Shown here: in pieces, positions 1 to 61,196 of the stretch | How the letters are laid out: every line of letters begins with the position of its first letter | How positions within the stretch are numbered: the stretch's first letter is position 1 | Assembly (NCBI GenBank): GCA_001789805.1 | Contig: MGAR01000001.1 | Coordinates: 1 to 61,196, forward strand | Direction: 5' to 3' | DNA length: 61,196 nt | Source of the DNA: Candidatus Roizmanbacteria bacterium RIFCSPLOWO2_01_FULL_41_22 | GTDB lineage: Bacteria > Patescibacteriota > Microgenomatia > UBA1406 > GWC2-37-13 | Made by a program: the position numbers and the translations under genes | Notes under the pieces: generated by a model | What the model was told of the DNA's origin: nothing | Database searches by the model: none | Seen by the model: only the letters and a program-made list of their open reading frames with translations

Positions 1-2056
1 CTAACTGATACACTCGCACCTCCACTTCCTGCCCAAGCTTGACAACATCTCCAGGGTTTCGCACATAACCTCTGCCCATCTTGGAAACGTGGACCATCCC
101 TTCTTTTCCAGGCAATATTTCCACAAACGCTCCAAAAGGCAAGATTCTTTTTACCGGGCCTTTAAATGTCTCACCGACCTGCACTTCACGAGTGATGTTT
201 TCGATGAGCTTGGCCGCTTCTTCCACTTTGGCTTTGTCAATACCGCTTATGGTGACTTTACCGTCATCGGAGACATTGATTTCAGTCTGAGTTTTGGCAA
301 TCAGGGCACGGATGTTTTTTCCGCCCGGCCCAATAATTTCGCCGATTTTATCAGGTGGCGGCGTCAGAAGGATCACTTTGGGTGCAAACTGTGAAAGCTC
401 TTTTCGTGATTTGGAAATCACTGCCGTCATTTTACCCAAAATATACATCCGGCCGTCTTTAGCCTGTGCTAACACTTTAACTATCATCTCGTCGGTCAAT
501 CCGGCGATTTTCACATCAAGTTGAATGGCGGTAATGCCGTTGGCCGAACCGGTCACTTTAAAGTCCATGTCGCCTGAAAAATCTTCAATTCCCATGATGT
601 CGCTTAAAATAATGTAGTCTTTTTCCGACTTGGAATATAGACCCATGGCAATTCCGGCTACAGCTGCTTTGATCGGTACTCCCGCATCCATCAATGCTAA
701 AGTCGAACCGCAGGTTGAAGCCATCGAAGTTGAACCATTGGACGAAAGAACCTCAGACACTATACGAATAGTGTATGGAAATTCCTTACTTGAAGGTAGT
801 ACCGGTTCAATGGCTTTCTCAGCCAAAGCTCCATGTCCAATCTCGCGTCGTGACGGCGAACCGATTCGACCCGTTTCCCCGACCGAGTACGGCGGCATGT
901 AATAGTGATGCATGTAGCTTTTAGCTTCCTGGCCCTCTGGTCCTTCGATAAGCTGCTCCAGAGACGGTGCGCCCAAGGTGGCAATCGATAGCACCTGAGT
1001 ATCACCCCGCTGAAAAAGACCGGTGCCGTGAGTGCGTGGAAGTACCGCTATGTCCACACTGATTGACCGGATCTCATCAGGTTTGCGGCCGTCAATCCGC
1101 TTTTTGGTCTCAAACACCTTCTGGCGGATCATTTGGAAAATCAAATAGTTAATGGCTTTAGTAATGGTTTTGCGATCGTACTCCTCATCGTTTTTATAAG
1201 CTTCATAAACCGTTTCTACCAGCTCGGTGAGTGTGTTTGTGTCGCCAAACTCCTTGGCGGCTTTTTCGTCAATAATGCTCTGCAGATTATTAGAATAATC
1301 TTTCTTTAAAATCTGCAGCAATTTTTCGTCGTATAAAACATCAGACACCTCTTCTTTTGGCTGGCCGATTTTTTTTCGCAAATTTTCTATAAACTCGATG
1401 ATTTTCAGGTTGGTTTCACGGGCCAGTTTGATGCCGGCGATCACCATCTCTTCGGAAACCTCTTCGGCCTTAGTCTCGATCATATTCACTTTATCTTTGG
1501 TTGAAGAGACCACTAAATCTAAAACCGAGTATTTTTCTTCCTCTTCAGTGGGGTTGATGATATATGAACCACGACCTTCCTCACCCTTTACATAGCCAAT
1601 CCTGACTATACTAATTGGGCCCTGCCAGGGAATAGGTGAAACATGCAATGCCGCAGAAACCGCAACAGCCGCTAAAATCTCCGGCGGGTTAACGGCGTCT
1701 ACCGAAAGCAGAGTGATAATGATCTGCACATCGCGCTTGTAGTTTTTAGGAAAAAGTGGACGGATCGAACGGTCAATGATGCGGCCTTTTAAAACCGCTT
1801 CATCAGATGGCCGGCCTTCGCGCTTTACCCAACGGCTGCCTTTGATAATACCACCGGCATACAATTTTTCCGCATATTCAATGCTCAGTGGAAAATAGTC
1901 AATGTCCTCCCTTTGACGGCCAGCCACCACCGTCACCAATACACAGGTGTCACCCATCCGGGCAAACACCGAGGAGGTGGCAGATTGTGCCATCTTGCCA
2001 AACTGCAAAGTGATCTTCTGACCATCGATATCAACCGATTCTTCGATGACTTTCAT
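1..2056 (-). CDS. pnp: Polyribonucleotide nucleotidyltransferase (PNPase), 3' end cut by window edge
   Basis: Phosphorolytic 3'-5' exoribonuclease of RNA turnover. The complement strand reads open from an ATG at 2056 to the window edge (685 codons). The N-terminus begins MKVIEESVDIDGQKITLQ and runs into the first RNase PH domain (EGRPSDEAVLKGRIIDRSIR). A KH domain carries the GXXG loop in KIGEIIGPGGKNIRA (about 310-350). An S1 domain follows (HVSKMGRGYVRNPGDVVKLG) and is still running at base 1, so only a short C-terminal piece is missing. It lies downstream of rpsO, the classic rpsO-pnp order, with a 116-nt hairpin-rich spacer between them. No frameshift was seen. Confidence 0.95.
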   Translation of the reverse strand, partial: MKVIEESVDIDGQKITLQFGKMAQSATSSVFARMGDTCVLVTVVAGRQREDIDYFPLSIEYAEKLYAGGIIKGSRWVKREGRPSDEAVLKGRIIDRSIRPLFPKNYKRDVQIIITLLSVDAVNPPEILAAVAVSAALHVSPIPWQGPISIVRIGYVKGEEGRGSYIINPTEEEEKYSVLDLVVSSTKDKVNMIETKAEEVSEEMVIAGIKLARETNLKIIEFIENLRKKIGQPKEEVSDVLYDEKLLQILKKDYSNNLQSIIDEKAAKEFGDTNTLTELVETVYEAYKNDEEYDRKTITKAINYLIFQMIRQKVFETKKRIDGRKPDEIRSISVDIAVLPRTHGTGLFQRGDTQVLSIATLGAPSLEQLIEGPEGQEAKSYMHHYYMPPYSVGETGRIGSPSRREIGHGALAEKAIEPVLPSSKEFPYTIRIVSEVLSSNGSTSMASTCGSTLALMDAGVPIKAAVAGIAMGLYSKSEKDYIILSDIMGIEDFSGDMDFKVTGSANGITAIQLDVKIAGLTDEMIVKVLAQAKDGRMYILGKMTAVISKSRKELSQFAPKVILLTPPPDKIGEIIGPGGKNIRALIAKTQTEINVSDDGKVTISGIDKAKVEEAAKLIENITREVQVGETFKGPVKRILPFGAFVEILPGKEGMVHVSKMGRGYVRNPGDVVKLGQEVEVRVYQL

Positions 2057-2076
2057 ATAAAAAAAATAGTACATCC

Positions 2077-2150
2077 TGAGAGTTTAAGCGAAGGATTCTG
2101 TCCCGCCGCGGCGGGATAAAACTCTTCGCTAAAAAATAACTTAACTCTCA
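2077..2150 (-). promoter_or_regulatory. Nested hairpin between rpsO and pnp (structured pnp leader)
   Basis: Three nested complementary pairs: TGAGAGTTTAAG (2077-2088) with CTTAACTCTCA (2140-2150), AGCGAAG (2087-2093) with CTTCGCT (2124-2130), and the perfect 16-nt palindrome TCCCGCCGCGGCGGGA at 2101-2116. On the minus strand the structure sits between rpsO and pnp and is followed by a T-rich stretch just before the pnp ATG. In E. coli the equivalent hairpin is an RNase III/PNPase target for pnp autocontrol. A similar role here is inference; it could also be an attenuator or a leaky terminator. Confidence 0.6.
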
Positions 2151-2172
2151 AAAAGATGAAAATAATAATATT

Positions 2173-2445
2173 TCATCGCTTCAGTTCCAGTTTCTTAATC
2201 AAACCCTTATACCTTTCATCATCCAACTTACCTAAATAATTGAGGATGCGTCGGCGTTTGGCAATCACTTTCAATAAACCGCGCCGTGAATGATTGTCTT
2301 TTTTGTTTTCCTCCAAATGTGAAGTGAGTTTCTGGATTTTGTGGGTTAAAAGCGCTACCTGCACCTCGGGTGAGCCCGTATCACCCTTTTTTTGCGCATA
2401 TGAGGTGATAATCTGTTGTTTGTCGTCTTCTAATATTTTCACCAT
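2173..2445 (-). CDS. rpsO: 30S ribosomal protein S15
   Basis: Primary 16S rRNA-binding protein of the small-subunit platform. The product is 90 aa, the usual length for the family. It contains the S15 hallmarks GDTGSPEVQVALLTHKI (about 21-37), DNHSRRGLLKVIAKRRR (about 50-66) and the LNYL segment (about 68-71). The ATG at 2445 lies 8 nt after a TATAAT box, so the mRNA is probably leaderless. pnp follows in the same direction. The sequence is intact and ordinary. Confidence 0.97.
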   Translation of the reverse strand: MVKILEDDKQQIITSYAQKKGDTGSPEVQVALLTHKIQKLTSHLEENKKDNHSRRGLLKVIAKRRRILNYLGKLDDERYKGLIKKLELKR

Positions 2446-2453
2446 ACTGGCAG

Positions 2454-2482
2454 ATTATAATAAAAGATATCACAAGTTGCAA
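2454..2482 (-). promoter_or_regulatory. rpsO promoter (TTGCAA-N17-TATAAT), leaderless architecture
   Basis: On the minus strand TTGCAA (2482-2477) and TATAAT (2459-2454) are separated by 17 nt, and the rpsO ATG starts 8 nt after the -10 box. A start site 6-8 nt downstream of the -10 would put the 5' end at or next to the ATG, and no Shine-Dalgarno could fit. Confidence 0.75.
2456..2461 (+). promoter_or_regulatory. Plus-strand -10 box overlapping the rpsO -10
   Basis: The octamer ATTATAAT (2454-2461) contains TATAAT on both strands. On the plus strand it is a possible -10 for the small membrane protein starting at 2495, giving a leader of roughly 25-30 nt. The two divergent transcripts would then compete for one site. 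Confidence 0.45.
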
Positions 2483-2494
2483 GCGATTTCCGAT

Positions 2495-2809
2495 ATGCGA
2501 AAAACTTTGTCATTGCCGTCCAAATACCCCAATTTCAAGCTCGTTGGCCTGGCTTTATTGATCGTTTTTCTTATTGTTTACGCGTATTATGTCCCTCCAC
2601 AAAACCTCTTTTTGGTTTTGCCTTTTATCCTATTTCTAAGTATAGCCATCTATATCATGACGTCTTTTTTTCTTAATATAAAAATCCGGCAACTGACGAC
2701 CTTAGCGGTGTTTCTTTTTTTTCTAATTAACTACTGGGTGGGTTTCCAAATACTAAACACTATCCTTTTAGTTTGTTTTATAATTGGTTTGGCAATCTTG
2801 ATTAAGTAG
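2495..2809 (+). CDS. Small membrane protein, function unknown
   Basis: 104 residues starting MRKTLSLPSKYP. The ATG at 2495 is chosen because an earlier in-frame start would run antisense into rpsO. After a short basic N-terminus come three to four hydrophobic stretches, about 16-34, 38-60, 66-84 and 86-103, so almost all of the protein is in the membrane. There are no charged residues within the helices and no enzyme motif. It is transcribed away from rpsO and precedes metG in the same direction, separated by a spacer with inverted repeats. I do not recognise a family. Confidence 0.6.
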   Translation: MRKTLSLPSKYPNFKLVGLALLIVFLIVYAYYVPPQNLFLVLPFILFLSIAIYIMTSFFLNIKIRQLTTLAVFLFFLINYWVGFQILNTILLVCFIIGLAILIK

Positions 2810-2813
2810 CCAG

Positions 2814-2863
2814 TAGTAAGTAGTTAGGAAAAACAAAAAAAATTTATTTCTTACTACTTGCTA
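2814..2863. repeat. Inverted repeat with TTACTACTT-type short repeats
   Basis: AGTAGTAAG (2814-2822) and CTTACTACT (about 2849-2858) are complementary and flank an A/T-rich loop. The following TGCTACTTTCTACTAACT continues the same short-repeat style. It could act as a weak terminator after the membrane protein gene, but there is no compact GC stem. Confidence 0.4.
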
Positions 2864-2926
2864 CTTTCTACTAACTCTAAACATTAACGTTTTTTGGATA
2901 AATGCTATCCGAGTTTTGATTAAAAA

Positions 2927-4342
2927 ATGGACAAAAAATTCTACATTACCACTACCTTGCCTTATGTTAACGCCATTCCCCATATCGGGTTTGCAATGGA
3001 GGTGGTTCGCGCCGATACAATAGCCCGTTACCACCGCCTGCTTGGCCACGAGGTGATCTTCAATACCGGCACCGATGAACACGGTCAGAAAATTTTTCAA
3101 AAAGCCAAACAAATGCATCTTGAACCCCAAAAATACTGCGATATCAATGCCAAAAATTTTCAAGATCTAAAAAAAATCCTTAATCTAAGCTTTACTAATT
3201 TTATCCGTACCACTGACCCGTTGCATATTAATGCCGCTCAGGAATTTTGGCGATTATGTGAAAAAAATAATGATATTTACAAAGCTAAATATCAGATCAG
3301 ATACTGCGTTGGTTGCGAACTGGAAAAAACCGACTCGGAACTTGTTGACGGACACTGCGAGGTCCACCCAAATTTATCTCTGGAATCAATGGATGAAGAA
3401 AATTATTTTTTCCGTTTTTCCAAATACCAAAAACCTCTTCTTGATTTATATAAAGCCCGCCCAGATTTTATCATCCCTCAGTTTCGCCTGGATGAGATTA
3501 AAAACTTTGTTCAAGATGGTTTGAAAGATTTCAGCATTTCCCGTGTCAAAGCCAAAATGCCTTGGGGCATTGTCGTGCCGGGTGATACTGCCCAGGTGAT
3601 GTATGTCTGGTTTGATGCTTTGATAAATTACATCTCCACTTTGGGTTGGCCGGAAAATCAAAAACAGTTTAAGCAGTATTGGCCCGGAGTTCAGATTGCC
3701 GGAAAAGACAACCTGAGGCAGCAATCGGCGATGTGGCAGGCGATGCTCATGTCAGCCGAACTTCCCTCTACCCGCCAGATTTACATTGAAGGCTTTATCA
3801 CCTCAAACGGCCAAAAAATGAGTAAAAGCCTGGGTAATGTGGTTGACCCTCGCGATTTGGTAAAAAAATACGGTACCGATGCCCTGCGTTACTTCCTGTT
3901 AAGAGAGATTCCCTTTGATTCAGACGGCGACTTCTCGGAAATCCGATTTAAGGAAATCTACAATTCCGATCTGGCTAATGGTCTGGGTAACTTAGTCGCC
4001 AGAGTGGCCAAACTGGCCGAAAAAGCCAACAAACCTATCAAAAGACGCAGTGATGATCTGGACCCAAAAATCAGTCAACATTTAGAAAAATATGATTTTA
4101 ACTCAGCTATCCAGGAGATATTACGACACATTGATGCGGCAAATGACACCATTAATAAAATCAAACCTTGGGAAAAAAACGGAAAAGAATTTGACCAATG
4201 TCTGATTACGCTGGTTTCTTTCATCGATTATCTTATCCCTAATCTCATGCCCTTTTTGCCAGAAACCGCAGAAAAAATCAAAAAACAGTTTACTGGTGAT
4301 AAAATCGTTTCAGGTCCGGCATTATTCCCACGCTTAAACTAA
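2927..4342 (+). CDS. metG: Methionyl-tRNA synthetase (short form)
   Basis: Charges tRNA-Met with methionine (class I synthetase). 471 aa: the N-terminal Rossmann fold has the HIGH-type signature PHIGF at 18-22, preceded by the family segment TTTLPYVNA. A zinc-binding insertion follows (YCVGCELEK, later GHCEVHP), and KMSKS is at 297-301 (SNGQKMSKSLGNVVD). The anticodon-binding helical domain fills the rest. The C-terminal tRNA-binding/dimerisation domain seen in many bacteria is absent, making this the short form. The PBP gene begins 10 nt downstream, so the two are probably co-transcribed. Confidence 0.95.
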   Translation: MDKKFYITTTLPYVNAIPHIGFAMEVVRADTIARYHRLLGHEVIFNTGTDEHGQKIFQKAKQMHLEPQKYCDINAKNFQDLKKILNLSFTNFIRTTDPLHINAAQEFWRLCEKNNDIYKAKYQIRYCVGCELEKTDSELVDGHCEVHPNLSLESMDEENYFFRFSKYQKPLLDLYKARPDFIIPQFRLDEIKNFVQDGLKDFSISRVKAKMPWGIVVPGDTAQVMYVWFDALINYISTLGWPENQKQFKQYWPGVQIAGKDNLRQQSAMWQAMLMSAELPSTRQIYIEGFITSNGQKMSKSLGNVVDPRDLVKKYGTDALRYFLLREIPFDSDGDFSEIRFKEIYNSDLANGLGNLVARVAKLAEKANKPIKRRSDDLDPKISQHLEKYDFNSAIQEILRHIDAANDTINKIKPWEKNGKEFDQCLITLVSFIDYLIPNLMPFLPETAEKIKKQFTGDKIVSGPALFPRLN

Positions 4343-4352
4343 ACTATAAAAT

Positions 4353-6614
4353 ATGAAGGAAAAAAGTAGTTATACTCCGATTGCCATAAGCGTCCAAAAG
4401 TTGTCGCCCACCTTAAAAAAGCTGCGGAAATTTTTACTCTCATTTTTGGGTATGATTTTTTTGATTGGAACAGTAGCTTTGGCGGTAGCAATTTATTTTT
4501 TTATTTTTTACAATCTGCCTTCACCCGCCTCTCTCAAAGACTATAGAGCCGTTCCTCTTTCTTCACAGATCTTTGACCGAAACGGTAAACTGCTTTATGA
4601 AGTGTATCGTGAACAAAACCGTACACGGATTAAAATCGCCACACTCCCATCCTATGTTTCTCAGGCCTCAATTGCGATCGAAGATAAAGATTACTACCGT
4701 CACGGCGGTATCTCGGTAATTGGCGGCATCTTAAGAGCTGCCAAAGATACGATCACTACCCAAAAGCTGCAAGGCGGCTCAACCATCACCCAGCAGCTGG
4801 TTAAAAGCGCTCTGTTGACTTCTGAGCGCACGATCCAGCGTAAAATAAAAGAAATAATCCTCGCCACCTGGGCAGAAAAAATTTATTCTAAAAATGAAAT
4901 TCTGGAAATGTATTTAAATCAAGTGCCTTATGGCGGTTCATCCTACGGTATTGAGCAGGCCTCGCAAACCTATTTTGGTAAACCAGCAGAAAAACTGACC
5001 ATTGCCCAGGCTGCGCTTCTAGCCGGTTTACCCCAGGCACCATCTCTTTACTCGCCATATTTCAATCCGGATCTGGCTCTGGCGCGCCGCAATGAAGTTT
5101 TGAAAAAAATGCTGGAGCAAAAATATATCTCCGTTTCTTTGCAAAAAACTGCTCTCAATACGCCCTTGTCAGTAATCCCGCCCAAAACCAACATCAAAGC
5201 GCCGCATTTTGTTTTTTACGTCAAGTCACTTCTTGAGGAAGAATATGGTACCCAGCAAGTCGAAGAAGGTGGTCTGAAAATCACCACTACCCTGGACATG
5301 GATCTCCAACAGGAAGCAGAGCAAATAATTAAAGAAGAGATCGATAAAATACGCAATCTAAATGTAACAAACGGCGCCGTGCTGGTAACTCGACCGCCAA
5401 CCGGCGAAATTTTGGCCATGATCGGGTCTGATGATTATTTTGCCAGTCCTTCAGGCGCTTACAATGTCACTACAGCCTTCCGCCAGCCGGGCAGTTCAAT
5501 CAAACCGATTAACTACGCCATTGGTATCGACCGCGGTTTGGTGACTGCCGCTTCAATCCTCCTTGATGTCAAGACCTGCTTTTCCGCCCCCGGTCAACCG
5601 AAAGCCTACTGTCCACGTAACTACGACGGCGTCTTTCATGGGCCAGTTGGAGTGCGTTATGCGCTAGCTAGTTCTTACAATATACCGGCGGTCAAAATGC
5701 TGGCCATGAACACTGTTACCGACTTTGTCGCCTCTTCTTCTGCTTTCACTATCACTTCACTCAAAGACCCGCAAAATTACGGTCTGTCGTTGACTCTTGG
5801 TGGAGGCGAGATACCGATGGTGGAGATGGCCCAGGCCTACTCGGCTCTAGCTAATCGCGGCAAACCCAAAAAACTGCGTGCAGTCTTAAAAATTGAGGAC
5901 AAACTAGGTAAAACACTTTTTGAGTTTAAAGATCCCAATTTTATTAAAGACATCAAGCAGCCTTTGAGTACACCCAATTATTTTGCCATGACCGGTAAAA
6001 ATGCCATTTCTGAGGATGCGGCTTTTATCGTCTCCCATATTCTGCAGGACAATGGCGCCCGGGTGGCCGCCTTTGGCAGCAATTCGCAACTGGTGATTAA
6101 GGATAAAAGCGTCTCAGTGAAAACTGGTACTACTGATGATCTTCGCGATAACTGGACAATCGGCTACACGCCCGATTTTCTCACCGCGGTCTGGGTAGGT
6201 AACAACGACTTTACCCCAATGAATCCTTATCTGGTTTCCGGTATTACCGGCGCCGCACCAATTTGGAATCGGATCATGACTGTTATCCTACAGGACCAGC
6301 CCGATATTCCGCCGGTCAAAACTGCCAAGGTGGTAGGCGCACGCGTGTGTACTGATACCGGCTATATCGCTGGGAAAGATGGCAGCGGCAACTTCAACTG
6401 CCCCACCCGCTTTGAGTATCTAATCCAGGGTAAAGAACAGGGCAGCTCAATAAAAGTGGTCAGGCAGGAAGTGCCGGTCACCAAAGACTCAGGTAAACTG
6501 GCTGATCCCGGCACGCCGGAAACTGAGATGAAAGAAAAGACCGTACTCAAAGACCAGTTTGGAATGTACTGTGTCGACTGCGCCCACGATGCCCAACCTA
6601 CCCCAAGACCGTAA
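4353..6614 (+). CDS. Class A penicillin-binding protein (PBP1A family)
   Basis: Bifunctional peptidoglycan glycosyltransferase/transpeptidase, anchored in the membrane and acting outside. 753 aa: a cytoplasmic basic tail, one membrane helix at about 30-53, then a GT51 domain with catalytic Glu110 in AIEDKDYYRHGG and GGSTITQQLVK (141-151). The transpeptidase domain has SxxK at 381-384 (SSIK), SxN at 441-443 (SYN) and KTG at 590-592. The C-terminal tail contains cysteines (RVCTDTG, NFNCPT, YCVDCA) and a proline-rich end, which could form disulfides outside the cell. It follows metG by 10 nt. All catalytic residues are present. Confidence 0.95.
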   Translation: MKEKSSYTPIAISVQKLSPTLKKLRKFLLSFLGMIFLIGTVALAVAIYFFIFYNLPSPASLKDYRAVPLSSQIFDRNGKLLYEVYREQNRTRIKIATLPSYVSQASIAIEDKDYYRHGGISVIGGILRAAKDTITTQKLQGGSTITQQLVKSALLTSERTIQRKIKEIILATWAEKIYSKNEILEMYLNQVPYGGSSYGIEQASQTYFGKPAEKLTIAQAALLAGLPQAPSLYSPYFNPDLALARRNEVLKKMLEQKYISVSLQKTALNTPLSVIPPKTNIKAPHFVFYVKSLLEEEYGTQQVEEGGLKITTTLDMDLQQEAEQIIKEEIDKIRNLNVTNGAVLVTRPPTGEILAMIGSDDYFASPSGAYNVTTAFRQPGSSIKPINYAIGIDRGLVTAASILLDVKTCFSAPGQPKAYCPRNYDGVFHGPVGVRYALASSYNIPAVKMLAMNTVTDFVASSSAFTITSLKDPQNYGLSLTLGGGEIPMVEMAQAYSALANRGKPKKLRAVLKIEDKLGKTLFEFKDPNFIKDIKQPLSTPNYFAMTGKNAISEDAAFIVSHILQDNGARVAAFGSNSQLVIKDKSVSVKTGTTDDLRDNWTIGYTPDFLTAVWVGNNDFTPMNPYLVSGITGAAPIWNRIMTVILQDQPDIPPVKTAKVVGARVCTDTGYIAGKDGSGNFNCPTRFEYLIQGKEQGSSIKVVRQEVPVTKDSGKLADPGTPETEMKEKTVLKDQFGMYCVDCAHDAQPTPRP

Positions 6615-6661
6615 TTATCCTTTAGACTATTACAATTAAATAAAGATTAATTTTAGATTAA

Positions 6662-6685
6662 GTCAGGTATAGTATTGTACCTGAC
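6662..6685. other. Stem-loop after the PBP gene
   Basis: GTCAGGTA (6662-6669) and TACCTGAC (6678-6685) form a perfect 8-bp stem with an 8-nt loop, about 50 nt after the PBP stop codon. No T-run follows on either strand, so it may be a 3'-end stabiliser and not a canonical terminator. Confidence 0.4.
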
Positions 6686-6817
6686 GACCCGCAACCCACT
6701 CCCCATCAATAAACAACCTCGAAGCTATAAGGCGAATGATTTAACCTTTCTTCAACAAATTTTTGCGGATATTAATGATCATAAATCGTATTTAGAAAGC
6801 ATTATGCCTTCGCAATA

Positions 6818-7795
6818 TTATTTGCGAGCGGTATAATAACTATTTTTAGTCACACCGATTTTACTGATATAACCAGCATCTGCCAATTTTTTCAGATCAT
6901 AACGCAAAGTCCGCGCCGGTACTTTTAAAAACCGTCGTCGGATAAAATCAAAACTAACTATCCTATGATCTTGAATCAGATGATAAATCTCCTCCTGACG
7001 AGGGGGTAACAACAGTAACGGTTTTTTATTCATTTCTCCCTCAATCTGTTCTTTAATTTTGATCGACTGCACTAAATATCCCTTTAACATAAACACTAAA
7101 TAATCTTCGGTTTGTTTAAGTCCAATATCGAGAAACCAATAATAGTCGCTTTTATGATTATCGAGATATTCCTCAAAAGGGATAGAAAAAGGTAAAAGAT
7201 AATTGGCGGTTTTCAAAATAAGGTTAATCAGCAACCGACCAGTCCGGCCGTTGCCGTCAATAAACGGATGAATTTTTTCAAACACAAGGTGTCCAATTAA
7301 CCCCTTGATTAATGGGAACTTTTCAGTCGGAGCGTTTAGGTAATAGAGCAGCCTGTCAATAAGAGGTAATATTTTCTCTGGCGGCGGGGGGAGATAAACC
7401 GCCACACCGGCCTGGTTGAAAATCGCTCCCATCTCTTTACGGAAACCGCGCTCACTGATATCTTTCATTACCAAATCATGAATTTTAAGTATTAGCGGTC
7501 GGTCGAGCAGTTGTTGTGTTTTAATATTTCTATCTATCCAGGAGGCGGTATTTAATAAATTGTTAACTTCTCTTTTTTTAAGCCGGTCGTGAGTATTGCT
7601 AAAATCTTCCATTGATAACGGGTTACCTTCTATCCGCGCGGAATATAATGAGCTTTTCAAATAACCGACTCGTTGAATTTTTTCTTTGATTATCGCGGGA
7701 ATTGTCAAAGTTTGGAATAATAACCGCTGGCTGTCAATTTTTACTAAAAGTTCCCAGATGTCCGGGGTAATCTGATAATCAGGTGGGATAATCAT
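6818..7795 (-). CDS. Fic domain protein with N-terminal inhibitory motif and C-terminal winged helix
   Basis: Fic proteins transfer AMP (or another nucleotide moiety) from a nucleotide to a target protein hydroxyl. 325 aa: the Fic core HPFIDGNGRTGR is at 176-187 with catalytic His176 and intact phosphate-binding loop. The N-terminal segment SARIEGN (52-58) matches the class II auto-inhibitory helix motif [S/T]xxxE[G/N], so activity is probably self-restrained. The C-terminal 60 residues (RQEEIYHLIQDHRIVS, ARTLRYDLKKLADAGYI) look like a DeoR-type winged helix. The ATG at 7795 lies 6 nt after an extended -10. It sits at the start of the accessory island. The target is unknown. Confidence 0.9.
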   Translation of the reverse strand: MIIPPDYQITPDIWELLVKIDSQRLLFQTLTIPAIIKEKIQRVGYLKSSLYSARIEGNPLSMEDFSNTHDRLKKREVNNLLNTASWIDRNIKTQQLLDRPLILKIHDLVMKDISERGFRKEMGAIFNQAGVAVYLPPPPEKILPLIDRLLYYLNAPTEKFPLIKGLIGHLVFEKIHPFIDGNGRTGRLLINLILKTANYLLPFSIPFEEYLDNHKSDYYWFLDIGLKQTEDYLVFMLKGYLVQSIKIKEQIEGEMNKKPLLLLPPRQEEIYHLIQDHRIVSFDFIRRRFLKVPARTLRYDLKKLADAGYISKIGVTKNSYYTARK

Positions 7796-7801
7796 GGAAA
7801 T

Positions 7802-7810
7802 ATTGTAGCA
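7802..7810 (-). promoter_or_regulatory. Extended -10 of the fic gene
   Basis: Minus strand TGCTACAAT (TG-N-TACAAT), 6 nt before the ATG at 7795, again consistent with a leaderless transcript. Confidence 0.55.
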
Positions 7811-7820
7811 TAATGTGACA

Positions 7821-7860
7821 AATTATTGCCGAATCTTGCCAATTATTGCCGAATCTTGCC
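7821..7860. repeat. 20-bp perfect tandem duplication
   Basis: AATTATTGCCGAATCTTGCC occurs twice head to tail (7821-7840, 7841-7860), in the fic upstream region. The reading frame of the truncated acetyltransferase remnant ends inside it, so the duplication may mark a deletion or repair scar. Confidence 0.9.
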
Positions 7861-7954
7861 ATAACCTTTGCCATGGCCACCACTGTTTTTCTAAAATTGT
7901 TTTAACCCATCCCTCATCATCGCTAGCTATTGGTTTTATTAAAATTATTTCCAT
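7823..7954 (-). pseudogene. Truncated GNAT acetyltransferase remnant
   Basis: A 43-codon minus-strand frame begins MEIILIKPIASDDEGWVKTI and ends in the 20-bp tandem repeat. The N-terminal pattern (charged 'SDDEGWVKTILEKQWWP') resembles the first helix of GNAT N-acetyltransferases, where an aspartate-rich turn precedes W-V-x-x-L. The rest of a normal 140-170 aa domain, including the acetyl-CoA-binding loop, is missing. I infer a gene decayed by deletion. The short length makes the family call tentative. Confidence 0.4.
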
Positions 7955-8115
7955 TCTTTAATCATAGCAAAGAGTTCAGTTGAACGTAAAAACGTTCTTA
8001 GTGAAAAAAAGGAACTCGCTCTTCCGAAGTTTTAACGAAGAAAAGCTTATCGTAGCTTTGACTAAGAAAAATTAACGATTTTCATTTTTTTATACCACAA
8101 ATGGGCAATATAAAT
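7955..8115. other. Non-coding spacer with small inverted repeats
   Basis: No credible gene. It contains the palindrome GAACGTAAAAACGTTC (7982-7997) and a looser pairing of CTTAGT (7996-8001) with ACTAAG about 60 nt further on. It lies just downstream (minus strand) of the restriction endonuclease gene, so a termination role is possible. Confidence 0.35.
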
Positions 8116-8928
8116 CTATTTAACTACTGTTTTAATTGTTTGTGTAATTATTTCAAATATCTGATCCATCGTATTCTCTTCACCAGAGAGATGATCCCAC
8201 AATTCAGAAGCAAGTAAAACTTCGTCGTAGGAAAAATATTTCTTAAACTCAATAAGATAATTAAAGAATCGCTCTTTGTTGTAACCTGTTGGAGAATCTG
8301 ACGTTGGATCGAAAGGGAAACCAACGTAATATTTAATATCTTTACTTGGATGAAGTAATTTTAAAGCTGCTTTTGCATATAGTATTTTCTGTTTTTCTCC
8401 TCTTCCTTCTCCGGCGTTAGGTCTGACCGACTTTAATTCTATGCCTTCTATAAAATCAGTCTCTTCTCGGAAATTATCAACCGTGAAACCTAGAGCATCT
8501 ACTTCTCTTTCTAAATTATTAATTTTAAATATTAAATTATTTTCTCTTACTAGATCAGGTTTGTATTTAATATTCGATTTTAATTCTCGAATTATTGTCT
8601 CTATATTGCTCGCTTGAGCTTCTTTTACCCTTAATGTAAAACCGCTTGAATATTTCCTTTTATATCCGCCTGAAAGAATATGAGCCAAGGCTTCAAAACC
8701 ATTGCCTAATGAAGTGCTTAATCCGTGTAGCCAACTAGAGATTGCTACTAAATAGGCTGTTGGAACTTTTATCTGTTTTAACTGTTTCTCGAATGCTTTT
8801 AGAATTAAATCGTGAAAGGGTGCGTTTCGATTCTGAAAGTCAATCGGAGGAAAACTATCCGTTCGAGAAATTAAAATATCCTTAATGACTTCGCTAATCA
8901 TATCTTTTTTTTCTTTAGATATTGCCAT
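8116..8928 (-). CDS. Type II restriction endonuclease (TdeIII/MjaII-like)
   Basis: Predicted restriction enzyme of the PD-(D/E)xK fold. 270 aa. The active site is visible as Asp144 (EREVDALGF) followed by Glu164-Leu-Lys166 (EGIELKSVRP), a D...ExK arrangement. The segment SWLHGLSTSLGNGFEALAHILS (split at about 65-86) is what I associate with the TdeIII family, whose characterised members cut GGNCC; that family call comes from memory of the motif and is moderate. It lies 20 nt downstream of a methyltransferase gene in the same direction, the standard arrangement of a restriction-modification pair. Lysine- and isoleucine-rich composition sets it apart from nearby housekeeping genes. Confidence 0.7.
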   Translation of the reverse strand: MAISKEKKDMISEVIKDILISRTDSFPPIDFQNRNAPFHDLILKAFEKQLKQIKVPTAYLVAISSWLHGLSTSLGNGFEALAHILSGGYKRKYSSGFTLRVKEAQASNIETIIRELKSNIKYKPDLVRENNLIFKINNLEREVDALGFTVDNFREETDFIEGIELKSVRPNAGEGRGEKQKILYAKAALKLLHPSKDIKYYVGFPFDPTSDSPTGYNKERFFNYLIEFKKYFSYDEVLLASELWDHLSGEENTMDQIFEIITQTIKTVVK

Positions 8929-8948
8929 AATAAAGTATCAAAATAATA

Positions 8949-10529
8949 TTATTGGTTTTTCAGATGAAAAATAATTTCAGAATACGGTGATTTATCTCGT
9001 TCTGTCCTATTTAATACTGGCCGTTTAAATTTATTGACAACTTTTAGGCCAGCTCGCATAGCAATTGTCGGATATAAGTTATATTTATCATTAGCCACTA
9101 CGAAAAAATCAAAATCGTCTACACAATACTTTTTACAATTAATTAAAACTTTCGAAACGCCCTCAATATAGGAATTTTGCGCTTCGCTTCCTTGTCCTTT
9201 ATAAAGCGGCCCTATTTCCAGTTCATCTTGTCTTTTAAATCCAAAAAGGTCGTAGGCGTACGCATGCTGCTCATGATAATCTATCTGTCCAACATAAGGG
9301 GGTGATGTAAAAATTCCTTTTATCTTGTGTCTCTTTAGATGTCCATAAAATAAGTGATTGCGTTTTTGAATTTCTTCAAACAAATCCACTGTTCTTGAAT
9401 CAGCCGCTATTATCGAGAAAAAGGAATTTGTTTTGAGTTTATCATAATACTTTAGTCTAATTAGACTATCTAATGCATAACGTTCAAACCAGTTCTTAAT
9501 AGAAAATAATGGCTTACATATTTTTTTATGCTTATGACAATAATAAGTTGTAATTTGTGGTTTAACTAATGTGGCTAGATCAGAATGTGTGGTTGCGCGA
9601 CAAGACCTAATTGTTCTGCTTAAAATAATTGCAAGGGCTTTTTTACTTGTAATATCTTTAATTTTTTTTATCTGGCTAAATGCAAAATCAATTTCATTTC
9701 GGATATTTTCGATATACCACTTGTCAAGAAAAGTATTTTCCTTATTTTGTTTTAATTTAATATTATATTTCTTAACGAGTTTCTCGTATATTTGAAAAAA
9801 TTCTATTTCTTTTTGCTTGGCATAATCCCCCTCATCGATTAATTCGTTCTGAACTTTATATTTGTATTCGGGGCTAGGAAAAAACTTATTATTAAAAATC
9901 GATAGTTGGTATTGTAACTCGCTGTCAAACTGATCAATTTTATTATCGGATTCAAAGTTTAAAATGGTGGACTTAATGTCTGAAATATCTTTTTCAAGCG
10001 TATTAAAATTATAATCAAGCATTTTTACCTCTGTTATTAGGCAATTAAATCTGGATATATCTATTCCAATGGAGTGCATTCCGATTTCTTTTGCCTGTAC
10101 TAATGTTGTACCTGAACCGGCAAACGGATCAAGTATAATATCGCCCTGCTTGAAATAAATTTCTTTTTTAAAATCATCTACGTGGTCATCGATGAAGTAT
10201 TTGACAAGTTGAGGAATAAATTTACCCTTATAAGGGTGCAAACGGTGAACGTGTTTTGTCGTATCTTTCTCGCGTAAATTATCGAAAGATAACGCCCAAT
10301 TTAAATCATCTCCTAGTCTTTTTTTCCAATTGATTTCTCTTTTACCAAAATATGAGTTGTAGTAATTTTTTAGATCGTTGATATCCACATAAATAGAATT
10401 GCCTCCATTATATTTTTTTACTTTACCATATTGCACTAAATATGAGATATTAGATTCATTGATATCCCGTTTAAGTAATTCGCTCGCCCATTGGCTTGCT
10501 TCTTTTATAGTTATAAGTTGTTGACTCAT
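8949..10529 (-). CDS. Type II DNA methyltransferase (m4C/m6A type) with N-terminal helix-turn-helix
   Basis: SAM-dependent amino-methyltransferase protecting DNA from the neighbouring endonuclease. 526 aa: an N-terminal excisionase-like DNA-binding region (about 5-58, TIKEASQWASELL, IYVDINDLKNYY); a conserved 'HRLHPYKGKFIPQLV' block (95-109); SAM-binding motif I DPFAGSGTT at 134-142; and catalytic motif IV TSPPY at 408-412. Motif I precedes motif IV with about 265 residues between, which would hold the target recognition domain, an alpha-like order. TSPPY suggests cytosine-N4 or adenine-N6 modification. The ATG at 10529 lies 9 nt after TGTTATGAT. Confidence 0.85.
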   Translation of the reverse strand: MSQQLITIKEASQWASELLKRDINESNISYLVQYGKVKKYNGGNSIYVDINDLKNYYNSYFGKREINWKKRLGDDLNWALSFDNLREKDTTKHVHRLHPYKGKFIPQLVKYFIDDHVDDFKKEIYFKQGDIILDPFAGSGTTLVQAKEIGMHSIGIDISRFNCLITEVKMLDYNFNTLEKDISDIKSTILNFESDNKIDQFDSELQYQLSIFNNKFFPSPEYKYKVQNELIDEGDYAKQKEIEFFQIYEKLVKKYNIKLKQNKENTFLDKWYIENIRNEIDFAFSQIKKIKDITSKKALAIILSRTIRSCRATTHSDLATLVKPQITTYYCHKHKKICKPLFSIKNWFERYALDSLIRLKYYDKLKTNSFFSIIAADSRTVDLFEEIQKRNHLFYGHLKRHKIKGIFTSPPYVGQIDYHEQHAYAYDLFGFKRQDELEIGPLYKGQGSEAQNSYIEGVSKVLINCKKYCVDDFDFFVVANDKYNLYPTIAMRAGLKVVNKFKRPVLNRTERDKSPYSEIIFHLKNQ

Positions 10530-10538
10530 GATGACTAC

Positions 10539-10567
10539 ATCATAACATCAGTTATTTTTAAAGTAAA
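10539..10567 (-). promoter_or_regulatory. Promoter of the restriction-modification operon
   Basis: Minus strand TTTACT (10567-10562), 17-nt spacer, TATGAT (10544-10539) with an upstream TG (extended -10). The methyltransferase ATG follows 9 nt later, implying little or no 5' leader. Confidence 0.6.
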
Positions 10568-10690
10568 CTACCTATGTCTATCAAATACGATATTTTAAAA
10601 AGAACCTAAAATGATTTTCCGTTTTACCACTTCTCAAACAAAACGAAAGGATATGCTGATTATTTAAAAGCCAAAAGTAATTGGAGATGC

Positions 10691-11167
10691 TTATTGTTCG
10701 AGAATTTTGGCTAGTTGCGACTTTAACTGCCCAAAATCTTGGTAAAGAATAACCGCCAGTCCGGCTTTTTTGGCGGCCTGGATATTTGTAATCTCATCGT
10801 CGATATAGATTATTTCAGCATGCCCCTTGTTTAATTTTTTAGCGATAAATAAATAGGCTTCCGGTTGTTTTTTATCAAGCTGGTATTCTTCTGCTGAAAA
10901 AATATTATCAAAAATCAATCCGATTTTTTGCCTTACTTCCGGTGCACTTTGGATTGTCCCGGTAGTAAAAACATTAATCAAATATCTATCTTTTAAGGAT
11001 GAGTAAAGATCGAGTATATCCTCATTGAACTCGAAATAGTCGAAAAAGTTAAACGGTGTTGTAGCTTCCAGTAATTCTTTATAAAGGCCATTAAGCGTCC
11101 CTGTGTAATTTTTATCTTTCGGATTGAATATCACCCGCGAAAAATCGGAAAGGATAGTAGTTAACAT
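10691..11167 (-). CDS. HAD-superfamily hydrolase
   Basis: 158 aa. HAD motifs are recognisable: motif I SDFSRVIF with the nucleophile Asp, motif II FTTGT, a motif III lysine around LDKKQPEAY, and motif IV IYIDDEITNIQAAKKAG. The usual second Asp of DxD in motif I is Ser (DFS), so classic phosphatase chemistry is not assured and the substrate is unknown. Two nearby ATGs exist (11173, 11167). I choose 11167 because a TATAAA box lies 8 nt upstream of it, matching the spacing at neighbouring genes. It is a stand-alone gene in the island between the RM operon and a MNT/HEPN module. Confidence 0.8.
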   Translation of the reverse strand: MLTTILSDFSRVIFNPKDKNYTGTLNGLYKELLEATTPFNFFDYFEFNEDILDLYSSLKDRYLINVFTTGTIQSAPEVRQKIGLIFDNIFSAEEYQLDKKQPEAYLFIAKKLNKGHAEIIYIDDEITNIQAAKKAGLAVILYQDFGQLKSQLAKILEQ

Positions 11168-11175
11168 AAGCATAT

Positions 11176-11181
11176 TTTATA
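11176..11181 (-). promoter_or_regulatory. -10 box of the HAD gene
   Basis: Minus strand TGGTATAAA (TG-N extended), with TATAAA at 11181-11176, 8 nt before the ATG at 11167. A TTCGCA hexamer lies 17 nt upstream as a possible -35. Confidence 0.5.
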
Positions 11182-11287
11182 CCACTCTTTGTTGATTTTG
11201 CGAACATAAGTTGAGCAGAAATCAAGACCGTGTTTTGTAGGCTATCCCACGAGTATTCGATATTATCGCTGAAAGATTGAATATTTT

Positions 11288-11317
11288 TTGCAATTTCATC
11301 TGAAAACGGTATATAAT
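11288..11317 (+). promoter_or_regulatory. Promoter of MNT/HEPN module 1
   Basis: TTGCAA (11288-11293), 18-nt spacer, TATAAT (11312-11317); the ATG at 11326 follows 8 nt later, a leaderless arrangement. Confidence 0.65.
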
Positions 11318-11325
11318 AGTGTCAT

Positions 11326-11622
11326 ATGACAAATACCCAAAATACTGTAGAACAATTAGTACATGACATAAAGATTGTTCTTAAAACTCATCCCGTTAAA
11401 AGAGCGTCACTTTTTGGTTCATATGTAAGTGGGGACAATAAAACTACAAGCGATGTTGATTTATTGGTTGAGCTGGAGAAAGGTAAAAGTTTACTTGATC
11501 TCATTGGATTACAACAAGACCTCGAAGAAAAATTAAATAAAAAATTTGATGTAATAACCTATAACTCAATCATTCCTCTTCTTAAAAGTTCTATATTAAA
11601 GAACCAACTTAAAATCTTATGA
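11326..11622 (+). CDS. mntA: MNT-domain nucleotidyltransferase antitoxin (module 1)
   Basis: 98 aa minimal nucleotidyltransferase. The signature GSY (SLFGSYVSGDNKT) is followed by the metal-binding SDVDLLVE. In the HepT-MntA type VII toxin-antitoxin systems this protein inactivates the HEPN toxin by adding AMP residues to it. The next gene, a HEPN protein, overlaps by 4 nt (ATGA), a sign of translational coupling. The family is clear; that this pair is an active TA system is inference. Confidence 0.85.
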   Translation: MTNTQNTVEQLVHDIKIVLKTHPVKRASLFGSYVSGDNKTTSDVDLLVELEKGKSLLDLIGLQQDLEEKLNKKFDVITYNSIIPLLKSSILKNQLKIL

Positions 11623-11948
11623 GAAAAGACCCTCATGTTTTCATCGAACATATAAAAGACAGCATCCGGAAACTTGAAGAATACACAAATGGTATTAGTA
11701 AAGAAGACTTCTTGATTAATCAACAACTTCAGGATGCCGTAATAAGACGTCTTGAAGTCATTGGTGAAGCCGTAAGAAATCTGTCTGATGAATTTAGGGT
11801 ACAAGTTCCTGACATTGAATGGAAAAAAATAGCAGGTATGAGAGATTTTCTAATCCATGAATACTTTGGAGTTGACTTAGATCTAGTTTGGGAGGTTATA
11901 GAGAAAGATATTCCCGGTTTGAAAAAAGAGTTACGGAAAATTGCCTAA
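11619..11948 (+). CDS. hepT: HEPN-domain toxin, HepT-like (module 1)
   Basis: 109 aa all-helical HEPN protein (DUF86/HepT type). The RNase motif R-x4-H is present as RDFLIHEYFG near residue 85-94, preceded by the typical LEVIGEAVRNLS helix and IAGMRDFLIH. HepT proteins are ribonucleases or tRNA-cleaving toxins neutralised by their MNT partner, encoded here immediately upstream with a 4-nt overlap. The gene is intact. Two other MNT/HEPN pairs occur in the window. Confidence 0.85.
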   Translation: MRKDPHVFIEHIKDSIRKLEEYTNGISKEDFLINQQLQDAVIRRLEVIGEAVRNLSDEFRVQVPDIEWKKIAGMRDFLIHEYFGVDLDLVWEVIEKDIPGLKKELRKIA

Positions 11949-12049
11949 CTTTTTGTTCTAAGCCTGCCATGCTATTTCCCCGAATAATACCTTTATCCTA
12001 AATCAATTTGTCCACTTCGTTTTAGAACCTATGCTTGTAAAACAGAGAT

Positions 12050-12424
12050 TTATTTACTTCTCCAGCTCTGAATTTCAATTATATTTCCCTCTGGATCGGT
12101 AACATAAATAAAAGTTAATGTCCCGCTTTTAAATTCTTTAATTGCTAACTCGCCTAATTTCCTGCCTCGGTTTTGTAACACTTTATTTGTTACCTCTGCC
12201 CGAGTCCCTTTTTATTGGCTTTTGCCGATGTCTCGCTAGTAATTATTTCCGCGTATTGAAAAAGTTCAAGTGTCGGCCCATTATCATAATCCGGGCAACT
12301 TAAGAATTATCGCTCTTAATTTGGCGTTTTTTACTCCGGTGCCATCTTTAGTTCCGCCGTAAATAGTTACGTGACACTCTACGCCCATGAGCAGTCGAAA
12401 AAATAATAAATGTAGATTTAGATC
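12050..12424 (-). pseudogene. VOC/glyoxalase-family protein, multiply frameshifted
   Basis: Three minus-strand frames together read as one VOC protein. From about 12424/12388: HLLFFRLLMGVECHV...LRAIILKLP; after a shift near 12290: YDNGPTLELFQYAEII; after another near 12212: LGELAIKEFKSGTLTF then VTDPEGNIIEIQSW and stop at 12050. The closing DPEGNxIEIQSW is the family signature. At least two frameshifts, and loss of the usual start and of the central segment, make it non-functional. It fills much of the otherwise empty spacer 11949-12584. Confidence 0.75.
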
Positions 12425-12461
12425 CTTAGAACTACCCTAAAACTCCTTCTTCAAAAAAAAC

Positions 12462-12470
12462 TGGTATAAT
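12462..12470 (+). promoter_or_regulatory. Extended -10 upstream of the 544-aa gene
   Basis: TGGTATAAT at 12462-12470 with no good -35. The likely start codon is 115 nt downstream with a GGAG Shine-Dalgarno (about 12572-12575), so unlike most genes here this transcript would have a real leader. Confidence 0.5.
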
Positions 12471-12584
12471 ACATAAAAAATGCGTATTTTCCCTTAAGAA
12501 TATGTATGCTATACGCTACTTTTTGATTGTATTTTAAGCTGTTATTTGTTCTCGAATCTTATGGTACGGTTGGAGAGTTTGAAT

Positions 12585-14219
12585 ATGAAAGAACTTTTTA
12601 GGCGAAATTTAATGCCAGGAGCCTTTGTCGAGCCGCAATTCTCAAATATTCCCGGACGGGAAGGCGATATTCGAGGAGCATTAATGAAATTGGGATGTGA
12701 TTATGCCAGATGGTTAGGCGAAGACAGCCGATTAGGCAAACCGTATTTAGATCAATTAAGAAAAGATCTCCTTCATGGAGCCTACTTAGGCGAAGTACCC
12801 ATTCCTGAAAGTCTTTACGACAGCCAAAAAAATGCTCTTACGCAAATTATAGGCCATACCTTACCAAACGGCTTGGGACATGCCCGGGTTGAGGCAGCAA
12901 TAGCGTTTGCAGCTAAGATACTTGGTTTCCAAACAGACGTCAACAGAGTTGGTGAACTCGACTATCAGGAAGCCCCTACACCAAAAACCAGTGAGTTTGA
13001 GAAAGCGCTTTTTGATAAATACGCTAATGAGTCGTTAAAGGAGGCCGAAGCCAAAGGAATGGTGACTGATTTAGAAAAATTTAAGGAAGGTAGATATGCA
13101 TATACTCCGTTAATTGAGACACTAAGAAGAATATTTCCTAGACAATATCACGACTTACTCCATGGTCGTCAAAGCAACTCAAAAGAAGAAATAAATCGTT
13201 TAAGGCGTCTCGCAAAAATCTTATTTGGAAAAGAATATCGTCAATATCTCCGCTCACTTGCTAGTAACCCGAGTATAAATAAGGTTACTCATATTATTCC
13301 TCATCCATTTTTCATTCCGCTTATTCCGGAAGAATTTAATGCCGTAGTAGTGACCACCGATGCTATTGTCGCCAGTGATTGGTATACAGACGCTCACCCC
13401 TTATTTATTGAAAGCAAAACTGGAAAACGTAAACTGATAGAATTCTGGGGAGATGGTGCAGCTGACAATGTTACAGTACTTGAAGGCTTTCCCGCGCTAA
13501 CTGGGGTTTATCGAGTCGAAGAACTTACCAAACGGCGACAAAATGCATTAGAAAATTCACAAGGTTTAAAACCGATGCTGGTATTGACTGCCAGCGGTAT
13601 TGCTCCGGTACAACTGAGTGCATTTAAAAAGACAGTTAAGTCATCTTTAGAGTTGATTCGAGCTGAGGATATGAGTATTGTTATTCAAGCCGGCTATGGC
13701 AAACTGGGAAAAATTGCTTTTGACCAATTAAAAAAATATATTGATGAATTAGAAGTAAATGATAGTTCACTTATAGGGAAAATATTGGTTCATTGGGCGC
13801 CCGAGTCAGCCGGAGCAGTTGATTTTTTTGAGGTAATGAGCCATAGCCTCGCGCCTTTGGTGCTGAATGTCAAAGGTAGCGAAATGGCCAGAATGGCCGC
13901 CAGTATAAACATTCCTTTTATCCCGACCGGTGTTGTCGGAGTTCAGGAAATCTATAATCTCTATACCAGTCTACTTCCGGAATCAGCCGCTCCGGTATTT
14001 CTTATTCCGGAAGTCTATGATCAATTGGAGAGGGAATTACGAAAGTTATTAACTCAAGCTGAATTTACTGAAATTGAAAGCGCACTCAAGGAGGCGAAAT
14101 GTGATGATTTTGAAACTGCTTTTAACCGCTCGCTCGAATATATAAAAAGCGGGGAAATCACCCCACGCGACAGGAGTGCGGTTTTACAGATTCTTTCAGC
14201 TGCTGTTTCCAAAAATTAA
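12585..14219 (+). CDS. Protein of unknown function, possible GT-B-like C-terminal half
   Basis: 544 aa from the ATG at 12585 (MKELFRRNLMPG), chosen because GGAG lies 9-10 nt upstream; a TTG at 12546 would extend it without an SD. I do not recognise the N-terminal half. The C-terminal half alternates strands and helices: THIIPHPFFIPLIP, then MLVLTASGIAP, IVIQAGYGKLGK, ILVHWAPESAG, and MARMAASINIPFIPTGVVGVQEIYN. The last resembles the nucleotide-binding end of GT-B glycosyltransferases of the MurG/diglucosyl-DAG type ('aEal..glP.il.p..gqE..N'). No signal peptide or membrane helix. It sits between two decayed genes and is probably acquired DNA. The enzymatic role is inference only. Confidence 0.55.
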   Translation: MKELFRRNLMPGAFVEPQFSNIPGREGDIRGALMKLGCDYARWLGEDSRLGKPYLDQLRKDLLHGAYLGEVPIPESLYDSQKNALTQIIGHTLPNGLGHARVEAAIAFAAKILGFQTDVNRVGELDYQEAPTPKTSEFEKALFDKYANESLKEAEAKGMVTDLEKFKEGRYAYTPLIETLRRIFPRQYHDLLHGRQSNSKEEINRLRRLAKILFGKEYRQYLRSLASNPSINKVTHIIPHPFFIPLIPEEFNAVVVTTDAIVASDWYTDAHPLFIESKTGKRKLIEFWGDGAADNVTVLEGFPALTGVYRVEELTKRRQNALENSQGLKPMLVLTASGIAPVQLSAFKKTVKSSLELIRAEDMSIVIQAGYGKLGKIAFDQLKKYIDELEVNDSSLIGKILVHWAPESAGAVDFFEVMSHSLAPLVLNVKGSEMARMAASINIPFIPTGVVGVQEIYNLYTSLLPESAAPVFLIPEVYDQLERELRKLLTQAEFTEIESALKEAKCDDFETAFNRSLEYIKSGEITPRDRSAVLQILSAAVSKN

Positions 14220-14235
14220 TTTTAATACCTTTTGA

Positions 14236-14652
14236 TACCCGCCGCAACCGCAAGATCAAATCCTCAACAATCGCGACTTTATCCGCCTTTGTCTGCCCCA
14301 ATTAAATCAGATCAAAAAAGTTGCAGAAGAAAATAATTACTACGATATGACGCCTGACAACGATTTTATCGTCGATGAGCTGCCCGGTCTAAAAAATATC
14401 TATCTGGCTGGTGGATTCTGCGGCACCGGCTTTAAATTTGCACCGATTATCGGCCGCATACTGGCTGAACTGGTTTTTCGCAAACAAACAATTTACGATA
14501 TCCAACGCTTCCGAGCCAGTCGATTTGGAAAAATTACTGATTTTACGATTCTTAAATCGGTACCGATGTATAAAAATTTTATTTTTCCCCGTAATTGGAA
14601 ATACTTAAAAATGGGTGTCGATGCCTTGATGCTACATAAAAAACTGCCATGA
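14236..14652 (+). pseudogene. C-terminal remnant of a FAD-dependent oxidoreductase (sarcosine oxidase/DAO type)
   Basis: An open frame of 138 codons whose core, NNYYDMTPDNDFIVDELPGL and AGGFCGTGFKFAPIIGRILAE, matches the C-terminal FAD-binding/substrate region of monomeric sarcosine oxidase-like enzymes (family pattern 'YTMTPDxxFxID ... GFSGHGFKFAPxxG'). The N-terminal Rossmann domain with GxGxxG, about 250 residues, is missing: the frame is closed by a stop at 14233-14235. No sensible start precedes the homologous region. I infer a 5'-deleted gene. Confidence 0.75.
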
Positions 14653-14673
14653 AACGGTGAGCTATTTTTTCTA

Positions 14674-14702
14674 TTGAACAATTGTCCACATGAGTGTAAG
14701 AT
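14674..14702 (+). promoter_or_regulatory. rarA promoter, leaderless architecture
   Basis: TTGAAC (14674-14679), 17-nt spacer, TAAGAT (14697-14702); the rarA ATG begins 6 nt later at 14709. Confidence 0.65.
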
Positions 14703-14708
14703 GAGATT

Positions 14709-15914
14709 ATGGATATACCACTTGCTGAAAGACTACGTCCAAACAAATTGGATGAATTTGTCGGCCAGGAGAATCTGGTCGGTCGCGGTAAACCAATCCG
14801 CCGGATGCTGGAGACGGGCAATATACATTCGATGATTTTCTGGGGGCCGCCTGGAAGCGGAAAAACTACCTTGGCCAGGCTAATTGCCCATTATACCAAA
14901 GCGCTGTTTGTTCCTTTTTCTGCCGTGACAAGCGGTGTGGCCGAGGTGCGAAAAATGATTTCTGAGGCGGACCAGCGTAAAAAATTCTTCCAGCAAAATA
15001 CGATTCTTTTTATCGATGAAATTCACCGCTTTAACAAAGCCCAGCAAGACGCTTTCCTGCCGGCGGTAGAGCAGGGCGTGATCACCTTAATTGGCGCCAC
15101 TACCGAAAACCCTGGTTTTGAAGTCAATGCACCTCTAATCTCTCGCTCGCACGTGTACGTGCTGTCTGCCCTTTCAGACGACGACATAGTCACTATCGCC
15201 AAACGAGCGACAGCCAGGTATAAAAAAATTACTTTTGAACCTGACGCCCTTAAACACATTGTCAAACACGCTAACGGCGATGCGCGAACAGCTATCAACG
15301 CTATTGAGCTGGCCGCTTCAATCAGTAAAACTATTACTCTAAAAGTAGCTGAGGAAGCCCTGCAAAGAAAGGCGGTGTTTTATGACAAAAAAGGCGATTT
15401 TCATTACGACACCATCTCCGCATTTATCAAAAGCATGCGCGGTAGCCAGCCTGATGCCACCCTGCATTATCTTGCCCGGATGATCAAATCCGGAGAAGAC
15501 CCGCTGTTTATTGCCCGCCGGATGGTGATATTTGCCTCAGAAGATGTGGGCAATGCCCAGCCCACTGCCCTGGTCCTGACAACCGCCTGTATGCAGGCCG
15601 TGCATATGGTGGGAATGCCTGAAGCTTCACTTATCTTAGCCCAAACCGCTACATACTTGGCCACCGCTAAAAAATCCATCGCCTCAACCATGGGCATAAG
15701 TGAAGCCTTGAGTGACATTGATGAAGAGCGCCTCGATCCCATTCCTCTTCACCTGCGAAATCCGGCGAATAAAGTGATGAAAAAATTGGGCTATGGAAAA
15801 GGCCACGTGCGCTATCCTTGGCTTGAAGAAAAAAACTCATCGGCCAAAATTGAACAGGAATATCTGCCTGATAACCTTAAAGGTAAAAAATATTACCACC
15901 CCGACTGGAAATGA
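14709..15914 (+). CDS. rarA: Replication-associated recombination protein A (RarA/MgsA, AAA+ ATPase)
   Basis: AAA+ ATPase acting at stalled or broken replication forks. 401 aa: N-terminal PLAERLRPNKLDEFVGQ, Walker A GPPGSGKT (46-53), Walker B FIDEIHRFN (about 101-109), sensor 1 IGATTENP, arginine-finger region SRSHVY, then the MgsA/RarA C-terminal domain (ISAFIKSMRGSQPDATLHYLAR, ARRMVIFASEDVG). Full length for the family. It is the first clearly conserved housekeeping gene after the accessory island. Confidence 0.95.
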   Translation: MDIPLAERLRPNKLDEFVGQENLVGRGKPIRRMLETGNIHSMIFWGPPGSGKTTLARLIAHYTKALFVPFSAVTSGVAEVRKMISEADQRKKFFQQNTILFIDEIHRFNKAQQDAFLPAVEQGVITLIGATTENPGFEVNAPLISRSHVYVLSALSDDDIVTIAKRATARYKKITFEPDALKHIVKHANGDARTAINAIELAASISKTITLKVAEEALQRKAVFYDKKGDFHYDTISAFIKSMRGSQPDATLHYLARMIKSGEDPLFIARRMVIFASEDVGNAQPTALVLTTACMQAVHMVGMPEASLILAQTATYLATAKKSIASTMGISEALSDIDEERLDPIPLHLRNPANKVMKKLGYGKGHVRYPWLEEKNSSAKIEQEYLPDNLKGKKYYHPDWK

Positions 15915-15947
15915 CTGTAAAAGCAGTAAGACAGATGACGGTTATTG

Positions 15948-16559
15948 TTAAAACTTTTCCGGAAATCTTGATCTTAAGGTAATCGCATTCTTATCCCTGT
16001 TTGAAATAATCATCCGCTCTTTCGGTATCGGCCAAGGTATCTGTAAATCGGGGTCAAAAAGCGAAATTACCTGATCATCTTTTTCATCACGGTTTTGATA
16101 AAGTTTATCAACAAAATAAAGATAGTCCATCGGACCTTCCATTACGCACATCGAGTTGCCAATCCGTGCCGGAATAAATAAAGAGCCATCTAATGCCTCG
16201 CGATCAAAGCCTAGCATAAAATATTCTTTTTTCCCGAAAGTCGGTGATTCCGGCCTCAGATCAACCAAAGCGCAAAAACATTTGCCGTTGGTCACTGTCG
16301 CATATTTATTCCAGTCTTCGGAATGAATGCCACGCACCACACCGGTTGAAGACCTTGACTGATTGATTTGTTTGACCGGAAAGGGATGGCCGATCACTTT
16401 TTCAATTTCAGGCATTCGGGCTAGTTCGGAAAAAAATCCTCTTTCATCGCGATTAGTTGTGTGTTTGACATAAAAAAGACCATTGATAGCGGTCCGAAAA
16501 ATATCTTGTTCGTACAGCAACTCCTCCGCTGGTTGATAAAGAATTTGTTGCATATACAT
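15948..16559 (-). CDS. dTDP-4-dehydrorhamnose 3,5-epimerase-like protein (RmlC family)
   Basis: Cupin-fold sugar-nucleotide epimerase or relative. 203 aa: the catalytic-base region is RGIHSEDWNKY (about 76-86), with family segments TNGKCFCALVDLRPESPTFG and FIPARIGNSMCV. RmlC proteins convert dTDP-4-keto-6-deoxyglucose to the L-rhamno form for cell-surface polysaccharide. No rmlA, rmlB or rmlD lies in this window, so the exact substrate is inferred from family. Eleven nt separate it from the riboflavin kinase gene upstream. It would fit as a precursor supplier for the glycosyltransferase operon 3 kb away. Confidence 0.75.
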   Translation of the reverse strand: MYMQQILYQPAEELLYEQDIFRTAINGLFYVKHTTNRDERGFFSELARMPEIEKVIGHPFPVKQINQSRSSTGVVRGIHSEDWNKYATVTNGKCFCALVDLRPESPTFGKKEYFMLGFDREALDGSLFIPARIGNSMCVMEGPMDYLYFVDKLYQNRDEKDDQVISLFDPDLQIPWPIPKERMIISNRDKNAITLRSRFPEKF

Positions 16560-16570
16560 AAAAAAATAGT

Positions 16571-16960
16571 TTATCGACCTTGATAATTTGTAAAAAAAGC
16601 ACGCGCCTGCTGTTCGTCCTTTTTCATCTGCTTAACAAGGGCTTTGGCTGAGGGAAATTTGATATTGTCCCGTAACCTCTTTATTATACTCACTTCTATA
16701 TTTTTATCATACAGGTTTTGCCGAAAATCAAGAAGATACACCTCTGCTTTCTTGTCAGTTTCGCCAAAAGTGATAGCCGCGCCGATAAAAACAAGTGAAG
16801 AATATCTTTTGCCATCAACTACTGTCCAGCCAAGGTAAATGCCCTCAGACGTTGAAGGCGTAACCGCGATATTGGCTGTCGGATATCCCAAAGTTTTTCC
16901 CCGACCCAAATGGTGCTCAACTTGACCCTTTAGTGTAAACAACGACTTAACCATTATCAT
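16571..16960 (-). CDS. Stand-alone riboflavin kinase
   Basis: Phosphorylates riboflavin to FMN. 129 aa, just the C-terminal flavokinase domain of RibF: the nucleotide/Mg-binding GRGKTLGYPTANI (19-31), IYLGWTVVDGKRY, SLVFIG and the catalytic-Glu segment AEVYLLDF (72-79). The N-terminal FAD synthetase half of bifunctional RibF (about 180 residues) is absent, and the ORF starts right at the kinase domain. FAD would then have to come from elsewhere or be imported. Two close ATGs (16960, 16954) are possible starts. Confidence 0.85.
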   Translation of the reverse strand: MIMVKSLFTLKGQVEHHLGRGKTLGYPTANIAVTPSTSEGIYLGWTVVDGKRYSSLVFIGAAITFGETDKKAEVYLLDFRQNLYDKNIEVSIIKRLRDNIKFPSAKALVKQMKKDEQQARAFFTNYQGR

Positions 16961-17122
16961 AGTTTTTTATGATCCTTAGCGGACAAAATTCGATACCAAA
17001 TTTTGATTGCTAGATTAACTTCTTTCAAACTCTGTAATAGAAGAATTGATCAGATTTATAAAATAGAATTGAATATTTCAAATCAAAGATTATTAAATTT
17101 TAAGTGAATGTCATTTCCCAAA

Positions 17123-17476
17123 TTATGTAGGTAGATTTTTTACTATTTCATCTGCTTGTTGTAAAGATAAAATGACAATGTTATTCAAATTCGAAACGGA
17201 ATCATCATAGTCACATTTATTTCGATTATCTCTTAATCTTCCTAAATACGTTGCAATTATTCTTGTTTCTGCCCTTTGATTATAAAAAGTAGCAACATCT
17301 CTATGCATTCTTGATGATCTTGTATTTGCTAAACCTTGACTTATGGCATAATTTCGGGATAAACAGTAAACACCATAATAAGCTCTACTTACAGACGATC
17401 TTTTACTAGAATCTGTTATATTTTTTGCCAATCTTTTAGCAAGGGTGATATATCCTTTCCAATCAAAACATGTCAT
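17123..17476 (-). CDS. HEPN-like protein (UPF0332-type), third gene of an unknown operon
   Basis: 117 aa, helical. SSVSRAYYGVYCLSRNYA (about 27-44) is the typical first HEPN helix pair, and RDNRNKCDYDD (about 82-92) occupies the position of the HEPN R-x4-6-H motif, but with Asp-Tyr instead of His, as in UPF0332-type HEPN proteins. Without the histidine it may be a non-cleaving partner. Its ATG overlaps the stop of the gene upstream (ATGA), so it is coupled to two proteins I cannot place. Strongly A/T-rich. HEPN domains are frequent in toxin and defence systems; function here is open. Confidence 0.6.
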   Translation of the reverse strand: MTCFDWKGYITLAKRLAKNITDSSKRSSVSRAYYGVYCLSRNYAISQGLANTRSSRMHRDVATFYNQRAETRIIATYLGRLRDNRNKCDYDDSVSNLNNIVILSLQQADEIVKNLPT

Positions 17477-18201
17477 GCAAATTCTATATTTATATTAAAT
17501 TTATTCACATCGGTAACTTTCTTTAAATACCAATACTCATCTATTTTTTTAAGCAACTTAAAAGCAACGTTAGGCTTAATTCTACAAACTATGAATAAAA
17601 ATAATGTAGATAAATTATTAATTTCAGGATCTTCTTTTAATTCCAATCTGAAACTAAATTTATTTTTAATTATTTTTGGGATTTCAATTACTGCTTCTCT
17701 TAAGAAAATAGTTATTCCAATATTTTTTTCAAGAAAACGAACAATTTCTTTTTGGTCAATAATTTGACATGAATTAATCTGAAGAAGGCTTAAAGTTTCC
17801 TTAATGGTATTAAATATATTTCTCATCTGCTGAGGTTGAAGTTTTCTAAGAGAATCTTGTCCAATAATATCTTTTAACTCACTTATTTTGTTTGAAAGAT
17901 CCATAGCACTACTTTGATAAGTTTGTTGTTTGAATTCTTCTTGAGAATCAATAATCTCGTCTTGTGTAGGATTAAAACGAAAACGTTCAAGCAATTTATA
18001 TTTATCTTCTTCGAGATTGGAATTATCTAAAAAAATCTTAAAACTTTGTTCATTTTCAAGAAAATAACTCGGTGTTTCGCTTTCTTCACTTTCCGATCTT
18101 TTAAACCACTGTAAAAAATGCGTTTTGTAATTTTCTTCTCTGGCTAATCCTAATGGTAAACGCACTGACAATTTAAGTTCATCAGTCATTGTCAGATTCA
18201 T
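17473..18201 (-). CDS. Unknown protein, second gene of the HEPN operon
   Basis: 242 aa, no signal peptide or membrane helix. Predicted helical, with charged and coiled stretches (about 95-150, MDLSNKISELKDIIGQDSLR and IFNTIKETLSLLQINS) and a C-terminal part rich in Lys/Ile/Asn. No catalytic motif is visible to me. It starts 5 nt after the stop of the 234-aa gene and overlaps the HEPN gene by 4 nt, so the three proteins are probably made in fixed proportion and may form a complex. I do not recognise the family. Confidence 0.6.
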   Translation of the reverse strand: MNLTMTDELKLSVRLPLGLAREENYKTHFLQWFKRSESEESETPSYFLENEQSFKIFLDNSNLEEDKYKLLERFRFNPTQDEIIDSQEEFKQQTYQSSAMDLSNKISELKDIIGQDSLRKLQPQQMRNIFNTIKETLSLLQINSCQIIDQKEIVRFLEKNIGITIFLREAVIEIPKIIKNKFSFRLELKEDPEINNLSTLFLFIVCRIKPNVAFKLLKKIDEYWYLKKVTDVNKFNINIEFA

Positions 18202-18206
18202 TGTAT

Positions 18207-18911
18207 TTAGTATTTAGGTAAAAAAACTTTTAGATTATCATCAAGATATTTCCATGCTGAATTTATATAATCAATAATATTGTCTTCATCTAGATCTAAA
18301 ACGATATCTGGTCTAGTATTGATATCAAATGATGCAAGTAAAATTCTGCCAAACTCATCTTCTTCTTTTAATTTTGCGGCCTTGACTCTGAACCAAATAT
18401 TTGAGCTAAACCTATTTATTTCTTTCTTATTTAAAAAACCGGCATTAAGATCATTATTATTTTTTGTAAATTTTAAGTCTTTAATATAAGAATTTTTAAT
18501 TATTTTAACAGCATTATCCACTTGAAATTGAAAAGTTAAGACAAATCCTAATCTAATAATTTTAGGTTGAAAAACCTTTTTAATTGCAGAAACTACAGAT
18601 CTCAAATTATCTACATATTTTTTTATCAATGTCTCAACTTCAATTGTTTTTGAATCAGGCATTTTTTTATTATTAAAAAATAGGTCAAATCGGGTAGCGG
18701 TAGCCTGAAAAGAATATGTTTCGTCTTTGTTTTTTAGTATAAGGCGAGGAAATTCAGGTGGAGCTTCCGGAGGTAATGGTAAAAATATTGGATCACCGTC
18801 AAATAGAGTTCCTGTCTCCTTAGTGAGTTTAGAGGAAACATCAAGTTTATCAGATATAATAAATCCAGATGTAAATAAACCCGTTTGTATATTAAGGCCT
18901 ATAATTTTCAT
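18207..18911 (-). CDS. Unknown protein, first gene of the HEPN operon
   Basis: 234 aa, soluble. Mixed alpha/beta: the beta-rich N-terminus (IIGLNIQTGLFTSGFIIS) leads to a proline-rich turn (PLPPEAPPEFPRLIL, about 46-60), then strand-helix repeats, ending with an acidic stretch (DLDEDNIIDYINSAW). The 'ppEfPRl.l...d..ysfqat..R.dl' segment suggests a sensor or scaffold more than an enzyme, but that is speculation. The ATG at 18911 lies 9 nt after TATAAT. Leads the operon with the 242-aa and HEPN genes. Confidence 0.6.
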   Translation of the reverse strand: MKIIGLNIQTGLFTSGFIISDKLDVSSKLTKETGTLFDGDPIFLPLPPEAPPEFPRLILKNKDETYSFQATATRFDLFFNNKKMPDSKTIEVETLIKKYVDNLRSVVSAIKKVFQPKIIRLGFVLTFQFQVDNAVKIIKNSYIKDLKFTKNNNDLNAGFLNKKEINRFSSNIWFRVKAAKLKEEDEFGRILLASFDINTRPDIVLDLDEDNIIDYINSAWKYLDDNLKVFLPKY

Positions 18912-18920
18912 AGTTTTGAT

Positions 18921-18926
18921 ATTATA
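18921..18926 (-). promoter_or_regulatory. -10 box of the HEPN operon
   Basis: Minus strand TATAAT (18926-18921), 9 nt before the ATG at 18911. A TTGACA lies further up but with a 24-nt spacer, so it is unlikely to be the matching -35. Confidence 0.55.
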
Positions 18927-18971
18927 CTAAAAATATAACAAATTTATAACTGTCAAACTATCTTTGATCTG

Positions 18972-19082
18972 GTACGGGGCGGACAGATGTGCCAGCAAGA
19001 GGATTCGCCACAGTCATTCGACGCGGCGTCCTGTCGCATGACAGGACGAACCTCTGATCTATCGCTTACCTGCCCGTCGTAC
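18972..19082 (-). ncRNA. Folded RNA-like element abutting the 3' end of tRNA-Met
   Basis: On the minus strand the 111 nt just after the tRNA form a consistent branched fold. The outer stem is GTACG(AC)GGGC (19082-19072) with GCCCCGTAC (18980-18972). The middle stem is AGAGGTTCG (19055-19047) with CGAATCCTCT (19007-18998). Inside it are two hairpins: GTCCTGTC-ATGC-GACAGGAC (19047-19028) and GCCGC/GTGGC (19027-19007). That is a three-way junction closed by a long-range helix, only 4 nt from the tRNA. There is no T-run to suggest a terminator, and the matching reading frame is clearly tRNA read-through. Class unknown; it could be a 3' trailer with a processing or regulatory role. Confidence 0.45.
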
Positions 19083-19086
19083 AAAG

Positions 19087-19158
19087 TAGCTGGGGCGGGA
19101 TTCGAACCCACGACCCGTCGCTTATGAAACGACTGCTCTACCACTGAGCTACCCAGCC
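19087..19158 (-). tRNA. tRNA-Met (anticodon CAU), CCA not encoded
   Basis: Cloverleaf folds fully: acceptor GGCTGGG/CCCAGCT (G1-U72), D arm GCTC-GAGC, anticodon stem GTCGT/GCGAC around the loop TTCATAA (anticodon CAT), T arm GTGGG-TTCGAAT-CCCGC, discriminator A. The G1:U72 pair argues against initiator tRNA. CAU could in principle also be Ile2 if modified to lysidine, but the body resembles elongator Met. CTTTG follows the discriminator, so CCA must be added after transcription. Confidence 0.9.
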
Positions 19159-19166
19159 TCTACTTT

Positions 19167-19211
19167 GGCCAGACGGGTGAAACGACTACTCAATTTCTGA
19201 GCTATGCTGGC
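19167..19211 (-). pseudogene. Degenerate tRNA fragment
   Basis: Minus strand reads GCCAGCATAGCTCAG...GTAGTCGTTTCA then CTGGCC. The 5' part copies the D arm and 5' anticodon stem of the neighbouring tRNA-Met (AGCTCAG, GTCGTTTCA), and the ends can pair (GCCAG/CTGGC). The 3' anticodon stem and T arm are missing. Likely a decayed tandem tRNA copy. Confidence 0.45.
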
Positions 19212-19253
19212 AAAATTGAGGACCCAACCTACCGCTAGCTATCAGTTATGGAT

Positions 19254-19259
19254 TATAAT
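19254..19259 (+). promoter_or_regulatory. -10 box of the polysaccharide operon
   Basis: TATAAT at 19254-19259, 7 nt before the ATG at 19267. This supports that start over the ATG at 19204, which falls in the tRNA remnant, and implies a leaderless message. Confidence 0.6.
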
Positions 19260-19266
19260 ATATTCC

Positions 19267-20181
19267 ATGAACTCAATCAATCCGCAAGACAGCACAATTG
19301 AGCTCTCAATCATCGTGCTTTCCTATAATACCCAAAAAATCACTGTGGACTGCCTGCTCTCAATTTACCGCTCCCTTGGCCAAATCAAGCTGTCATTTGA
19401 AGTGATTGTAGCTGATAACGGTTCAACTGATGGTTCACTAAAAGCACTGTATCAACTTCAAAAAAAACTTACAAATTTTGTGATTATCGATAATAAAAAA
19501 AATCTTGGCTTCAGCCGGGCCAACAACCTGGCCGCCAGTATCTCTCGCGGACAATACCTGCTCTTTCTCAATTCAGACGTCATAGTGCTAGATGAGGCTA
19601 TTTCCAAACTTTTATCTTTTGCCAAGAAAAGTCAAGATGCACATTTTTTTGGAGGAAAACTACTCAATCAAGACCGCTCAGCACAAGCATCCTGCGGCCC
19701 TTTTTTTACGCTACCGGTGGTTTTTGCTTTCCTTTTTCTAAAGGGCGACTATTACGGTTTGACGCGCTATTCCCCAAATTCCGTAAAAAAAGTAGACTGG
19801 GTCTCAGGCGCCTGTATTCTCACTAAAAAACCCTATTTTGAAAAATGTCTCGGCTTTGACGAAAAGATATTCATGTATATGGAGGAAATTGACCTGTTAT
19901 ACCGGGCTAAACAACTAGGATTTACTTCCTGTTTTTACCCGGAAGCGCATTTTGTACACCTGGGTTCAGCTTCAAGTAGTCAACGGACATATCCTATCCT
20001 CCAGGTTTATAAAGGCTATTTGTATTTTTACCACAAACATCAATGGCCGATTTCTATTTTTTTACTCCGGCTTATGTTACAATTTAAAGCACGAGTTGCG
20101 ATTATTATCGGGCAACTAACCAAAAATCAATACCTGATCCAAACATATGAAAAAGCTTATCAAATCGCTACAATGGCTTGA
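19267..20181 (+). CDS. GT2-family glycosyltransferase
   Basis: 304 aa inverting GT-A glycosyltransferase of the rhamnosyl/WbbL-like kind. SIIVLSYNTQK begins the nucleotide-binding fold, VIVADNGSTDGS holds the first Asp region, FLNSDVIV is the DxD-like motif, and WVSGACILTKK...FDEKIFMYMEEIDLLYR is the acceptor-side ED motif typical of this group. No membrane span apart from a hydrophobic patch near the C-terminus (PISIFLLRLML). First gene of the seven-gene surface glycan cluster; the next gene overlaps its end by 35 nt. Confidence 0.9.
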   Translation: MNSINPQDSTIELSIIVLSYNTQKITVDCLLSIYRSLGQIKLSFEVIVADNGSTDGSLKALYQLQKKLTNFVIIDNKKNLGFSRANNLAASISRGQYLLFLNSDVIVLDEAISKLLSFAKKSQDAHFFGGKLLNQDRSAQASCGPFFTLPVVFAFLFLKGDYYGLTRYSPNSVKKVDWVSGACILTKKPYFEKCLGFDEKIFMYMEEIDLLYRAKQLGFTSCFYPEAHFVHLGSASSSQRTYPILQVYKGYLYFYHKHQWPISIFLLRLMLQFKARVAIIIGQLTKNQYLIQTYEKAYQIATMA

Positions 20182-21697
20182 CGAAAATCTTCTTAAGATT
20201 TTTCTGACTTTATTTATTTTTTTGATGCCCCTTTATCCGAAACTGCCCCTTAAAAACGTCAATTACACCTATATCGCAATCCGTGTAGATGATTTGATTG
20301 TGGCTGCGTTTGTAATCGTCTTTTTTATCCAATTTTTAAGAAGAAAAGTGACGCTTTGGACCAAATACTTACCGCTATTCATTTTGTTTTGGTTGAGCGT
20401 TTTTCTCTCTTTCTGGTATGGTATGTATGTTCAAAAAACCATTGAAATTGCCAATGTCGGCATGCTTAACGCCCTACGGAGGGTGGAGTATATGGTTGTT
20501 TTTTTTATAGCCGCCTCGATACCCAAATCAAAAAAAGACTTTTATTATTATCTTAAAACTATTTTTATCGTATTGGCTCTGGTTTGTGTCTATGGAATCG
20601 GACAAAAATTTTTAGGTTGGCCGGCTGTCCAGACCATGAACCCCGAATACGCTAAAGGTTATCTGCTATATCTTGATGCTTACGCCCGCATCTCGTCGAC
20701 ATTTGCCGGACACTACGATTTAGCCGCTTACCTGGTCTTATTGATTCCTGTCACACTTAGTATGTTTATTGCGAAAAATCAAAAAAAATATCTGGTCTTA
20801 TTTACTCTGGCATTACTGACGATTATTCTGTCTGCTTCCCGAGTTTCTTATGGCGCGTATATCATCTCGACCGTCGCTTTTTTGTTGTATCAAAAAAAAT
20901 TCCGTCTACTGATATTTGTCCTGATTTTGACAGCTGTTCTTACTCCTCTATCAGCTAACCTGACTAAACGCATCTCCCGCACTTTTACCTATCAAAAAAT
21001 CTATGTTGATCCTTTGACTAATAAGATTTTTGTTCCCAAAGACATGAGACCTGATGATTTGCCCCCCGGTGACTATATTTTTGGCAAGGTGGGAAATGTC
21101 AGCTCCAGTAAAACTGCTTCTTCCGCTCAAGCAAAAGATAAAAGTATTGATGCTGTCAAAGCTAAAGAACAGATCCGCGAAAGCATTATTAAAGAAGCCG
21201 ATTTATCCGGTAAAAATTTAACTGGGCTAGAGATTGATGCTAAGGTGGAAAAACAGTTTCGTTCACTAATCCCGCTTGATAAGTTCACGACCGACATCTC
21301 TGTTTCCACCCGTCTTCAAGTTGAATGGCCGCGAGCCTTTAGCGCTTTTATGAGAAACCCCATTCTTGGTAAAGGTCCTTCCTCAATCACTGAATCAACA
21401 GACAACGACTATCTTCGCTGGTTGGGTGAAACCGGGGCTTTGGGTGCCGGTCTATTCATGCTCATAAACGGAATGATTATTCTCAATGTCTGGAAACGTA
21501 GCCGAAAAGCGGCCAGTGATGAAAAAACGATTTTGTTGGGATTTGTATTTGGTATGTTGGGTATTCTCATTAACGCAACGTATATCGATGTTTTTGAGGC
21601 TTCAAAGGTGGCTTATACTATCTGGCTTATGTCTGGTCTATATATTGCGACGGAAAAAATTTTACCGGTAATGAAATCCTATTCTAAAACTGCTTAA
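20147..21697 (+). CDS. O-antigen ligase/polymerase-like membrane protein
   Basis: 516 aa with roughly ten or more membrane helices, starting MKKLIKSLQWLDENLLK. Between helices lies a long extracytoplasmic loop (about 275-395) rich in charged residues, followed by NPILGKGPSSITESTDNDYLRW, close to the Wzy_C/WaaL pattern in which a conserved loop precedes the last helices. Such proteins polymerise or ligate lipid-linked glycans outside the membrane. The start overlaps the preceding glycosyltransferase by 35 nt, indicating coupling. Ligase versus polymerase cannot be told from sequence alone. Confidence 0.85.
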   Translation: MKKLIKSLQWLDENLLKIFLTLFIFLMPLYPKLPLKNVNYTYIAIRVDDLIVAAFVIVFFIQFLRRKVTLWTKYLPLFILFWLSVFLSFWYGMYVQKTIEIANVGMLNALRRVEYMVVFFIAASIPKSKKDFYYYLKTIFIVLALVCVYGIGQKFLGWPAVQTMNPEYAKGYLLYLDAYARISSTFAGHYDLAAYLVLLIPVTLSMFIAKNQKKYLVLFTLALLTIILSASRVSYGAYIISTVAFLLYQKKFRLLIFVLILTAVLTPLSANLTKRISRTFTYQKIYVDPLTNKIFVPKDMRPDDLPPGDYIFGKVGNVSSSKTASSAQAKDKSIDAVKAKEQIRESIIKEADLSGKNLTGLEIDAKVEKQFRSLIPLDKFTTDISVSTRLQVEWPRAFSAFMRNPILGKGPSSITESTDNDYLRWLGETGALGAGLFMLINGMIILNVWKRSRKAASDEKTILLGFVFGMLGILINATYIDVFEASKVAYTIWLMSGLYIATEKILPVMKSYSKTA

Positions 21698-21724
21698 TTG
21701 TTGTTACCAAATCTAAAATAATTA

Positions 21725-23182
21725 ATGACAATATCTAAATTTTCGGCTAAGCGCGATTTGTTAATTTTGCTTGCGATACTGATCGTGGCTTTTGCCTTTC
21801 GCTTATACAAAATCAATACTCCTCTGGCCGACCTTCATTCCTGGCGACAGGTCGACACAGCGGCAGTGGCCCGCAATTTTAATAAGTTGGGTTTTGATCT
21901 TCTCCATCCGCGCTATGACGACCTTTCCAGTATTGAATCCGGTAAAGAAAATCCAAACGGCTGGCGGATGGTAGAATTCCCGCTTTATAGTGCCGCGTTT
22001 GGGCTTTTGTACCGCTATTTGCCAATATTTCCGGTAGAGATTTACGGCCGGTTGACAACCGTCTTTTTTTCACTGGTGATTATTGCTGTCATCTATTATC
22101 TGACTAAAAAAGAAGCCGGGAGAACCGCTGCTTCCTTTGCTGCCATCACCTATGCGGTGATGCCTTTTTTTGTCTTTTTTTCCCGTGTTGTGCTTCCGGA
22201 AACAACCGCTGTTGCTTTTGCCTTTATGGCAATCTTATTTCTCTATCAGACTACCGGCGCCAAAAGTAAATCAACACCTTTTGGATATTATTTTTTGTCA
22301 ATTTTGTCTTTTGCTGTTGCAGTACTTATTAAACCAACTGTCATCTTTTACGGCCTGCCTTTGCTTTACCTATTTGCACAAAAACATCAATGGTCTATCT
22401 GGAAAAAGGGAGATGTTTATCTATACTTTATCCTTACGCTCCTACCTTTTGTCTTATGGCGCCTGTATATCAAGCAGTATCCAGAAGGCATACCTTATAA
22501 CGACTGGCTGTTTACATCCGTCAATACTTTTGAGGGTTTGAAAAAAATATTTTTTAAACCGGCTTTTTTCCGCTGGATATTCTTCGAGCGTCTGGGAATT
22601 GGTATTTTCGGGGTCTATCTTTCAGTATTCTTTTTTCTTGGTTTGGTTGCCAAGACAAAAAAATATCTTTTACATGTAATATTACTTGCCTGTGTAATCT
22701 ATCTTTTTACATTCCAGGGAGGAAATGTCCAGCATGAGTATTACCAGACCATTATTCTGCCGCCGGTGGCAATTATGGTAGGCTTAGGCGTAGCCTTTCT
22801 TATATCTCAGGGTAAATATCTGCTTCATCCCGCGCTGACTTATCTGCTGATTGCGATCTTTTTTACGGCCGGCTTTGCTTTCTCTTTTTATAAAGTCCGC
22901 GACTTTTATATCTACCCAAACGATCTCATCCAAAAAGCCAAGATTATTTCATCGCTGACCAACGAAAATGACAGAATTGTCACCGACCGAAATGGTGACA
23001 CTACCCTTCTTTATTTGGCTAATCGCCGTGGTTCACCAGCTATATATAAAACACCGGCTGAATTTAGCGCAATGGGCTATAAATACCTGATTACCGCCAA
23101 CCAAGAATCAGTCGCTAATCTGAAAGCTGAAGGGTACCAGGTAGTGGTGGAAACTAATATGTTTACTCTGATTTCACTCTGA
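21725..23182 (+). CDS. Polytopic membrane glycosyltransferase (GT39/ArnT-like)
   Basis: 485 aa, GT-C fold: N-terminal helix (about 10-26), then the extracytoplasmic loop LADLHSWRQVDTAAVARNF (34-52) with Asp36 and Asp44 in the position of the catalytic acidic residue, then about ten further helices and a soluble C-terminal tail. These enzymes use polyprenyl-phosphate sugars to modify proteins, lipids or glycans on the outside. It lies between the O-antigen-ligase-like gene and three GT4 genes. Acceptor unknown. Confidence 0.85.
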   Translation: MTISKFSAKRDLLILLAILIVAFAFRLYKINTPLADLHSWRQVDTAAVARNFNKLGFDLLHPRYDDLSSIESGKENPNGWRMVEFPLYSAAFGLLYRYLPIFPVEIYGRLTTVFFSLVIIAVIYYLTKKEAGRTAASFAAITYAVMPFFVFFSRVVLPETTAVAFAFMAILFLYQTTGAKSKSTPFGYYFLSILSFAVAVLIKPTVIFYGLPLLYLFAQKHQWSIWKKGDVYLYFILTLLPFVLWRLYIKQYPEGIPYNDWLFTSVNTFEGLKKIFFKPAFFRWIFFERLGIGIFGVYLSVFFFLGLVAKTKKYLLHVILLACVIYLFTFQGGNVQHEYYQTIILPPVAIMVGLGVAFLISQGKYLLHPALTYLLIAIFFTAGFAFSFYKVRDFYIYPNDLIQKAKIISSLTNENDRIVTDRNGDTTLLYLANRRGSPAIYKTPAEFSAMGYKYLITANQESVANLKAEGYQVVVETNMFTLISL

Positions 23183-23200
23183 ATTTGACCAACTCATTTT

Positions 23201-24397
23201 ATGAAGATTCTCATGTTGACTCCTTACTTACCATATCCGCCTGCTTCCGGAGGCCAAATCAGAACGCTTTACTTGTTAAAATACCTCAGTCAAAATCATG
23301 AGATTACCCTTGTGTCTTTATACAAAAACGAGAAAGAAAAGGAATATGCCAGACACCTGAAGTCTTTTTGTAAAAATATCTATCTATGTAAAAGAGCCGA
23401 AAAGCCCTGGCAACTGGGTAATATCCTAAGTTCCATTTTTTCTTTCTTGCCTTTTTTAATAGTGCGCAATTATTCTGTCGAGGCTAAAAAAACCATCGAG
23501 AAACTGTTAAAAACAGAACGCTTTGATGTCATCCATGCGGAAACCTTTTATATCATGCCGCACATCCCCAAAACCAGCATCCCAATTTTACTTGTTGAAC
23601 AGACAATAGAGTTTAAAGTCTATCAGCATTTTATCTCCCACTTACCTTTTATCATCAAACTCGGACTGGTGCTGGACATTCTCAAATTACGTGCCTGGGA
23701 AATACATTATTGGAAAAAAGCCTCGCTGGTCGCCACTGTTTCTGATACCGACAAAAAGACCATTCAGTCAATTGCCCCCTTAGCCGATCCGGTCGTGATT
23801 CCCAATGGCGCCGGTGACGAGATGTTTGTTGACAGTTTGCCTGAAAAAAAGTTCAACCAGCCTAAGCTGCTGTTTATGGGCAATTTTTACTGGCTGCAAA
23901 ACGTCGAGGCAGCCGAATATCTGATCAATAAAATTTTTCCCCAGATCAAAAAACAAGTCCCAGATATCTCGTTGATTATCGCTGGTCAAAATACAACCAA
24001 TAAAATAAAAATTGAGAAAACAAATCAAATTGCAATTATCAATATCGCCCCCGACGATACAGCTACTGTTAAAAAACTTTATAGCGAAGCCACGTTGTTT
24101 GTTTCGCCCATCTTTGGCCCAGGCGGTACCCGTCTTAAGATACTAGCAGCGATGGCTTCCGGACTTCCCGTTATCTCCACCCTGATTGGAATTGAAGGCT
24201 TGGGTGTTGAAGAAAAAAAGCATGTCTTGACAGCCAAATCTCTGGATGACTTTACCAATAACATCTTGCTGGCGATTAAAAATCACAGTTTATATTATCA
24301 TATCCAAAAACAGGCCTTTTCTTTGGTTAAGCAAAAATACAGCTGGCCGTCTTTAGCTAAACAATTAGAAATCGCTTATCAACAGATCACAAATTAA
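23201..24397 (+). CDS. GT4-family glycosyltransferase (1)
   Basis: 398 aa GT-B retaining enzyme. The N-terminal acceptor domain begins MKILMLTPYLPYPPASGGQ with the Gly-rich loop typical of GT4. The C-terminal donor domain has LLFMGNFYWLQNVEAAEYLI, ISLIIAGQNTT and the nucleotide-sugar loop GPGGTRLKILAAMASGLPVIS, a variant of EX7E. Soluble, probably at the inner membrane face. Part of the glycan operon, 18 nt after the GT39-like gene. Confidence 0.9.
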   Translation: MKILMLTPYLPYPPASGGQIRTLYLLKYLSQNHEITLVSLYKNEKEKEYARHLKSFCKNIYLCKRAEKPWQLGNILSSIFSFLPFLIVRNYSVEAKKTIEKLLKTERFDVIHAETFYIMPHIPKTSIPILLVEQTIEFKVYQHFISHLPFIIKLGLVLDILKLRAWEIHYWKKASLVATVSDTDKKTIQSIAPLADPVVIPNGAGDEMFVDSLPEKKFNQPKLLFMGNFYWLQNVEAAEYLINKIFPQIKKQVPDISLIIAGQNTTNKIKIEKTNQIAIINIAPDDTATVKKLYSEATLFVSPIFGPGGTRLKILAAMASGLPVISTLIGIEGLGVEEKKHVLTAKSLDDFTNNILLAIKNHSLYYHIQKQAFSLVKQKYSWPSLAKQLEIAYQQITN

Positions 24398-24405
24398 AAA
24401 AATCT

Positions 24406-25506
24406 ATGACCATTGGTTTAGATATTTCGCAGATTACCTATGTGGGAACCGGAGTTGCCAGGTTTACTCAAGGCCTATTTGATTCAATTTTAAAACACGA
24501 CCAAAAAAATAACTGGATCTTCTTTTTTTCCTCCTTTCGCCGAAATTTAGAGCCTTCTATCAAAAAGTGTCTTCTGGTATCCCAACATAAACTGGTCAAG
24601 ATGCCATTTCCCCCCTCTTTACTTTCATTTTTTTGGAACCGCCTGCATATTTTGCCTATCGAAAACTTCACTGGTAAGCTGGACTGGTTTATCAGCTCAG
24701 ACTGGACCGAACCACCTGCCCACTGCAAAAAAGCCACTGTTGTCCATGATCTTGCTTTCATCCGCTATCCCGAAACTGTTACTAAAAAAATCCTGAACGT
24801 CCAAAAAAAACGCCTACATTGGATAAAAGATGAATCACGGGTGATCTTTGCCGACTCTCAAAGCACAAAAAACGATTTAATCAATCTTCTTCAGACGAGC
24901 AAAGATAAAATTACGCTTAATTACCCGGGCGTGGAAGTTATGCATCCTGACCAAACATTAATTAACAGCACCCTTTCCGCTTTTAAGCTTAATAAACCCT
25001 ATATTTTAACTGTTGGTAAAATTGAACCGAGAAAAAATTTATCTTGTTTAATTGAAATTTTTGGAAAATTAAATAGGCAAGATGTTGACTTGGTGATTGT
25101 GGGTGCTGAAGGTTGGGGAAAGGTGCTATCAATCAATAATAAAAATCCTAATGTCAGATTTCTGGGATATGTTGCCGATGAAAAACTGTGTGCTCTTTAT
25201 GCCAAAAGCCTGTTTTTTGTGATGCCTTCTTTGTGGGAAGGTTTTGGCTATCCGGCGGTTGAAGCCATGAAATTAGGGATTCCTGTGGCTTTATCCAATA
25301 CTTCTTCTTTAAAAGAGATCGGCGAAAATGCAGCTGTGTTTTTTGATCCACTGGACTCAAACTCCATAGAGAAAGCCTTGACTAAACTTCTTGAAAATGC
25401 CACCTTAAGAAAAGAAATGAGTCAAAAAGGATTAATCCAGAGCCAAAAATTTTCCTGGGACCGATATTACCAAACATTAATTGCTACACTTATCAACAAT
25501 CAGTAA
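24406..25506 (+). CDS. GT4-family glycosyltransferase (2)
   Basis: 366 aa GT-B enzyme similar to bacterial mannosyltransferases. MTIGLDISQITYVGTGVARFT at the N-terminus, ATVVHDLAFIRYPE, the donor-domain start YILTVGKIEPRKNL, and EX7E within SLWEGFGYPAVEAMKLGIPV. Only 8 nt separate it from the preceding GT4 gene and 9 nt from the next. Genes 2 and 3 are more like each other than like gene 1, suggesting a local duplication. Confidence 0.9.
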   Translation: MTIGLDISQITYVGTGVARFTQGLFDSILKHDQKNNWIFFFSSFRRNLEPSIKKCLLVSQHKLVKMPFPPSLLSFFWNRLHILPIENFTGKLDWFISSDWTEPPAHCKKATVVHDLAFIRYPETVTKKILNVQKKRLHWIKDESRVIFADSQSTKNDLINLLQTSKDKITLNYPGVEVMHPDQTLINSTLSAFKLNKPYILTVGKIEPRKNLSCLIEIFGKLNRQDVDLVIVGAEGWGKVLSINNKNPNVRFLGYVADEKLCALYAKSLFFVMPSLWEGFGYPAVEAMKLGIPVALSNTSSLKEIGENAAVFFDPLDSNSIEKALTKLLENATLRKEMSQKGLIQSQKFSWDRYYQTLIATLINNQ

Positions 25507-25515
25507 AACACACCT

Positions 25516-26637
25516 ATGGTTATTGGAATAGACGGTAACGAGGCCAATGTCGCTCAAAAGGTCGGTGTTTCCATATACGCAGAGCAGCTACTGCGTTATT
25601 TTCAAAAACAAGCTAACCCAAAACTTGGCTTTATCATCTACTTACGGCAAAAGCCGCTTTCCCATATGCCTACGGAAAACACCTTTTATAAATATCGGGT
25701 CATTCCAGGATCTTTCTTATGGTCCCAACTATTTTTACCGCTTGACCTGTTTTTTAGGCGAAAGATCGATATTTTTTTTACACCGGCCCATTATGCACCG
25801 CGATTTTTACCGGTACCGCTTGTGGTGACTATTCACGACCTTTCCTATTTTTATTTCCCCGATGAATTTCTCCGTAATGATTTATATAAACTAATAAACT
25901 GGACAGCTTACTCCGTACGCAAAGCCAGCCAAATAATTGTCGTATCCAAAACTACTAAAAAAGACCTGGCCGAATTTTATCATTTGAATGATGATCACGT
26001 CCGGGTAATCTACAACGGTTTTGATAAACCGATAAACCCACCAGAGCAGTCGCCTGTGCTAAAAAGTTACCATCTGCAAAAAGAGGCGTATGTGCTATTT
26101 GTCGGTACGCTTCAACCAAGAAAAAATCTGACCACGCTGATTGATGCCTTTTCCCGATTTTACGCCTTGTATCCACACTTTAAACTGGTTTTGACCGGTA
26201 AAAAAGGTTGGCTTTATGATAAGATATTCTTCGAAATTCAACATAAGGGTTTAGAAGATCATGTCGTGATCACAGGCTATCTTCCAAACAGCGAGGTGGC
26301 GATTCTTTATCGCAACGCCTTTTGTTTTGTATTCCCCTCGCTTTACGAAGGTTTTGGTATTCCGCTTCTTGAGGCGATGTCTTATGGTTGCCCGGTAATC
26401 TCATCGCACAGTGCCAGTTTACCGGAGGTTGGTGGCGACGCTTGTTTGTATTTTGACCCCAAAGACAGCCAGGATCTTTTGGAAGACTTGATAAGGTTAA
26501 AATCCGAGAGCAGTCTAAAAACCAGTTTGATCAAAAAAGGACACGAGCGCTTAAAGCAATTTTCTTGGGAAAAATGCGCGAAAGAGACTTTGGAAGTTCT
26601 TAGTAATATTCCTTATGATGATAAAGCCCATAGCTGA
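25516..26637 (+). CDS. GT4-family glycosyltransferase (3)
   Basis: 373 aa GT-B enzyme: MVIGIDGNEANVAQKVGVS, VTIHDLSYFYFPDEF, donor domain YVLFVGTLQPRKNLTTLI and EX7E in SLYEGFGIPLLEAMSYGCPVIS. A close relative of the preceding gene, probably adding a successive sugar to the same glycan. The 3' end overlaps the FemAB-like gene by 23 nt. Confidence 0.9.
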   Translation: MVIGIDGNEANVAQKVGVSIYAEQLLRYFQKQANPKLGFIIYLRQKPLSHMPTENTFYKYRVIPGSFLWSQLFLPLDLFFRRKIDIFFTPAHYAPRFLPVPLVVTIHDLSYFYFPDEFLRNDLYKLINWTAYSVRKASQIIVVSKTTKKDLAEFYHLNDDHVRVIYNGFDKPINPPEQSPVLKSYHLQKEAYVLFVGTLQPRKNLTTLIDAFSRFYALYPHFKLVLTGKKGWLYDKIFFEIQHKGLEDHVVITGYLPNSEVAILYRNAFCFVFPSLYEGFGIPLLEAMSYGCPVISSHSASLPEVGGDACLYFDPKDSQDLLEDLIRLKSESSLKTSLIKKGHERLKQFSWEKCAKETLEVLSNIPYDDKAHS

Positions 26638-27598
26638 CGATTTTAATAAAGACGAGTATAATGCCGTTGCCCATCACCCTTTGCAGTCTTGGCAGTGGGG
26701 GGAGGCCAGACAAAAAATGGGATTAACCGTCATGCGTCTTGGTGAATTTGCTCGCGATAGACTAGTTAATGTTTTTCAGTTAACGCTGCATCCTCTGCCT
26801 TTTTCACCTTGGTGTATCGGTTATCTACCCCGCTCAAGTCAACCTTCTCAGCCTGTAATCGACTTTCTGAAAGACTATGGTAAAAAAAACGGTATCATTT
26901 TCTTTAAAATCGAGCCCTATGAAACTAACAGAAATGTCCTAAAAGAGCTACGTCCTTCTCCTCACCCTTTATTTCCGCTCTTTACCCAGATACTTGACCT
27001 GCAAAAAACAGAGGGAGATTTATTTAACAACCTAAAATCAAAAACCCGCTACAACATCCGTCTGGCCCAAAAAAAAGGGGTGACCATAATAGAACAGTCA
27101 AACGACAAGGGATTTGCCATATTTTCCCGTCTTTATTTTGAGACAACAAAACGCCAGAAATATTTTGGCCATTCGCCACACTATCATAAGATTATTTGGG
27201 AAACATTGAGAAATGAGATCGTTCATATCTTAATTGCCTACTTCCAAGGCCAGCCTATCGCCGCTTACGAACTGTTTTATTTCGATCATATTTTGTATTA
27301 TCCATACGGCGGTTCATCGCTGGAGCATCGAAACGTAATGGGAGCCAATCTGCTAATGTGGGAGGCAATTCGCTTGGGCCAAAAACTGGGAGCAAAAAAA
27401 TTTGATCTATGGGGTTCACTGCCTCCTGGCTACGATAACTCGGACAGCTGGTCTGGTTTTACCCGTTTTAAGGAAGGTTACGGCGGGCAGTTTACGAAAT
27501 TAGCTGGTAGTTTTGACTTAATTATTAACCAAAAACTTTATCTGATATATAACCTCTTACATTCTGTTAGACAGATTGTCCTTGGGATAAAAGTTTAA
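26615..27598 (+). CDS. FemAB/FemX-like peptidyltransferase
   Basis: 327 aa. Two GNAT-like halves: N-terminal [16 protein letters not shown] (the family 'QSxxWGxxK' entry) and C-terminal [12 protein letters not shown]...FKEGYGGQF, the Fem signature near the end. [13 protein letters not shown] is the helical region before the second half. Fem enzymes use aminoacyl-tRNA to add amino acids to lipid II side chains in cell-wall bridge formation. The gene ends the glycan operon and its stop overlaps the convergent lon stop by 4 nt. Substrate amino acid unknown. Confidence 0.85.
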
Positions 27599-30075
27599 TT
27601 AACCCTGTTTTTGCGGGGAATTTTTTCTTCGTTTTGGCGCGATGGTTGCAAAGTAGCATACTCTTTTTGGATATCGGGAAAATGGACTTTTTTTTCGGGA
27701 AAAGCTAAAGCCACTTTCAACACTTCATCGACATTGGCCACAAAGATAAACTTCAAGTCTTTCTGCACTTTTTTGGGGATGTCTTCAAGATCTTTTTTAT
27801 TTTCGATAGGGATAATTACTGATTTGATCTGTGCGCGGTGAGCGGCAATCACTTTTTCCTTCATCCCGCCAATTTCCATCACGCGGCCTCTTAATGTGAT
27901 CTCACCGGTCATTGCCGCCTCTCTTTTGACCGGAATTTTTGTTAAAGCCGAGACCATAGCCGTGGCTATGGCAATTCCGGCTGACGGTCCATCTTTTGGC
28001 ACCGCGCCTTCTGGCACATGAACATGAACGTCAATATGATTAAAAAAATCGCGGCTAAGACCAAATGTTTCCCATCGCGCGCGGATATAGGAAAGAGCCG
28101 CTTGACAAGATTCTTTCATCACTTCACCCAAATGTCCGGTAAGAGTCAAACCTCCCTTGCCGGGCATTACCGCCACCTCAATAAACAGGATATCACCACC
28201 CGCCTGAGTCCAGGCTAAACCGGTAGAAATTCCCACTGTATCTTTTTCTTCAATCATCTGAGCGGAGTATTTATAAGGCCCAAGATATCTACCAATATCA
28301 GTCATGCCAACCGTTTTGCTGATAAACTTATTTTCCACCACCTGTCGGGCAATTTTTCTTAAAATCGTCCCGATCTGCCTTTCTAACTCGCGTACTCCGG
28401 CTTCACGGGTGTAAAGCCTAATGATTTTTTTTAGAGCTTCATCGGTGATCTTGACTTCCTCAGACGTCAGATTATGCATCTCCAACTGCTTTTTGATGAT
28501 GTAATTTTTGCCGATATTAAATTTTTCATCTTCGGTATAACCGGCAAAATGAATCACTTCCAACCGGTCAAGTAAAGCGTCAGGAACCGTATCTAAAATA
28601 TTGGCCGTAGTTATAAAAAAGACATTGGACAAGTCGTATGGCACCTCAAGATAATGGTCAGAAAAAGCATGGTTTTGCTCCGGATCAAGAGCTTCAAGCA
28701 GGGCTGATGACGGATCACCGCGAAAATCCCGGCCCATTTTGTCGATCTCATCAAGCATAAATACCGGATTTTTTGATCCAGCCTGTTTGACGCCCTGGAT
28801 GATTCGTCCGGGCAAAGCGCCGACATAAGTGCGTCTGTGCCCTCTAATTTCCGCTTCATCCCTGATTCCGCCAAGGGAAACTTTGATAAATTTACGATTA
28901 AGAGCCCGGGCAATCGACCTGCCCAGTGACGTCTTTCCCACTCCCGGCGGCCCAACAAAACAAAGAATAGTCGGTTGACGTTCTTTTTTAAATTCAGATT
29001 TTTCCTGATTTGCTTTTTGGGCTTTTTGATCCTTGATTTTTTTTAGTTCCATCACCGCCAGAAACTCCAAAATTCTTTCTTTGATTTTTTTTAAGCCGTA
29101 ATGATCCTCGTTTAAGATCTTTTCTGCAGAAGCGATGTTGATATTACCGCTGTCTGGAATATTCCAAGGTATCTCAACGAGCCAATCTAAATAAGTACGA
29201 ATATAAGAAGATTCCGGATTATACTGCGACATCTGGACCAGGCGCTTCAGCTCCTTAACGGCTTTATCCTGCACTTCTTTAGGCATATTAGCTTTTTTAA
29301 TTTTTTCCTTAAAATCATGAATTTCGCGTTCTTCGCCTTTACCCCCTAACTCTTCTTCAATGGTTTTCATTTTCTCTCTCAAGAACGTCTCTTTCATGTT
29401 TCGCTCAAATTTTTGCTGCGTTTTGTCGGAGATGTTGTGTTCGATTTCTAAAACTTTAATTTCTTTGTTTATAAAATTCACCTCTTTGGCCAGGCGTTTT
29501 TTCAGATCGTTTTCTTCAAGAAGTTCTTGTCGCTCTTCAGTCTTGATATCAAGCACCATTGCCACCTGATTGGAAAAATTAAGAGGAGTGGAGATATTCA
29601 AAATATTCATTAAGAAAACAAAGTCAATGGTTTTACCCAGGTTAATAGCTTTTTTAATTTGGTTGGAGATATATTTTACCAAAGCCAAAGTCTCCTCATC
29701 CTCGTAACTTTTATCTTTTATTGTCTCAACTCGCCCGATAAAAAAAGGTTCTTTCTTTACTAAACTGACTATCTTGACCTTCTCAATTCCCTTAACCAAC
29801 GCATTGATCTGGCCTTTTTCTCCAGATACTGTTTTATCAATCTCTGCCACCACTCCAACGCTATATAAGTCTTCGTATTTGGGATCATCTTGATTGAGAT
29901 TTTTTTGCATCACTAAGACAATCTTTTTGTTAGTATGCAACGCTTCATTTAGGGCATCGACACTTTTTGGCCGCCCAAAGACTAAAACATTTTCCGTATT
30001 GGGAAACACAATGCCGTCTCGGACTGCTACAATAGGATAAGTTTGGTTATTAGGAGGATTCATTAGAAAGGTCAT
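27595..30075 (-). CDS. lon: ATP-dependent protease Lon
   Basis: Cytoplasmic AAA+ serine protease of misfolded and regulatory proteins. 826 aa from the ATG at 30075. Contains the N-terminal LON substrate domain ([15 protein letters not shown]), a coiled segment, Walker [10 protein letters not shown], Walker B region [10 protein letters not shown], and the protease domain with catalytic Ser in [15 protein letters not shown] and Lys in [19 protein letters not shown] use 30075 because the -10 box ends 7 nt before it; an upstream frame to 30111 overlaps the -35. Intact, family-typical length. Control probably involves the CIRCE-like repeat. Confidence 0.95.
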
Positions 30076-30106
30076 ATTTAGCAGTATAAATAATCGTTTG
30101 CTAAAT
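30076..30106 (-). promoter_or_regulatory. CIRCE-like inverted repeat across the lon promoter
   Basis: Minus strand ATTTAGCA (30106-30099), 15 nt, TGCTAAAT (30083-30076). TTAGCA-N15-TGCTAA is exactly the outer geometry of the HrcA operator CIRCE (TTAGCACTC-N9-GAGTGCTAA); the inner CTC/GAG triplets are not conserved. It spans the promoter spacer, -10 box and start site, where a repressor would block RNA polymerase. Confidence 0.6.
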
Positions 30107-30111
30107 GTCAA
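30083..30111 (-). promoter_or_regulatory. lon promoter (TTGACA-N17-TATACT), leaderless
   Basis: Consensus TTGACA at 30111-30106, 17-nt spacer, TATACT at 30088-30083; the ATG at 30075 follows 7 nt later. The strongest sigma70-type match I found in the window. Confidence 0.8.
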
Positions 30112-30152
30112 GCAAAAATCAGCAAAAATCGGTAAAAAAACAGTAAGAATGA

Positions 30153-31007
30153 TTAAATAAATTCGTTTATCAGTGGGTCAAATGCTGTATATCTTGTCCT
30201 ATCAACCAAAGGCATATTGCCAACCAGTTGGGGCAGTTGCTCATGAAAAGTCGGTTTTTCCGCCTGATATAAAACACCCAGCGGAAACTTTTCTTCATTT
30301 ACTTCCAGCGCTTTGTTCATCGCTTCTTTTAGGTTGGACTTATCGTATTCACCGGGCAGTTTGTAGACATGTTTTAGATAATATTGGTACGTATTGATTT
30401 TATTAAAAGTTACGCAGGGCTGAAGTAGATTTATAAGAGAAAATCCGCGATGCTGCAGACCTTTTTTTACCGTGTCAATGACATTATTCAGGTCACCGGC
30501 AAAAGCCTGGGCAACAAAGGTCGCGCCCTGACTGACGGCCAAAGCCAGAGGGTTAAGCGGCACTTCAATAATTCCAAGCGGTGTGGATTTGGACTTATAG
30601 CCCTTTTTAGCAGTCGGGGCGACCTGACCGGTAGTTAAGCCGTAGACCATGTTGTCATGCACAATTACCGTTACATCATGATTACCACGACAAGCATGAA
30701 GAAAATGATTACCTCCCTCGCCATATATTCCGCCGTCTCCACCAATGACGATTGTTTTGACGTTATGATTACCAATCTTCATTCCGATAGCCGAAGGAAC
30801 AGCTCGGCCATGCAAAGTATGCATCGCATAACCACTGAGAAAGTCATTCATGTTGCCGGAACAACCGATATCAAAGGTAATAAAGACCTTGGAAGGATCA
30901 TACCCAAGTTGCGTCAGGGCGGTCTTAATGCCAATACGGATTGACCAGTCACCACAGCCCGGACACCAGGTGGGCGTATAGGCATCAAAACTTAGAGAAT
31001 CTATCAT
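30153..31007 (-). CDS. 2-oxoacid:ferredoxin oxidoreductase, beta subunit
   Basis: TPP- and [4Fe-4S]-containing subunit that decarboxylates 2-oxoacids and passes electrons to ferredoxin. 284 aa: cluster cysteines in TWCPGCGDW (about 14-20), DIGCSGN and [12 protein letters not shown]/Mg site [15 protein letters not shown] with [10 protein letters not shown]. The alpha/gamma gene lies 63 nt upstream on the same strand, and a ferredoxin precedes that. Substrate (pyruvate or 2-oxoglutarate) cannot be fixed from sequence. Confidence 0.9.
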
Positions 31008-31070
31008 GTTGAAAATGGAAACAAAAATTTTAATTAATCCTGGTCTGAGTCATAGACCATTTTGCCACTA

Positions 31071-32792
31071 TTACTTCTGGGATATCAGATACTGAGCAAT
31101 TTCTTCCGGCCAAAAAGGCCGGCCGTCGTATTTCAATATTTTTTCTTTAATATCAATACCTGTTTGCATTCTTAGTAACTGTCCAAACTGGGCTTGAGAA
31201 TTATTCTCTATTAAAACGTAACGGCGACTGCTGTTAAAAAGAGCGCTTACCTGCGAAACGTCCATGGGAAACAGGTGGGTAAAATGGATAAATGCTGTCG
31301 CCAAACCCTGATCAGATAAAATTTTTTGAGCTTCAACAATAACGCCCTTATTGCCTCCCCAAGAAACAAAAACCGCCTTGGCTTGCGCCATATCTCCATA
31401 AACTGCCGGTGCGTGAAAATGATTTTTCAGATAAGTTACTGTCTTTTGACTTCGCTTTTTCACTTGCGCTACCCTTGCTGCCGCATCTTCTGTTGTATGA
31501 CCATCTTCCAGATGTTCATAGGAATTGGCTTGGTAAAATACTCCTTTTTGTCCGGGAATCAGTTGGGGCGAGATACCGTCTGGTGTAAGTTGATATCTTA
31601 AATAGGGCAAACTGTCAGCCCGTTTAATTATTTTTCCATAGTCAGGTTTATATTTGGAGATAAATGTTTGCACTGCTGATTTTTCCAGGCTGAGATGCGA
31701 CTCAGCAAGCGACTTGTCGGTAATCACAATAACCGGCGTCTGATAGATATCTGCCAAGTCAAAGGCTTTTGTGGTGAGTATCACCGTTTCTTCCACATCG
31801 CCGGGAGCAAGGATAATTTTTGGAAACTCTCCATGACCGGCAAATACGGCAAAAAGCAGGTCGCCCTGCTCTGTCCAAGTGGGCATACCGGTAGCCGGTC
31901 CCGGACGCTGGGCAAGATAAACCACGAGCGGAATTTCGGCTATACCCGCAAACGAAAGCGCCTCAGTCATCAGAGCAAAACCACCGCCCGAAGTGCCAAC
32001 GGCCGATCTGACTCCGGTAAATGCTGTCCCAAGCGCCGTATTCACAGCTGCCAGTTCATCTTCGGAGTGGCGCACCACCATGCCCGTTTGGCTTTGCCAG
32101 CTCGCTAAAGTGGTCAAAACCGTAGAAGAAGGAGTCATTGGGTAAGCCGCATAAAAACGGCAGTCAGCTATTGCCGCTCCCAGTGAAAAGGCATCATTGC
32201 CTACCATCACCAACTTTTGAGAAGCTTCTCTTTTAATCAATAACGGTTTTATCTGATTTGGGAATGCTTTTTGAACATAGTCAAAGCCGACTTTGGCTAA
32301 TTTTTCATTAAAGTTGATTACTTCTTGTCCTTTTTTACCAAACTGTTGGTTTATCAGGTCGTAGAAAAACTGTAGTTCCCCTCCAAGTAAGGCCAGACTT
32401 GCGCCAAGCGCAATAGTATTGACCATAAGTTGTTGCACTTGCCACTCTTTTTTGAATTTTTTAAAGGGAACCGGAATCTTCTGATAATTGCCTTCCGGCT
32501 CAAACTCCTCAGGATCATACACAACTAAGCTGGCAGGTGTCAGGCGATGTTTATCCAGATCGAAAGTGGCTTTATTAAGACAAACTAAACAATCTATCGC
32601 CCACCTGCCGGCGCTTATTTTCTGATCAGACACCACCACTTCATAGGTGTTATGCCCACCACGGATCAGGGAGGGGTATTCGTTATAGTCATAAATTTGA
32701 TAACCCAGGCGGGTGGCGATTTTGGAAAATGAAAGACCAATCGTCATAATGCCAAAACCCGCTTCACCACCTATTTTCCAGGAAAATTTCAT
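31071..32792 (-). CDS. 2-oxoacid:ferredoxin oxidoreductase, fused gamma-alpha subunit
   Basis: 573 aa: an N-terminal gamma domain (about 1-185, SWKIGGEAGFGIMTIG, PSLIRGGHN) fused to the alpha (pyrimidine-binding) domain (about 195-570, YAAYPMTPSSTVLTTLA, HSEDELAAVNTALGTA, TSGGGFALMTEALSFAG). This gamma-alpha fusion is the KorA-type arrangement. Together with the beta subunit it makes acyl-CoA and reduced ferredoxin. The ATG at 32792 is 7 nt after TAGAAT. Confidence 0.9.
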   Translation of the reverse strand: MKFSWKIGGEAGFGIMTIGLSFSKIATRLGYQIYDYNEYPSLIRGGHNTYEVVVSDQKISAGRWAIDCLVCLNKATFDLDKHRLTPASLVVYDPEEFEPEGNYQKIPVPFKKFKKEWQVQQLMVNTIALGASLALLGGELQFFYDLINQQFGKKGQEVINFNEKLAKVGFDYVQKAFPNQIKPLLIKREASQKLVMVGNDAFSLGAAIADCRFYAAYPMTPSSTVLTTLASWQSQTGMVVRHSEDELAAVNTALGTAFTGVRSAVGTSGGGFALMTEALSFAGIAEIPLVVYLAQRPGPATGMPTWTEQGDLLFAVFAGHGEFPKIILAPGDVEETVILTTKAFDLADIYQTPVIVITDKSLAESHLSLEKSAVQTFISKYKPDYGKIIKRADSLPYLRYQLTPDGISPQLIPGQKGVFYQANSYEHLEDGHTTEDAAARVAQVKKRSQKTVTYLKNHFHAPAVYGDMAQAKAVFVSWGGNKGVIVEAQKILSDQGLATAFIHFTHLFPMDVSQVSALFNSSRRYVLIENNSQAQFGQLLRMQTGIDIKEKILKYDGRPFWPEEIAQYLISQK

Positions 32793-32799
32793 ATAGATT

Positions 32800-32805
32800 A
32801 TTCTA
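32800..32805 (-). promoter_or_regulatory. -10 box of the 2-oxoacid oxidoreductase operon
   Basis: Minus strand TAGAAT (32805-32800), 7 nt before the ATG at 32792, the same close spacing as at rpsO, rarA and lon. Confidence 0.55.
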
Positions 32806-32851
32806 CTTTAATATTCTTTTCTAATTATCTTTTCGCTTTGGCCGAAGAGCT

Positions 32852-33127
32852 CTACTTAGGAAAAATCCTGTTACCTTGATCGTCTTCAATAATTATTGCG
32901 GCTGTCGGACAACCGCGCGCTGCATCAATAATTACCTCATCAGTGTCTTTATCAATGGTATTTAAAATAATGGCCTTGGCCTCGGAATCCAAGACAAACG
33001 TATTGGGGGCAATGGCAATGCAGGTTGCTGCACCAATGCATAAATCTCTCTCCACGATTACTTTTAATTTACGAACCATCACTGGCCCCGAAGGATGTTG
33101 AGTATCTTTCAGCGGTTGATCAGACAT
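32852..33127 (-). CDS. Small ferredoxin with three cluster cysteines
   Basis: 91 aa from the ATG at 33127 (MSDQPLKD); an in-frame TTG at 33142 gives five more residues and is less likely. VERDLCIGAATCIAIAP and ARGCPTAAI resemble monocluster ferredoxins of the C-I-G-D-x-x-C type, but the fourth ligand position (Asp in Pyrococcus ferredoxin, Cys elsewhere) is Ala. Only three cysteines remain, so a [3Fe-4S] cluster is predicted. It lies just upstream of the ferredoxin-dependent oxidoreductase, a natural redox partner, and downstream of sufU. Confidence 0.8.
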   Translation of the reverse strand: MSDQPLKDTQHPSGPVMVRKLKVIVERDLCIGAATCIAIAPNTFVLDSEAKAIILNTIDKDTDEVIIDAARGCPTAAIIIEDDQGNRIFPK

Positions 33128-33175
33128 ATTAAATAAACTCAAATCTCAAAACTTTGAATTTTGAAAAAATTATAA

Positions 33176-33535
33176 CTAATCACTTACCACTTTTTTCAAT
33201 CCCTCCCAAGCCAAGAGCGCACATTTTACTCTGTTTGGCGATAGATTAATCCCCAGTAATTTTAATATAAGGTTTTTGTCGAGGTTTTGCAATTTTTCCT
33301 TCGATTTCCCCAGAGCATGCTCCGTAGTCAACGAGGCAGCAGCAATTGAGATAGCGCAACCTTCTCCTTGAAAAGCGATTTTTTTTACTACTCCCTTTTC
33401 TTCTTTTACGGTAAATTCTAGCTTATCGCCACATAAAGGATTGGCGACCGCCACCTGTCGACTGGGTTTTTTTAAAATTCCAAAATTACGCGGACTCCGA
33501 TAATGATCCAAAATAATTTCCTGATAAATAGTCAT
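33176..33535 (-). CDS. sufU: Fe-S assembly scaffold/sulfur transfer protein SufU
   Basis: 119 aa NifU-N/IscU-type protein. Metal/thiol residues: NPLCGDKLEF (Cys and Asp), GEGCAISIAAASLTTEHALG and VKCALLAWEGL, the three-Cys-one-Asp set. It accepts persulfide sulfur from SufS, whose gene overlaps its start by 4 nt. Slightly shorter than B. subtilis SufU, with a reduced middle insert. Confidence 0.9.
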   Translation of the reverse strand: MTIYQEIILDHYRSPRNFGILKKPSRQVAVANPLCGDKLEFTVKEEKGVVKKIAFQGEGCAISIAAASLTTEHALGKSKEKLQNLDKNLILKLLGINLSPNRVKCALLAWEGLKKVVSD

Positions 33536-34785
33536 TTTGTTAGTGTTTTTTCCGCTTTTTTTAATCCGGTGATTAACTTCTCAATATCCGCGTCGTTATT
33601 ATAAATATAAAAGCTGGCTCTAGCTGATGCTGAAAATTTTAGGTAAGTGTGTAACGGCATGGCGCAATGGTGACCGGCGCGGATTGCTATATGGCTTTCA
33701 TCCAAAATCTGTGCTATATCATGCGGGTGAAAATCGGCCAACCGGAAAGCCATCACTCCGGCTCTATCTTGACTTTTTTGTGGACCCAAAACAGTAATAT
33801 TATCGCCAAATTCTTCTTGTAACCTTTTTAGCGCATCAGCTAATAGTTTTTGTTCACGCTTATGGATTTTATGCATGCCAATTTTTTGCAGATAGCGGAT
33901 GGCTTCTTTCAAGCCAATGACACCAGCAATATGCGGCGTTCCTGCCTCAAATTTCCAAGGGGCGTCTTGATAAATTGTATTCTCAATTGCCACCTCTTTG
34001 ATCATGTCCCCTCCGTATTGATAAGGCGGCATTTTCTCAAATAATTCTTGTTTTCCCCATAATATGCCGATGCCTGTTGGCCCGAGCATTTTGTGTCCGG
34101 AAAAAACCAGAAAATCCGCGCCTAAGTCCTGCACGTCAACCGGCATATGCGGTACAGCCTGGGCTCCGTCTACCACCACGATGATCTTAGGGTTGATTTT
34201 TTTAGCTTGGGCAATAATCTCTTTTATTGGGTTAATTGTCCCCAGGACATTGGACACATAAGTTATTGCCAGTATTTTAGTTTTATTATTAACTATTTTT
34301 GAAATATGGTTTGTGTATTTGATATTATCCAACTCTAAATCCAGATATCCCTCCGGCGTCACACCAATAATTTTTAGTTTAGCCTGGGCTTTTTTGGCAA
34401 GTTGCTGCCAGGGAACGAAGTTGGAGTGGTGCTCCATAATCGTAATAACAATCTCATCACCTGCTCCAACAATTGAGCTACCCAAAGATGTGGCGACCAG
34501 ATTTAACCCTTCAGTGGCACTTCTGGTGTAAACGATCTCCTTCTCGCTTTCTGCGTTGATAAACGAAGTCACCACCTGCCGCGTTTCCTCATATTCTTGA
34601 GTTGCCTTTTCGGAAATTTGATAGATGCCGCGGTGAATATTGGCGCTGTACTCCTGATAATATTCTTGAATTTTATTCACAACAGATAACGGTTTCAAGC
34701 TGGTAGCCGCCGAATCCAGATAAGTCAGATTGGGATGGCGAGCAAATATGGGAAAATCTTTTTTTATAGTGGCAATTTTATCCAT
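33532..34785 (-). CDS. sufS: Cysteine desulfurase SufS
   Basis: PLP enzyme releasing sulfur from cysteine as a persulfide. 417 aa: YLDSAATSLKP at the N-terminus, IMEHHSNFVPWQ, VDGAQAVPHMPVD (PLP-stacking region), PLP lysine in FSGHKMLGPTGIG, and the persulfide cysteine in IRAGHHCAMPLH. Full length. Coupled to sufU (4-nt overlap) and downstream of sufD by 12 nt. Confidence 0.95.
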   Translation of the reverse strand: MDKIATIKKDFPIFARHPNLTYLDSAATSLKPLSVVNKIQEYYQEYSANIHRGIYQISEKATQEYEETRQVVTSFINAESEKEIVYTRSATEGLNLVATSLGSSIVGAGDEIVITIMEHHSNFVPWQQLAKKAQAKLKIIGVTPEGYLDLELDNIKYTNHISKIVNNKTKILAITYVSNVLGTINPIKEIIAQAKKINPKIIVVVDGAQAVPHMPVDVQDLGADFLVFSGHKMLGPTGIGILWGKQELFEKMPPYQYGGDMIKEVAIENTIYQDAPWKFEAGTPHIAGVIGLKEAIRYLQKIGMHKIHKREQKLLADALKRLQEEFGDNITVLGPQKSQDRAGVMAFRLADFHPHDIAQILDESHIAIRAGHHCAMPLHTYLKFSASARASFYIYNNDADIEKLITGLKKAEKTLTK

Positions 34786-34797
34786 AAATCGTACTAA

Positions 34798-35376
34798 TTA
34801 TAACGCCGATGGCTGGAAATCCGGATATTGTGCGCGGACTCGGTCGTGAATTTCGGCGATAAAACCCGTAACCAATAACTTTTCTGCTTTGTCTGAATTT
34901 AATCCCCGGCTTTGGATGTACAATAACTGATCCTGATTTAATCTGCCTGTAGTAGAGCCATGAGTACAATAAACGTCATTGGCGAGAATCTCTAAAAACG
35001 GTCGTGATTCTACAAACGCTCCATCTGACAAAAGCAGATTCTGGTTTTTTTGATAGGCGTGACTCTTCTGGCCGCTTTTTTCGATCCGTATTAAACCTTG
35101 ATAAATAAGTTTCGCCCGATCTTCAAAAACACCCTTAATTAACAAATTTGACGTTGATCTAGGAGCGATATGACGCTGAATTGTCTCAATTCTAAACTGA
35201 TCATCGCCTTTGCCGGTAAACAGGCCGAAAATATAAAGCTCCACGCCAGAAGCGATGATCTCAAAAATAAACCGGCCCGAGAGGTTGTGGAAAAAAACCA
35301 GATACTTGCCTTTTTCTTTAAAATCAATTTGGCCGCTTTTTGCTTCGTTTAGATTAATAAAATTAGTTTTGATCAT
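34798..35376 (-). CDS. sufD: Short SufD-like Fe-S assembly protein
   Basis: 192 aa, less than half of typical SufD (about 420). Only the right-handed beta-helix core and C-terminal helices remain: RSTSNLLIKGVFEDRAKLIYQG, SDGAFVESRPFLEIL, CTHGSTTGRLNQDQLLYIQSRGL. The conserved Cys-x-His in DVYCTHGS is present. SufD pairs with SufB in the SufBC2D scaffold. The gene order sufC-sufB-sufD-sufS-sufU supports the call. Confidence 0.85.
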   Translation of the reverse strand: MIKTNFINLNEAKSGQIDFKEKGKYLVFFHNLSGRFIFEIIASGVELYIFGLFTGKGDDQFRIETIQRHIAPRSTSNLLIKGVFEDRAKLIYQGLIRIEKSGQKSHAYQKNQNLLLSDGAFVESRPFLEILANDVYCTHGSTTGRLNQDQLLYIQSRGLNSDKAEKLLVTGFIAEIHDRVRAQYPDFQPSAL

Positions 35377-35419
35377 TCTTATACTATTAATTATTAATTT
35401 TTCACTCTTAACTATTTCT

Positions 35420-36820
35420 TTATCCCACGCTTCCTGACATCTCCAAATTGATCAAACGGTTAAGTTCGATGGAGTACTCAAGCGGTATTTCCCGGGCTAC
35501 CGGCTCGATAAAGCCGTTAACTAATAAGCCTTCGGCATCGACTTTTTTTAAACCCCGAGCCATTAAATAAAATAACTTTTCATCTCCAAGTTTTTCCACC
35601 GTTGCCTCATGCTGAATCTCGGTCTCGCTCTCTTTAATTTTCATATATGGATAGGTGTCTGAACGTGATTTTTCATCAATGATAAGCGCGTCGCAGGAAA
35701 CATAGACTGATGAATTTTTAGCCCCCGGCATCACCTGCACCAAGCCGCGGTAGGAAGTACGACCGCCATCTTTGGAGATAGACTTGGAGACAATTCTTGA
35801 TGAGGTATTGGGGGCAAAATGGAGCATCTTAGCTCCGGCATCCTGCAGCTGATTTCGGCCGGCAAAAGCAATAGATAACACTTCACCTCGCGCCCCTTCT
35901 CCGTACAGATAAACGCTAGGGTATTTCATAGTCAGCTTGCTACCGATATTACAATCGATCCATTCCATGAGAGCATGTGACTCGGCTCGGGCCCGTTTGG
36001 TCACTAAGTTATAGACGTTGGTGCTCCAGTTTTGAACCGTGGTATAGCGTACACGGGCGTTCTTTTTAACAAAAATTTCCACAACCGCCGCATGAAGCGA
36101 ATCAGTGGTATAAATAGGCGCAGTGCAACCTTCGATATAATGCACATCACTTCCTTCCTCGGCGATAATAAGAGTGCGTTCAAACTGACCAAAACGTTCA
36201 GCGTTAATTCGAAAATAAGCCTGAAGCGGCAGATCCACCTTAATACCTTGGGGAACGTAGACGAATGAACCACCCGACCATACAGCCGAATTTAAGGCAG
36301 CAAACTTGTTATCGTGCGGGGGTATCAATGTCCCAAAATACTGTTTGACGATCTTAGGGTACTTTTGCAAAGCCGTGTCCATATCGCAAAAAATAACTCC
36401 CAGTTTACGCAATTTTTTATTAATACTTTCATACACCACTTCACTTTCGTACTGGGCCGAAACACCGGCCAGAAACTTCTTTTCCGCTTGAGGCACGCCG
36501 ATTATGTCATAGGTTTTTTTTATTTCTTCAGGCAGTTCTTCCCAGGAGCTGGCTCGACTGAAGGTAGGCTTGAGGTAATAATATATTTCCTCAAAGTTAA
36601 TCTTTGACAGATCGCCACCCCACCCAGGTAAAGCTTTTTTTTGAAATATACGATAAGCCTTCAGACGAAACTTAGTCATCCATGGCGGTTCTTTTTTGAT
36701 ACGGGAAATCTCATTTACCACCTGTTCATCCAGACCTTTTCGCGTTTTAAAGACCGCTTTTTCCGGCATAGAAAAGCCATATCGATAATCCATGTTCAAA
36801 TTAGTAATCTTTGTTTGCAT
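35420..36820 (-). CDS. sufB: Fe-S cluster assembly scaffold SufB
   Basis: 466 aa from the ATG at 36820 (MQTKITNLN), chosen because the longer frame to 36892 would overlap sufC by 59 nt. Family segments are FFKYQ-type N-terminus replaced by MPEKAVFKTRKGLDEQ, GTLIPPHDNKFAALNSAVWSGG, EEGSDVHYIEGCTAP (core Cys), NWSTNVYNLVTKRA, and the C-terminal MARGLKKVDAEGLLVNGF. SufB receives sulfur and builds the cluster with SufC and SufD. Confidence 0.95.
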   Translation of the reverse strand: MQTKITNLNMDYRYGFSMPEKAVFKTRKGLDEQVVNEISRIKKEPPWMTKFRLKAYRIFQKKALPGWGGDLSKINFEEIYYYLKPTFSRASSWEELPEEIKKTYDIIGVPQAEKKFLAGVSAQYESEVVYESINKKLRKLGVIFCDMDTALQKYPKIVKQYFGTLIPPHDNKFAALNSAVWSGGSFVYVPQGIKVDLPLQAYFRINAERFGQFERTLIIAEEGSDVHYIEGCTAPIYTTDSLHAAVVEIFVKKNARVRYTTVQNWSTNVYNLVTKRARAESHALMEWIDCNIGSKLTMKYPSVYLYGEGARGEVLSIAFAGRNQLQDAGAKMLHFAPNTSSRIVSKSISKDGGRTSYRGLVQVMPGAKNSSVYVSCDALIIDEKSRSDTYPYMKIKESETEIQHEATVEKLGDEKLFYLMARGLKKVDAEGLLVNGFIEPVAREIPLEYSIELNRLINLEMSGSVG

Positions 36821-36833
36821 AATATTTTCTCTT

Positions 36834-37550
36834 TTAACTTCCCATTTCCCCGTAACCACTTTTTTCCACCTGTTTTGCCAATTGACGGTCACCTACCCGG
36901 ACAATTTTCCCTTTATCCATGATGACTACAAAATGGGGTTTAAGATAATGTAAGATCCGGTTATAATGGGTGATAATAATGTAAGCCTTATCTTTTTGAA
37001 ACCGGCGCAAATATGCGGCGATTGATTTTAAAGCATCAACATCAACTCCTGTATCAATTTCATCAAAGATCATCAGCTCCTTATCTAAAACTGCGGCCTG
37101 CAATACCTCCATTTTCTTTCGCTCACCACCTGAGGCGCCTTCATTAAGGGAACGGTTGAGTAAATCTTCGTTGATCCGAAGCTGTTTGGCTATTTTTAGG
37201 GCTTGCCGGCGGATAAAAAGCGGATCTTTCTTCCCAGAAAGAGCCAGTTGTAAAAGCTGATTCACTTTAACTCCGGCCAAAGACAAGGGTGTCTGATAGG
37301 ACAAAAAAATTCCTTTTTCTGCCCTTTCGTTTGCGGGAAGTGGAGTGATTTCTTGGCCATTATAAAAAATTTTGGAATTTTTGGCCAATTTATAAGTCGG
37401 GTGCCCCATAATGGTATAAGCCAAAGTAGACTTACCGGAACCATTGGGTCCCATGATGGCATATATCTTACCCTTTGCAAACTCAAAATCAATTTTATGA
37501 AGAATTTGCTTACCGTTGATAGAAACAGAAAGGGATTGAAGCTTTAACAT
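36834..37550 (-). CDS. sufC: Fe-S assembly ATPase SufC
   Basis: 238 aa ABC-type ATPase without membrane domains. Walker A GPNGSGKST (about 34-42), signature GASGGERKKMEVLQA (about 139-153, the SufC-type SGGE), Walker B ELMIFDEIDTGVD, switch His in IITHYNRIL. Drives conformational change of SufB/SufD. The start lies 11 nt after the rrf2 stop and the end is 13 nt before sufB. Confidence 0.95.
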   Translation of the reverse strand: MLKLQSLSVSINGKQILHKIDFEFAKGKIYAIMGPNGSGKSTLAYTIMGHPTYKLAKNSKIFYNGQEITPLPANERAEKGIFLSYQTPLSLAGVKVNQLLQLALSGKKDPLFIRRQALKIAKQLRINEDLLNRSLNEGASGGERKKMEVLQAAVLDKELMIFDEIDTGVDVDALKSIAAYLRRFQKDKAYIIITHYNRILHYLKPHFVVIMDKGKIVRVGDRQLAKQVEKSGYGEMGS

Positions 37551-37561
37551 TGTCTTTCACG

Positions 37562-37978
37562 TTAACTATTAAGTTGTCCTTTTTCAAAAATCTCCTGAAG
37601 AGTCATGGACTTAAGGCTATTGACAAAACCAGTATGAATTTTGTTTCTTAAAGACTGGGAATGGGAACAAATACTTTTAAAATTGCATTGGTAATGGCTT
37701 TTTGAACACTTGACTATATCTAGATGTTTTTCAAAAATCAGCAAAAAATCAAATAAATTGGTTTTCTGCCAGTTGACGTTTAAAGAATAACCGCCGATTT
37801 TGCCTTCACGGCTTTTCAGGAGCTTTGCTTTTGCCAGTTTTGAGGCGATGCGCGCCAGAAATCTCTTTGGCAAACGGGTATTCTTAATCATCACAGATAG
37901 GGGTGTCAACTCCTTATTCTTTTTCAGTTGTGAGATGAGAAGTAGGGCGTAATCTGCTTCTCTACTAATAGTTAACAT
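37562..37978 (-). CDS. Rrf2-family transcriptional regulator, probable Fe-S sensor of the suf operon
   Basis: 138 aa winged-helix protein: MLTISREADYALLLISQL is the Rrf2 entry, followed by the recognition helix LPKRFLARIASKLAKAKLLKS and wing GKIGGYSL. Three cysteines in KCSKSHYQCNFKSICSH (about 90-106) match the C-x6-7-C-x4-C cluster-binding set of IscR/SufR-like members. As first gene of the suf operon it probably senses cluster supply and represses when Fe-S is abundant (inference from IscR). Operator not identified. Confidence 0.85.
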   Translation of the reverse strand: MLTISREADYALLLISQLKKNKELTPLSVMIKNTRLPKRFLARIASKLAKAKLLKSREGKIGGYSLNVNWQKTNLFDFLLIFEKHLDIVKCSKSHYQCNFKSICSHSQSLRNKIHTGFVNSLKSMTLQEIFEKGQLNS

Positions 37979-37994
37979 ATACTTTCTATGTAGT

Positions 37995-38023
37995 AGTTTA
38001 CCTTAGTTTTTGGTCGATTGCAA
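37995..38023 (-). promoter_or_regulatory. Promoter of the rrf2-suf operon
   Basis: Minus strand TTGCAA (38023-38018), 17 nt, TAAACT (38000-37995), within the 3' end of tsaD. The ATG at 37978 is 16 nt after the -10, giving a short leader. CTAAGG...ACATAG around the -10 is a weak dyad that could serve Rrf2. Confidence 0.5.
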
Positions 38024-39049
38024 GAGTGAAAGCCGCGGGACTCGGTCAAATTCATCTGCGGATTGTACAATCAGTCCTATTTTGGCTCGATAATAAGCCG
38101 CAACACCAATCATGGCTGCATTATCAAAATTTAGATATGAAAATGGTGGAAAATAGATACTTCCTCCTGAAGTGCGAACCAGCGCGCGCACTTTTTGACG
38201 GAGTCTGGCGTTAACGGCCACTCCCCCTCCCATCAGCATTCTTTTCACACCGGTTTTTTTTATTGCCTGATTGGTTTTATAAACCAGCGTATCAAATACC
38301 GCTTCCTGATAGGAGCTGGCTAGAAAACGAAGATTTTTAATCTTTTCTTGATCCGAAAGTTTTTGCAAATAATACAGAAATGACGTTTTCAGTCCGGAAA
38401 AAGAAAACTCCAGATTATTAATTTTCACCATCGGCCGGGGAAAATGATACTGGTCAACATTCTGTGCTTCTTTAGCCAATTTTTCGATGACCGGCCCGCC
38501 CGGATAGCCAAATCCAAGCATTCTCGCTGCTTTGTCCAGAGACTCGCCAGCCGCATCATCGCGCGTTTCGCCTAAAATTTGATACTCAACATGACTGGAA
38601 AATAAAACCAACTCAGTATGTCCGCCGGAAACCAGTAACCCAAGATAAGGAAATTGCCAGTCTCTTTTGGGATTCCCCCGACTATTTTGGACAAACGAAG
38701 AATACAGATGTCCCTCCATATGGTTGACAGCAATGAGCTTTTTATCAAACTCGCTGGCAATCTCTTTGGCTTTATTTATCCCCACTTCAAGAGCAATTGC
38801 TAAACCCGGACCGTATGTAACGGCCACGTAGTCGAGATCTTTTTTAGTAATTTTGGCTTTTTTTAAAGTGCTATCGATTACCCAATCTATTCTTTCCTCA
38901 TGGCCCCGTTTTGCTAAAGAAGGCACTACGCCTCCCCACTTTTGATGCACTAATACCTGCGAATAAACTACGTTAGCAATCACCATTTGACCTTTAGTCA
39001 CCGCCGCTGATGTTTCGTCGCAGGAAGTATCAATGGCTAAAATTATCAT
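38003..39049 (-). CDS. tsaD: tRNA N6-adenosine threonylcarbamoyltransferase TsaD
   Basis: Transfers the threonylcarbamoyl group onto A37 of ANN-decoding tRNAs. 348 aa ASKHA-fold protein: IILAIDTSCDETSAAV (phosphate-1 region), metal-binding VNHMEGHLYSSF (HxxxH), YLGLLVSGGHTELV, GRARMLGFGYPGGP-type loop (DKAARMLGFGYPGGP), and RMLMGGGVAVNARLR. Full length. The TsaC-TsaE fusion gene lies directly upstream; TsaB is not in this window. Confidence 0.95.
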   Translation of the reverse strand: MIILAIDTSCDETSAAVTKGQMVIANVVYSQVLVHQKWGGVVPSLAKRGHEERIDWVIDSTLKKAKITKKDLDYVAVTYGPGLAIALEVGINKAKEIASEFDKKLIAVNHMEGHLYSSFVQNSRGNPKRDWQFPYLGLLVSGGHTELVLFSSHVEYQILGETRDDAAGESLDKAARMLGFGYPGGPVIEKLAKEAQNVDQYHFPRPMVKINNLEFSFSGLKTSFLYYLQKLSDQEKIKNLRFLASSYQEAVFDTLVYKTNQAIKKTGVKRMLMGGGVAVNARLRQKVRALVRTSGGSIYFPPFSYLNFDNAAMIGVAAYYRAKIGLIVQSADEFDRVPRLSLLQSTKN

Positions 39050-39079
39050 AAAATTAAGTTAAAACTCAAAAGTCAAATA

Positions 39080-40180
39080 TCATACTCCTTGTTCTGCAAC
39101 ATGAATCTCTCTAGTTTGGCGATCAATATGTTTTATAGTGATATAGATGGCTTTGGCCTGTTTTTTAATCTTTTTATACTCTTCTCCCAGTTTCTCTCCC
39201 CATTCGATAAACACAATTGAGCCGTCCTTCAGCGCCTCATCTAGCCCCAGGTACCTAAATTCTTCCGCATCTTCTATGTTGTATAGATCGTAATGAATGA
39301 ATTTGTAAAACTTTTGCGTCCCAAATTCCAATTTGCCAGTATTTATCTCATACTCATAGTAAACAACAAAAGTGGGTGAGATAATGTTGGTAATCTGAAA
39401 ATTTGTCGCTGCTCCTTTGACAAATTCGGTCTTGCCTACTCCCAAATCCCCCTGGATAATAAAAACCAGTGGTTTACCGTCGGTTTTTGACTGATATTTC
39501 CCCACCAGAAAACAAGCGATTTTTTGTGTTTGTTTCGCTGATTGACTAATATAAGTGGTAGGATTTTTTAACTCCACGTCACCGCGACGCAAAACCTTAA
39601 TTTTCGGATTTGTCAGATCGACAATCGTCGAGGGTTTATTTCTAGTTAGCTTTCCGCCATCAACTATCAGATCAATGAGGTTCTGCTTTTCCTGCGGGAT
39701 GTATTTGAGTAATGAGTCAATCGAATAATGGGGTGAACGTCCGCCAATATTGGCCGAAGTGGCGGTTGCCGGTTTTTGATAAATATTAAGAAGGTCAAAG
39801 ATCAAGGGGTAAAATGGGACTCTCACCCCAAGCGTACCATTCTCGGATTCCAAAAGTTTAGAAGTTTGGTGCTTGGATTTCAAAATAACCGTGAATGGCC
39901 CCGGCAACAGTGTTCGTATAATTTTGTCTTGCCTATGGTCAACCTGGACGTACTGATGCAAATTGTTGAGATCAGGAATAAAAACTGAGATGGCTTTGCC
40001 GTGTGGGCGATTCTTAAACCGGATCAACTTTTTAACGGCGTTTTCATTGGTAGCGTCAACGAGCAGTCCATAAACGGTATCAGAAGGAAACACGACCAGA
40101 CCTCCCTGCGCTAAAACTTTTCTCGTTTCGTTAATCACCGTTTTCTTACTTTTTTCTAACAGGCTTAATGTTTTAGTCAT
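39080..40180 (-). CDS. TsaC-TsaE fusion protein (t6A biosynthesis)
   Basis: 366 aa combining two usually separate enzymes. Residues about 1-205 are YrdC/TsaC, which makes threonylcarbamoyl-AMP: GGLVVFPSDTVYGL, KNRPHGKAISVFI, LLPGPFTVIL, PATATSANIGGRSP, PSTIVDL. Residues about 212-366 are TsaE, the ATPase that resets the TsaBD complex: Walker A GDLGVGKTEF (244-253), SPTFVVYYEYE, HYDLYNIEDAEEF, FIEWGEKL. The linker is about 10 residues. Adjacent to tsaD in the same direction (30-nt gap), so three of four t6A functions are together. Confidence 0.92.
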   Translation of the reverse strand: MTKTLSLLEKSKKTVINETRKVLAQGGLVVFPSDTVYGLLVDATNENAVKKLIRFKNRPHGKAISVFIPDLNNLHQYVQVDHRQDKIIRTLLPGPFTVILKSKHQTSKLLESENGTLGVRVPFYPLIFDLLNIYQKPATATSANIGGRSPHYSIDSLLKYIPQEKQNLIDLIVDGGKLTRNKPSTIVDLTNPKIKVLRRGDVELKNPTTYISQSAKQTQKIACFLVGKYQSKTDGKPLVFIIQGDLGVGKTEFVKGAATNFQITNIISPTFVVYYEYEINTGKLEFGTQKFYKFIHYDLYNIEDAEEFRYLGLDEALKDGSIVFIEWGEKLGEEYKKIKKQAKAIYITIKHIDRQTREIHVAEQGV

Positions 40181-40308
40181 ATATAGTAATTCTGTAGAAA
40201 ATTAAATCGTAGAAAATGACTTTTCTATTTGTGCTTTGAGATCTATCTTTGATATTTAAAATTTAATATTTGATTTAATCATTTACGCTTCTCATTCTAT
40301 CAAAAATT

Positions 40309-40317
40309 TGCTAGAAT
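40309..40317 (+). promoter_or_regulatory. Extended -10 of ftsH
   Basis: TGCTAGAAT (TG-N-TAGAAT) at 40309-40317; the ftsH ATG at 40325 is 7 nt downstream. No Shine-Dalgarno, so translation is probably leaderless. Confidence 0.6.
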
Positions 40318-40324
40318 ACGGGCT

Positions 40325-42217
40325 ATGGCAAACAAAAAACCAGACAACTCCAAAAACCACCTCAATCGTCGACCAAATAAGATCAAAGAGTTCAAAATTA
40401 ACTTTGATATTAAGACCATTTTTATTATCTTTTTCGTGGGTTTATTTGTTTTTACGCTGTTTTCTTCGGCGATGAAAGAGTACAAAAAAATGGTACCTGA
40501 TAAACCCATTTCTGCCTTACTTGAGGAGATCAAACAGGGAAAAGTTAAAAAAGTCGAGGTTGTCGATAATAAACTCAATATTACTTACCAAGACAACTCG
40601 CAAGCAACAAGTACCAAAGAAACCAGTGACAGTTTTTATCAATTAACAAAAGACGCCAATATCAAAACCAACGCGGTCTTAGTTGAGATAAACGACACTC
40701 AGGGATCGGCCGGTATTATCAACCTACTAGCCAATCTTCTCCCGACAATTTTGATGGTGGCCTTTTTTATCTTTATTTTTCGACAGGCAAAAGGCGCCCA
40801 GGACTCAGTATTTTCCTTTGGACAGTCACGGGCCAGACGTTTCAATAAGGATATTTCCAAAATCACATTCAACGATGTAGCTGGTGTTGATGAGGCCAAA
40901 AAAGAACTCGAAGAAATTGTTGATTTTTTAAAATTTCCCGAGAAATACCGTAAACTAGGAGCCAGGACTCCCAAAGGCGTGATTTTAATTGGGCCGGCCG
41001 GATCAGGTAAAACCTTATTGGCTAAAGCAGTGGCCGGAGAAGCCAACGTACCATTTTTTTCTATTGCCGGCTCTGAATTTATGGAGATGCTAGTTGGAAT
41101 CGGCGCTGCCCGTGTTCGCGACCTGTTTGCTACCGCTAAAAAAAGTGCTCCGGCCATCATCTTTATTGACGAGATTGATGCCATTGGTCGAGCCCGTGCC
41201 ACTGGCGTAATGCCCTCGCACGATGAACGAGAACAAACTTTAAACCAGATTTTAGTAGAAATGGATGGCTTTACAGCAAACGAACAGGTGGTAGTGGTAG
41301 CCGCCACCAACCGCGGCGACCTTTTAGATACTGCGTTGCTTCGCCCTGGCCGTTTTGACCGGAGAGTCATTGTCGACTATCCTGATGTTGAAGGCCGCAA
41401 AGCCATTGCCTTTATTCATGCCCGTGGCAAACCGTTTAGCGAAGATGTCGACTGGGACAAAGTCGCTAACCGTACGGTAGGTTTTTCTGGCGCTGATCTT
41501 GAGAATATGCTAAACGAAGCTGCTATTGGTGCTGCCCGCGCCGCAAGAGACAAAATCACCATGGAAGATATCGAAGAATCAGCCACCAAAGTCAAACTTG
41601 GTCCGGAAAAAAAGCGCTTACAGTCGGACTTTGATAAAAAAATTACTGCTTATCACGAAACCGGCCATGCCGTTGTATCGCATTTCCTTCCTCATACCGA
41701 CATGGTTCACCGCATCTCAATTGTCTCCCGCGGTATGGCACTTGGTTTTACCCTGATTCCACCGGCAAAAGACAAACTCCATGAAACCAAAACTCATCTC
41801 CTGGAGCAGATGGCGGTGATGATGGGTGGACGGGCGGCAGAACAGATTATCTTTAATGAGGTCACGACCGGTGCGGCTAACGATTTTGACCAAGCCACCC
41901 GAATTGCCAAAGCCATGGTAGTGGAGTACGGCATGAGTAATCTTGGGCCAATTAACTTCGGTCCGACCATAGACATTACCGAATGGGGAAAATCTTACTG
42001 GGAACAGAACAATGTCTCACAGGTAATGTTGTCTAAAATCGACATTGAGGTTCAAAAAATACTAAAAAAAGCCTATGACACGGCTGCTGACATCATAAAA
42101 AATAATAAGGAAATAATGGACCGCGTTGCCGCCGAACTTATCAAAAAAGAAAACATCGACCAGGAAAATTTTGAAAAAATCGTCGGTAAAAAAACCAACG
42201 GAGATACTAGAATATGA
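40325..42217 (+). CDS. ftsH: ATP-dependent zinc metalloprotease FtsH
   Basis: Membrane-anchored AAA+ protease for membrane and short-lived proteins. 630 aa: basic N-terminus, membrane helix 1 (about 31-47), extracytoplasmic domain, helix 2 (about 133-152), Walker A GPAGSGKT (223-230), Walker [12 protein letters not shown], second region of homology [11 protein letters not shown], and zinc site HETGH (444-448). All catalytic features present. The next gene starts inside its stop codon (ATGA overlap). Confidence 0.97.
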
Positions 42218-43140
42218 AAACCTTGCTTTTAGTCGACGGCCACGCCATAATCCACCGCGCTTTTCATGCCCTTCCCCCCTTGTCCAATCGCGAAGGTATT
42301 CCCACCAACGCTATATATGGATTTTTCGGTATGCTTCACAAAGCAACGGTCGACTTTCATCCTGATTTTTTAGTCGTATGTTTTGATACTCCCAAACCCA
42401 CCTTTCGTAAAAAATTATTTAAAAAATATCAATCTAATCGTCCAGCCATGGACGACACTTTAAAGCCACAAATCCCCTATATCAAAAAATTACTGGACCT
42501 CGCCCATATCGCCCGGCTGGAAAAACCGGGTTTTGAAGCTGATGACGTGATTGGTACCATTGCCGCCCATAACAAGCAACATGACCTGAGAATTCTAATT
42601 CTGACTGGAGATCGCGACCTGATGCAACTGTCAACTACAACCACCTTGATTATGACACCGCGAACCGGTCTTAGCGATATTCATCTTTATACTCCCCAAG
42701 AGGTAGAGAAAAAAATGGGTGTAAAACCCAAACAGATTCCCGACTTCAAAGCTTTGGCCGGTGATCCCTCCGACAACTATCGCGGCGTGGAGGGTGTGGG
42801 GCAAAAGACGGCTGCCAATCTGATTACCCGGTTTGACAACATAGAAAAGCTATATCAAAACCTAAGCACAATTGATAATTCCAAATTGCAAAAAAAATTA
42901 GCCAACCAAAAGAAAGACGTGCTTCTTTTTAAAAAACTGGCGACGATTGTTACTGATATCAAAACTGATCTTTCACTTGAGAAGATGAAGTTTAGCGGGT
43001 TTAATTCGCAGATGAAAGAAGGTTTACAACAACTCCAGCTTTCTTCTCTACTAAAACGGTTTTTCGACAACAAACCGCAACTGACCAAAAAAATCAGTCC
43101 GGTAAAAACCATCAATTCCAGCCAGATAAATTTATTTTAA
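42214..43140 (+). CDS. Stand-alone 5'-3' exonuclease (PolA N-terminal domain type)
   Basis: 308 aa flap/5'-nuclease: LLLVDGHAIIHRAFHA, FDTPKPTFRKKLFKKYQ, EADDVIGTIA and LILTGDRDLMQL supply the acidic metal ligands, and GVEGVGQKTAANLI is the helix-hairpin-helix. In E. coli this domain is fused to DNA polymerase I; here the gene ends after the H3TH region with a short basic tail. Overlaps ftsH by 4 nt. Removes RNA primers and flaps. Confidence 0.9.
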   Translation: MKTLLLVDGHAIIHRAFHALPPLSNREGIPTNAIYGFFGMLHKATVDFHPDFLVVCFDTPKPTFRKKLFKKYQSNRPAMDDTLKPQIPYIKKLLDLAHIARLEKPGFEADDVIGTIAAHNKQHDLRILILTGDRDLMQLSTTTTLIMTPRTGLSDIHLYTPQEVEKKMGVKPKQIPDFKALAGDPSDNYRGVEGVGQKTAANLITRFDNIEKLYQNLSTIDNSKLQKKLANQKKDVLLFKKLATIVTDIKTDLSLEKMKFSGFNSQMKEGLQQLQLSSLLKRFFDNKPQLTKKISPVKTINSSQINLF

Positions 43141-43183
43141 GACAATTTTTAATTTTTCATTATTACCTGTTAATTTGATTTTT

Positions 43184-43573
43184 ATGGTTGCGCCCGATAC
43201 CAGACAGAATATTTATTACCTGATCGTGTCCTTACTCAGGCATAATTTTTTTGCCTTTGTCTACTTTGCCGGTATAATTGGCAGCCTGTTCATCGCTTTT
43301 CGCAAACCCTCCCGCACCGCCCTTCTAATGCTGATCGGGTTTGCTATTTTACTTTTTTCTTTTGAATACAACAAACATATTGTGGAACCGCTCAAAGAAC
43401 AAACGCTCAACTCCCTTATCACCGAGCGACAGTCTTATCGGATTGCCAGAATAGTCTCTGTCTTTCTTGGTAAACTCTTACCCCTAATCCTCCCTCTTAT
43501 CGGCTGGGCAATGGTGATTATTGGAGGATATGCAGAAACAAAAAAAATTCTCAAAACTTCCCATAAGACCTAA
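43184..43573 (+). CDS. Small integral membrane protein, unknown
   Basis: 129 aa from the ATG at 43184 (MVAPDTRQNI), preferred over an in-frame TTG at 43175. Three hydrophobic helices at about 21-40, 45-59 and 95-115; the loop between the last two is charged (EYNKHIVEPLKEQTLNSL). Basic C-terminus. Follows the exonuclease by 43 nt. No family recognised. Confidence 0.6.
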   Translation: MVAPDTRQNIYYLIVSLLRHNFFAFVYFAGIIGSLFIAFRKPSRTALLMLIGFAILLFSFEYNKHIVEPLKEQTLNSLITERQSYRIARIVSVFLGKLLPLILPLIGWAMVIIGGYAETKKILKTSHKT

Positions 43574-43597
43574 AAAATCTGTTACTTTATCCTGCTT

Positions 43598-44290
43598 CTA
43601 ATCTAAAAACTTAAAAGTGGAGAGGATTTGGTCAAATATTTGTTCAAATTCGGGAGTATGTTCTTCACTTTGCATGATTGCAATAAAATATTTACCGTCT
43701 TCAGTCTGCAAATAATAAGTGTCGGCGTGAAGGACGCTGAAATTAGGAATTTTAAAGCCATTTACGCCGTTAACGGTTACTTCCATAATTTTTACATGAG
43801 GAAGATTGAGTTCTAAAGTTTCTGGATCTTTATAAAATTCTTCGAGAGTTTTAATTTTTTGATCATCAACGTATTCTTTAAGTGTTTGGTTTATGTTCCG
43901 AGAAGATACAAGAAAGCTGATTCCGTTATATACTTCTGCACCGCCATCGAAATTTGTATCTAGCCTTTCCGCAAAAGTAATTACTTTGGCCATTCCATAT
44001 AGAGAATCGCTGTACACGCCACAACAGTTGTCACTAAGATGTTTGGGATATTTAAATTCAAATCCGTATTTAGAGTTTTTGTATGTTTTCCAATTGGCAA
44101 TTGGATCGGGTGGCGGCACAGGTATTTTGTTTTCTACAATAGGAGTTAGACTGTTCGTGAAGCTTGGGGTAATTTTTTTCTCATACTCCATCCCCAGATA
44201 AAAACCTAAAAATGGAAGAGTGATAAAAAGAACCCCAGCCAGGATTTTGGAGAGAGTAGTAACTGTAGTCCAAGACCTAGATACATTCAT
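43598..44290 (-). CDS. Membrane-anchored extracytoplasmic protein, paralogue 1
   Basis: 230 aa. An N-terminal anchor (about 12-34, SKILAGVLFITLPFLGFYLGM) is followed by a proline-rich linker, then an ectodomain beginning NWKTYKNSKYGFEFKYP. It ends in QILSTFKFLD. The anchor and the closing QILSTFKFL are shared with the next gene upstream; the middle differs. No enzyme motif. The Y-G-F-x-[FL]-K-Y-P entry is a recurring extracytoplasmic module in this group of bacteria. Function unknown. Confidence 0.65.
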   Translation of the reverse strand: MNVSRSWTTVTTLSKILAGVLFITLPFLGFYLGMEYEKKITPSFTNSLTPIVENKIPVPPPDPIANWKTYKNSKYGFEFKYPKHLSDNCCGVYSDSLYGMAKVITFAERLDTNFDGGAEVYNGISFLVSSRNINQTLKEYVDDQKIKTLEEFYKDPETLELNLPHVKIMEVTVNGVNGFKIPNFSVLHADTYYLQTEDGKYFIAIMQSEEHTPEFEQIFDQILSTFKFLD

Positions 44291-44302
44291 GTTTGTAAAA
44301 TT

Positions 44303-45475
44303 TTAGATTTCACTTAATTTATACGTTTTAATATTATATTCTGCTTTTCCGTCTTCAGTAATACCTGATATCTCAACTTGGTCTTCCAAATTATTTATCA
44401 CAATTTTATATGAATAATATTGATCCTTTGGCAGTTGAAATGATTTAGAATGTTTTGAAACATCCTTGAAATACCAATATGTTGTGTCAATGTCGTTTGG
44501 GTAGTCGGCAAAAAGTTTTTCAATATCGTATACAGTTAGATATGGTTCCTGAGGGTAACCATTTAATACCAGTAATTTATCTTCAGGTAAAAACTCAACT
44601 CCATAAATAATGGACGTCCCATAAACATAGAGTTGGAATGCTCTTTTATATTCTGCTGAGAAAATCTTAACCATGCTGTCAATACCGCCGGAAATATCTT
44701 GGAATGCCGCATATTTTTTGGATGGAGAAATCTCTAATCCCTTTAATCTTTCTTCTTTATTATTACAGGAAATAGAAATACCACTATATCCTGTTTTTTC
44801 TACATAAGTTTTTTTATTCGTGACTATTTTTACCTCGCATTTATCTGTAATACTAGCTTCATTTATTAACTCAACATCCCGATCTAAAAATTTAAAGGTG
44901 GAGAGGATTTGAGAGAAATATGGGATGCGTTCTGGAGCGGTTGCATCACTTGCATAAACTGTAAAATAATAAAGCTTATTCTGATAAGGTACTTCAACCT
45001 GAATTCCAGTAACATAGTAATTTACTTCTACTCCTCTTTCTGATTCAACGAAAGTTCTGCTTTCACATCTAATTCCTTTGTGATTGTCTATAAAAATGGG
45101 TTTGCATGCTCCTGTTAGATAGTCGCGTTTTTTATCCTCTACTGATACATTTACCTTGTATTCAGGAGGGCCGTCATCCTTGCTAAAAAGAAAGATATAA
45201 TCCAATGCTCCTGGGTAATAATTCCATGTTTGAGGATATTTTAAAGAAAACCCATATTCTTCATTTGTATACGTTTTCCAATCGGCAGTTGGGTCAATTG
45301 AAGGTGTGAGAGTTGAACGAACAACAGGCGGGAGTGATTCCACAAAATTCGGAGTTAATGTTTTCTGATACCCCATCCCCAAATAAAAACCAAGAAAGGG
45401 AAGGGTAACAAACAAAACGCCAAACAGAATTTTGGAGAAAGAAGTGACGGCAGTTAATGATTTTGGCAGTTCCAT
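44303..45475 (-). CDS. Membrane-anchored extracytoplasmic protein, paralogue 2
   Basis: 390 aa. Anchor SKILFGVLFVTLPFLGFYLGM (about 13-33), ectodomain DWKTYTNEEYGFSLKYPQTW, central QILSTFKFLD (about 187-196), then an extra 190-residue domain of beta character (CEVKIVTNKKTY, SPSKKYAAFQDISGG, VEFLPEDKLLVLNG, LTVYDIEKLFADYP) that looks like propeller or TolB-style repeats. So the shared module is followed by an added domain absent from paralogue 1. Function unknown. Confidence 0.65.
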   Translation of the reverse strand: MELPKSLTAVTSFSKILFGVLFVTLPFLGFYLGMGYQKTLTPNFVESLPPVVRSTLTPSIDPTADWKTYTNEEYGFSLKYPQTWNYYPGALDYIFLFSKDDGPPEYKVNVSVEDKKRDYLTGACKPIFIDNHKGIRCESRTFVESERGVEVNYYVTGIQVEVPYQNKLYYFTVYASDATAPERIPYFSQILSTFKFLDRDVELINEASITDKCEVKIVTNKKTYVEKTGYSGISISCNNKEERLKGLEISPSKKYAAFQDISGGIDSMVKIFSAEYKRAFQLYVYGTSIIYGVEFLPEDKLLVLNGYPQEPYLTVYDIEKLFADYPNDIDTTYWYFKDVSKHSKSFQLPKDQYYSYKIVINNLEDQVEISGITEDGKAEYNIKTYKLSEI

Positions 45476-45502
45476 ATAGTTCTATATTAGCAAATTAGCA
45501 AA

Positions 45503-46186
45503 TTATTGTATATTACAATTTTCTCCACCACCAAGAAGTCTTCTTAATTCTTCTTGAGTTTTTGTGTTCAACTCACACATTTTAGGAGAAAACGCAGTTT
45601 CTTTGATTTCTTCTACAACAGAAGTACCATCCCAACCAATATTATTTTGAAATTGAACAGGGAGTGACTTATTTTCATACACAGCATAGGCTAGATAAAG
45701 TAAACGTTGATCTTTGGTTATTTCTCCTTTGTTCAGAGCCTGATCAATTAGGTTTGGAGTAGATAACGGTTGACTGCTTGTTGAAGTTCGTGCACAAACT
45801 TTATTTTCACAGCTGCATTCAAGGAGCCCGCATTGAAGCAATGGTCTAATACATCCCCTAAAACGTATCGCTTCATCAATATCTTTTGATTTTTGGGTAT
45901 TTGTGTTTACTGACTCACAACCGCATGGCTTAACTCCGCTTTCCCGACAGTCGTTATCTGTATCACAGCTTAAATTCCAGTTATCATATTCCTTAGACAA
46001 ATCCTTTACTAACTGATCACAGGACAGTAATGTTAGTGAGGATAAATCGGTGACGTTACTTGGTTGAAGAATCCTTTTCTGATAGTCCATCCCCAGATAA
46101 AAGCCGAGAAAAGGGAGAGCAACAAATAAAATAGCCGCCAGGATTTTGGAGAGGGGAGTTATTGTAATGAAAGATTTCAGGGTCAC
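45503..46186 (-). CDS. Membrane-anchored cysteine-rich protein, paralogue 3
   Basis: 227 aa with the same anchor (SKILAAILFVALPFLGFYLGM, about 12-32) but a different ectodomain holding twelve cysteines, ten of them clustered: LSCDTDNDCRESGVKPCGCES, GCIRPLLQCGLLECSCENKVC. Such spacing suggests a disulfide-stabilised extracytoplasmic fold. A third example of one anchor with an unrelated outside domain. Function unknown. Confidence 0.6.
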   Translation of the reverse strand: MTLKSFITITPLSKILAAILFVALPFLGFYLGMDYQKRILQPSNVTDLSSLTLLSCDQLVKDLSKEYDNWNLSCDTDNDCRESGVKPCGCESVNTNTQKSKDIDEAIRFRGCIRPLLQCGLLECSCENKVCARTSTSSQPLSTPNLIDQALNKGEITKDQRLLYLAYAVYENKSLPVQFQNNIGWDGTSVVEEIKETAFSPKMCELNTKTQEELRRLLGGGENCNIQ

Positions 46187-46202
46187 GTTATTTATTAATA
46201 CT

Positions 46203-46533
46203 TTATATAAGTTTTTCTATTTCTTTTTTAAGTACCGGCACTTCATTTTTTCACCACATCCCAAACTATATCATAATCAATACCAAAATAGCCATGAATA
46301 AGTCTATCTCTCATTCCGGAAATAGACCTCCAATCTATGTGAGACTGGCTGTTGCGGAAATTGATTGGTAAGTTTTTAACCGCTTCGCCTATAATTTCTA
46401 TACTCCTGGTGAAGGATCGTTTTAACGTCTCATCTTGTAGAAATTCGTTTTGAGAAAGCCCTTTTGAAGTGTTAGAAAGATATATTAATTCATCTCTTAT
46501 GTGTTTTAAATATTCAATTGGCAATTTGGACAT
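46203..46533 (-). CDS. hepT: HEPN protein of MNT/HEPN module 2, C-terminus frameshifted
   Basis: Start ATG at 46533 is set by a strong AGGAGG 7 nt upstream (the longer frame to 46563 lacks one). The in-frame product is 96 aa and stops at 46243 after VWDVVKK. It has the R-x4-H motif RDRLIHGYFG and IEIIGEAVKNLP. The stop comes right after a run of six A; with one A fewer the frame continues NEVPVLKKEIEKLI and stops at 46203, matching the normal HepT C-terminus. Either a real indel, a sequencing error, or slippage. The RNase motif is intact. Confidence 0.75.
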
Positions 46534-46843
46534 ATTCCGCCTCCTTTTTGATATATGGCCCAATATATGGGCTGAGAGAATCTGTGGTTATCAGCTCTAC
46601 TTGTTTTCCAAAAATTTCTTCTAGATACTGGGCAAGGTTAATATAATTCCTGAATGTCTTTTTATCTTTACGGAACTCTACTATAATATCGATATCGCTT
46701 TTGGCTTTTTGTTCACTTCTAACATAAGAACCAAAAACCCCAATATCAGCAACTCCATAGTCGCTTATTCTATCTCTGTGAGTTTGTAGTAGAGTTAAAA
46801 TCCTCTTTTTATCCAATTTATGTAATTCTAGATACCGCTTCAT
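46514..46843 (-). CDS. mntA: MNT-domain nucleotidyltransferase (module 2)
   Basis: 109 aa. IGVFGSYVRSEQKAKSDIDIIVEF carries GSx(n)DxD of the MNT fold, with a helical N-terminus (LDKKRILTLLQTHRD). Overlaps its HEPN partner by 20 nt. Probable antitoxin of a HepT-MntA-type pair; sequence clearly different from modules 1 and 3. Confidence 0.85.
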   Translation of the reverse strand: MKRYLELHKLDKKRILTLLQTHRDRISDYGVADIGVFGSYVRSEQKAKSDIDIIVEFRKDKKTFRNYINLAQYLEEIFGKQVELITTDSLSPYIGPYIKKEAEYVQIAN

Positions 46844-46901
46844 ATTTATATTTTACTTGAATCATCCTCATAAAACAACAACAGAGACATTTTTAATACT
46901 G

Positions 46902-47117
46902 TCAGAGAAACTTAAACGTGGAGAGAATTTGGTCAAGCCACTGTTCGTCTTCAAGAGTATTGCCGGCTGGGTTTGTTGTCTCAACTGAGAAGCCAACAAT
47001 AAACTTATCACCTTTTAGATATTTTGCGAAATATTTACCCGCCTTCACATCTTTACAATACTGATTACCTTGCTGCAACAGTTCATTAACTGATTTTTCA
47101 TCCATAGTTTGCAACAT
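46902..47117 (-). pseudogene. C-terminal fragment of a fourth anchored paralogue
   Basis: 71-codon frame ending EDEQWLDQILSTFKFL, the same closing sequence as paralogues 1 and 2, preceded by YFAKYLKGDKFIVGFSVE. The anchor and linker are missing and nothing matching them lies upstream, since a HEPN gene ends at 47151. I read it as a remnant left when a MNT/HEPN module was inserted or rearranged. Confidence 0.5.
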
Positions 47118-47150
47118 TAAGCCTTAATATTTCACTCTTATTTTGGATAG

Positions 47151-47585
47151 TCAAATTTTACTTAAATATTTTGCTATCTGTTTAGCAAACGTATCAAAAT
47201 CTACAAGCCGGTTGTTAATCTTGTCAGCTACTTGTTCATAATCTATGTCAAGATAATCATGGACCAAGATATTTCTAAATCCAGTCATCGGAGCAAATCG
47301 ATTGGCAAAGTCTTTTTCTAAAACATTTTCCTCTCCGAGTATTTCAAAGGTTTCACGGGCTGTTTTTGGAGTGCGCAGTCTCATATCAACAATTAAAAGT
47401 TCAGCAATATCAGTGGCCGCTTCACAGGCAAGCTGGAGAAAACGTTCGGCTTTGGCGCGTTTATTGATATCCCTTTTCAATTCATCAGCTTTGACGCCTT
47501 TAAGGGTTTTTAATATGGAAACATACTCATACAGTTTTTCCAGCCGCATGTTGATTTTGTCGATGGCATCTAATTTTTTATTCAT
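47151..47585 (-). CDS. HEPN/DUF86 protein (module 3)
   Basis: 144 aa, helical. RNILVHDYLDIDY provides R-x4-H plus the tyrosine two residues on (RNILVHDY). CEAATDIAELLIV and RFAPMTGFRNIL are the conserved helices of HepT-like toxins. Overlaps the upstream MNT gene by 4 nt. The N-terminal part is longer than in modules 1 and 2, placing it in another HEPN subgroup. Confidence 0.85.
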   Translation of the reverse strand: MNKKLDAIDKINMRLEKLYEYVSILKTLKGVKADELKRDINKRAKAERFLQLACEAATDIAELLIVDMRLRTPKTARETFEILGEENVLEKDFANRFAPMTGFRNILVHDYLDIDYEQVADKINNRLVDFDTFAKQIAKYLSKI

Positions 47586-48007
47586 ATTGCCAGCCCTTCT
47601 CTTGCAGTAGTTGCAAGACTGTTTGTTGTATGACGTCTAAGGTAGTAGAAGCGGTCAAAATAATTTGATAAAGTACGATGCTCAAAAGCGATGCGATCCT
47701 TTTCTTCTTTAATATAGATATCTTTACGGGGAGCAATGGCTGAATACTGCAAAAATACTGGTGACTGGTTAAGATCAATCACTTCCACATTGTCATTTCC
47801 AACTATTTTGCCCAAAAATCCCATGTATTCCAGCCGTTTGTTAAAACGATCCTTTTTGTTTATATTCTCCAAAAAAACAACTCCAAAATCATAATCGCTT
47901 TTGGGATGAATTTTGCCCGTTGCTTGGGAGCCAAATAAATATACCACGGCCACAGGCTCATGGGTAAAATAGCTATTTATTGATTTTATTTTTAGAAAGT
48001 CAAACAT
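47582..48007 (-). CDS. MNT-domain nucleotidyltransferase (module 3)
   Basis: 141 aa. VVYLFGSQATGKIHPKSDYDFGVVF carries GSQ...DxD. Longer than the other two MNT proteins, with a C-terminal helical extension (FEHRTLSNYFDRFYYLRRH). Upstream of and overlapping its HEPN partner. Likely antitoxin; alternative roles cannot be excluded. Confidence 0.8.
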   Translation of the reverse strand: MFDFLKIKSINSYFTHEPVAVVYLFGSQATGKIHPKSDYDFGVVFLENINKKDRFNKRLEYMGFLGKIVGNDNVEVIDLNQSPVFLQYSAIAPRKDIYIKEEKDRIAFEHRTLSNYFDRFYYLRRHTTNSLATTAREGLAI

Positions 48008-48539
48008 ATTAAAGAAAGTATATCATGCAGGTGGTTATTTTTTAGCAAAATCACTACTACTAGTTTCTCATTTTTAATTGAGTCTTACAAGACTATCATC
48101 TAAATTTTTCAATTGACCAGTGATGATTGGCCATACTTTGCATATTGACAAGGCGGTTTCCCTGGTTTAAGATAATTCTAGGCTTTTAAGGCAGGATTAC
48201 CAATATTGTAAAAAAGCGTGTGGCCCCGCCTACGGCGGGGATACGAGGAAGAGGGGTCCGGTAAAATTACGGACGCTCGGACGTCCCGCCATATAGCGGG
48301 ATAGGATCTGCGGAAACCCTTGGGTTGTAGTTATCAGCCCCCCCGCCATGGCGGGGTCAATGTTTTGCTCAAAAAACTAAAGTAATTTAGAACCAAAAGG
48401 CAAAACAGATAACTTCTGCTTACAAAAAGCTTCATTATCAGATGATCATCAACTCGATGATTCTCTGCATTATCAATTTAATTTCATTTGCCATTTTAGC
48501 TTTGATTTTTGACATTTGAAATTTGACATTTTTCATATT
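48008..48539. other. Gene-free, hairpin-rich spacer before glmS
   Basis: No credible coding region. It holds three GC-rich palindromes of the CCCGCC-n-GGCGGG type plus two more stem-loops (48256-48274 and 48315-48326) within about 130 nt, an unusually GC-rich patch between A/T-rich flanks. Just before glmS lies TTTGACATTTGAAATTTGACATTT (48507-48530 region), a short-repeat sequence. Confidence 0.6.
48224..48356. repeat. Cluster of CCCGCC-n-GGCGGG palindromes
   Basis: CCCCGCC-TAC-GGCGGGG (48224-48240), TCCCGC-CATATA-GCGGGA (48284-48301) and CCCCGCC-AT-GGCGGGG (48341-48356). Between them are GTCCG...CGGAC (48256-48274) and AACCC-TT-GGGTT (48315-48326). The same core also occurs at 2101-2116. 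Either REP-like repeats or a folded RNA. Confidence 0.7.
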
Positions 48540-50300
48540 ATGTGCGGAATATTTGCTTATGTTGGAAAAAAACAAAATGCCGGTGATCTTATCATGGAGG
48601 GTTTGAAGGCTCTCGAATATCGCGGTTATGATTCGTGGGGAGTGGCGGTCAAAAAACAAGACGGCCAGATTTACTTGGAGAAACATGTTGGTAAAATCGG
48701 CCAAGCCAAACTGCCTCGGCTTTCATCCACAATCGGGATTGGCCACACTCGTTGGGCTACTCACGGCGGGGTCACCCGCGACAACGCCCACCCTCACACC
48801 GACTGCACCGGTAACATCATCATCGTCCATAACGGAATTGTGGAAAATTACACCTCTCTTAAGAAACAGCTTCTCAAAAAAGGGCACATTTTTAAATCAG
48901 AAACCGATACTGAGGTTATCGCTCATTGGCTTGAGGAAAAGAAAAAAACGGATAATGATCCTCTTAAACTAATGAGAGGTTTGGCGAGCGCTATCAAAGG
49001 AATGAGTGCCGTGATTGCCTTTTTCCCGGAGGAAGAAGTTTTGTATGTTTACAAATATGGTTCGCCTATTGTGTTTGGTCAAAATAATGACGGGCTTTAT
49101 CTGGCATCTGACCCTTCGGCGATGATTTTACACACCAAACAAGTGTATTTTCTGGAGGACAACGAAATGCTGCAGTTGGGCCGCAGCGGCTACGAACTTT
49201 ACGACGGCCATGGTGAAATTAAAAAAATAACTTTTACCACGCTCGCCTACGATCAAGAAGACGCGCTTCTTGGGAAATACCCGTACTTTATGCTCAAAGA
49301 AATTCACGAACAGCCAAAAGTGATACAAAATATTATTGATACTCAAGCGAGTAATATCACAAAAGTAGCTGAGTTTGTCAAAAAAGCCGACGGCACCTAT
49401 TTTATCGGCTGCGGATCAGCATATCACGTCAGTCTTTCCGGCGCTTACCTTTTCTCCAAAATCGCCAATCGGCATGTCAATGCGGCAATTGCCTCGGAGT
49501 TTAGTTACTTGGAAAGCTTTATCAAAAATACGTCACTGGTGGTCGCCTTTTCGCAATCGGGTGAGACGATTGACCTGATTTCTTGCATCCGCAAAGCCCA
49601 GGAAAATAAAGCTAAAATACTAGCTGTCACCAATGTTCCCGGTTCAACGCTTTACCGAATGGCAGATCATCGGTTGCTATTGCAAGCCGGTCCGGAAAAA
49701 GCTGTCGCTACGACCAAAGCCTATACCGCTAAAATCGCCATTATCTATCTACTGGCGCATGAACTCGCAGGTACTATAAAAAAGGCAAAAGAAGATCTGC
49801 GTCTGGCGGTCTCAGAAATACAAAGATTTCTTAAAAATACTGATAAGATAAAAAAAATGGCTGAACAATTTGTGAAGCACGAACATGTGTTTATTCTGGG
49901 CCGCGGTGTATCCTACCCCACTGCACTTGAGTCCGCGCTTAAGATAAAAGAGGTGTCATACTGTCATGCTGAGGGATTTGCGGCCAGCGAGCTGAAACAC
50001 GGCGTGATTGCCCTTGTCCAAAAAGGCACACCAATAATAGTTTACAATCCGGCTGATGAAACCTACCAAGACGCTCTCTCTTCCGCTCACGAAGTGAAGG
50101 CGCGAGGGGCTTATGTGATTGGAATTTCAAGCAAAAACAACCCGATTTATGACGATTTTATCGAGGTCAAAGATTGTCATGAAGCTACTATTATTCCTAA
50201 TGTCACAGTGGCTCAGTTACTGGGATATTATCTTGCACTTGCCAAAGGCTACGATCCAGACAAACCCAGAAACCTGGCAAAAAGCGTGACTGTTAAATAA
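48540..50300 (+). CDS. glmS: Glutamine-fructose-6-phosphate aminotransferase (isomerizing)
   Basis: Makes glucosamine-6-phosphate, first step to UDP-GlcNAc for the cell wall. 586 aa from the ATG at 48540 so that the nucleophile Cys is residue 2 (MCGIFAYVG); a longer frame to 48516 would bury it. GATase II motifs RWATHGGVT and VHNGIVENY, then two SIS domains (YFIGCGSAYHVSLSGAYL, FSQSGETIDLI; FILGRGVSYPTALESALKIKE). Ends LAKSVTVK as in the family. No glmS ribozyme core was recognised upstream. Confidence 0.96.
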   Translation: MCGIFAYVGKKQNAGDLIMEGLKALEYRGYDSWGVAVKKQDGQIYLEKHVGKIGQAKLPRLSSTIGIGHTRWATHGGVTRDNAHPHTDCTGNIIIVHNGIVENYTSLKKQLLKKGHIFKSETDTEVIAHWLEEKKKTDNDPLKLMRGLASAIKGMSAVIAFFPEEEVLYVYKYGSPIVFGQNNDGLYLASDPSAMILHTKQVYFLEDNEMLQLGRSGYELYDGHGEIKKITFTTLAYDQEDALLGKYPYFMLKEIHEQPKVIQNIIDTQASNITKVAEFVKKADGTYFIGCGSAYHVSLSGAYLFSKIANRHVNAAIASEFSYLESFIKNTSLVVAFSQSGETIDLISCIRKAQENKAKILAVTNVPGSTLYRMADHRLLLQAGPEKAVATTKAYTAKIAIIYLLAHELAGTIKKAKEDLRLAVSEIQRFLKNTDKIKKMAEQFVKHEHVFILGRGVSYPTALESALKIKEVSYCHAEGFAASELKHGVIALVQKGTPIIVYNPADETYQDALSSAHEVKARGAYVIGISSKNNPIYDDFIEVKDCHEATIIPNVTVAQLLGYYLALAKGYDPDKPRNLAKSVTVK

Positions 50301-50347
50301 ACGCCATAATCGAAGTAGTGTCGAAGTAGTGGAAGCGCACGAATTTG

Positions 50348-51166
50348 TTATTCTCTTATTAATGTATGAAGCTCTTTTAATTTACGGGCAATAAATTCGT
50401 CGATATGCCAACTTTTTTTTACTTCACTGAGGTACTTTGCCTTACCGCCCATCTCATATTCAAATAATTTTTTATCTACTCTGCCTTTGGTAATAAATTG
50501 GGTTGAGGCAATAAAATATTTACCTAAAACATTCAATCTGCCCTCTTTTTCGTATCTTCTCCAGGAAAATTTAACACTGACCTCAGGCAGCAGTTTAGCG
50601 TGTACTCCGTGTTTTCGGGCTTTTTGGACAATGTGATGGTCTTCAAACAAGAAAACACGATCATCAAAACCGCCAAGGAAATGGAAAAACTTTTTCCAAA
50701 ATATCATACACGGACCGTAAGTAAACGGTCTATCTGTCAGATGGCTGACTTCCACAAAAAACGACGTCACTTTACTGATTATCTCGTCATGATAAACGGT
50801 TGAGGAGGGTAAATGAAGAGGAAGATAAAGTAAGTAGTGATGACTCTCTACTTCTTTTCGAATTTTACTTATAAAAAGTTTACCTATCCGCATATCAGCA
50901 TCAAGAAAGATGAGATAATCGGCAACTGCCACCGATGAACCGAGGTTTCTTTGGACTGCCGGATTACGCTTTTTGGAAAAAATCACTTTTATGACTAGCT
51001 TGTCTTCAAAATCTTGGGCGACTCCCTGGGTATTGTCTTCGGAATATCCATCAACAATAACCACTTCAAAATTTTTATCCTGTTGTTTTGTCAGATCTTG
51101 TAGCAGTTTTTGTAAATATCGTTCTTCATTTAAGGTAGGAATGATGACCGAAAAATTCCTTTTCAT
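50348..51166 (-). CDS. GT2-family glycosyltransferase
   Basis: 272 aa GT-A enzyme: FSVIIPTLNEERYLQKLL, VVIVDGYSEDNT, FLDADMRIG (DxD), TYGPCMIFWKKFFHFLGGFDDRVFLFEDHHIV (ED motif). Resembles enzymes transferring sugars to lipid or polysaccharide acceptors. Single gene, convergent with glmS. TATAAT on the minus strand (51184-51179) is 12 nt before its ATG. Substrate unknown. Confidence 0.88.
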   Translation of the reverse strand: MKRNFSVIIPTLNEERYLQKLLQDLTKQQDKNFEVVIVDGYSEDNTQGVAQDFEDKLVIKVIFSKKRNPAVQRNLGSSVAVADYLIFLDADMRIGKLFISKIRKEVESHHYLLYLPLHLPSSTVYHDEIISKVTSFFVEVSHLTDRPFTYGPCMIFWKKFFHFLGGFDDRVFLFEDHHIVQKARKHGVHAKLLPEVSVKFSWRRYEKEGRLNVLGKYFIASTQFITKGRVDKKLFEYEMGGKAKYLSEVKKSWHIDEFIARKLKELHTLIRE

Positions 51167-51239
51167 ATATCGTGTTAAATTATAACATGATTTTAGCTTG
51201 TCCAGCGATTGGTGGTGTCTATTTAGCGGTAACCAGGAG

Positions 51240-51245
51240 TATAAT
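51240..51245 (+). promoter_or_regulatory. -10 box of the MFS gene
   Basis: TATAAT at 51240-51245, 41 nt before the ATG at 51287; AGGTGG lies 12 nt before that ATG as a distant Shine-Dalgarno. One of few genes here with a normal leader. Confidence 0.45.
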
Positions 51246-51286
51246 ACTTGATATCTGCCTGTTTTTTTAGGTGGATTTTTTTATTT

Positions 51287-52598
51287 ATGAAAAAAACCGA
51301 CCAATACATCTTAAATCAATCGTCTGAGATTGTTTATAACTCGAAACATACTTGGACCGAAAAAGTCTTGACTATGTTTCCCGCTTTTCATAGCCGAAAT
51401 TACCGTCTTTATTTTTCCGGCCAACTGATTTCTCTTATTGGTACCTGGTTGCAGGTCGTGGCTGAGGGTTGGTTAGTTTTGGAAATGACTAATTCCCCAT
51501 TTTCGATCGGACTGGTTGCGGCAGCAGCCTCTTTTCCGACTTTACTTTTTTCGCTTTTCGGTGGTGTGATCGTCGATCGTTTTTCCAAACGGAAAATTAT
51601 TATTTTTACCCAGGTTTCGGCAATGGTCATGGCACTCATTTACGGCTTACTGACGGTATTTCATCTTATTACTGTCGAAGAAATTATTATTCTGGCATTT
51701 TTACTTGGCGTGGTCAATTCGCTCGACTCGCCTGCCCGTCAAGCTTTTGTGGTAGAGTTAGTGTCCAAAGATCAACTCGCTTCAGCGATCTCCCTTAACT
51801 CCGGCACCTTTAATGCTGCCCGGGTGATCGGACCAAGCATTGCCGGAATTTTAATCGGACTTGTGGGAACGGGGGGCGCCTTTATCATAAATGGACTCAG
51901 CTACTTGGCGGTGATTTTTGCGCTAAATAAAATCGATACTAAAGAAGAAACTGTTAAAGACCTCCCACACCCAATCAAGGCCATTAAAGAAGGTCTTACT
52001 TACTCATTTTTCCCATCCAGCTATCCGAATTTTGCTTCTGATGGCTGGGGTTATATCAGTCTTTGGTTGGTCTTACAGCACGATGATGCCGGTGATTGCC
52101 AAAAACGTTTACCACCTTGGGCCGACCGGCTTAGGCTATCTTTATGCTGCAACCGGTTTGGGGGCGGTATGTTCTATGTTTCTTATCTCAGCTTATTCCA
52201 AAAAAATCAGTCCGACCATTTTTATTATTGGCGGAAACTCGCTATTTGCAGTTAGTATCTTCCTATTTACATTAACCGGTAATTTTTATCTGGCTTTATT
52301 TTTTCTTTTTTTGACAGGTTTAGGGATATTGTCGGAATTCTCTATGCTCAATACCACACTGCAAACTCTGGTAGAAAATAAACTGCGCGGTCGGGTGATG
52401 AGTATTTTTACCCTGATGTTTCTGGGACTATTACCTTTGGGTAATCTCGAAGTGGGTTATTTGACCGAACATTTTAGCTCGGGCTTTGCCATTCGCTTTG
52501 GGGCGCTTATCGTCTTTGCCTTTGGGCTTATTATCTTTCTTTATCGCCACCGTCTTCGCCGATCATATCAGGTGTACCTTCATAAAAGCAAACACTAA
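51287..52598 (+). pseudogene. MFS exporter, split by a single-base frameshift
   Basis: Two overlapping frames make one MFS_3-type exporter. Frame 1 from the ATG at 51287 covers the first six helices (NYRLYFSGQLISLIGTWLQ, GVIVDRFSKRKI, SPARQAFVVELV, GTFNAARVIGPSIAG) to EGLTYSF at about 52012. Frame 2 then continues HPAIRILLLMAGVISV and runs through the remaining helices to the stop at 52598. The shift falls at TTTTTCCC (52010-52017), where losing one base restores the frame. Either a recent pseudogene or a sequencing error in a homopolymer. Substrate unknown. Confidence 0.8.
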
Positions 52599-52616
52599 CC
52601 ACAATCTAAAAAATTA

Positions 52617-55379
52617 TCAGGCTCGTTGGCCAGCAAGATCCTGGTTGAGATGGCATTTTTTATACTTTTTGCCACTTCCGCACCAGCATTTGTTGTTTCG
52701 TCCCAATTTACGCGCCGGTTGATAACCGCCAGATGCCGGTATGGCTGGTGATTGAGGAGTGGTTTGGATGGTACTGTCTTGTTGTGAAGCAACATAAGGA
52801 TTGATCGCTGAGGCTGAAGAATACTTAATTGGTTTATCTTGGTCAGAGGCAGGCTGTGGCGCCAAAGTTGGTTCGGATTTTTTTTCTACTTGCACTCTTA
52901 AGACTCGACGGATCGCTTCATAGTCAACATCAGAAATCAGCTTTTCAAACATCGAAAAAGCCTCGTTTTTATATTCAACCAGCGGGTCAAGTTGTGCATA
53001 ACCGCGAAGGTTGATACCTTCCCTCAGATCCTCAATTGCCGTCAGGTGCTGAGTCCAGTACTGGTCAATAGTGGAAAGAAAAATGGACCTGATAATCTGA
53101 TTCCATAAGTCACGCCCTAAAGAAATCTCTTTATTTTTATACTCACTTTCTGCATGGTGGAAAAGATATTCCTGTAAACCGGACTGGTTTTTTTCACTCA
53201 AGTATTTGGTGATATTACTTTTGGATACTGGGAACAATACCTGCAGATCTTTGACAAAATTTTCCGTTTCCTCTGAAGTTAACTGTTCCTGTAGGCTAAA
53301 ATAACTGGAGGAAACCGAGCTAATTTCCTCACTAACTGTCTCCATTACCGTCTCCCGAAACTTCTCAGCATTCTCTTCGGGAAGTGCCAGCATTTTTCGC
53401 CGTAGTGAATAGATAATATCGCGTTGTTTATTTAAAACGTCATCAAACTCCACCAGATGTTTTCTAATGTCAAAATTAAATCCTTCCACTTTAACCTGCG
53501 CCTGCTCGATAGCTTTGGATACCATAGAATGGCTTAAAGGCTGGTCTTCCGGAAAATTGAAAAAAGTCATCAGCTTGGAAATCTGTTCACCGCCGAAAAT
53601 CCTCATCAGATCGTCTTCAAGCGAAACATAAAAACGCGTGACTCCCGGATCGCCTTGACGACCGCTTCGACCCCGCAGTTGATTGTCGATAGTACGGGCT
53701 TCATGACGCTCTGTTCCTAAAACATAAAGACCGCCAAGTCTCACCACTTCATCGTGATTCTCCTGCCATGTCTGCATCTCTTTATTAAAGTCTGCTTTGG
53801 TTTGGCTTATTTCTCTTTCCGGTTGGCTCCCGCCTAAAATAATGTCAACACCGCGCCCAGCCATATTGGTAGCCACAGTGATAGCGCTTTTTTCCCCGGC
53901 TCGTGCAATAATCTGTGCTTCGCGTTCGTGATTTTTAGCATTAAGAAGCTCATGAGGGATGCCTTTCTGATTTAGTAAATGCGATAGATATTCGTTTTTT
54001 TCAATCGAAGTGGTTCCAACTAAAACCGGACGGCCGATTTTATATTGTTCGGCAATTTCCTCAACCACCGCCTTAAACTTGCCACGCTCGGTTTTATAAA
54101 TTTTGTCGGGGTGATCTTTTCTGACCATCGGCTTGTTGGTGGGCACAACAATCACATCGACACGATAAATTTTATTAAACTCCTCAGCGCTTGTCGCTGC
54201 AGTTCCCGTCATACCGGCCAACTTTTCATACATCCGGAAATAATTCTGCAAAGAGACAGTAGCTAAAGTTTTTGATTCCTGCTTGATTTTAACATTTTCT
54301 TTAGCCTCAATAGCTTGATGCAGCCCTTCGGAAAATCGCCTACCAACTAACAGACGTCCGGTAAATTCGTCAACAATGATCACTTCGTTGTCTTTGACAA
54401 TGTAGTCTTTGTCGACTTTAAATAAAGTTTGTGCTTTCAAAGAAGCCTCCAGATGAAACACCGAGTCAAAATCTTTTTCATAGACATTGGCTACTCCCAA
54501 AATTTGCTCAATGTGAGTGATCCCTTTTTCAGTCAAATGGGCCGTGCGCAGTTTCTCGTCAATGATATAGTCTTGCTTTGGGTCTAGCTGTTTGACCATT
54601 TTGGCATACTGGTAATATTTGGATGTATCTTCATCATAAGGGGCAGAAATGATGTGTGGAGTGCGCGCTTCATCAATTAATACCGAATCCGCTTCATCAA
54701 TAATGGCAAAATGAAAACCTCGCTGTACTGCTTCCGCCAAACTTCCGACCATATTGTCCCGAAGATAGTCAAATCCAAACTCCGAATTAATACCATAAGT
54801 AATATCGGCCTCATATGCCGCCCGGCGGGAAATCGGCTTTAGGTTGGCCAACCGCCAGTCGTGCGACTTGCTATCTTTGTACTGGGGATCGTAGAGATAT
54901 GAATTTTCACTGATGATAGCGGCAGTAGTGAACCCCAGAAAATGAAAAATTTTACCGTTCCAACCGGCGTCTCTTCTTGCTAAATAATCATTGACCGTTA
55001 CCAGATGGGCGCCTTTGCCAGTCAGAGCGTTAAGATAGAGCGGCATACTGGCGGTGAGCGTTTTACCCTCACCTGTTTTTTGCTCGGCAATTTTACCCTC
55101 ATGCAGAGCAATCGCCGCCATAAGCTGAGTATCAAAGGCCCGAAGACCAATCGTCCGGCGGGCGGCTTCACGGACCAAAGCAAAAGCCCAAGGCAATACT
55201 TCGTCAAGGCTTTTTCCTTCGGTAATTTGTTTTTTTAACTTTTGCGTCTCTTTTGGAAAATTATTATCCGAAAGATCACGGACTAAGTCTTCCTGTGCAT
55301 TTATCTCAACCACTTTTTCGGCTAGACGTGCTAGTTCCTTCTCGTTATAATCAAATAGTTTTTTAAGAAATTTAAACAT
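52617..55379 (-). CDS. secA: Preprotein translocase ATPase SecA
   Basis: Motor of the Sec export pathway. 920 aa from the ATG at 55379 (MFKFLKKLFDYNE), with GGTGGG 7 nt upstream; the TTG at 55400 would add seven residues. Q motif region, Walker A TGEGKTLTA, DEADSVLIDEART, preprotein cross-linking domain, second helicase half GTTSIEKNE, TNMAGRGVDIILGG, LRGRSGRQGDPG, and a C-terminal SEC-C zinc motif KCWCGSGKKYKKCH. A Pro/Gln/Ser-rich linker precedes the zinc motif. Intact. Confidence 0.97.
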   Translation of the reverse strand: MFKFLKKLFDYNEKELARLAEKVVEINAQEDLVRDLSDNNFPKETQKLKKQITEGKSLDEVLPWAFALVREAARRTIGLRAFDTQLMAAIALHEGKIAEQKTGEGKTLTASMPLYLNALTGKGAHLVTVNDYLARRDAGWNGKIFHFLGFTTAAIISENSYLYDPQYKDSKSHDWRLANLKPISRRAAYEADITYGINSEFGFDYLRDNMVGSLAEAVQRGFHFAIIDEADSVLIDEARTPHIISAPYDEDTSKYYQYAKMVKQLDPKQDYIIDEKLRTAHLTEKGITHIEQILGVANVYEKDFDSVFHLEASLKAQTLFKVDKDYIVKDNEVIIVDEFTGRLLVGRRFSEGLHQAIEAKENVKIKQESKTLATVSLQNYFRMYEKLAGMTGTAATSAEEFNKIYRVDVIVVPTNKPMVRKDHPDKIYKTERGKFKAVVEEIAEQYKIGRPVLVGTTSIEKNEYLSHLLNQKGIPHELLNAKNHEREAQIIARAGEKSAITVATNMAGRGVDIILGGSQPEREISQTKADFNKEMQTWQENHDEVVRLGGLYVLGTERHEARTIDNQLRGRSGRQGDPGVTRFYVSLEDDLMRIFGGEQISKLMTFFNFPEDQPLSHSMVSKAIEQAQVKVEGFNFDIRKHLVEFDDVLNKQRDIIYSLRRKMLALPEENAEKFRETVMETVSEEISSVSSSYFSLQEQLTSEETENFVKDLQVLFPVSKSNITKYLSEKNQSGLQEYLFHHAESEYKNKEISLGRDLWNQIIRSIFLSTIDQYWTQHLTAIEDLREGINLRGYAQLDPLVEYKNEAFSMFEKLISDVDYEAIRRVLRVQVEKKSEPTLAPQPASDQDKPIKYSSASAINPYVASQQDSTIQTTPQSPAIPASGGYQPARKLGRNNKCWCGSGKKYKKCHLNQDLAGQRA

Positions 55380-55489
55380 AGTATACCCACCGTAGTTCAA
55401 TTTGCGAAAGCGGTATAATTGGCAAAAAATGTTGACCGCAAGATCAAATATACAATAATCGATAAAAATTGCAACCTATAGATGAAGAA

Positions 55490-56212
55490 TCATTTCTGAA
55501 AATATTCTTGGGGGATAATCAGAATTTTTAGCACATCAAACCGAGTTTTATTGATCAGTAAATCTGATTTTTTGAAAACAAAATGAATCGTGTCTCCCTC
55601 TTTAAATTTTGAAAAACCGATCTTTTCTATATCCAGAGATTTGATATTAAGCATTTGTTGTGTGGTGCTTGTCTGAATATCAAAAATGAAATTTTCTTTA
55701 TCCTCAGTCACTACTTTAATACTGTAGTCTGATTGGTTTACCTCGGCAATTTTACCTGATCCAACAATATATTTCTCGTCAACATAGATGACGTTGGCGT
55801 TGACTGACTTATCAAACTGAGGACCTGTGACTATGATGTAATCCCCTTTCTTGAGGTCGGACTTAGCCAATTCTTTGGTTACGGCCCCTGCCACTTGGTA
55901 ATATTTTGTTAATGCTTCATCCAGCTTCACTTCGTATTCTGTCTTATCGTCCGTTGTTATTGAAAGATCTAAGGAGTTGATATTAGTGACCACGCCAGCC
56001 ACTGCCTTGGAATTTTTTAACTCCTCTGAGATTTTTGAAGCTACTTTGTCTTTTAACTGCTGTATTTCTTTATCCACGACTGTCGGTGTGGGCGTTTCCG
56101 AACTTTCATTGGTCACCTCTTGGGTGGGGGTCACAGTAACTGCCAATATCTGGCTTACTGCGATAGTCAAAAACCCAAAGATGATTATCAGCTGAATAAG
56201 GCTTTTTTTCAT
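55490..56212 (-). CDS. Exported protein with Thr/Pro linker, function unknown
   Basis: 240 aa. Signal peptide or anchor at about 5-25 (LIQLIIIFGFLTIAVSQILA), then a Thr/Pro/Glu-rich spacer (VTPTQEVTNESSETPTPTV), a short coiled stretch (EIQQLKDKVASKISEELKNS), and two small beta domains (GVVTNINSLDLSITTDD; GKIAEVNQSDYSIKVVTED) of repeated OB/DUF5666-like character. Starts within the stop of the 143-aa gene (4-nt overlap), so the pair act together outside the membrane. Confidence 0.65.
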   Translation of the reverse strand: MKKSLIQLIIIFGFLTIAVSQILAVTVTPTQEVTNESSETPTPTVVDKEIQQLKDKVASKISEELKNSKAVAGVVTNINSLDLSITTDDKTEYEVKLDEALTKYYQVAGAVTKELAKSDLKKGDYIIVTGPQFDKSVNANVIYVDEKYIVGSGKIAEVNQSDYSIKVVTEDKENFIFDIQTSTTQQMLNIKSLDIEKIGFSKFKEGDTIHFVFKKSDLLINKTRFDVLKILIIPQEYFQK

Positions 56213-56640
56213 TTTTCCGGCAGATAATAAACTGTTAATGTCTTGCTCTGAGGAGTGATCTTGGTATCTTTAGGATAGACGGTGAGCTGGATGACGTTTT
56301 CGCCCAAAGCTAGCGGGAAATCTTCCGAATAATCATTATTTTCAAGCGATACTGCCAAAATCTTCACCGGCGACTGCATAACGAGCAAGCTTCCATTAGC
56401 CGCTTTTCCCTTGATGGTGATACTTTTTTTATCGGTGATGGTATTCTCTTCCGGTTGACTGACAGTTAAAACCTGGTCTATTGTCGCGGTTCTTTCCACA
56501 ACAGGCGTAATCTGGGCCGAAGTGGTGACAGGAATGACTTTAAGCTGTTCCTCTTTTTTGGTTTTTAGAACCAAAAACAGGGCCACCCCTACTCCAAAGA
56601 CAATTCCCAAAACTATGGCCATTACCGTTTCTTTTTTCAT
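56209..56640 (-). CDS. Single-pass membrane protein with Ig-like domain
   Basis: 143 aa: N-terminal helix (about 7-25, MAIVLGIVFGVGVALFLVL), charged stop-transfer, Thr-rich linker, then a beta-sandwich pattern (NTITDKKSITIKGKAANGS, VKILAVSLENNDYSEDFPL, LGENVIQLTVYPKD) like glucodextranase-B/Ig-like stalk domains. Coupled to the 240-aa exported protein by 4-nt overlap. Probably envelope-associated. No enzyme motif. Confidence 0.65.
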   Translation of the reverse strand: MKKETVMAIVLGIVFGVGVALFLVLKTKKEEQLKVIPVTTSAQITPVVERTATIDQVLTVSQPEENTITDKKSITIKGKAANGSLLVMQSPVKILAVSLENNDYSEDFPLALGENVIQLTVYPKDTKITPQSKTLTVYYLPEK

Positions 56641-56651
56641 AAGGTATATTA

Positions 56652-57566
56652 TTATAATGCAATTTGCTTCAAAGTTGGAGGTATCTGACTTATTAGAGTT
56701 GTAATATTATACCAGTAACCATGACTGGCAAATATATCATCACTACTTTTTTTTAACAGGACAGAGGCCACAACTGCCGCAAGAAGCGGTGGATTTTTCG
56801 CTCGAAGTGCAAGCGACAGACCGGCTAACACATCACCACTACCGCCTTTAGTCAAACCGGAATTTCCCCCTTCCACCAGATAAGTATGCTCACCGTCAGA
56901 TATTATATCAACCACCGCTTTCAGTAAAATGACGCATCGATACTCACGAGCCATTTTATAAACGGCATCAATTTTTTCTTCTTGAGACAGACTGGTGATT
57001 TCTAGGCCAAAAAGTTTTTCAAACTCAATCTGATGAGGTGTAACAATGGCTTTTGCCTGCAGTTGTGGTAACCATTCGGCTTCCATCATCTGTAAGGCTC
57101 CGGCATCAAAAATAAATCTTTGGTTTGGAAAATTGGTGATGAGATATCTGGTTAACAGATAGGTATAACTTGCCTCATTCTTGATTCTTAAAATATCAGC
57201 AAATTGGAAATTGGAAATTGGAAATTGGAAATTTTTTTTTCCTCTAATCATTCCCGGGCCAACCAGCACCGCATCGTCCTCCTTAACATAATCTAGAAGA
57301 TCTTGCTTAGCCACCACCATTCCGTTTCGAAACGTCTTCTTAAGCTCAAAAAAAATTGCGTTATTTTCCTTAGTGGATGAATAATGCACCATGTCCACCA
57401 AATAACTGGCCACTTCAGCGGCCCAAAGCGAAGCTGAATGGAACAGTTGCGATCCGCCGATCACCAAAACCTTGCCATTTTGCCCTTTATGAGAAGTTGC
57501 TGGTGGCAAATACAAATCTTTAACCAATTTTTTTAAAGTTACGGTATCAGACGTTTTTATTAACAT
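56652..57566 (-). CDS. nnrD: ADP/ATP-dependent NAD(P)H-hydrate dehydratase
   Basis: Repairs hydrated NAD(P)H. 304 aa ribokinase-fold protein (YjeF C-terminal domain): HKGQNGKVLVIGGSQLFHSA, DDAVLVGPGM, IFDAGAL, VTPHQIEFEKLFG, and the anion-hole GNSGLTKGGSGDVLAGLSLAL with catalytic Asp. The epimerase half (NnrE) is absent. Near residues 110-122 the protein sequence NFQFPISNFQFA is coded by a 7-bp tandem repeat not expected in the family. Otherwise intact. Confidence 0.9.
   Translation of the reverse strand: MLIKTSDTVTLKKLVKDLYLPPATSHKGQNGKVLVIGGSQLFHSASLWAAEVASYLVDMVHYSSTKENNAIFFELKKTFRNGMVVAKQDLLDYVKEDDAVLVGPGMIRGKKNFQFPISNFQFADILRIKNEASYTYLLTRYLITNFPNQRFIFDAGALQMMEAEWLPQLQAKAIVTPHQIEFEKLFGLEITSLSQEEKIDAVYKMAREYRCVILLKAVVDIISDGEHTYLVEGGNSGLTKGGSGDVLAGLSLALRAKNPPLLAAVVASVLLKKSSDDIFASHGYWYNITTLISQIPPTLKQIAL
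57201..57233. repeat. Heptanucleotide tandem repeat inside nnrD
   Basis: AAATTGG repeated four times plus a partial copy (57201-57233), followed by nine T (57232-57240). A unit of 7 is not a multiple of 3, so gain or loss of one copy would shift the reading frame. Confidence 0.9.
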
Positions 57567-57569
57567 AAT

Positions 57570-58781
57570 CTACATAACTTGAGTATTATAAGCCGACAAT
57601 GCTTGAGCAATGATCTGAATACAGCGTTTTAACTGGGAAATTTTAAGCACATAGGCTATTCTCACCTCATTTTTTCCTTGGCCAGGTGTGATGTAAAACC
57701 CAGCTCCTGGAGCAAGCATTACCGTTTCGTTGTTATCTCGAAAATGGGTTAACAGCCAAATGCAAAACTGCTCGGCGTTTTTGACTGGTAAGCTCACCAT
57801 GCAGTAAAAGGCCCCTTCCGGCTTGGTCATCGTTACTCCTGGAATACTTAGTAACCCTTCATACAAAAAATCTCTTCGTTTGCGATATTCCTTTTGGATG
57901 GCGCTTATGTATGAGTGCGGGACATCGATTAATTTAGCTGCCAGATGCTGATCTATCAGACCGCCCGACAAACGCCCCTGTGCCATGATGCTAACGCCCT
58001 TTATTACCGCTTTATTTAATGAAAGTAAAACGCCCAGACGCGCCCCGCACAGACTATAACGCTTGGAAAGACTGTCCACCAATATCGCCTGGTCGGGAAT
58101 TTGGGTCATAAATTCAAGCAAAGAAACATGGCTTCGGTTGACAAAAATAAACTCACGATACACTTCGTCAGAGATAAGAAATAAACCCCGCTTTTTGGCA
58201 AGTGCAACCAGCATCTTCATCTCCTGACGGGTGTAGACTGTCCCTGTGGGATTACCGGGCGTACAAAATAAAATCGCTTTAGTTTTGGTAGTAATTTTGG
58301 ATTCGATGGTTTTTTTAGGCGGCAGATGAAACCCGTCTTGAATACGGGTTGGTACAGCCACCAGCTTTACCCCAAAAAGATGAGCCGGTGGTAGATAGCC
58401 ACTATAAAAAGGTTCAAAAACCAATACTTCATCGCCCTGGCTGGTTACGGCAAATAGCGCCATCGCCACTGCTTCTGATCCGCCGATCGTGGCAATTAAA
58501 TCTTCCTTTTTAACAAATATTTGTCCCAAGCGATGATAATAGGTAAGCAGAGCATCAAGAAAAATCGGCTCACCGATTCCTGGTGCGTAACCAATCGGAT
58601 TAATTTGCCACTGTTTTAAAACTTTAAGCATCGCCTCCGGAGTCTTAATGTCGGGATCGCCAATATTTAGATGATAGATAAGAACCCCTTTTTTCTTCGT
58701 TTCGTTGGCATAAGGCACTAATTTACGGACTGCTGATAATGGCAAAGTTGATATTCGGGGTGAAATGTTTATTTTACTCAT
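57570..58781 (-). CDS. Class I/II pyridoxal-phosphate aminotransferase (aspartate aminotransferase-like)
   Basis: 403 aa fold-type I enzyme: PISTLPLSAVRKL region at the N-terminus, ATIGGSEAVAMALFA, FCTPGNPTGTVY, SDEVYREFIF, PLP lysine in DSLSKRYSLCGARLG, and C-terminal Arg in NEVRIAYVL for substrate carboxylate. Likely aspartate or aromatic aminotransferase; exact substrate unclear. nnrD starts 4 nt downstream. The ATG at 58781 is 9 nt after TGATAGAAT. Confidence 0.88.
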   Translation of the reverse strand: MSKINISPRISTLPLSAVRKLVPYANETKKKGVLIYHLNIGDPDIKTPEAMLKVLKQWQINPIGYAPGIGEPIFLDALLTYYHRLGQIFVKKEDLIATIGGSEAVAMALFAVTSQGDEVLVFEPFYSGYLPPAHLFGVKLVAVPTRIQDGFHLPPKKTIESKITTKTKAILFCTPGNPTGTVYTRQEMKMLVALAKKRGLFLISDEVYREFIFVNRSHVSLLEFMTQIPDQAILVDSLSKRYSLCGARLGVLLSLNKAVIKGVSIMAQGRLSGGLIDQHLAAKLIDVPHSYISAIQKEYRKRRDFLYEGLLSIPGVTMTKPEGAFYCMVSLPVKNAEQFCIWLLTHFRDNNETVMLAPGAGFYITPGQGKNEVRIAYVLKISQLKRCIQIIAQALSAYNTQVM

Positions 58782-58790
58782 AACTATACT

Positions 58791-58799
58791 ATTCTATCA
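58791..58799 (-). promoter_or_regulatory. Extended -10 of the aminotransferase-nnrD operon
   Basis: Minus strand TGATAGAAT at 58799-58791, 9 nt before the ATG at 58781. Confidence 0.55.
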
Positions 58800-58838
58800 G
58801 GAATGTCTTTTTTTTCATATCTTATTGGATATGAAGAA

Positions 58839-58847
58839 TGCTATAAT
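58839..58847 (+). promoter_or_regulatory. Extended -10 of alaS
   Basis: TGCTATAAT at 58839-58847, 9 nt before the ATG at 58857. It supports 58857 over the in-frame ATG at 58803, which lies upstream of the promoter. Confidence 0.6.
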
Positions 58848-58856
58848 TTGCCCTAT

Positions 58857-60668
58857 ATGCCATTAACTCACCATCGCCTTCGTCAAAAATTTATTCGTTT
58901 CTGGAAACAAAAAGACCACAAAGAAATTCCACCCATTCCTCTTGTCCCAAAAGATGATCCAACAACCTTATTCACGGGCTCGGGCATGCAGCAACTTGTG
59001 CCATATCTGCTTGGCGAGCCGCATCCTTTAGGTGAAAAATTGGTTAATATCCAACCCTGTTTTCGCGCACAAGATATTGAGGAGGTGGGCGACAACCGCC
59101 ACACCACTTTTTTTGAGATGATGGGCAACTGGTCGCTGGGGACGTACTTTAAAAAAGAACAGTTACCATGGTTTATGGAATTTTTGGTTGAGGAGGTCGG
59201 GTTGCCGCCGGAAAAATTATATGTCACAGTTTTTAAGGGAGACGTTGGTTTGGCGCCGGATGAGGAATCGATTGCAGTTTGGCAGGCTACATTTAAAAAA
59301 TATGGGATCTCAGCCAAACTAGGTAAAAGAATAATCCAGTATGGCAATGATAAAAACTGGTGGTCTCGCGCCGGTTCACCCAAGCAGATGCCAGCCGGCG
59401 AGCCGGGTGGTCCAGACAGCGAGGTGTTTTATGACTTTGGGGAGAAAGGTAACTTTCATGCTTGCCACGTCAACTGCAGCTGCGGCCGCTATCTGGAGAT
59501 TGGCAACTCGGTTTTTATGCAATACCGCAAGCAGCCAGACGGCTCATTTGCCCAACTACCTAAAAAAAACGTTGACTTTGGTGGAGGTCTGGAAAGAATT
59601 CTAGCCGCCGCCAACGATAATCCTGATATTTTTATAACTGATCTTTATTTTCCAATTATTCAAACGATCGAAAAGCTTACTAAAACAAGCTACGCTGAAA
59701 AAACCAATCAGCCACAAATAAGAATTATCGCCGATCACTTGAAAGCGGCGGTTTTTATGGCCAAAGAAAATATCGAACCTAGTAACAAAGAACAAGGATA
59801 TGTGATGCGACGGCTAATCAGGCGGGCTGTTGTCAAAATGCTGACCTTGGCAGTCCCTGTGCCGACTGCAGTGCCAGCAGTCTGTAACGCCGTAATAAAT
59901 ATATATAATAATGTTTATCTTGATTCTTCCGACCTTGTCCGCATTCAAATAACAATAACCAAAGAAGCCAACAGTTTTATCACAACCGTAAATAAAGGAA
60001 TAAAATTGCTGCAAAATCAGACTGACATAAACGGCAAATTACTATTTGATCTAAAACAGTCTTACGGCTTTCCTTTGGAAATAGCTCTGGAAATGTTGCA
60101 AGAATGGGAAAAACCAATTGATGTTTCGAAGCTTAAACAAGAGTTTGATCAGGAATATAAAAAACATCAGCAGTCGTCACGCCAGGCCTCGGCTGGTAAA
60201 TTTAAAGGCGGCTTAGCCGACCATTCCGATCAGGTAGTGAAATATCACACCGCAACACATCTTCTTCACCAAGCTTTACATGAAGTTCTCGGAGGCGGTG
60301 TACGTCAGGAAGGGTCGAATATCACCGCAGAGCGTCTACGGTTTGATTTCTACTCTCCCCAAAAGCCAACCGATCAGCAAAAACAAGCGATTGAAGAACT
60401 AATAAACCAGAAAATAGCCGAGTCGCTGCCGGTGTTTTATCAGATCATGCCCAAAAAAGAGGCCGAAAAAAGCGAAGCTAAATTTTTTTTCAAAGAACGT
60501 TATCCGGAAATGGTTAAGGTTTATTACATTGGTCGCGACTTAAAGACAGCTTATTCTAAAGAGTTTTGTGGCGGGCCACATGTGACAAATATCAAAAAAA
60601 TCGGAAAAATTGCAATCTACAAGCTGGAAAAAATCGGGTCTAATCTCTACCGGATTTATGCGAAATAG
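58857..60668 (+). CDS. alaS: Alanyl-tRNA synthetase, short form without C-Ala domain
   Basis: 603 aa from the ATG at 58857. Class II catalytic core (LTHHRLRQKFIRFW, LFTGSGMQQLVPYL, FFEMMGNWSLGTYF, VDFGGGLERIL), tRNA-recognition helices, and the editing domain with zinc ligands HTATHLLHQAL and CGGPHVTN. The protein stops directly after the editing domain, whereas E. coli AlaRS continues for about 200 residues with the oligomerisation/C-Ala domain. Editing of Ser/Gly mischarging should remain. No frameshift marks the missing end. Confidence 0.93.
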   Translation: MPLTHHRLRQKFIRFWKQKDHKEIPPIPLVPKDDPTTLFTGSGMQQLVPYLLGEPHPLGEKLVNIQPCFRAQDIEEVGDNRHTTFFEMMGNWSLGTYFKKEQLPWFMEFLVEEVGLPPEKLYVTVFKGDVGLAPDEESIAVWQATFKKYGISAKLGKRIIQYGNDKNWWSRAGSPKQMPAGEPGGPDSEVFYDFGEKGNFHACHVNCSCGRYLEIGNSVFMQYRKQPDGSFAQLPKKNVDFGGGLERILAAANDNPDIFITDLYFPIIQTIEKLTKTSYAEKTNQPQIRIIADHLKAAVFMAKENIEPSNKEQGYVMRRLIRRAVVKMLTLAVPVPTAVPAVCNAVINIYNNVYLDSSDLVRIQITITKEANSFITTVNKGIKLLQNQTDINGKLLFDLKQSYGFPLEIALEMLQEWEKPIDVSKLKQEFDQEYKKHQQSSRQASAGKFKGGLADHSDQVVKYHTATHLLHQALHEVLGGGVRQEGSNITAERLRFDFYSPQKPTDQQKQAIEELINQKIAESLPVFYQIMPKKEAEKSEAKFFFKERYPEMVKVYYIGRDLKTAYSKEFCGGPHVTNIKKIGKIAIYKLEKIGSNLYRIYAK

Positions 60669-60672
60669 ACAG

Positions 60673-60700
60673 AAAGTCCTTAAAGTCAAAAGTCTTTAAA
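60673..60700. repeat. AAAGTC-type repeat left of the four-helix-bundle gene
   Basis: AAAGTCCTTAAAGTC followed by AAAAGTCTTTAAAGTT, two near copies of a 13-15 nt unit between the alaS stop and the ATG at 60710. Confidence 0.7.
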
Positions 60701-60709
60701 GTTAAAAAT

Positions 60710-61063
60710 ATGACGATAAACAAATTTGAGGATATTATCGCTTGGAAAAAATCTAAAGACTTAACTTTACTCATTTATTCATCTTTTAAAGACTGTCGCG
60801 ATTTTAGTTTTAAAGATCAGATTCAAAGAGCCGGTATTTCTATCATGAATAATATTGCTGAAGGTTTTGAAAGAAAAGGTGATAAAGAACTTGCAAGATT
60901 TTTATACATCGCCAAGGGCTCTTGTGCAGAAATTAGATCGATGTCATATCTTGCTTACGAGCTAAAATACCTTAATAGCGAATCTCATAAGAAGATCTAT
61001 TTACTATCGATTGAAATTTCTAAAATTCTTTCGGGTTTTATTAAAACTTTATTGACTTTATAG
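60710..61063 (+). CDS. Four-helix-bundle protein (23S intervening-sequence/S23 type)
   Basis: 117 aa: KFEDIIAWKKSKDLTLLIYS, RAGISIMNNIAEGFERKGDKE, KGSCAEIRSMSYLAYEL are the hallmarks of the TIGR02436/S23 four-helix-bundle family. Members are found inside 23S rRNA intervening sequences and, widely, as free genes; the molecular role is unknown. Short repeats of AAAGTC type flank it on the left and GACTTT type on the right, and the right-hand repeat codes its last residues and stop codon. Confidence 0.9.
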   Translation: MTINKFEDIIAWKKSKDLTLLIYSSFKDCRDFSFKDQIQRAGISIMNNIAEGFERKGDKELARFLYIAKGSCAEIRSMSYLAYELKYLNSESHKKIYLLSIEISKILSGFIKTLLTL

Positions 61064-61091
61064 ACTTTATAGACTTTCAACTTTATAGACT
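61054..61091. repeat. GACTTTATA tandem repeat right of the four-helix-bundle gene
   Basis: GACTTTATA twice, then GACTTTCAA and CTTTATAGACTT, overlapping the end of the gene. It is complementary in type to the left-hand AAAGTC repeat, so the gene is bounded by imperfect inverted repeats. Confidence 0.7.
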
Positions 61092-61196
61092 TGTGATTCC
61101 AGAGTATTAACCAATCGAAAAATCGGACTGAATTGAGGCTAAATTGGTTTTGAGGCTAAATCTACTGTGATTTCAGCAAACTGTTAATATCAAACA

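Follow-up and report, generated by a model that had tools for sequence, protein, structure and literature searches.

The nested tRNA-Met locus

The window, that is, the whole stretch of 61,196 nucleotides analysed here, contains a single tRNA according to ARAGORN and Rfam, a tRNA-Met(CAT) on the minus strand (19086-19158), with a canonical cloverleaf that scores above the cut-off (RF00005, 68.8 bits). This intact gene is the cargo of a 109-nt cassette with palindromic ends (19069-19177), and the cassette splits a second, outer tRNA-Met gene (18990-19211, minus strand) between CA and T of its anticodon (positions 35/36). The T-loop of the outer gene is in turn split by a 41-nt insert of two hairpins. 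On the minus strand the outer gene reads GCCAGCA, the D arm and GTCGTTTCA, then the cassette with its tRNA-Met, TAAGCGAT..AGAGGTTC, the 41-nt insert and finally GAATCCTCTTGCTGGCA. When both inserts are removed, ARAGORN calls a tRNA-Met(CAT) of 73 nt, even though the outer D-loop (GAAAT) is without the conserved GG. The intact 222-nt stretch from 18990 to 19211 folds on the minus strand into two cloverleaves, one nested in the other (-102.6 kcal/mol, z -5.9, none of 200 shuffles as good): the inner tRNA-Met sits in the anticodon loop of a complete outer cloverleaf. The features of the locus are as follows.

19178-19211, minus strand: 5' half of the outer tRNA-Met, with acceptor GCCAGCA, D arm and 5' side of the anticodon arm, ending ..TTTCA (ARAGORN after insert removal)
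19069-19177, minus strand: inserted cassette of 109 nt, splitting the outer anticodon CA/T (same architecture and site in loci L004, L005 and L011)
19159-19177, minus strand: left arm of the cassette, CCCGTCTGGCCAAAGTAGA; in relatives CCCGCCTGCCRAAGTAC (comparison with relatives)
19086-19158, minus strand: inner, intact tRNA-Met(CAT) of elongator type, the sole canonical Met tRNA found in the assembly (ARAGORN, Rfam RF00005 at 68.8 bits, tRNA census)
19069-19085, minus strand: right arm of the cassette, TTTGTACGACGGGCAGG; in relatives ..GTACGGCGGGCAGG (comparison with relatives)
19048-19068, minus strand: first 3' part of the outer gene, with the 3' side of the anticodon arm, variable loop and 5' T-stem AGAGG followed by TTC (insert removal, fold)
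19007-19047, minus strand: insert of 41 nt with two hairpins, lying between TTC and GAA of the outer T-loop (insert removal, fold; homologue in locus L028)
18990-19006, minus strand: second 3' part of the outer gene, with the remainder of the T-loop, CCTCT, acceptor 3' strand TGCTGGC and A73 (insert removal, fold)
18972-18984, minus strand: downstream GTCCGCCCCGTAC, outside the tRNA, pairing in the outermost helix of the first-pass annotation (fold)

A first-pass annotation had read 18972-19082 as a three-way-junction RNA element fused to the 3' side of the tRNA-Met. The observations behind it are sound: the region begins 4 nt past the 3' end of the tRNA-Met (19086-19158, minus strand), lacks a T-run terminator, and on the plus strand folds at -45.9 kcal/mol against -34.4 (s.d. 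3.6) for shuffles (z -3.2, none of 200 as good), an energy outside the shuffled range, and its architecture recurs elsewhere. The region is not one free-standing unit, but the 3' half of the interrupted tRNA-Met. One strand of the proposed outermost helix is the right arm of the cassette, whose partner is the left arm on the 5' side of the tRNA-Met, and the remaining helices are the outer T-stem, the acceptor 3' strand and the two-hairpin insert of the T-loop. The nested structure escaped notice because half of it lies beyond 19158, outside the interval described. With insert removal and the 222-nt fold, the outer tRNA takes the place of an independent RNA element behind the tRNA. The further suggestion of a mobile element that targets the tRNA came close, the region being a tRNA 3' half split off by a palindromic cassette.

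Two neighbouring observations deserve mention. The 41-nt insert has a homologue (92% over 51 nt) at 1501-1551 of locus L028 (G064:C70), within a duplicated tRNA-Lys 3' end that lies directly behind an intact tRNA-Lys. Three consecutive ORFs of 117, 242 and 234 aa, all without an NCBIfam match, adjoin the nest at 17123-18911 on the minus strand.

Recurrence of nested tRNA genes

The genome of the window (G000) holds three more nests, a tRNA-Ile(GAT) in a tRNA-Ile(GAT), a tRNA-Arg(TCG) in a tRNA-Arg(TCT) and a tRNA-Glu(CTC) in a tRNA-Glu(CTC), and BLAST against 72 genomes of the family revealed nested tRNA-Met genes in other genera. A search of the family with one form of the left arm gave five matches, all of them arms of tRNA-bearing cassettes. 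The two-end pattern CCCGCCTGCN{86,116}GCGGGCAGG matched 16 times in 83 genomes of the order, each time with a tRNA inside, and more than 50 times in 372 genomes of the class; the two sets overlap and together gave about 55 matches. The reversed pattern, used as a control, found no match in either set. A stricter pattern applied to 84,980 GTDB species genomes retrieved eight stretches, four without a tRNA and four with one, the latter all from Patescibacteria (Roizmanbacteria twice, Gottesmanbacteria and Kerfeldbacteria). Judged by the records that carry names, the family of the window stands close to Roizmanbacteria (Microgenomates). Altogether, parsing yielded 57 distinct tRNA-containing cassettes. 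Their first and last nine bases are identical, which is imposed by the search pattern and is not evidence; the cassette of the window differs there.

Other tRNAs that are nested or half-nested (Pro TGG, Thr TGT, Thr GGT, Leu CAA and Ile GAT) were seen at loci L208, L211 and L213 of genome G128 and L249 and L251 of G147. These use other palindrome families, such as CCCCGTGAGATA/TATCTCACGGGG, and the phenomenon is thus wider than one element family. In a Gottesmanbacteria contig (JACREK010000060.1, L041, near 78-192), a tRNA-Leu(TAG) is nested in a tRNA-Leu, with the extra 5' half of yet another, third tRNA-Leu immediately upstream. The genome of the window also contains a tRNA-Glu-like fragment followed by GGCGGGCAGG (L106, G000:C35, near 6568), apparently the relic of another nest, and a degenerate tRNA-Thr with a 21-nt hairpin in its D-loop (L096, G000:C14, near 2458), about 330 bp from an intact tRNA-Thr(CGT).

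Cognate identity, strand and site of insertion

Exact excision restored an outer tRNA on the same strand as the inner one in 36 of the 57 cassettes and on the opposite strand in none, although the cassettes are not all independent, as insertion sites are conserved per anticodon. The restored outer tRNA has the amino acid of the inner one in 34 of these 36 cases and the same anticodon in 31, while halves joined from different cassettes gave a tRNA in 34 of 486 trials. Three of the five without an identical anticodon show one-base changes that keep the amino acid (Arg TCG/TCT, Ile GAT/AAT, Thr TGT/AGT); the other two are odd ARAGORN calls in which GAC and CAC are still present by eye. In the 21 unrestored cassettes the outer gene carries further loop inserts, has decayed or runs off the contig end, and the same anticodon can be read by eye in about 18 of them. 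The identities represented include Met, Ile, Val, Thr, Ala, Gly, Glu, Gln, Arg, Pro, Leu and Trp. Moreover, a test that makes no use of the element sequence found a spanning outer tRNA for 9 of 156 tRNAs in four genomes, against 1 of 200 for mismatched flanks.

The element itself lies in either orientation (29 forward, 28 reverse); inner and outer tRNA nevertheless always share a strand. Insertion sites range from 33/34 to 37/38 and extend to the D and T loops, the inserts being always in loops. The arms, alone 10-45 nt, are always complementary. All the tRNA-bearing cassettes seen lie in tRNA genes, though random transposition would give insertions elsewhere as well.

Which copy works

The tRNA census found the inner gene to be the only copy of its anticodon for all four nests of G000, and likewise in G128 (100% complete), G045 and G147. 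An uninterrupted counterpart exists as well: G006, a congener of G001, has an intact tRNA-Met that differs by one base from the halves split in G001. The two genomes have the upstream flank in common and differ in the downstream flank, and in both the junction CA|T shows neither duplication nor loss. Other genomes preserve stages of decay of the outer gene. In G005 an intact tRNA-Met stands between outer remnants, GTCAGCG..GGTA on one side and, on the other, an insert-bearing T-arm and CGCTGAT, whereas G002 keeps the inner tRNA and the 5' remnant of the outer gene. Outer anticodons drift (AAT, AGT); inner anticodons do not. Pairing in the outer stems is still high, at 6.9 of 7 in the acceptor and 4.8 of 5 in the T-stem, for the 36 restored cases, which were selected for being recognisable. 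The outer tRNA is probably dead.

The possibility that interrupted genes are the sole copies of the many tRNAs not found in G000 (Asn, Trp, fMet and others) was considered and set aside, as a T-arm search found none of these interrupted; the missing tRNAs probably lie in assembly gaps. A separate case was noticed in G128: an initiator tRNA gene at locus L217 (near 464, minus strand, G128:C6) seems to be interrupted by a group I intron, and this would account for the absence of fMet from the census of that genome.

Movement of the cassettes

Between families, inner tRNAs resemble each other more (identity 0.81) than outer tRNAs do (0.73; 18 non-independent pairs, Wilcoxon p 0.006). Trp cassettes from three families are 0.90-0.94 alike in the inner gene and 0.67 in the single outer pair that can be compared. 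This contrast in identity suits horizontal movement of the cassettes. The divergence between inner and outer gene of one nest is close to that generally seen among tRNAs sharing an anticodon, and derivation of the inner copy from the outer one is therefore not required. A selection for differing inner and outer acceptor stems was also looked for, but the differences did not clearly exceed those found generally among tRNAs that share an anticodon.

Palindromes of the same family, with CCCGCCTGC ends, are found in frame inside two ORFs of G000, which indicates that the element ends are mobile without a tRNA. These palindromes, of about 39 nt (L090, G000:C22, near 6172; L091, G000:C13, near 29257), both look like the protein-coding palindromes of the Rickettsia type, and one of them lies, by eye, in a TatD-like sequence context. 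A dispersed repeat in Patescibacteria KR11_N3.mb.38 (L040 and L044, two near-identical copies) has the same palindromic ends around a non-tRNA interior.

As to what moves the cassettes, no enzyme was found linked to their ends. Y1/RAYT transposases occur in 14 of 16 nested genomes, are absent from G000, and are flanked by other palindromes: at the eight loci examined, no CCCGCCTGC palindrome flanks a Y1 transposase, one stray motif apart. Viral carriage was likewise discarded, since the patterns of the cassette and the T-loop insert have no match in IMG/VR.

A cassette that would replace the gene it breaks

We consider it probable that a mobile palindromic element disrupts a tRNA gene present in single copy and persists because it brings the cognate replacement with it. 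The element would be a short DNA with palindromic ends (CCCGCCTGC...GCGGGCAGG) and one complete tRNA gene in its hairpin loop, presumably moved by an enzyme acting in trans. It would insert, without target duplication, into the anticodon, D or T hairpin loop of a resident tRNA gene; insertion would be the direction of change. The resident gene would be broken, and the cell would survive on a cassette tRNA of equal identity and direction, able to use the resident promoter. Afterwards the outer tRNA would decay and gather hairpin inserts, leaving the inner gene as the sole functional copy. The cognate match could stem from the lethality of non-cognate insertions, from homologous recombination through the outer halves, or from both. 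A promoterless cassette would rescue the cell only when co-directional, and a non-cognate strike on a single-copy tRNA would be lethal; recombination could further spread established nests, which would also produce the match and the conserved sites.

Direct support comes from the anatomy of the nests, the cognate match, the shared strand, the single-copy state of the inner genes, the uninterrupted relative and the decay series. Against this explanation stand the lack of an enzyme tied to the ends, the failure to see a tRNA-bearing cassette outside tRNA genes, the fact that the empty-site pair G006/G001 has the upstream flank alone in common, and the many outer tRNAs that are perfectly paired, as would also be expected if they were functional. 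In the window the odd gene is the outer and not the inner one, and the history there may include gene conversion.

Alternative explanations

It is unlikely that nests spread purely by homologous recombination via the outer tRNA halves, from a few founding nests and without present transposition. Such a process would explain the cognate match, the common strand, the conservation of sites per anticodon and the shared inner lineages. However, the homology amounts to only ~35 nt per side, and the same ends are found with at least 12 amino-acid identities in two orientations, which calls for a mobile step in the founding events. Recombination thus complements movement of a replacement cassette and does not replace it.

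About equally unlikely are functional nested introns, where one precursor yields two mature cognate tRNAs: RNase P and 3' processing would free the inner tRNA, after which some nuclease and ligase would unite the outer halves, kept together by the GC-rich arms in the manner of archaeal split tRNAs. The intact outer stems in 36 of the 57 cases would fit, as would the complementary arms, the confinement of inserts to loops, the shared strand and the outer Arg, whose TCT anticodon was seen in no other tRNA of G000, a genome 93% complete. Against this reading, outer genes decay and their anticodons drift to AAT/AGT, the element takes both orientations and its sites vary. The RNA ligase RtcB (PF01139) is missing from G000 and from 13 of 16 nested genomes, being present in three, and the predicted selection for differing acceptor stems failed, nested pairs differing about as much as tRNAs with a common anticodon generally do. 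At the locus Rfam did not match any group I intron, and such an intron was dismissed in the absence of a catalytic core, RF00005 being alone in the window at the gathering score.

Two further ideas can be put aside. A stable small RNA or a processing signal behind the tRNA-Met, as first proposed, is very improbable: the region does fold better than shuffles, but every helix is explained by the interrupted tRNA and its hairpin inserts, Rfam finds no family besides tRNA in the window, and conservation is limited to tRNA exons and element ends. All genomes are metagenome-assembled, and tRNAs and palindromes are repeats, yet an assembly or binning artefact is hardly credible given the consistent architecture and cognate match in dozens of unrelated assemblies, the empty reversed-pattern control and the occurrence of nested loci in contigs of several hundred kilobases.

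Significance

The hosts of nested cassettes are tiny bacteria of the Candidate Phyla Radiation, in which every cassette appears to take over from the very gene that it disrupts. If this replacement is real, it would represent a new gene organisation, with single-copy essential tRNAs broken and replaced in place by a cassette of ~110 nt, and a new selfish strategy, whereby the host is made dependent through replacement of what the element breaks and the sole cargo is the cognate tRNA. It would also help explain the fast turnover of tRNA genes in reduced genomes. Standard annotation calls the inner gene alone and misses the broken outer gene. Were the outer tRNAs spliced instead, they would reveal a new route of tRNA maturation in bacteria.

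Comparison with known systems

No earlier description of nested tRNA genes was found in the open literature, and one in closed-access publications is possible. A review describes bacterial tRNA genes as uniform apart from introns (PMC4033280). The group I introns of bacterial tRNAs (PMC4033280) resemble the cassettes in being inserted in the anticodon loop of a tRNA gene, whereas the cassettes have no group I core or Rfam match and arms that alone are 10-45 nt. Archaeal BHB introns and split tRNAs share the insert in the anticodon loop and the GC-rich arms that unite the halves; the cassettes differ in their variable sites, both orientations, the decay of the outer gene and the general absence of RtcB. 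To our knowledge, no splicing route of the BHB type is known in bacteria.

In Caldiarchaeum, a mobile element disrupts an archaeal tRNA-Thr gene (Sugahara 2012, PMC3293823), splitting or duplicating it and leaving a tRNA fragment; that element, a 1.8-kb one with a recombinase, gives rise to an intron and a split gene, and no complete cognate tRNA is nested inside. Rickettsia is among the organisms known to have short palindromes within genes (GTAG/CGTC repeats, PMC3733652). REP and Rickettsia palindromic elements are, like the cassette ends, short, GC-rich, inserted in genes and in frame in ORFs, and presumably mobilised in trans, and a dispersed CCCGCCTGC palindrome indeed occupies two ORFs of G000. 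In contrast to them, the cassettes contain a tRNA gene and sit in the loops of cognate tRNAs, no GTAG/CGTC tag was noticed, and the Y1 (RAYT) genes, none in G000, are flanked by other palindromes at the eight loci examined elsewhere.

Finally, genomic islands and proviruses (Islander) split tRNA genes and restore them by supplying the missing end; they carry an integrase and are kilobases long (PMC4383910). The splitting and restoration of a tRNA gene, with a displaced fragment left behind, is common to both. In place of att-site identity and a displaced end fragment, both outer halves here flank a complete second tRNA, and in place of an integrase the 109-nt cassette consists of the tRNA and its arms. 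Whereas an island mends the gene it enters, here an entire replacement tRNA lies inside the broken one, within an element of ~100-120 nt.
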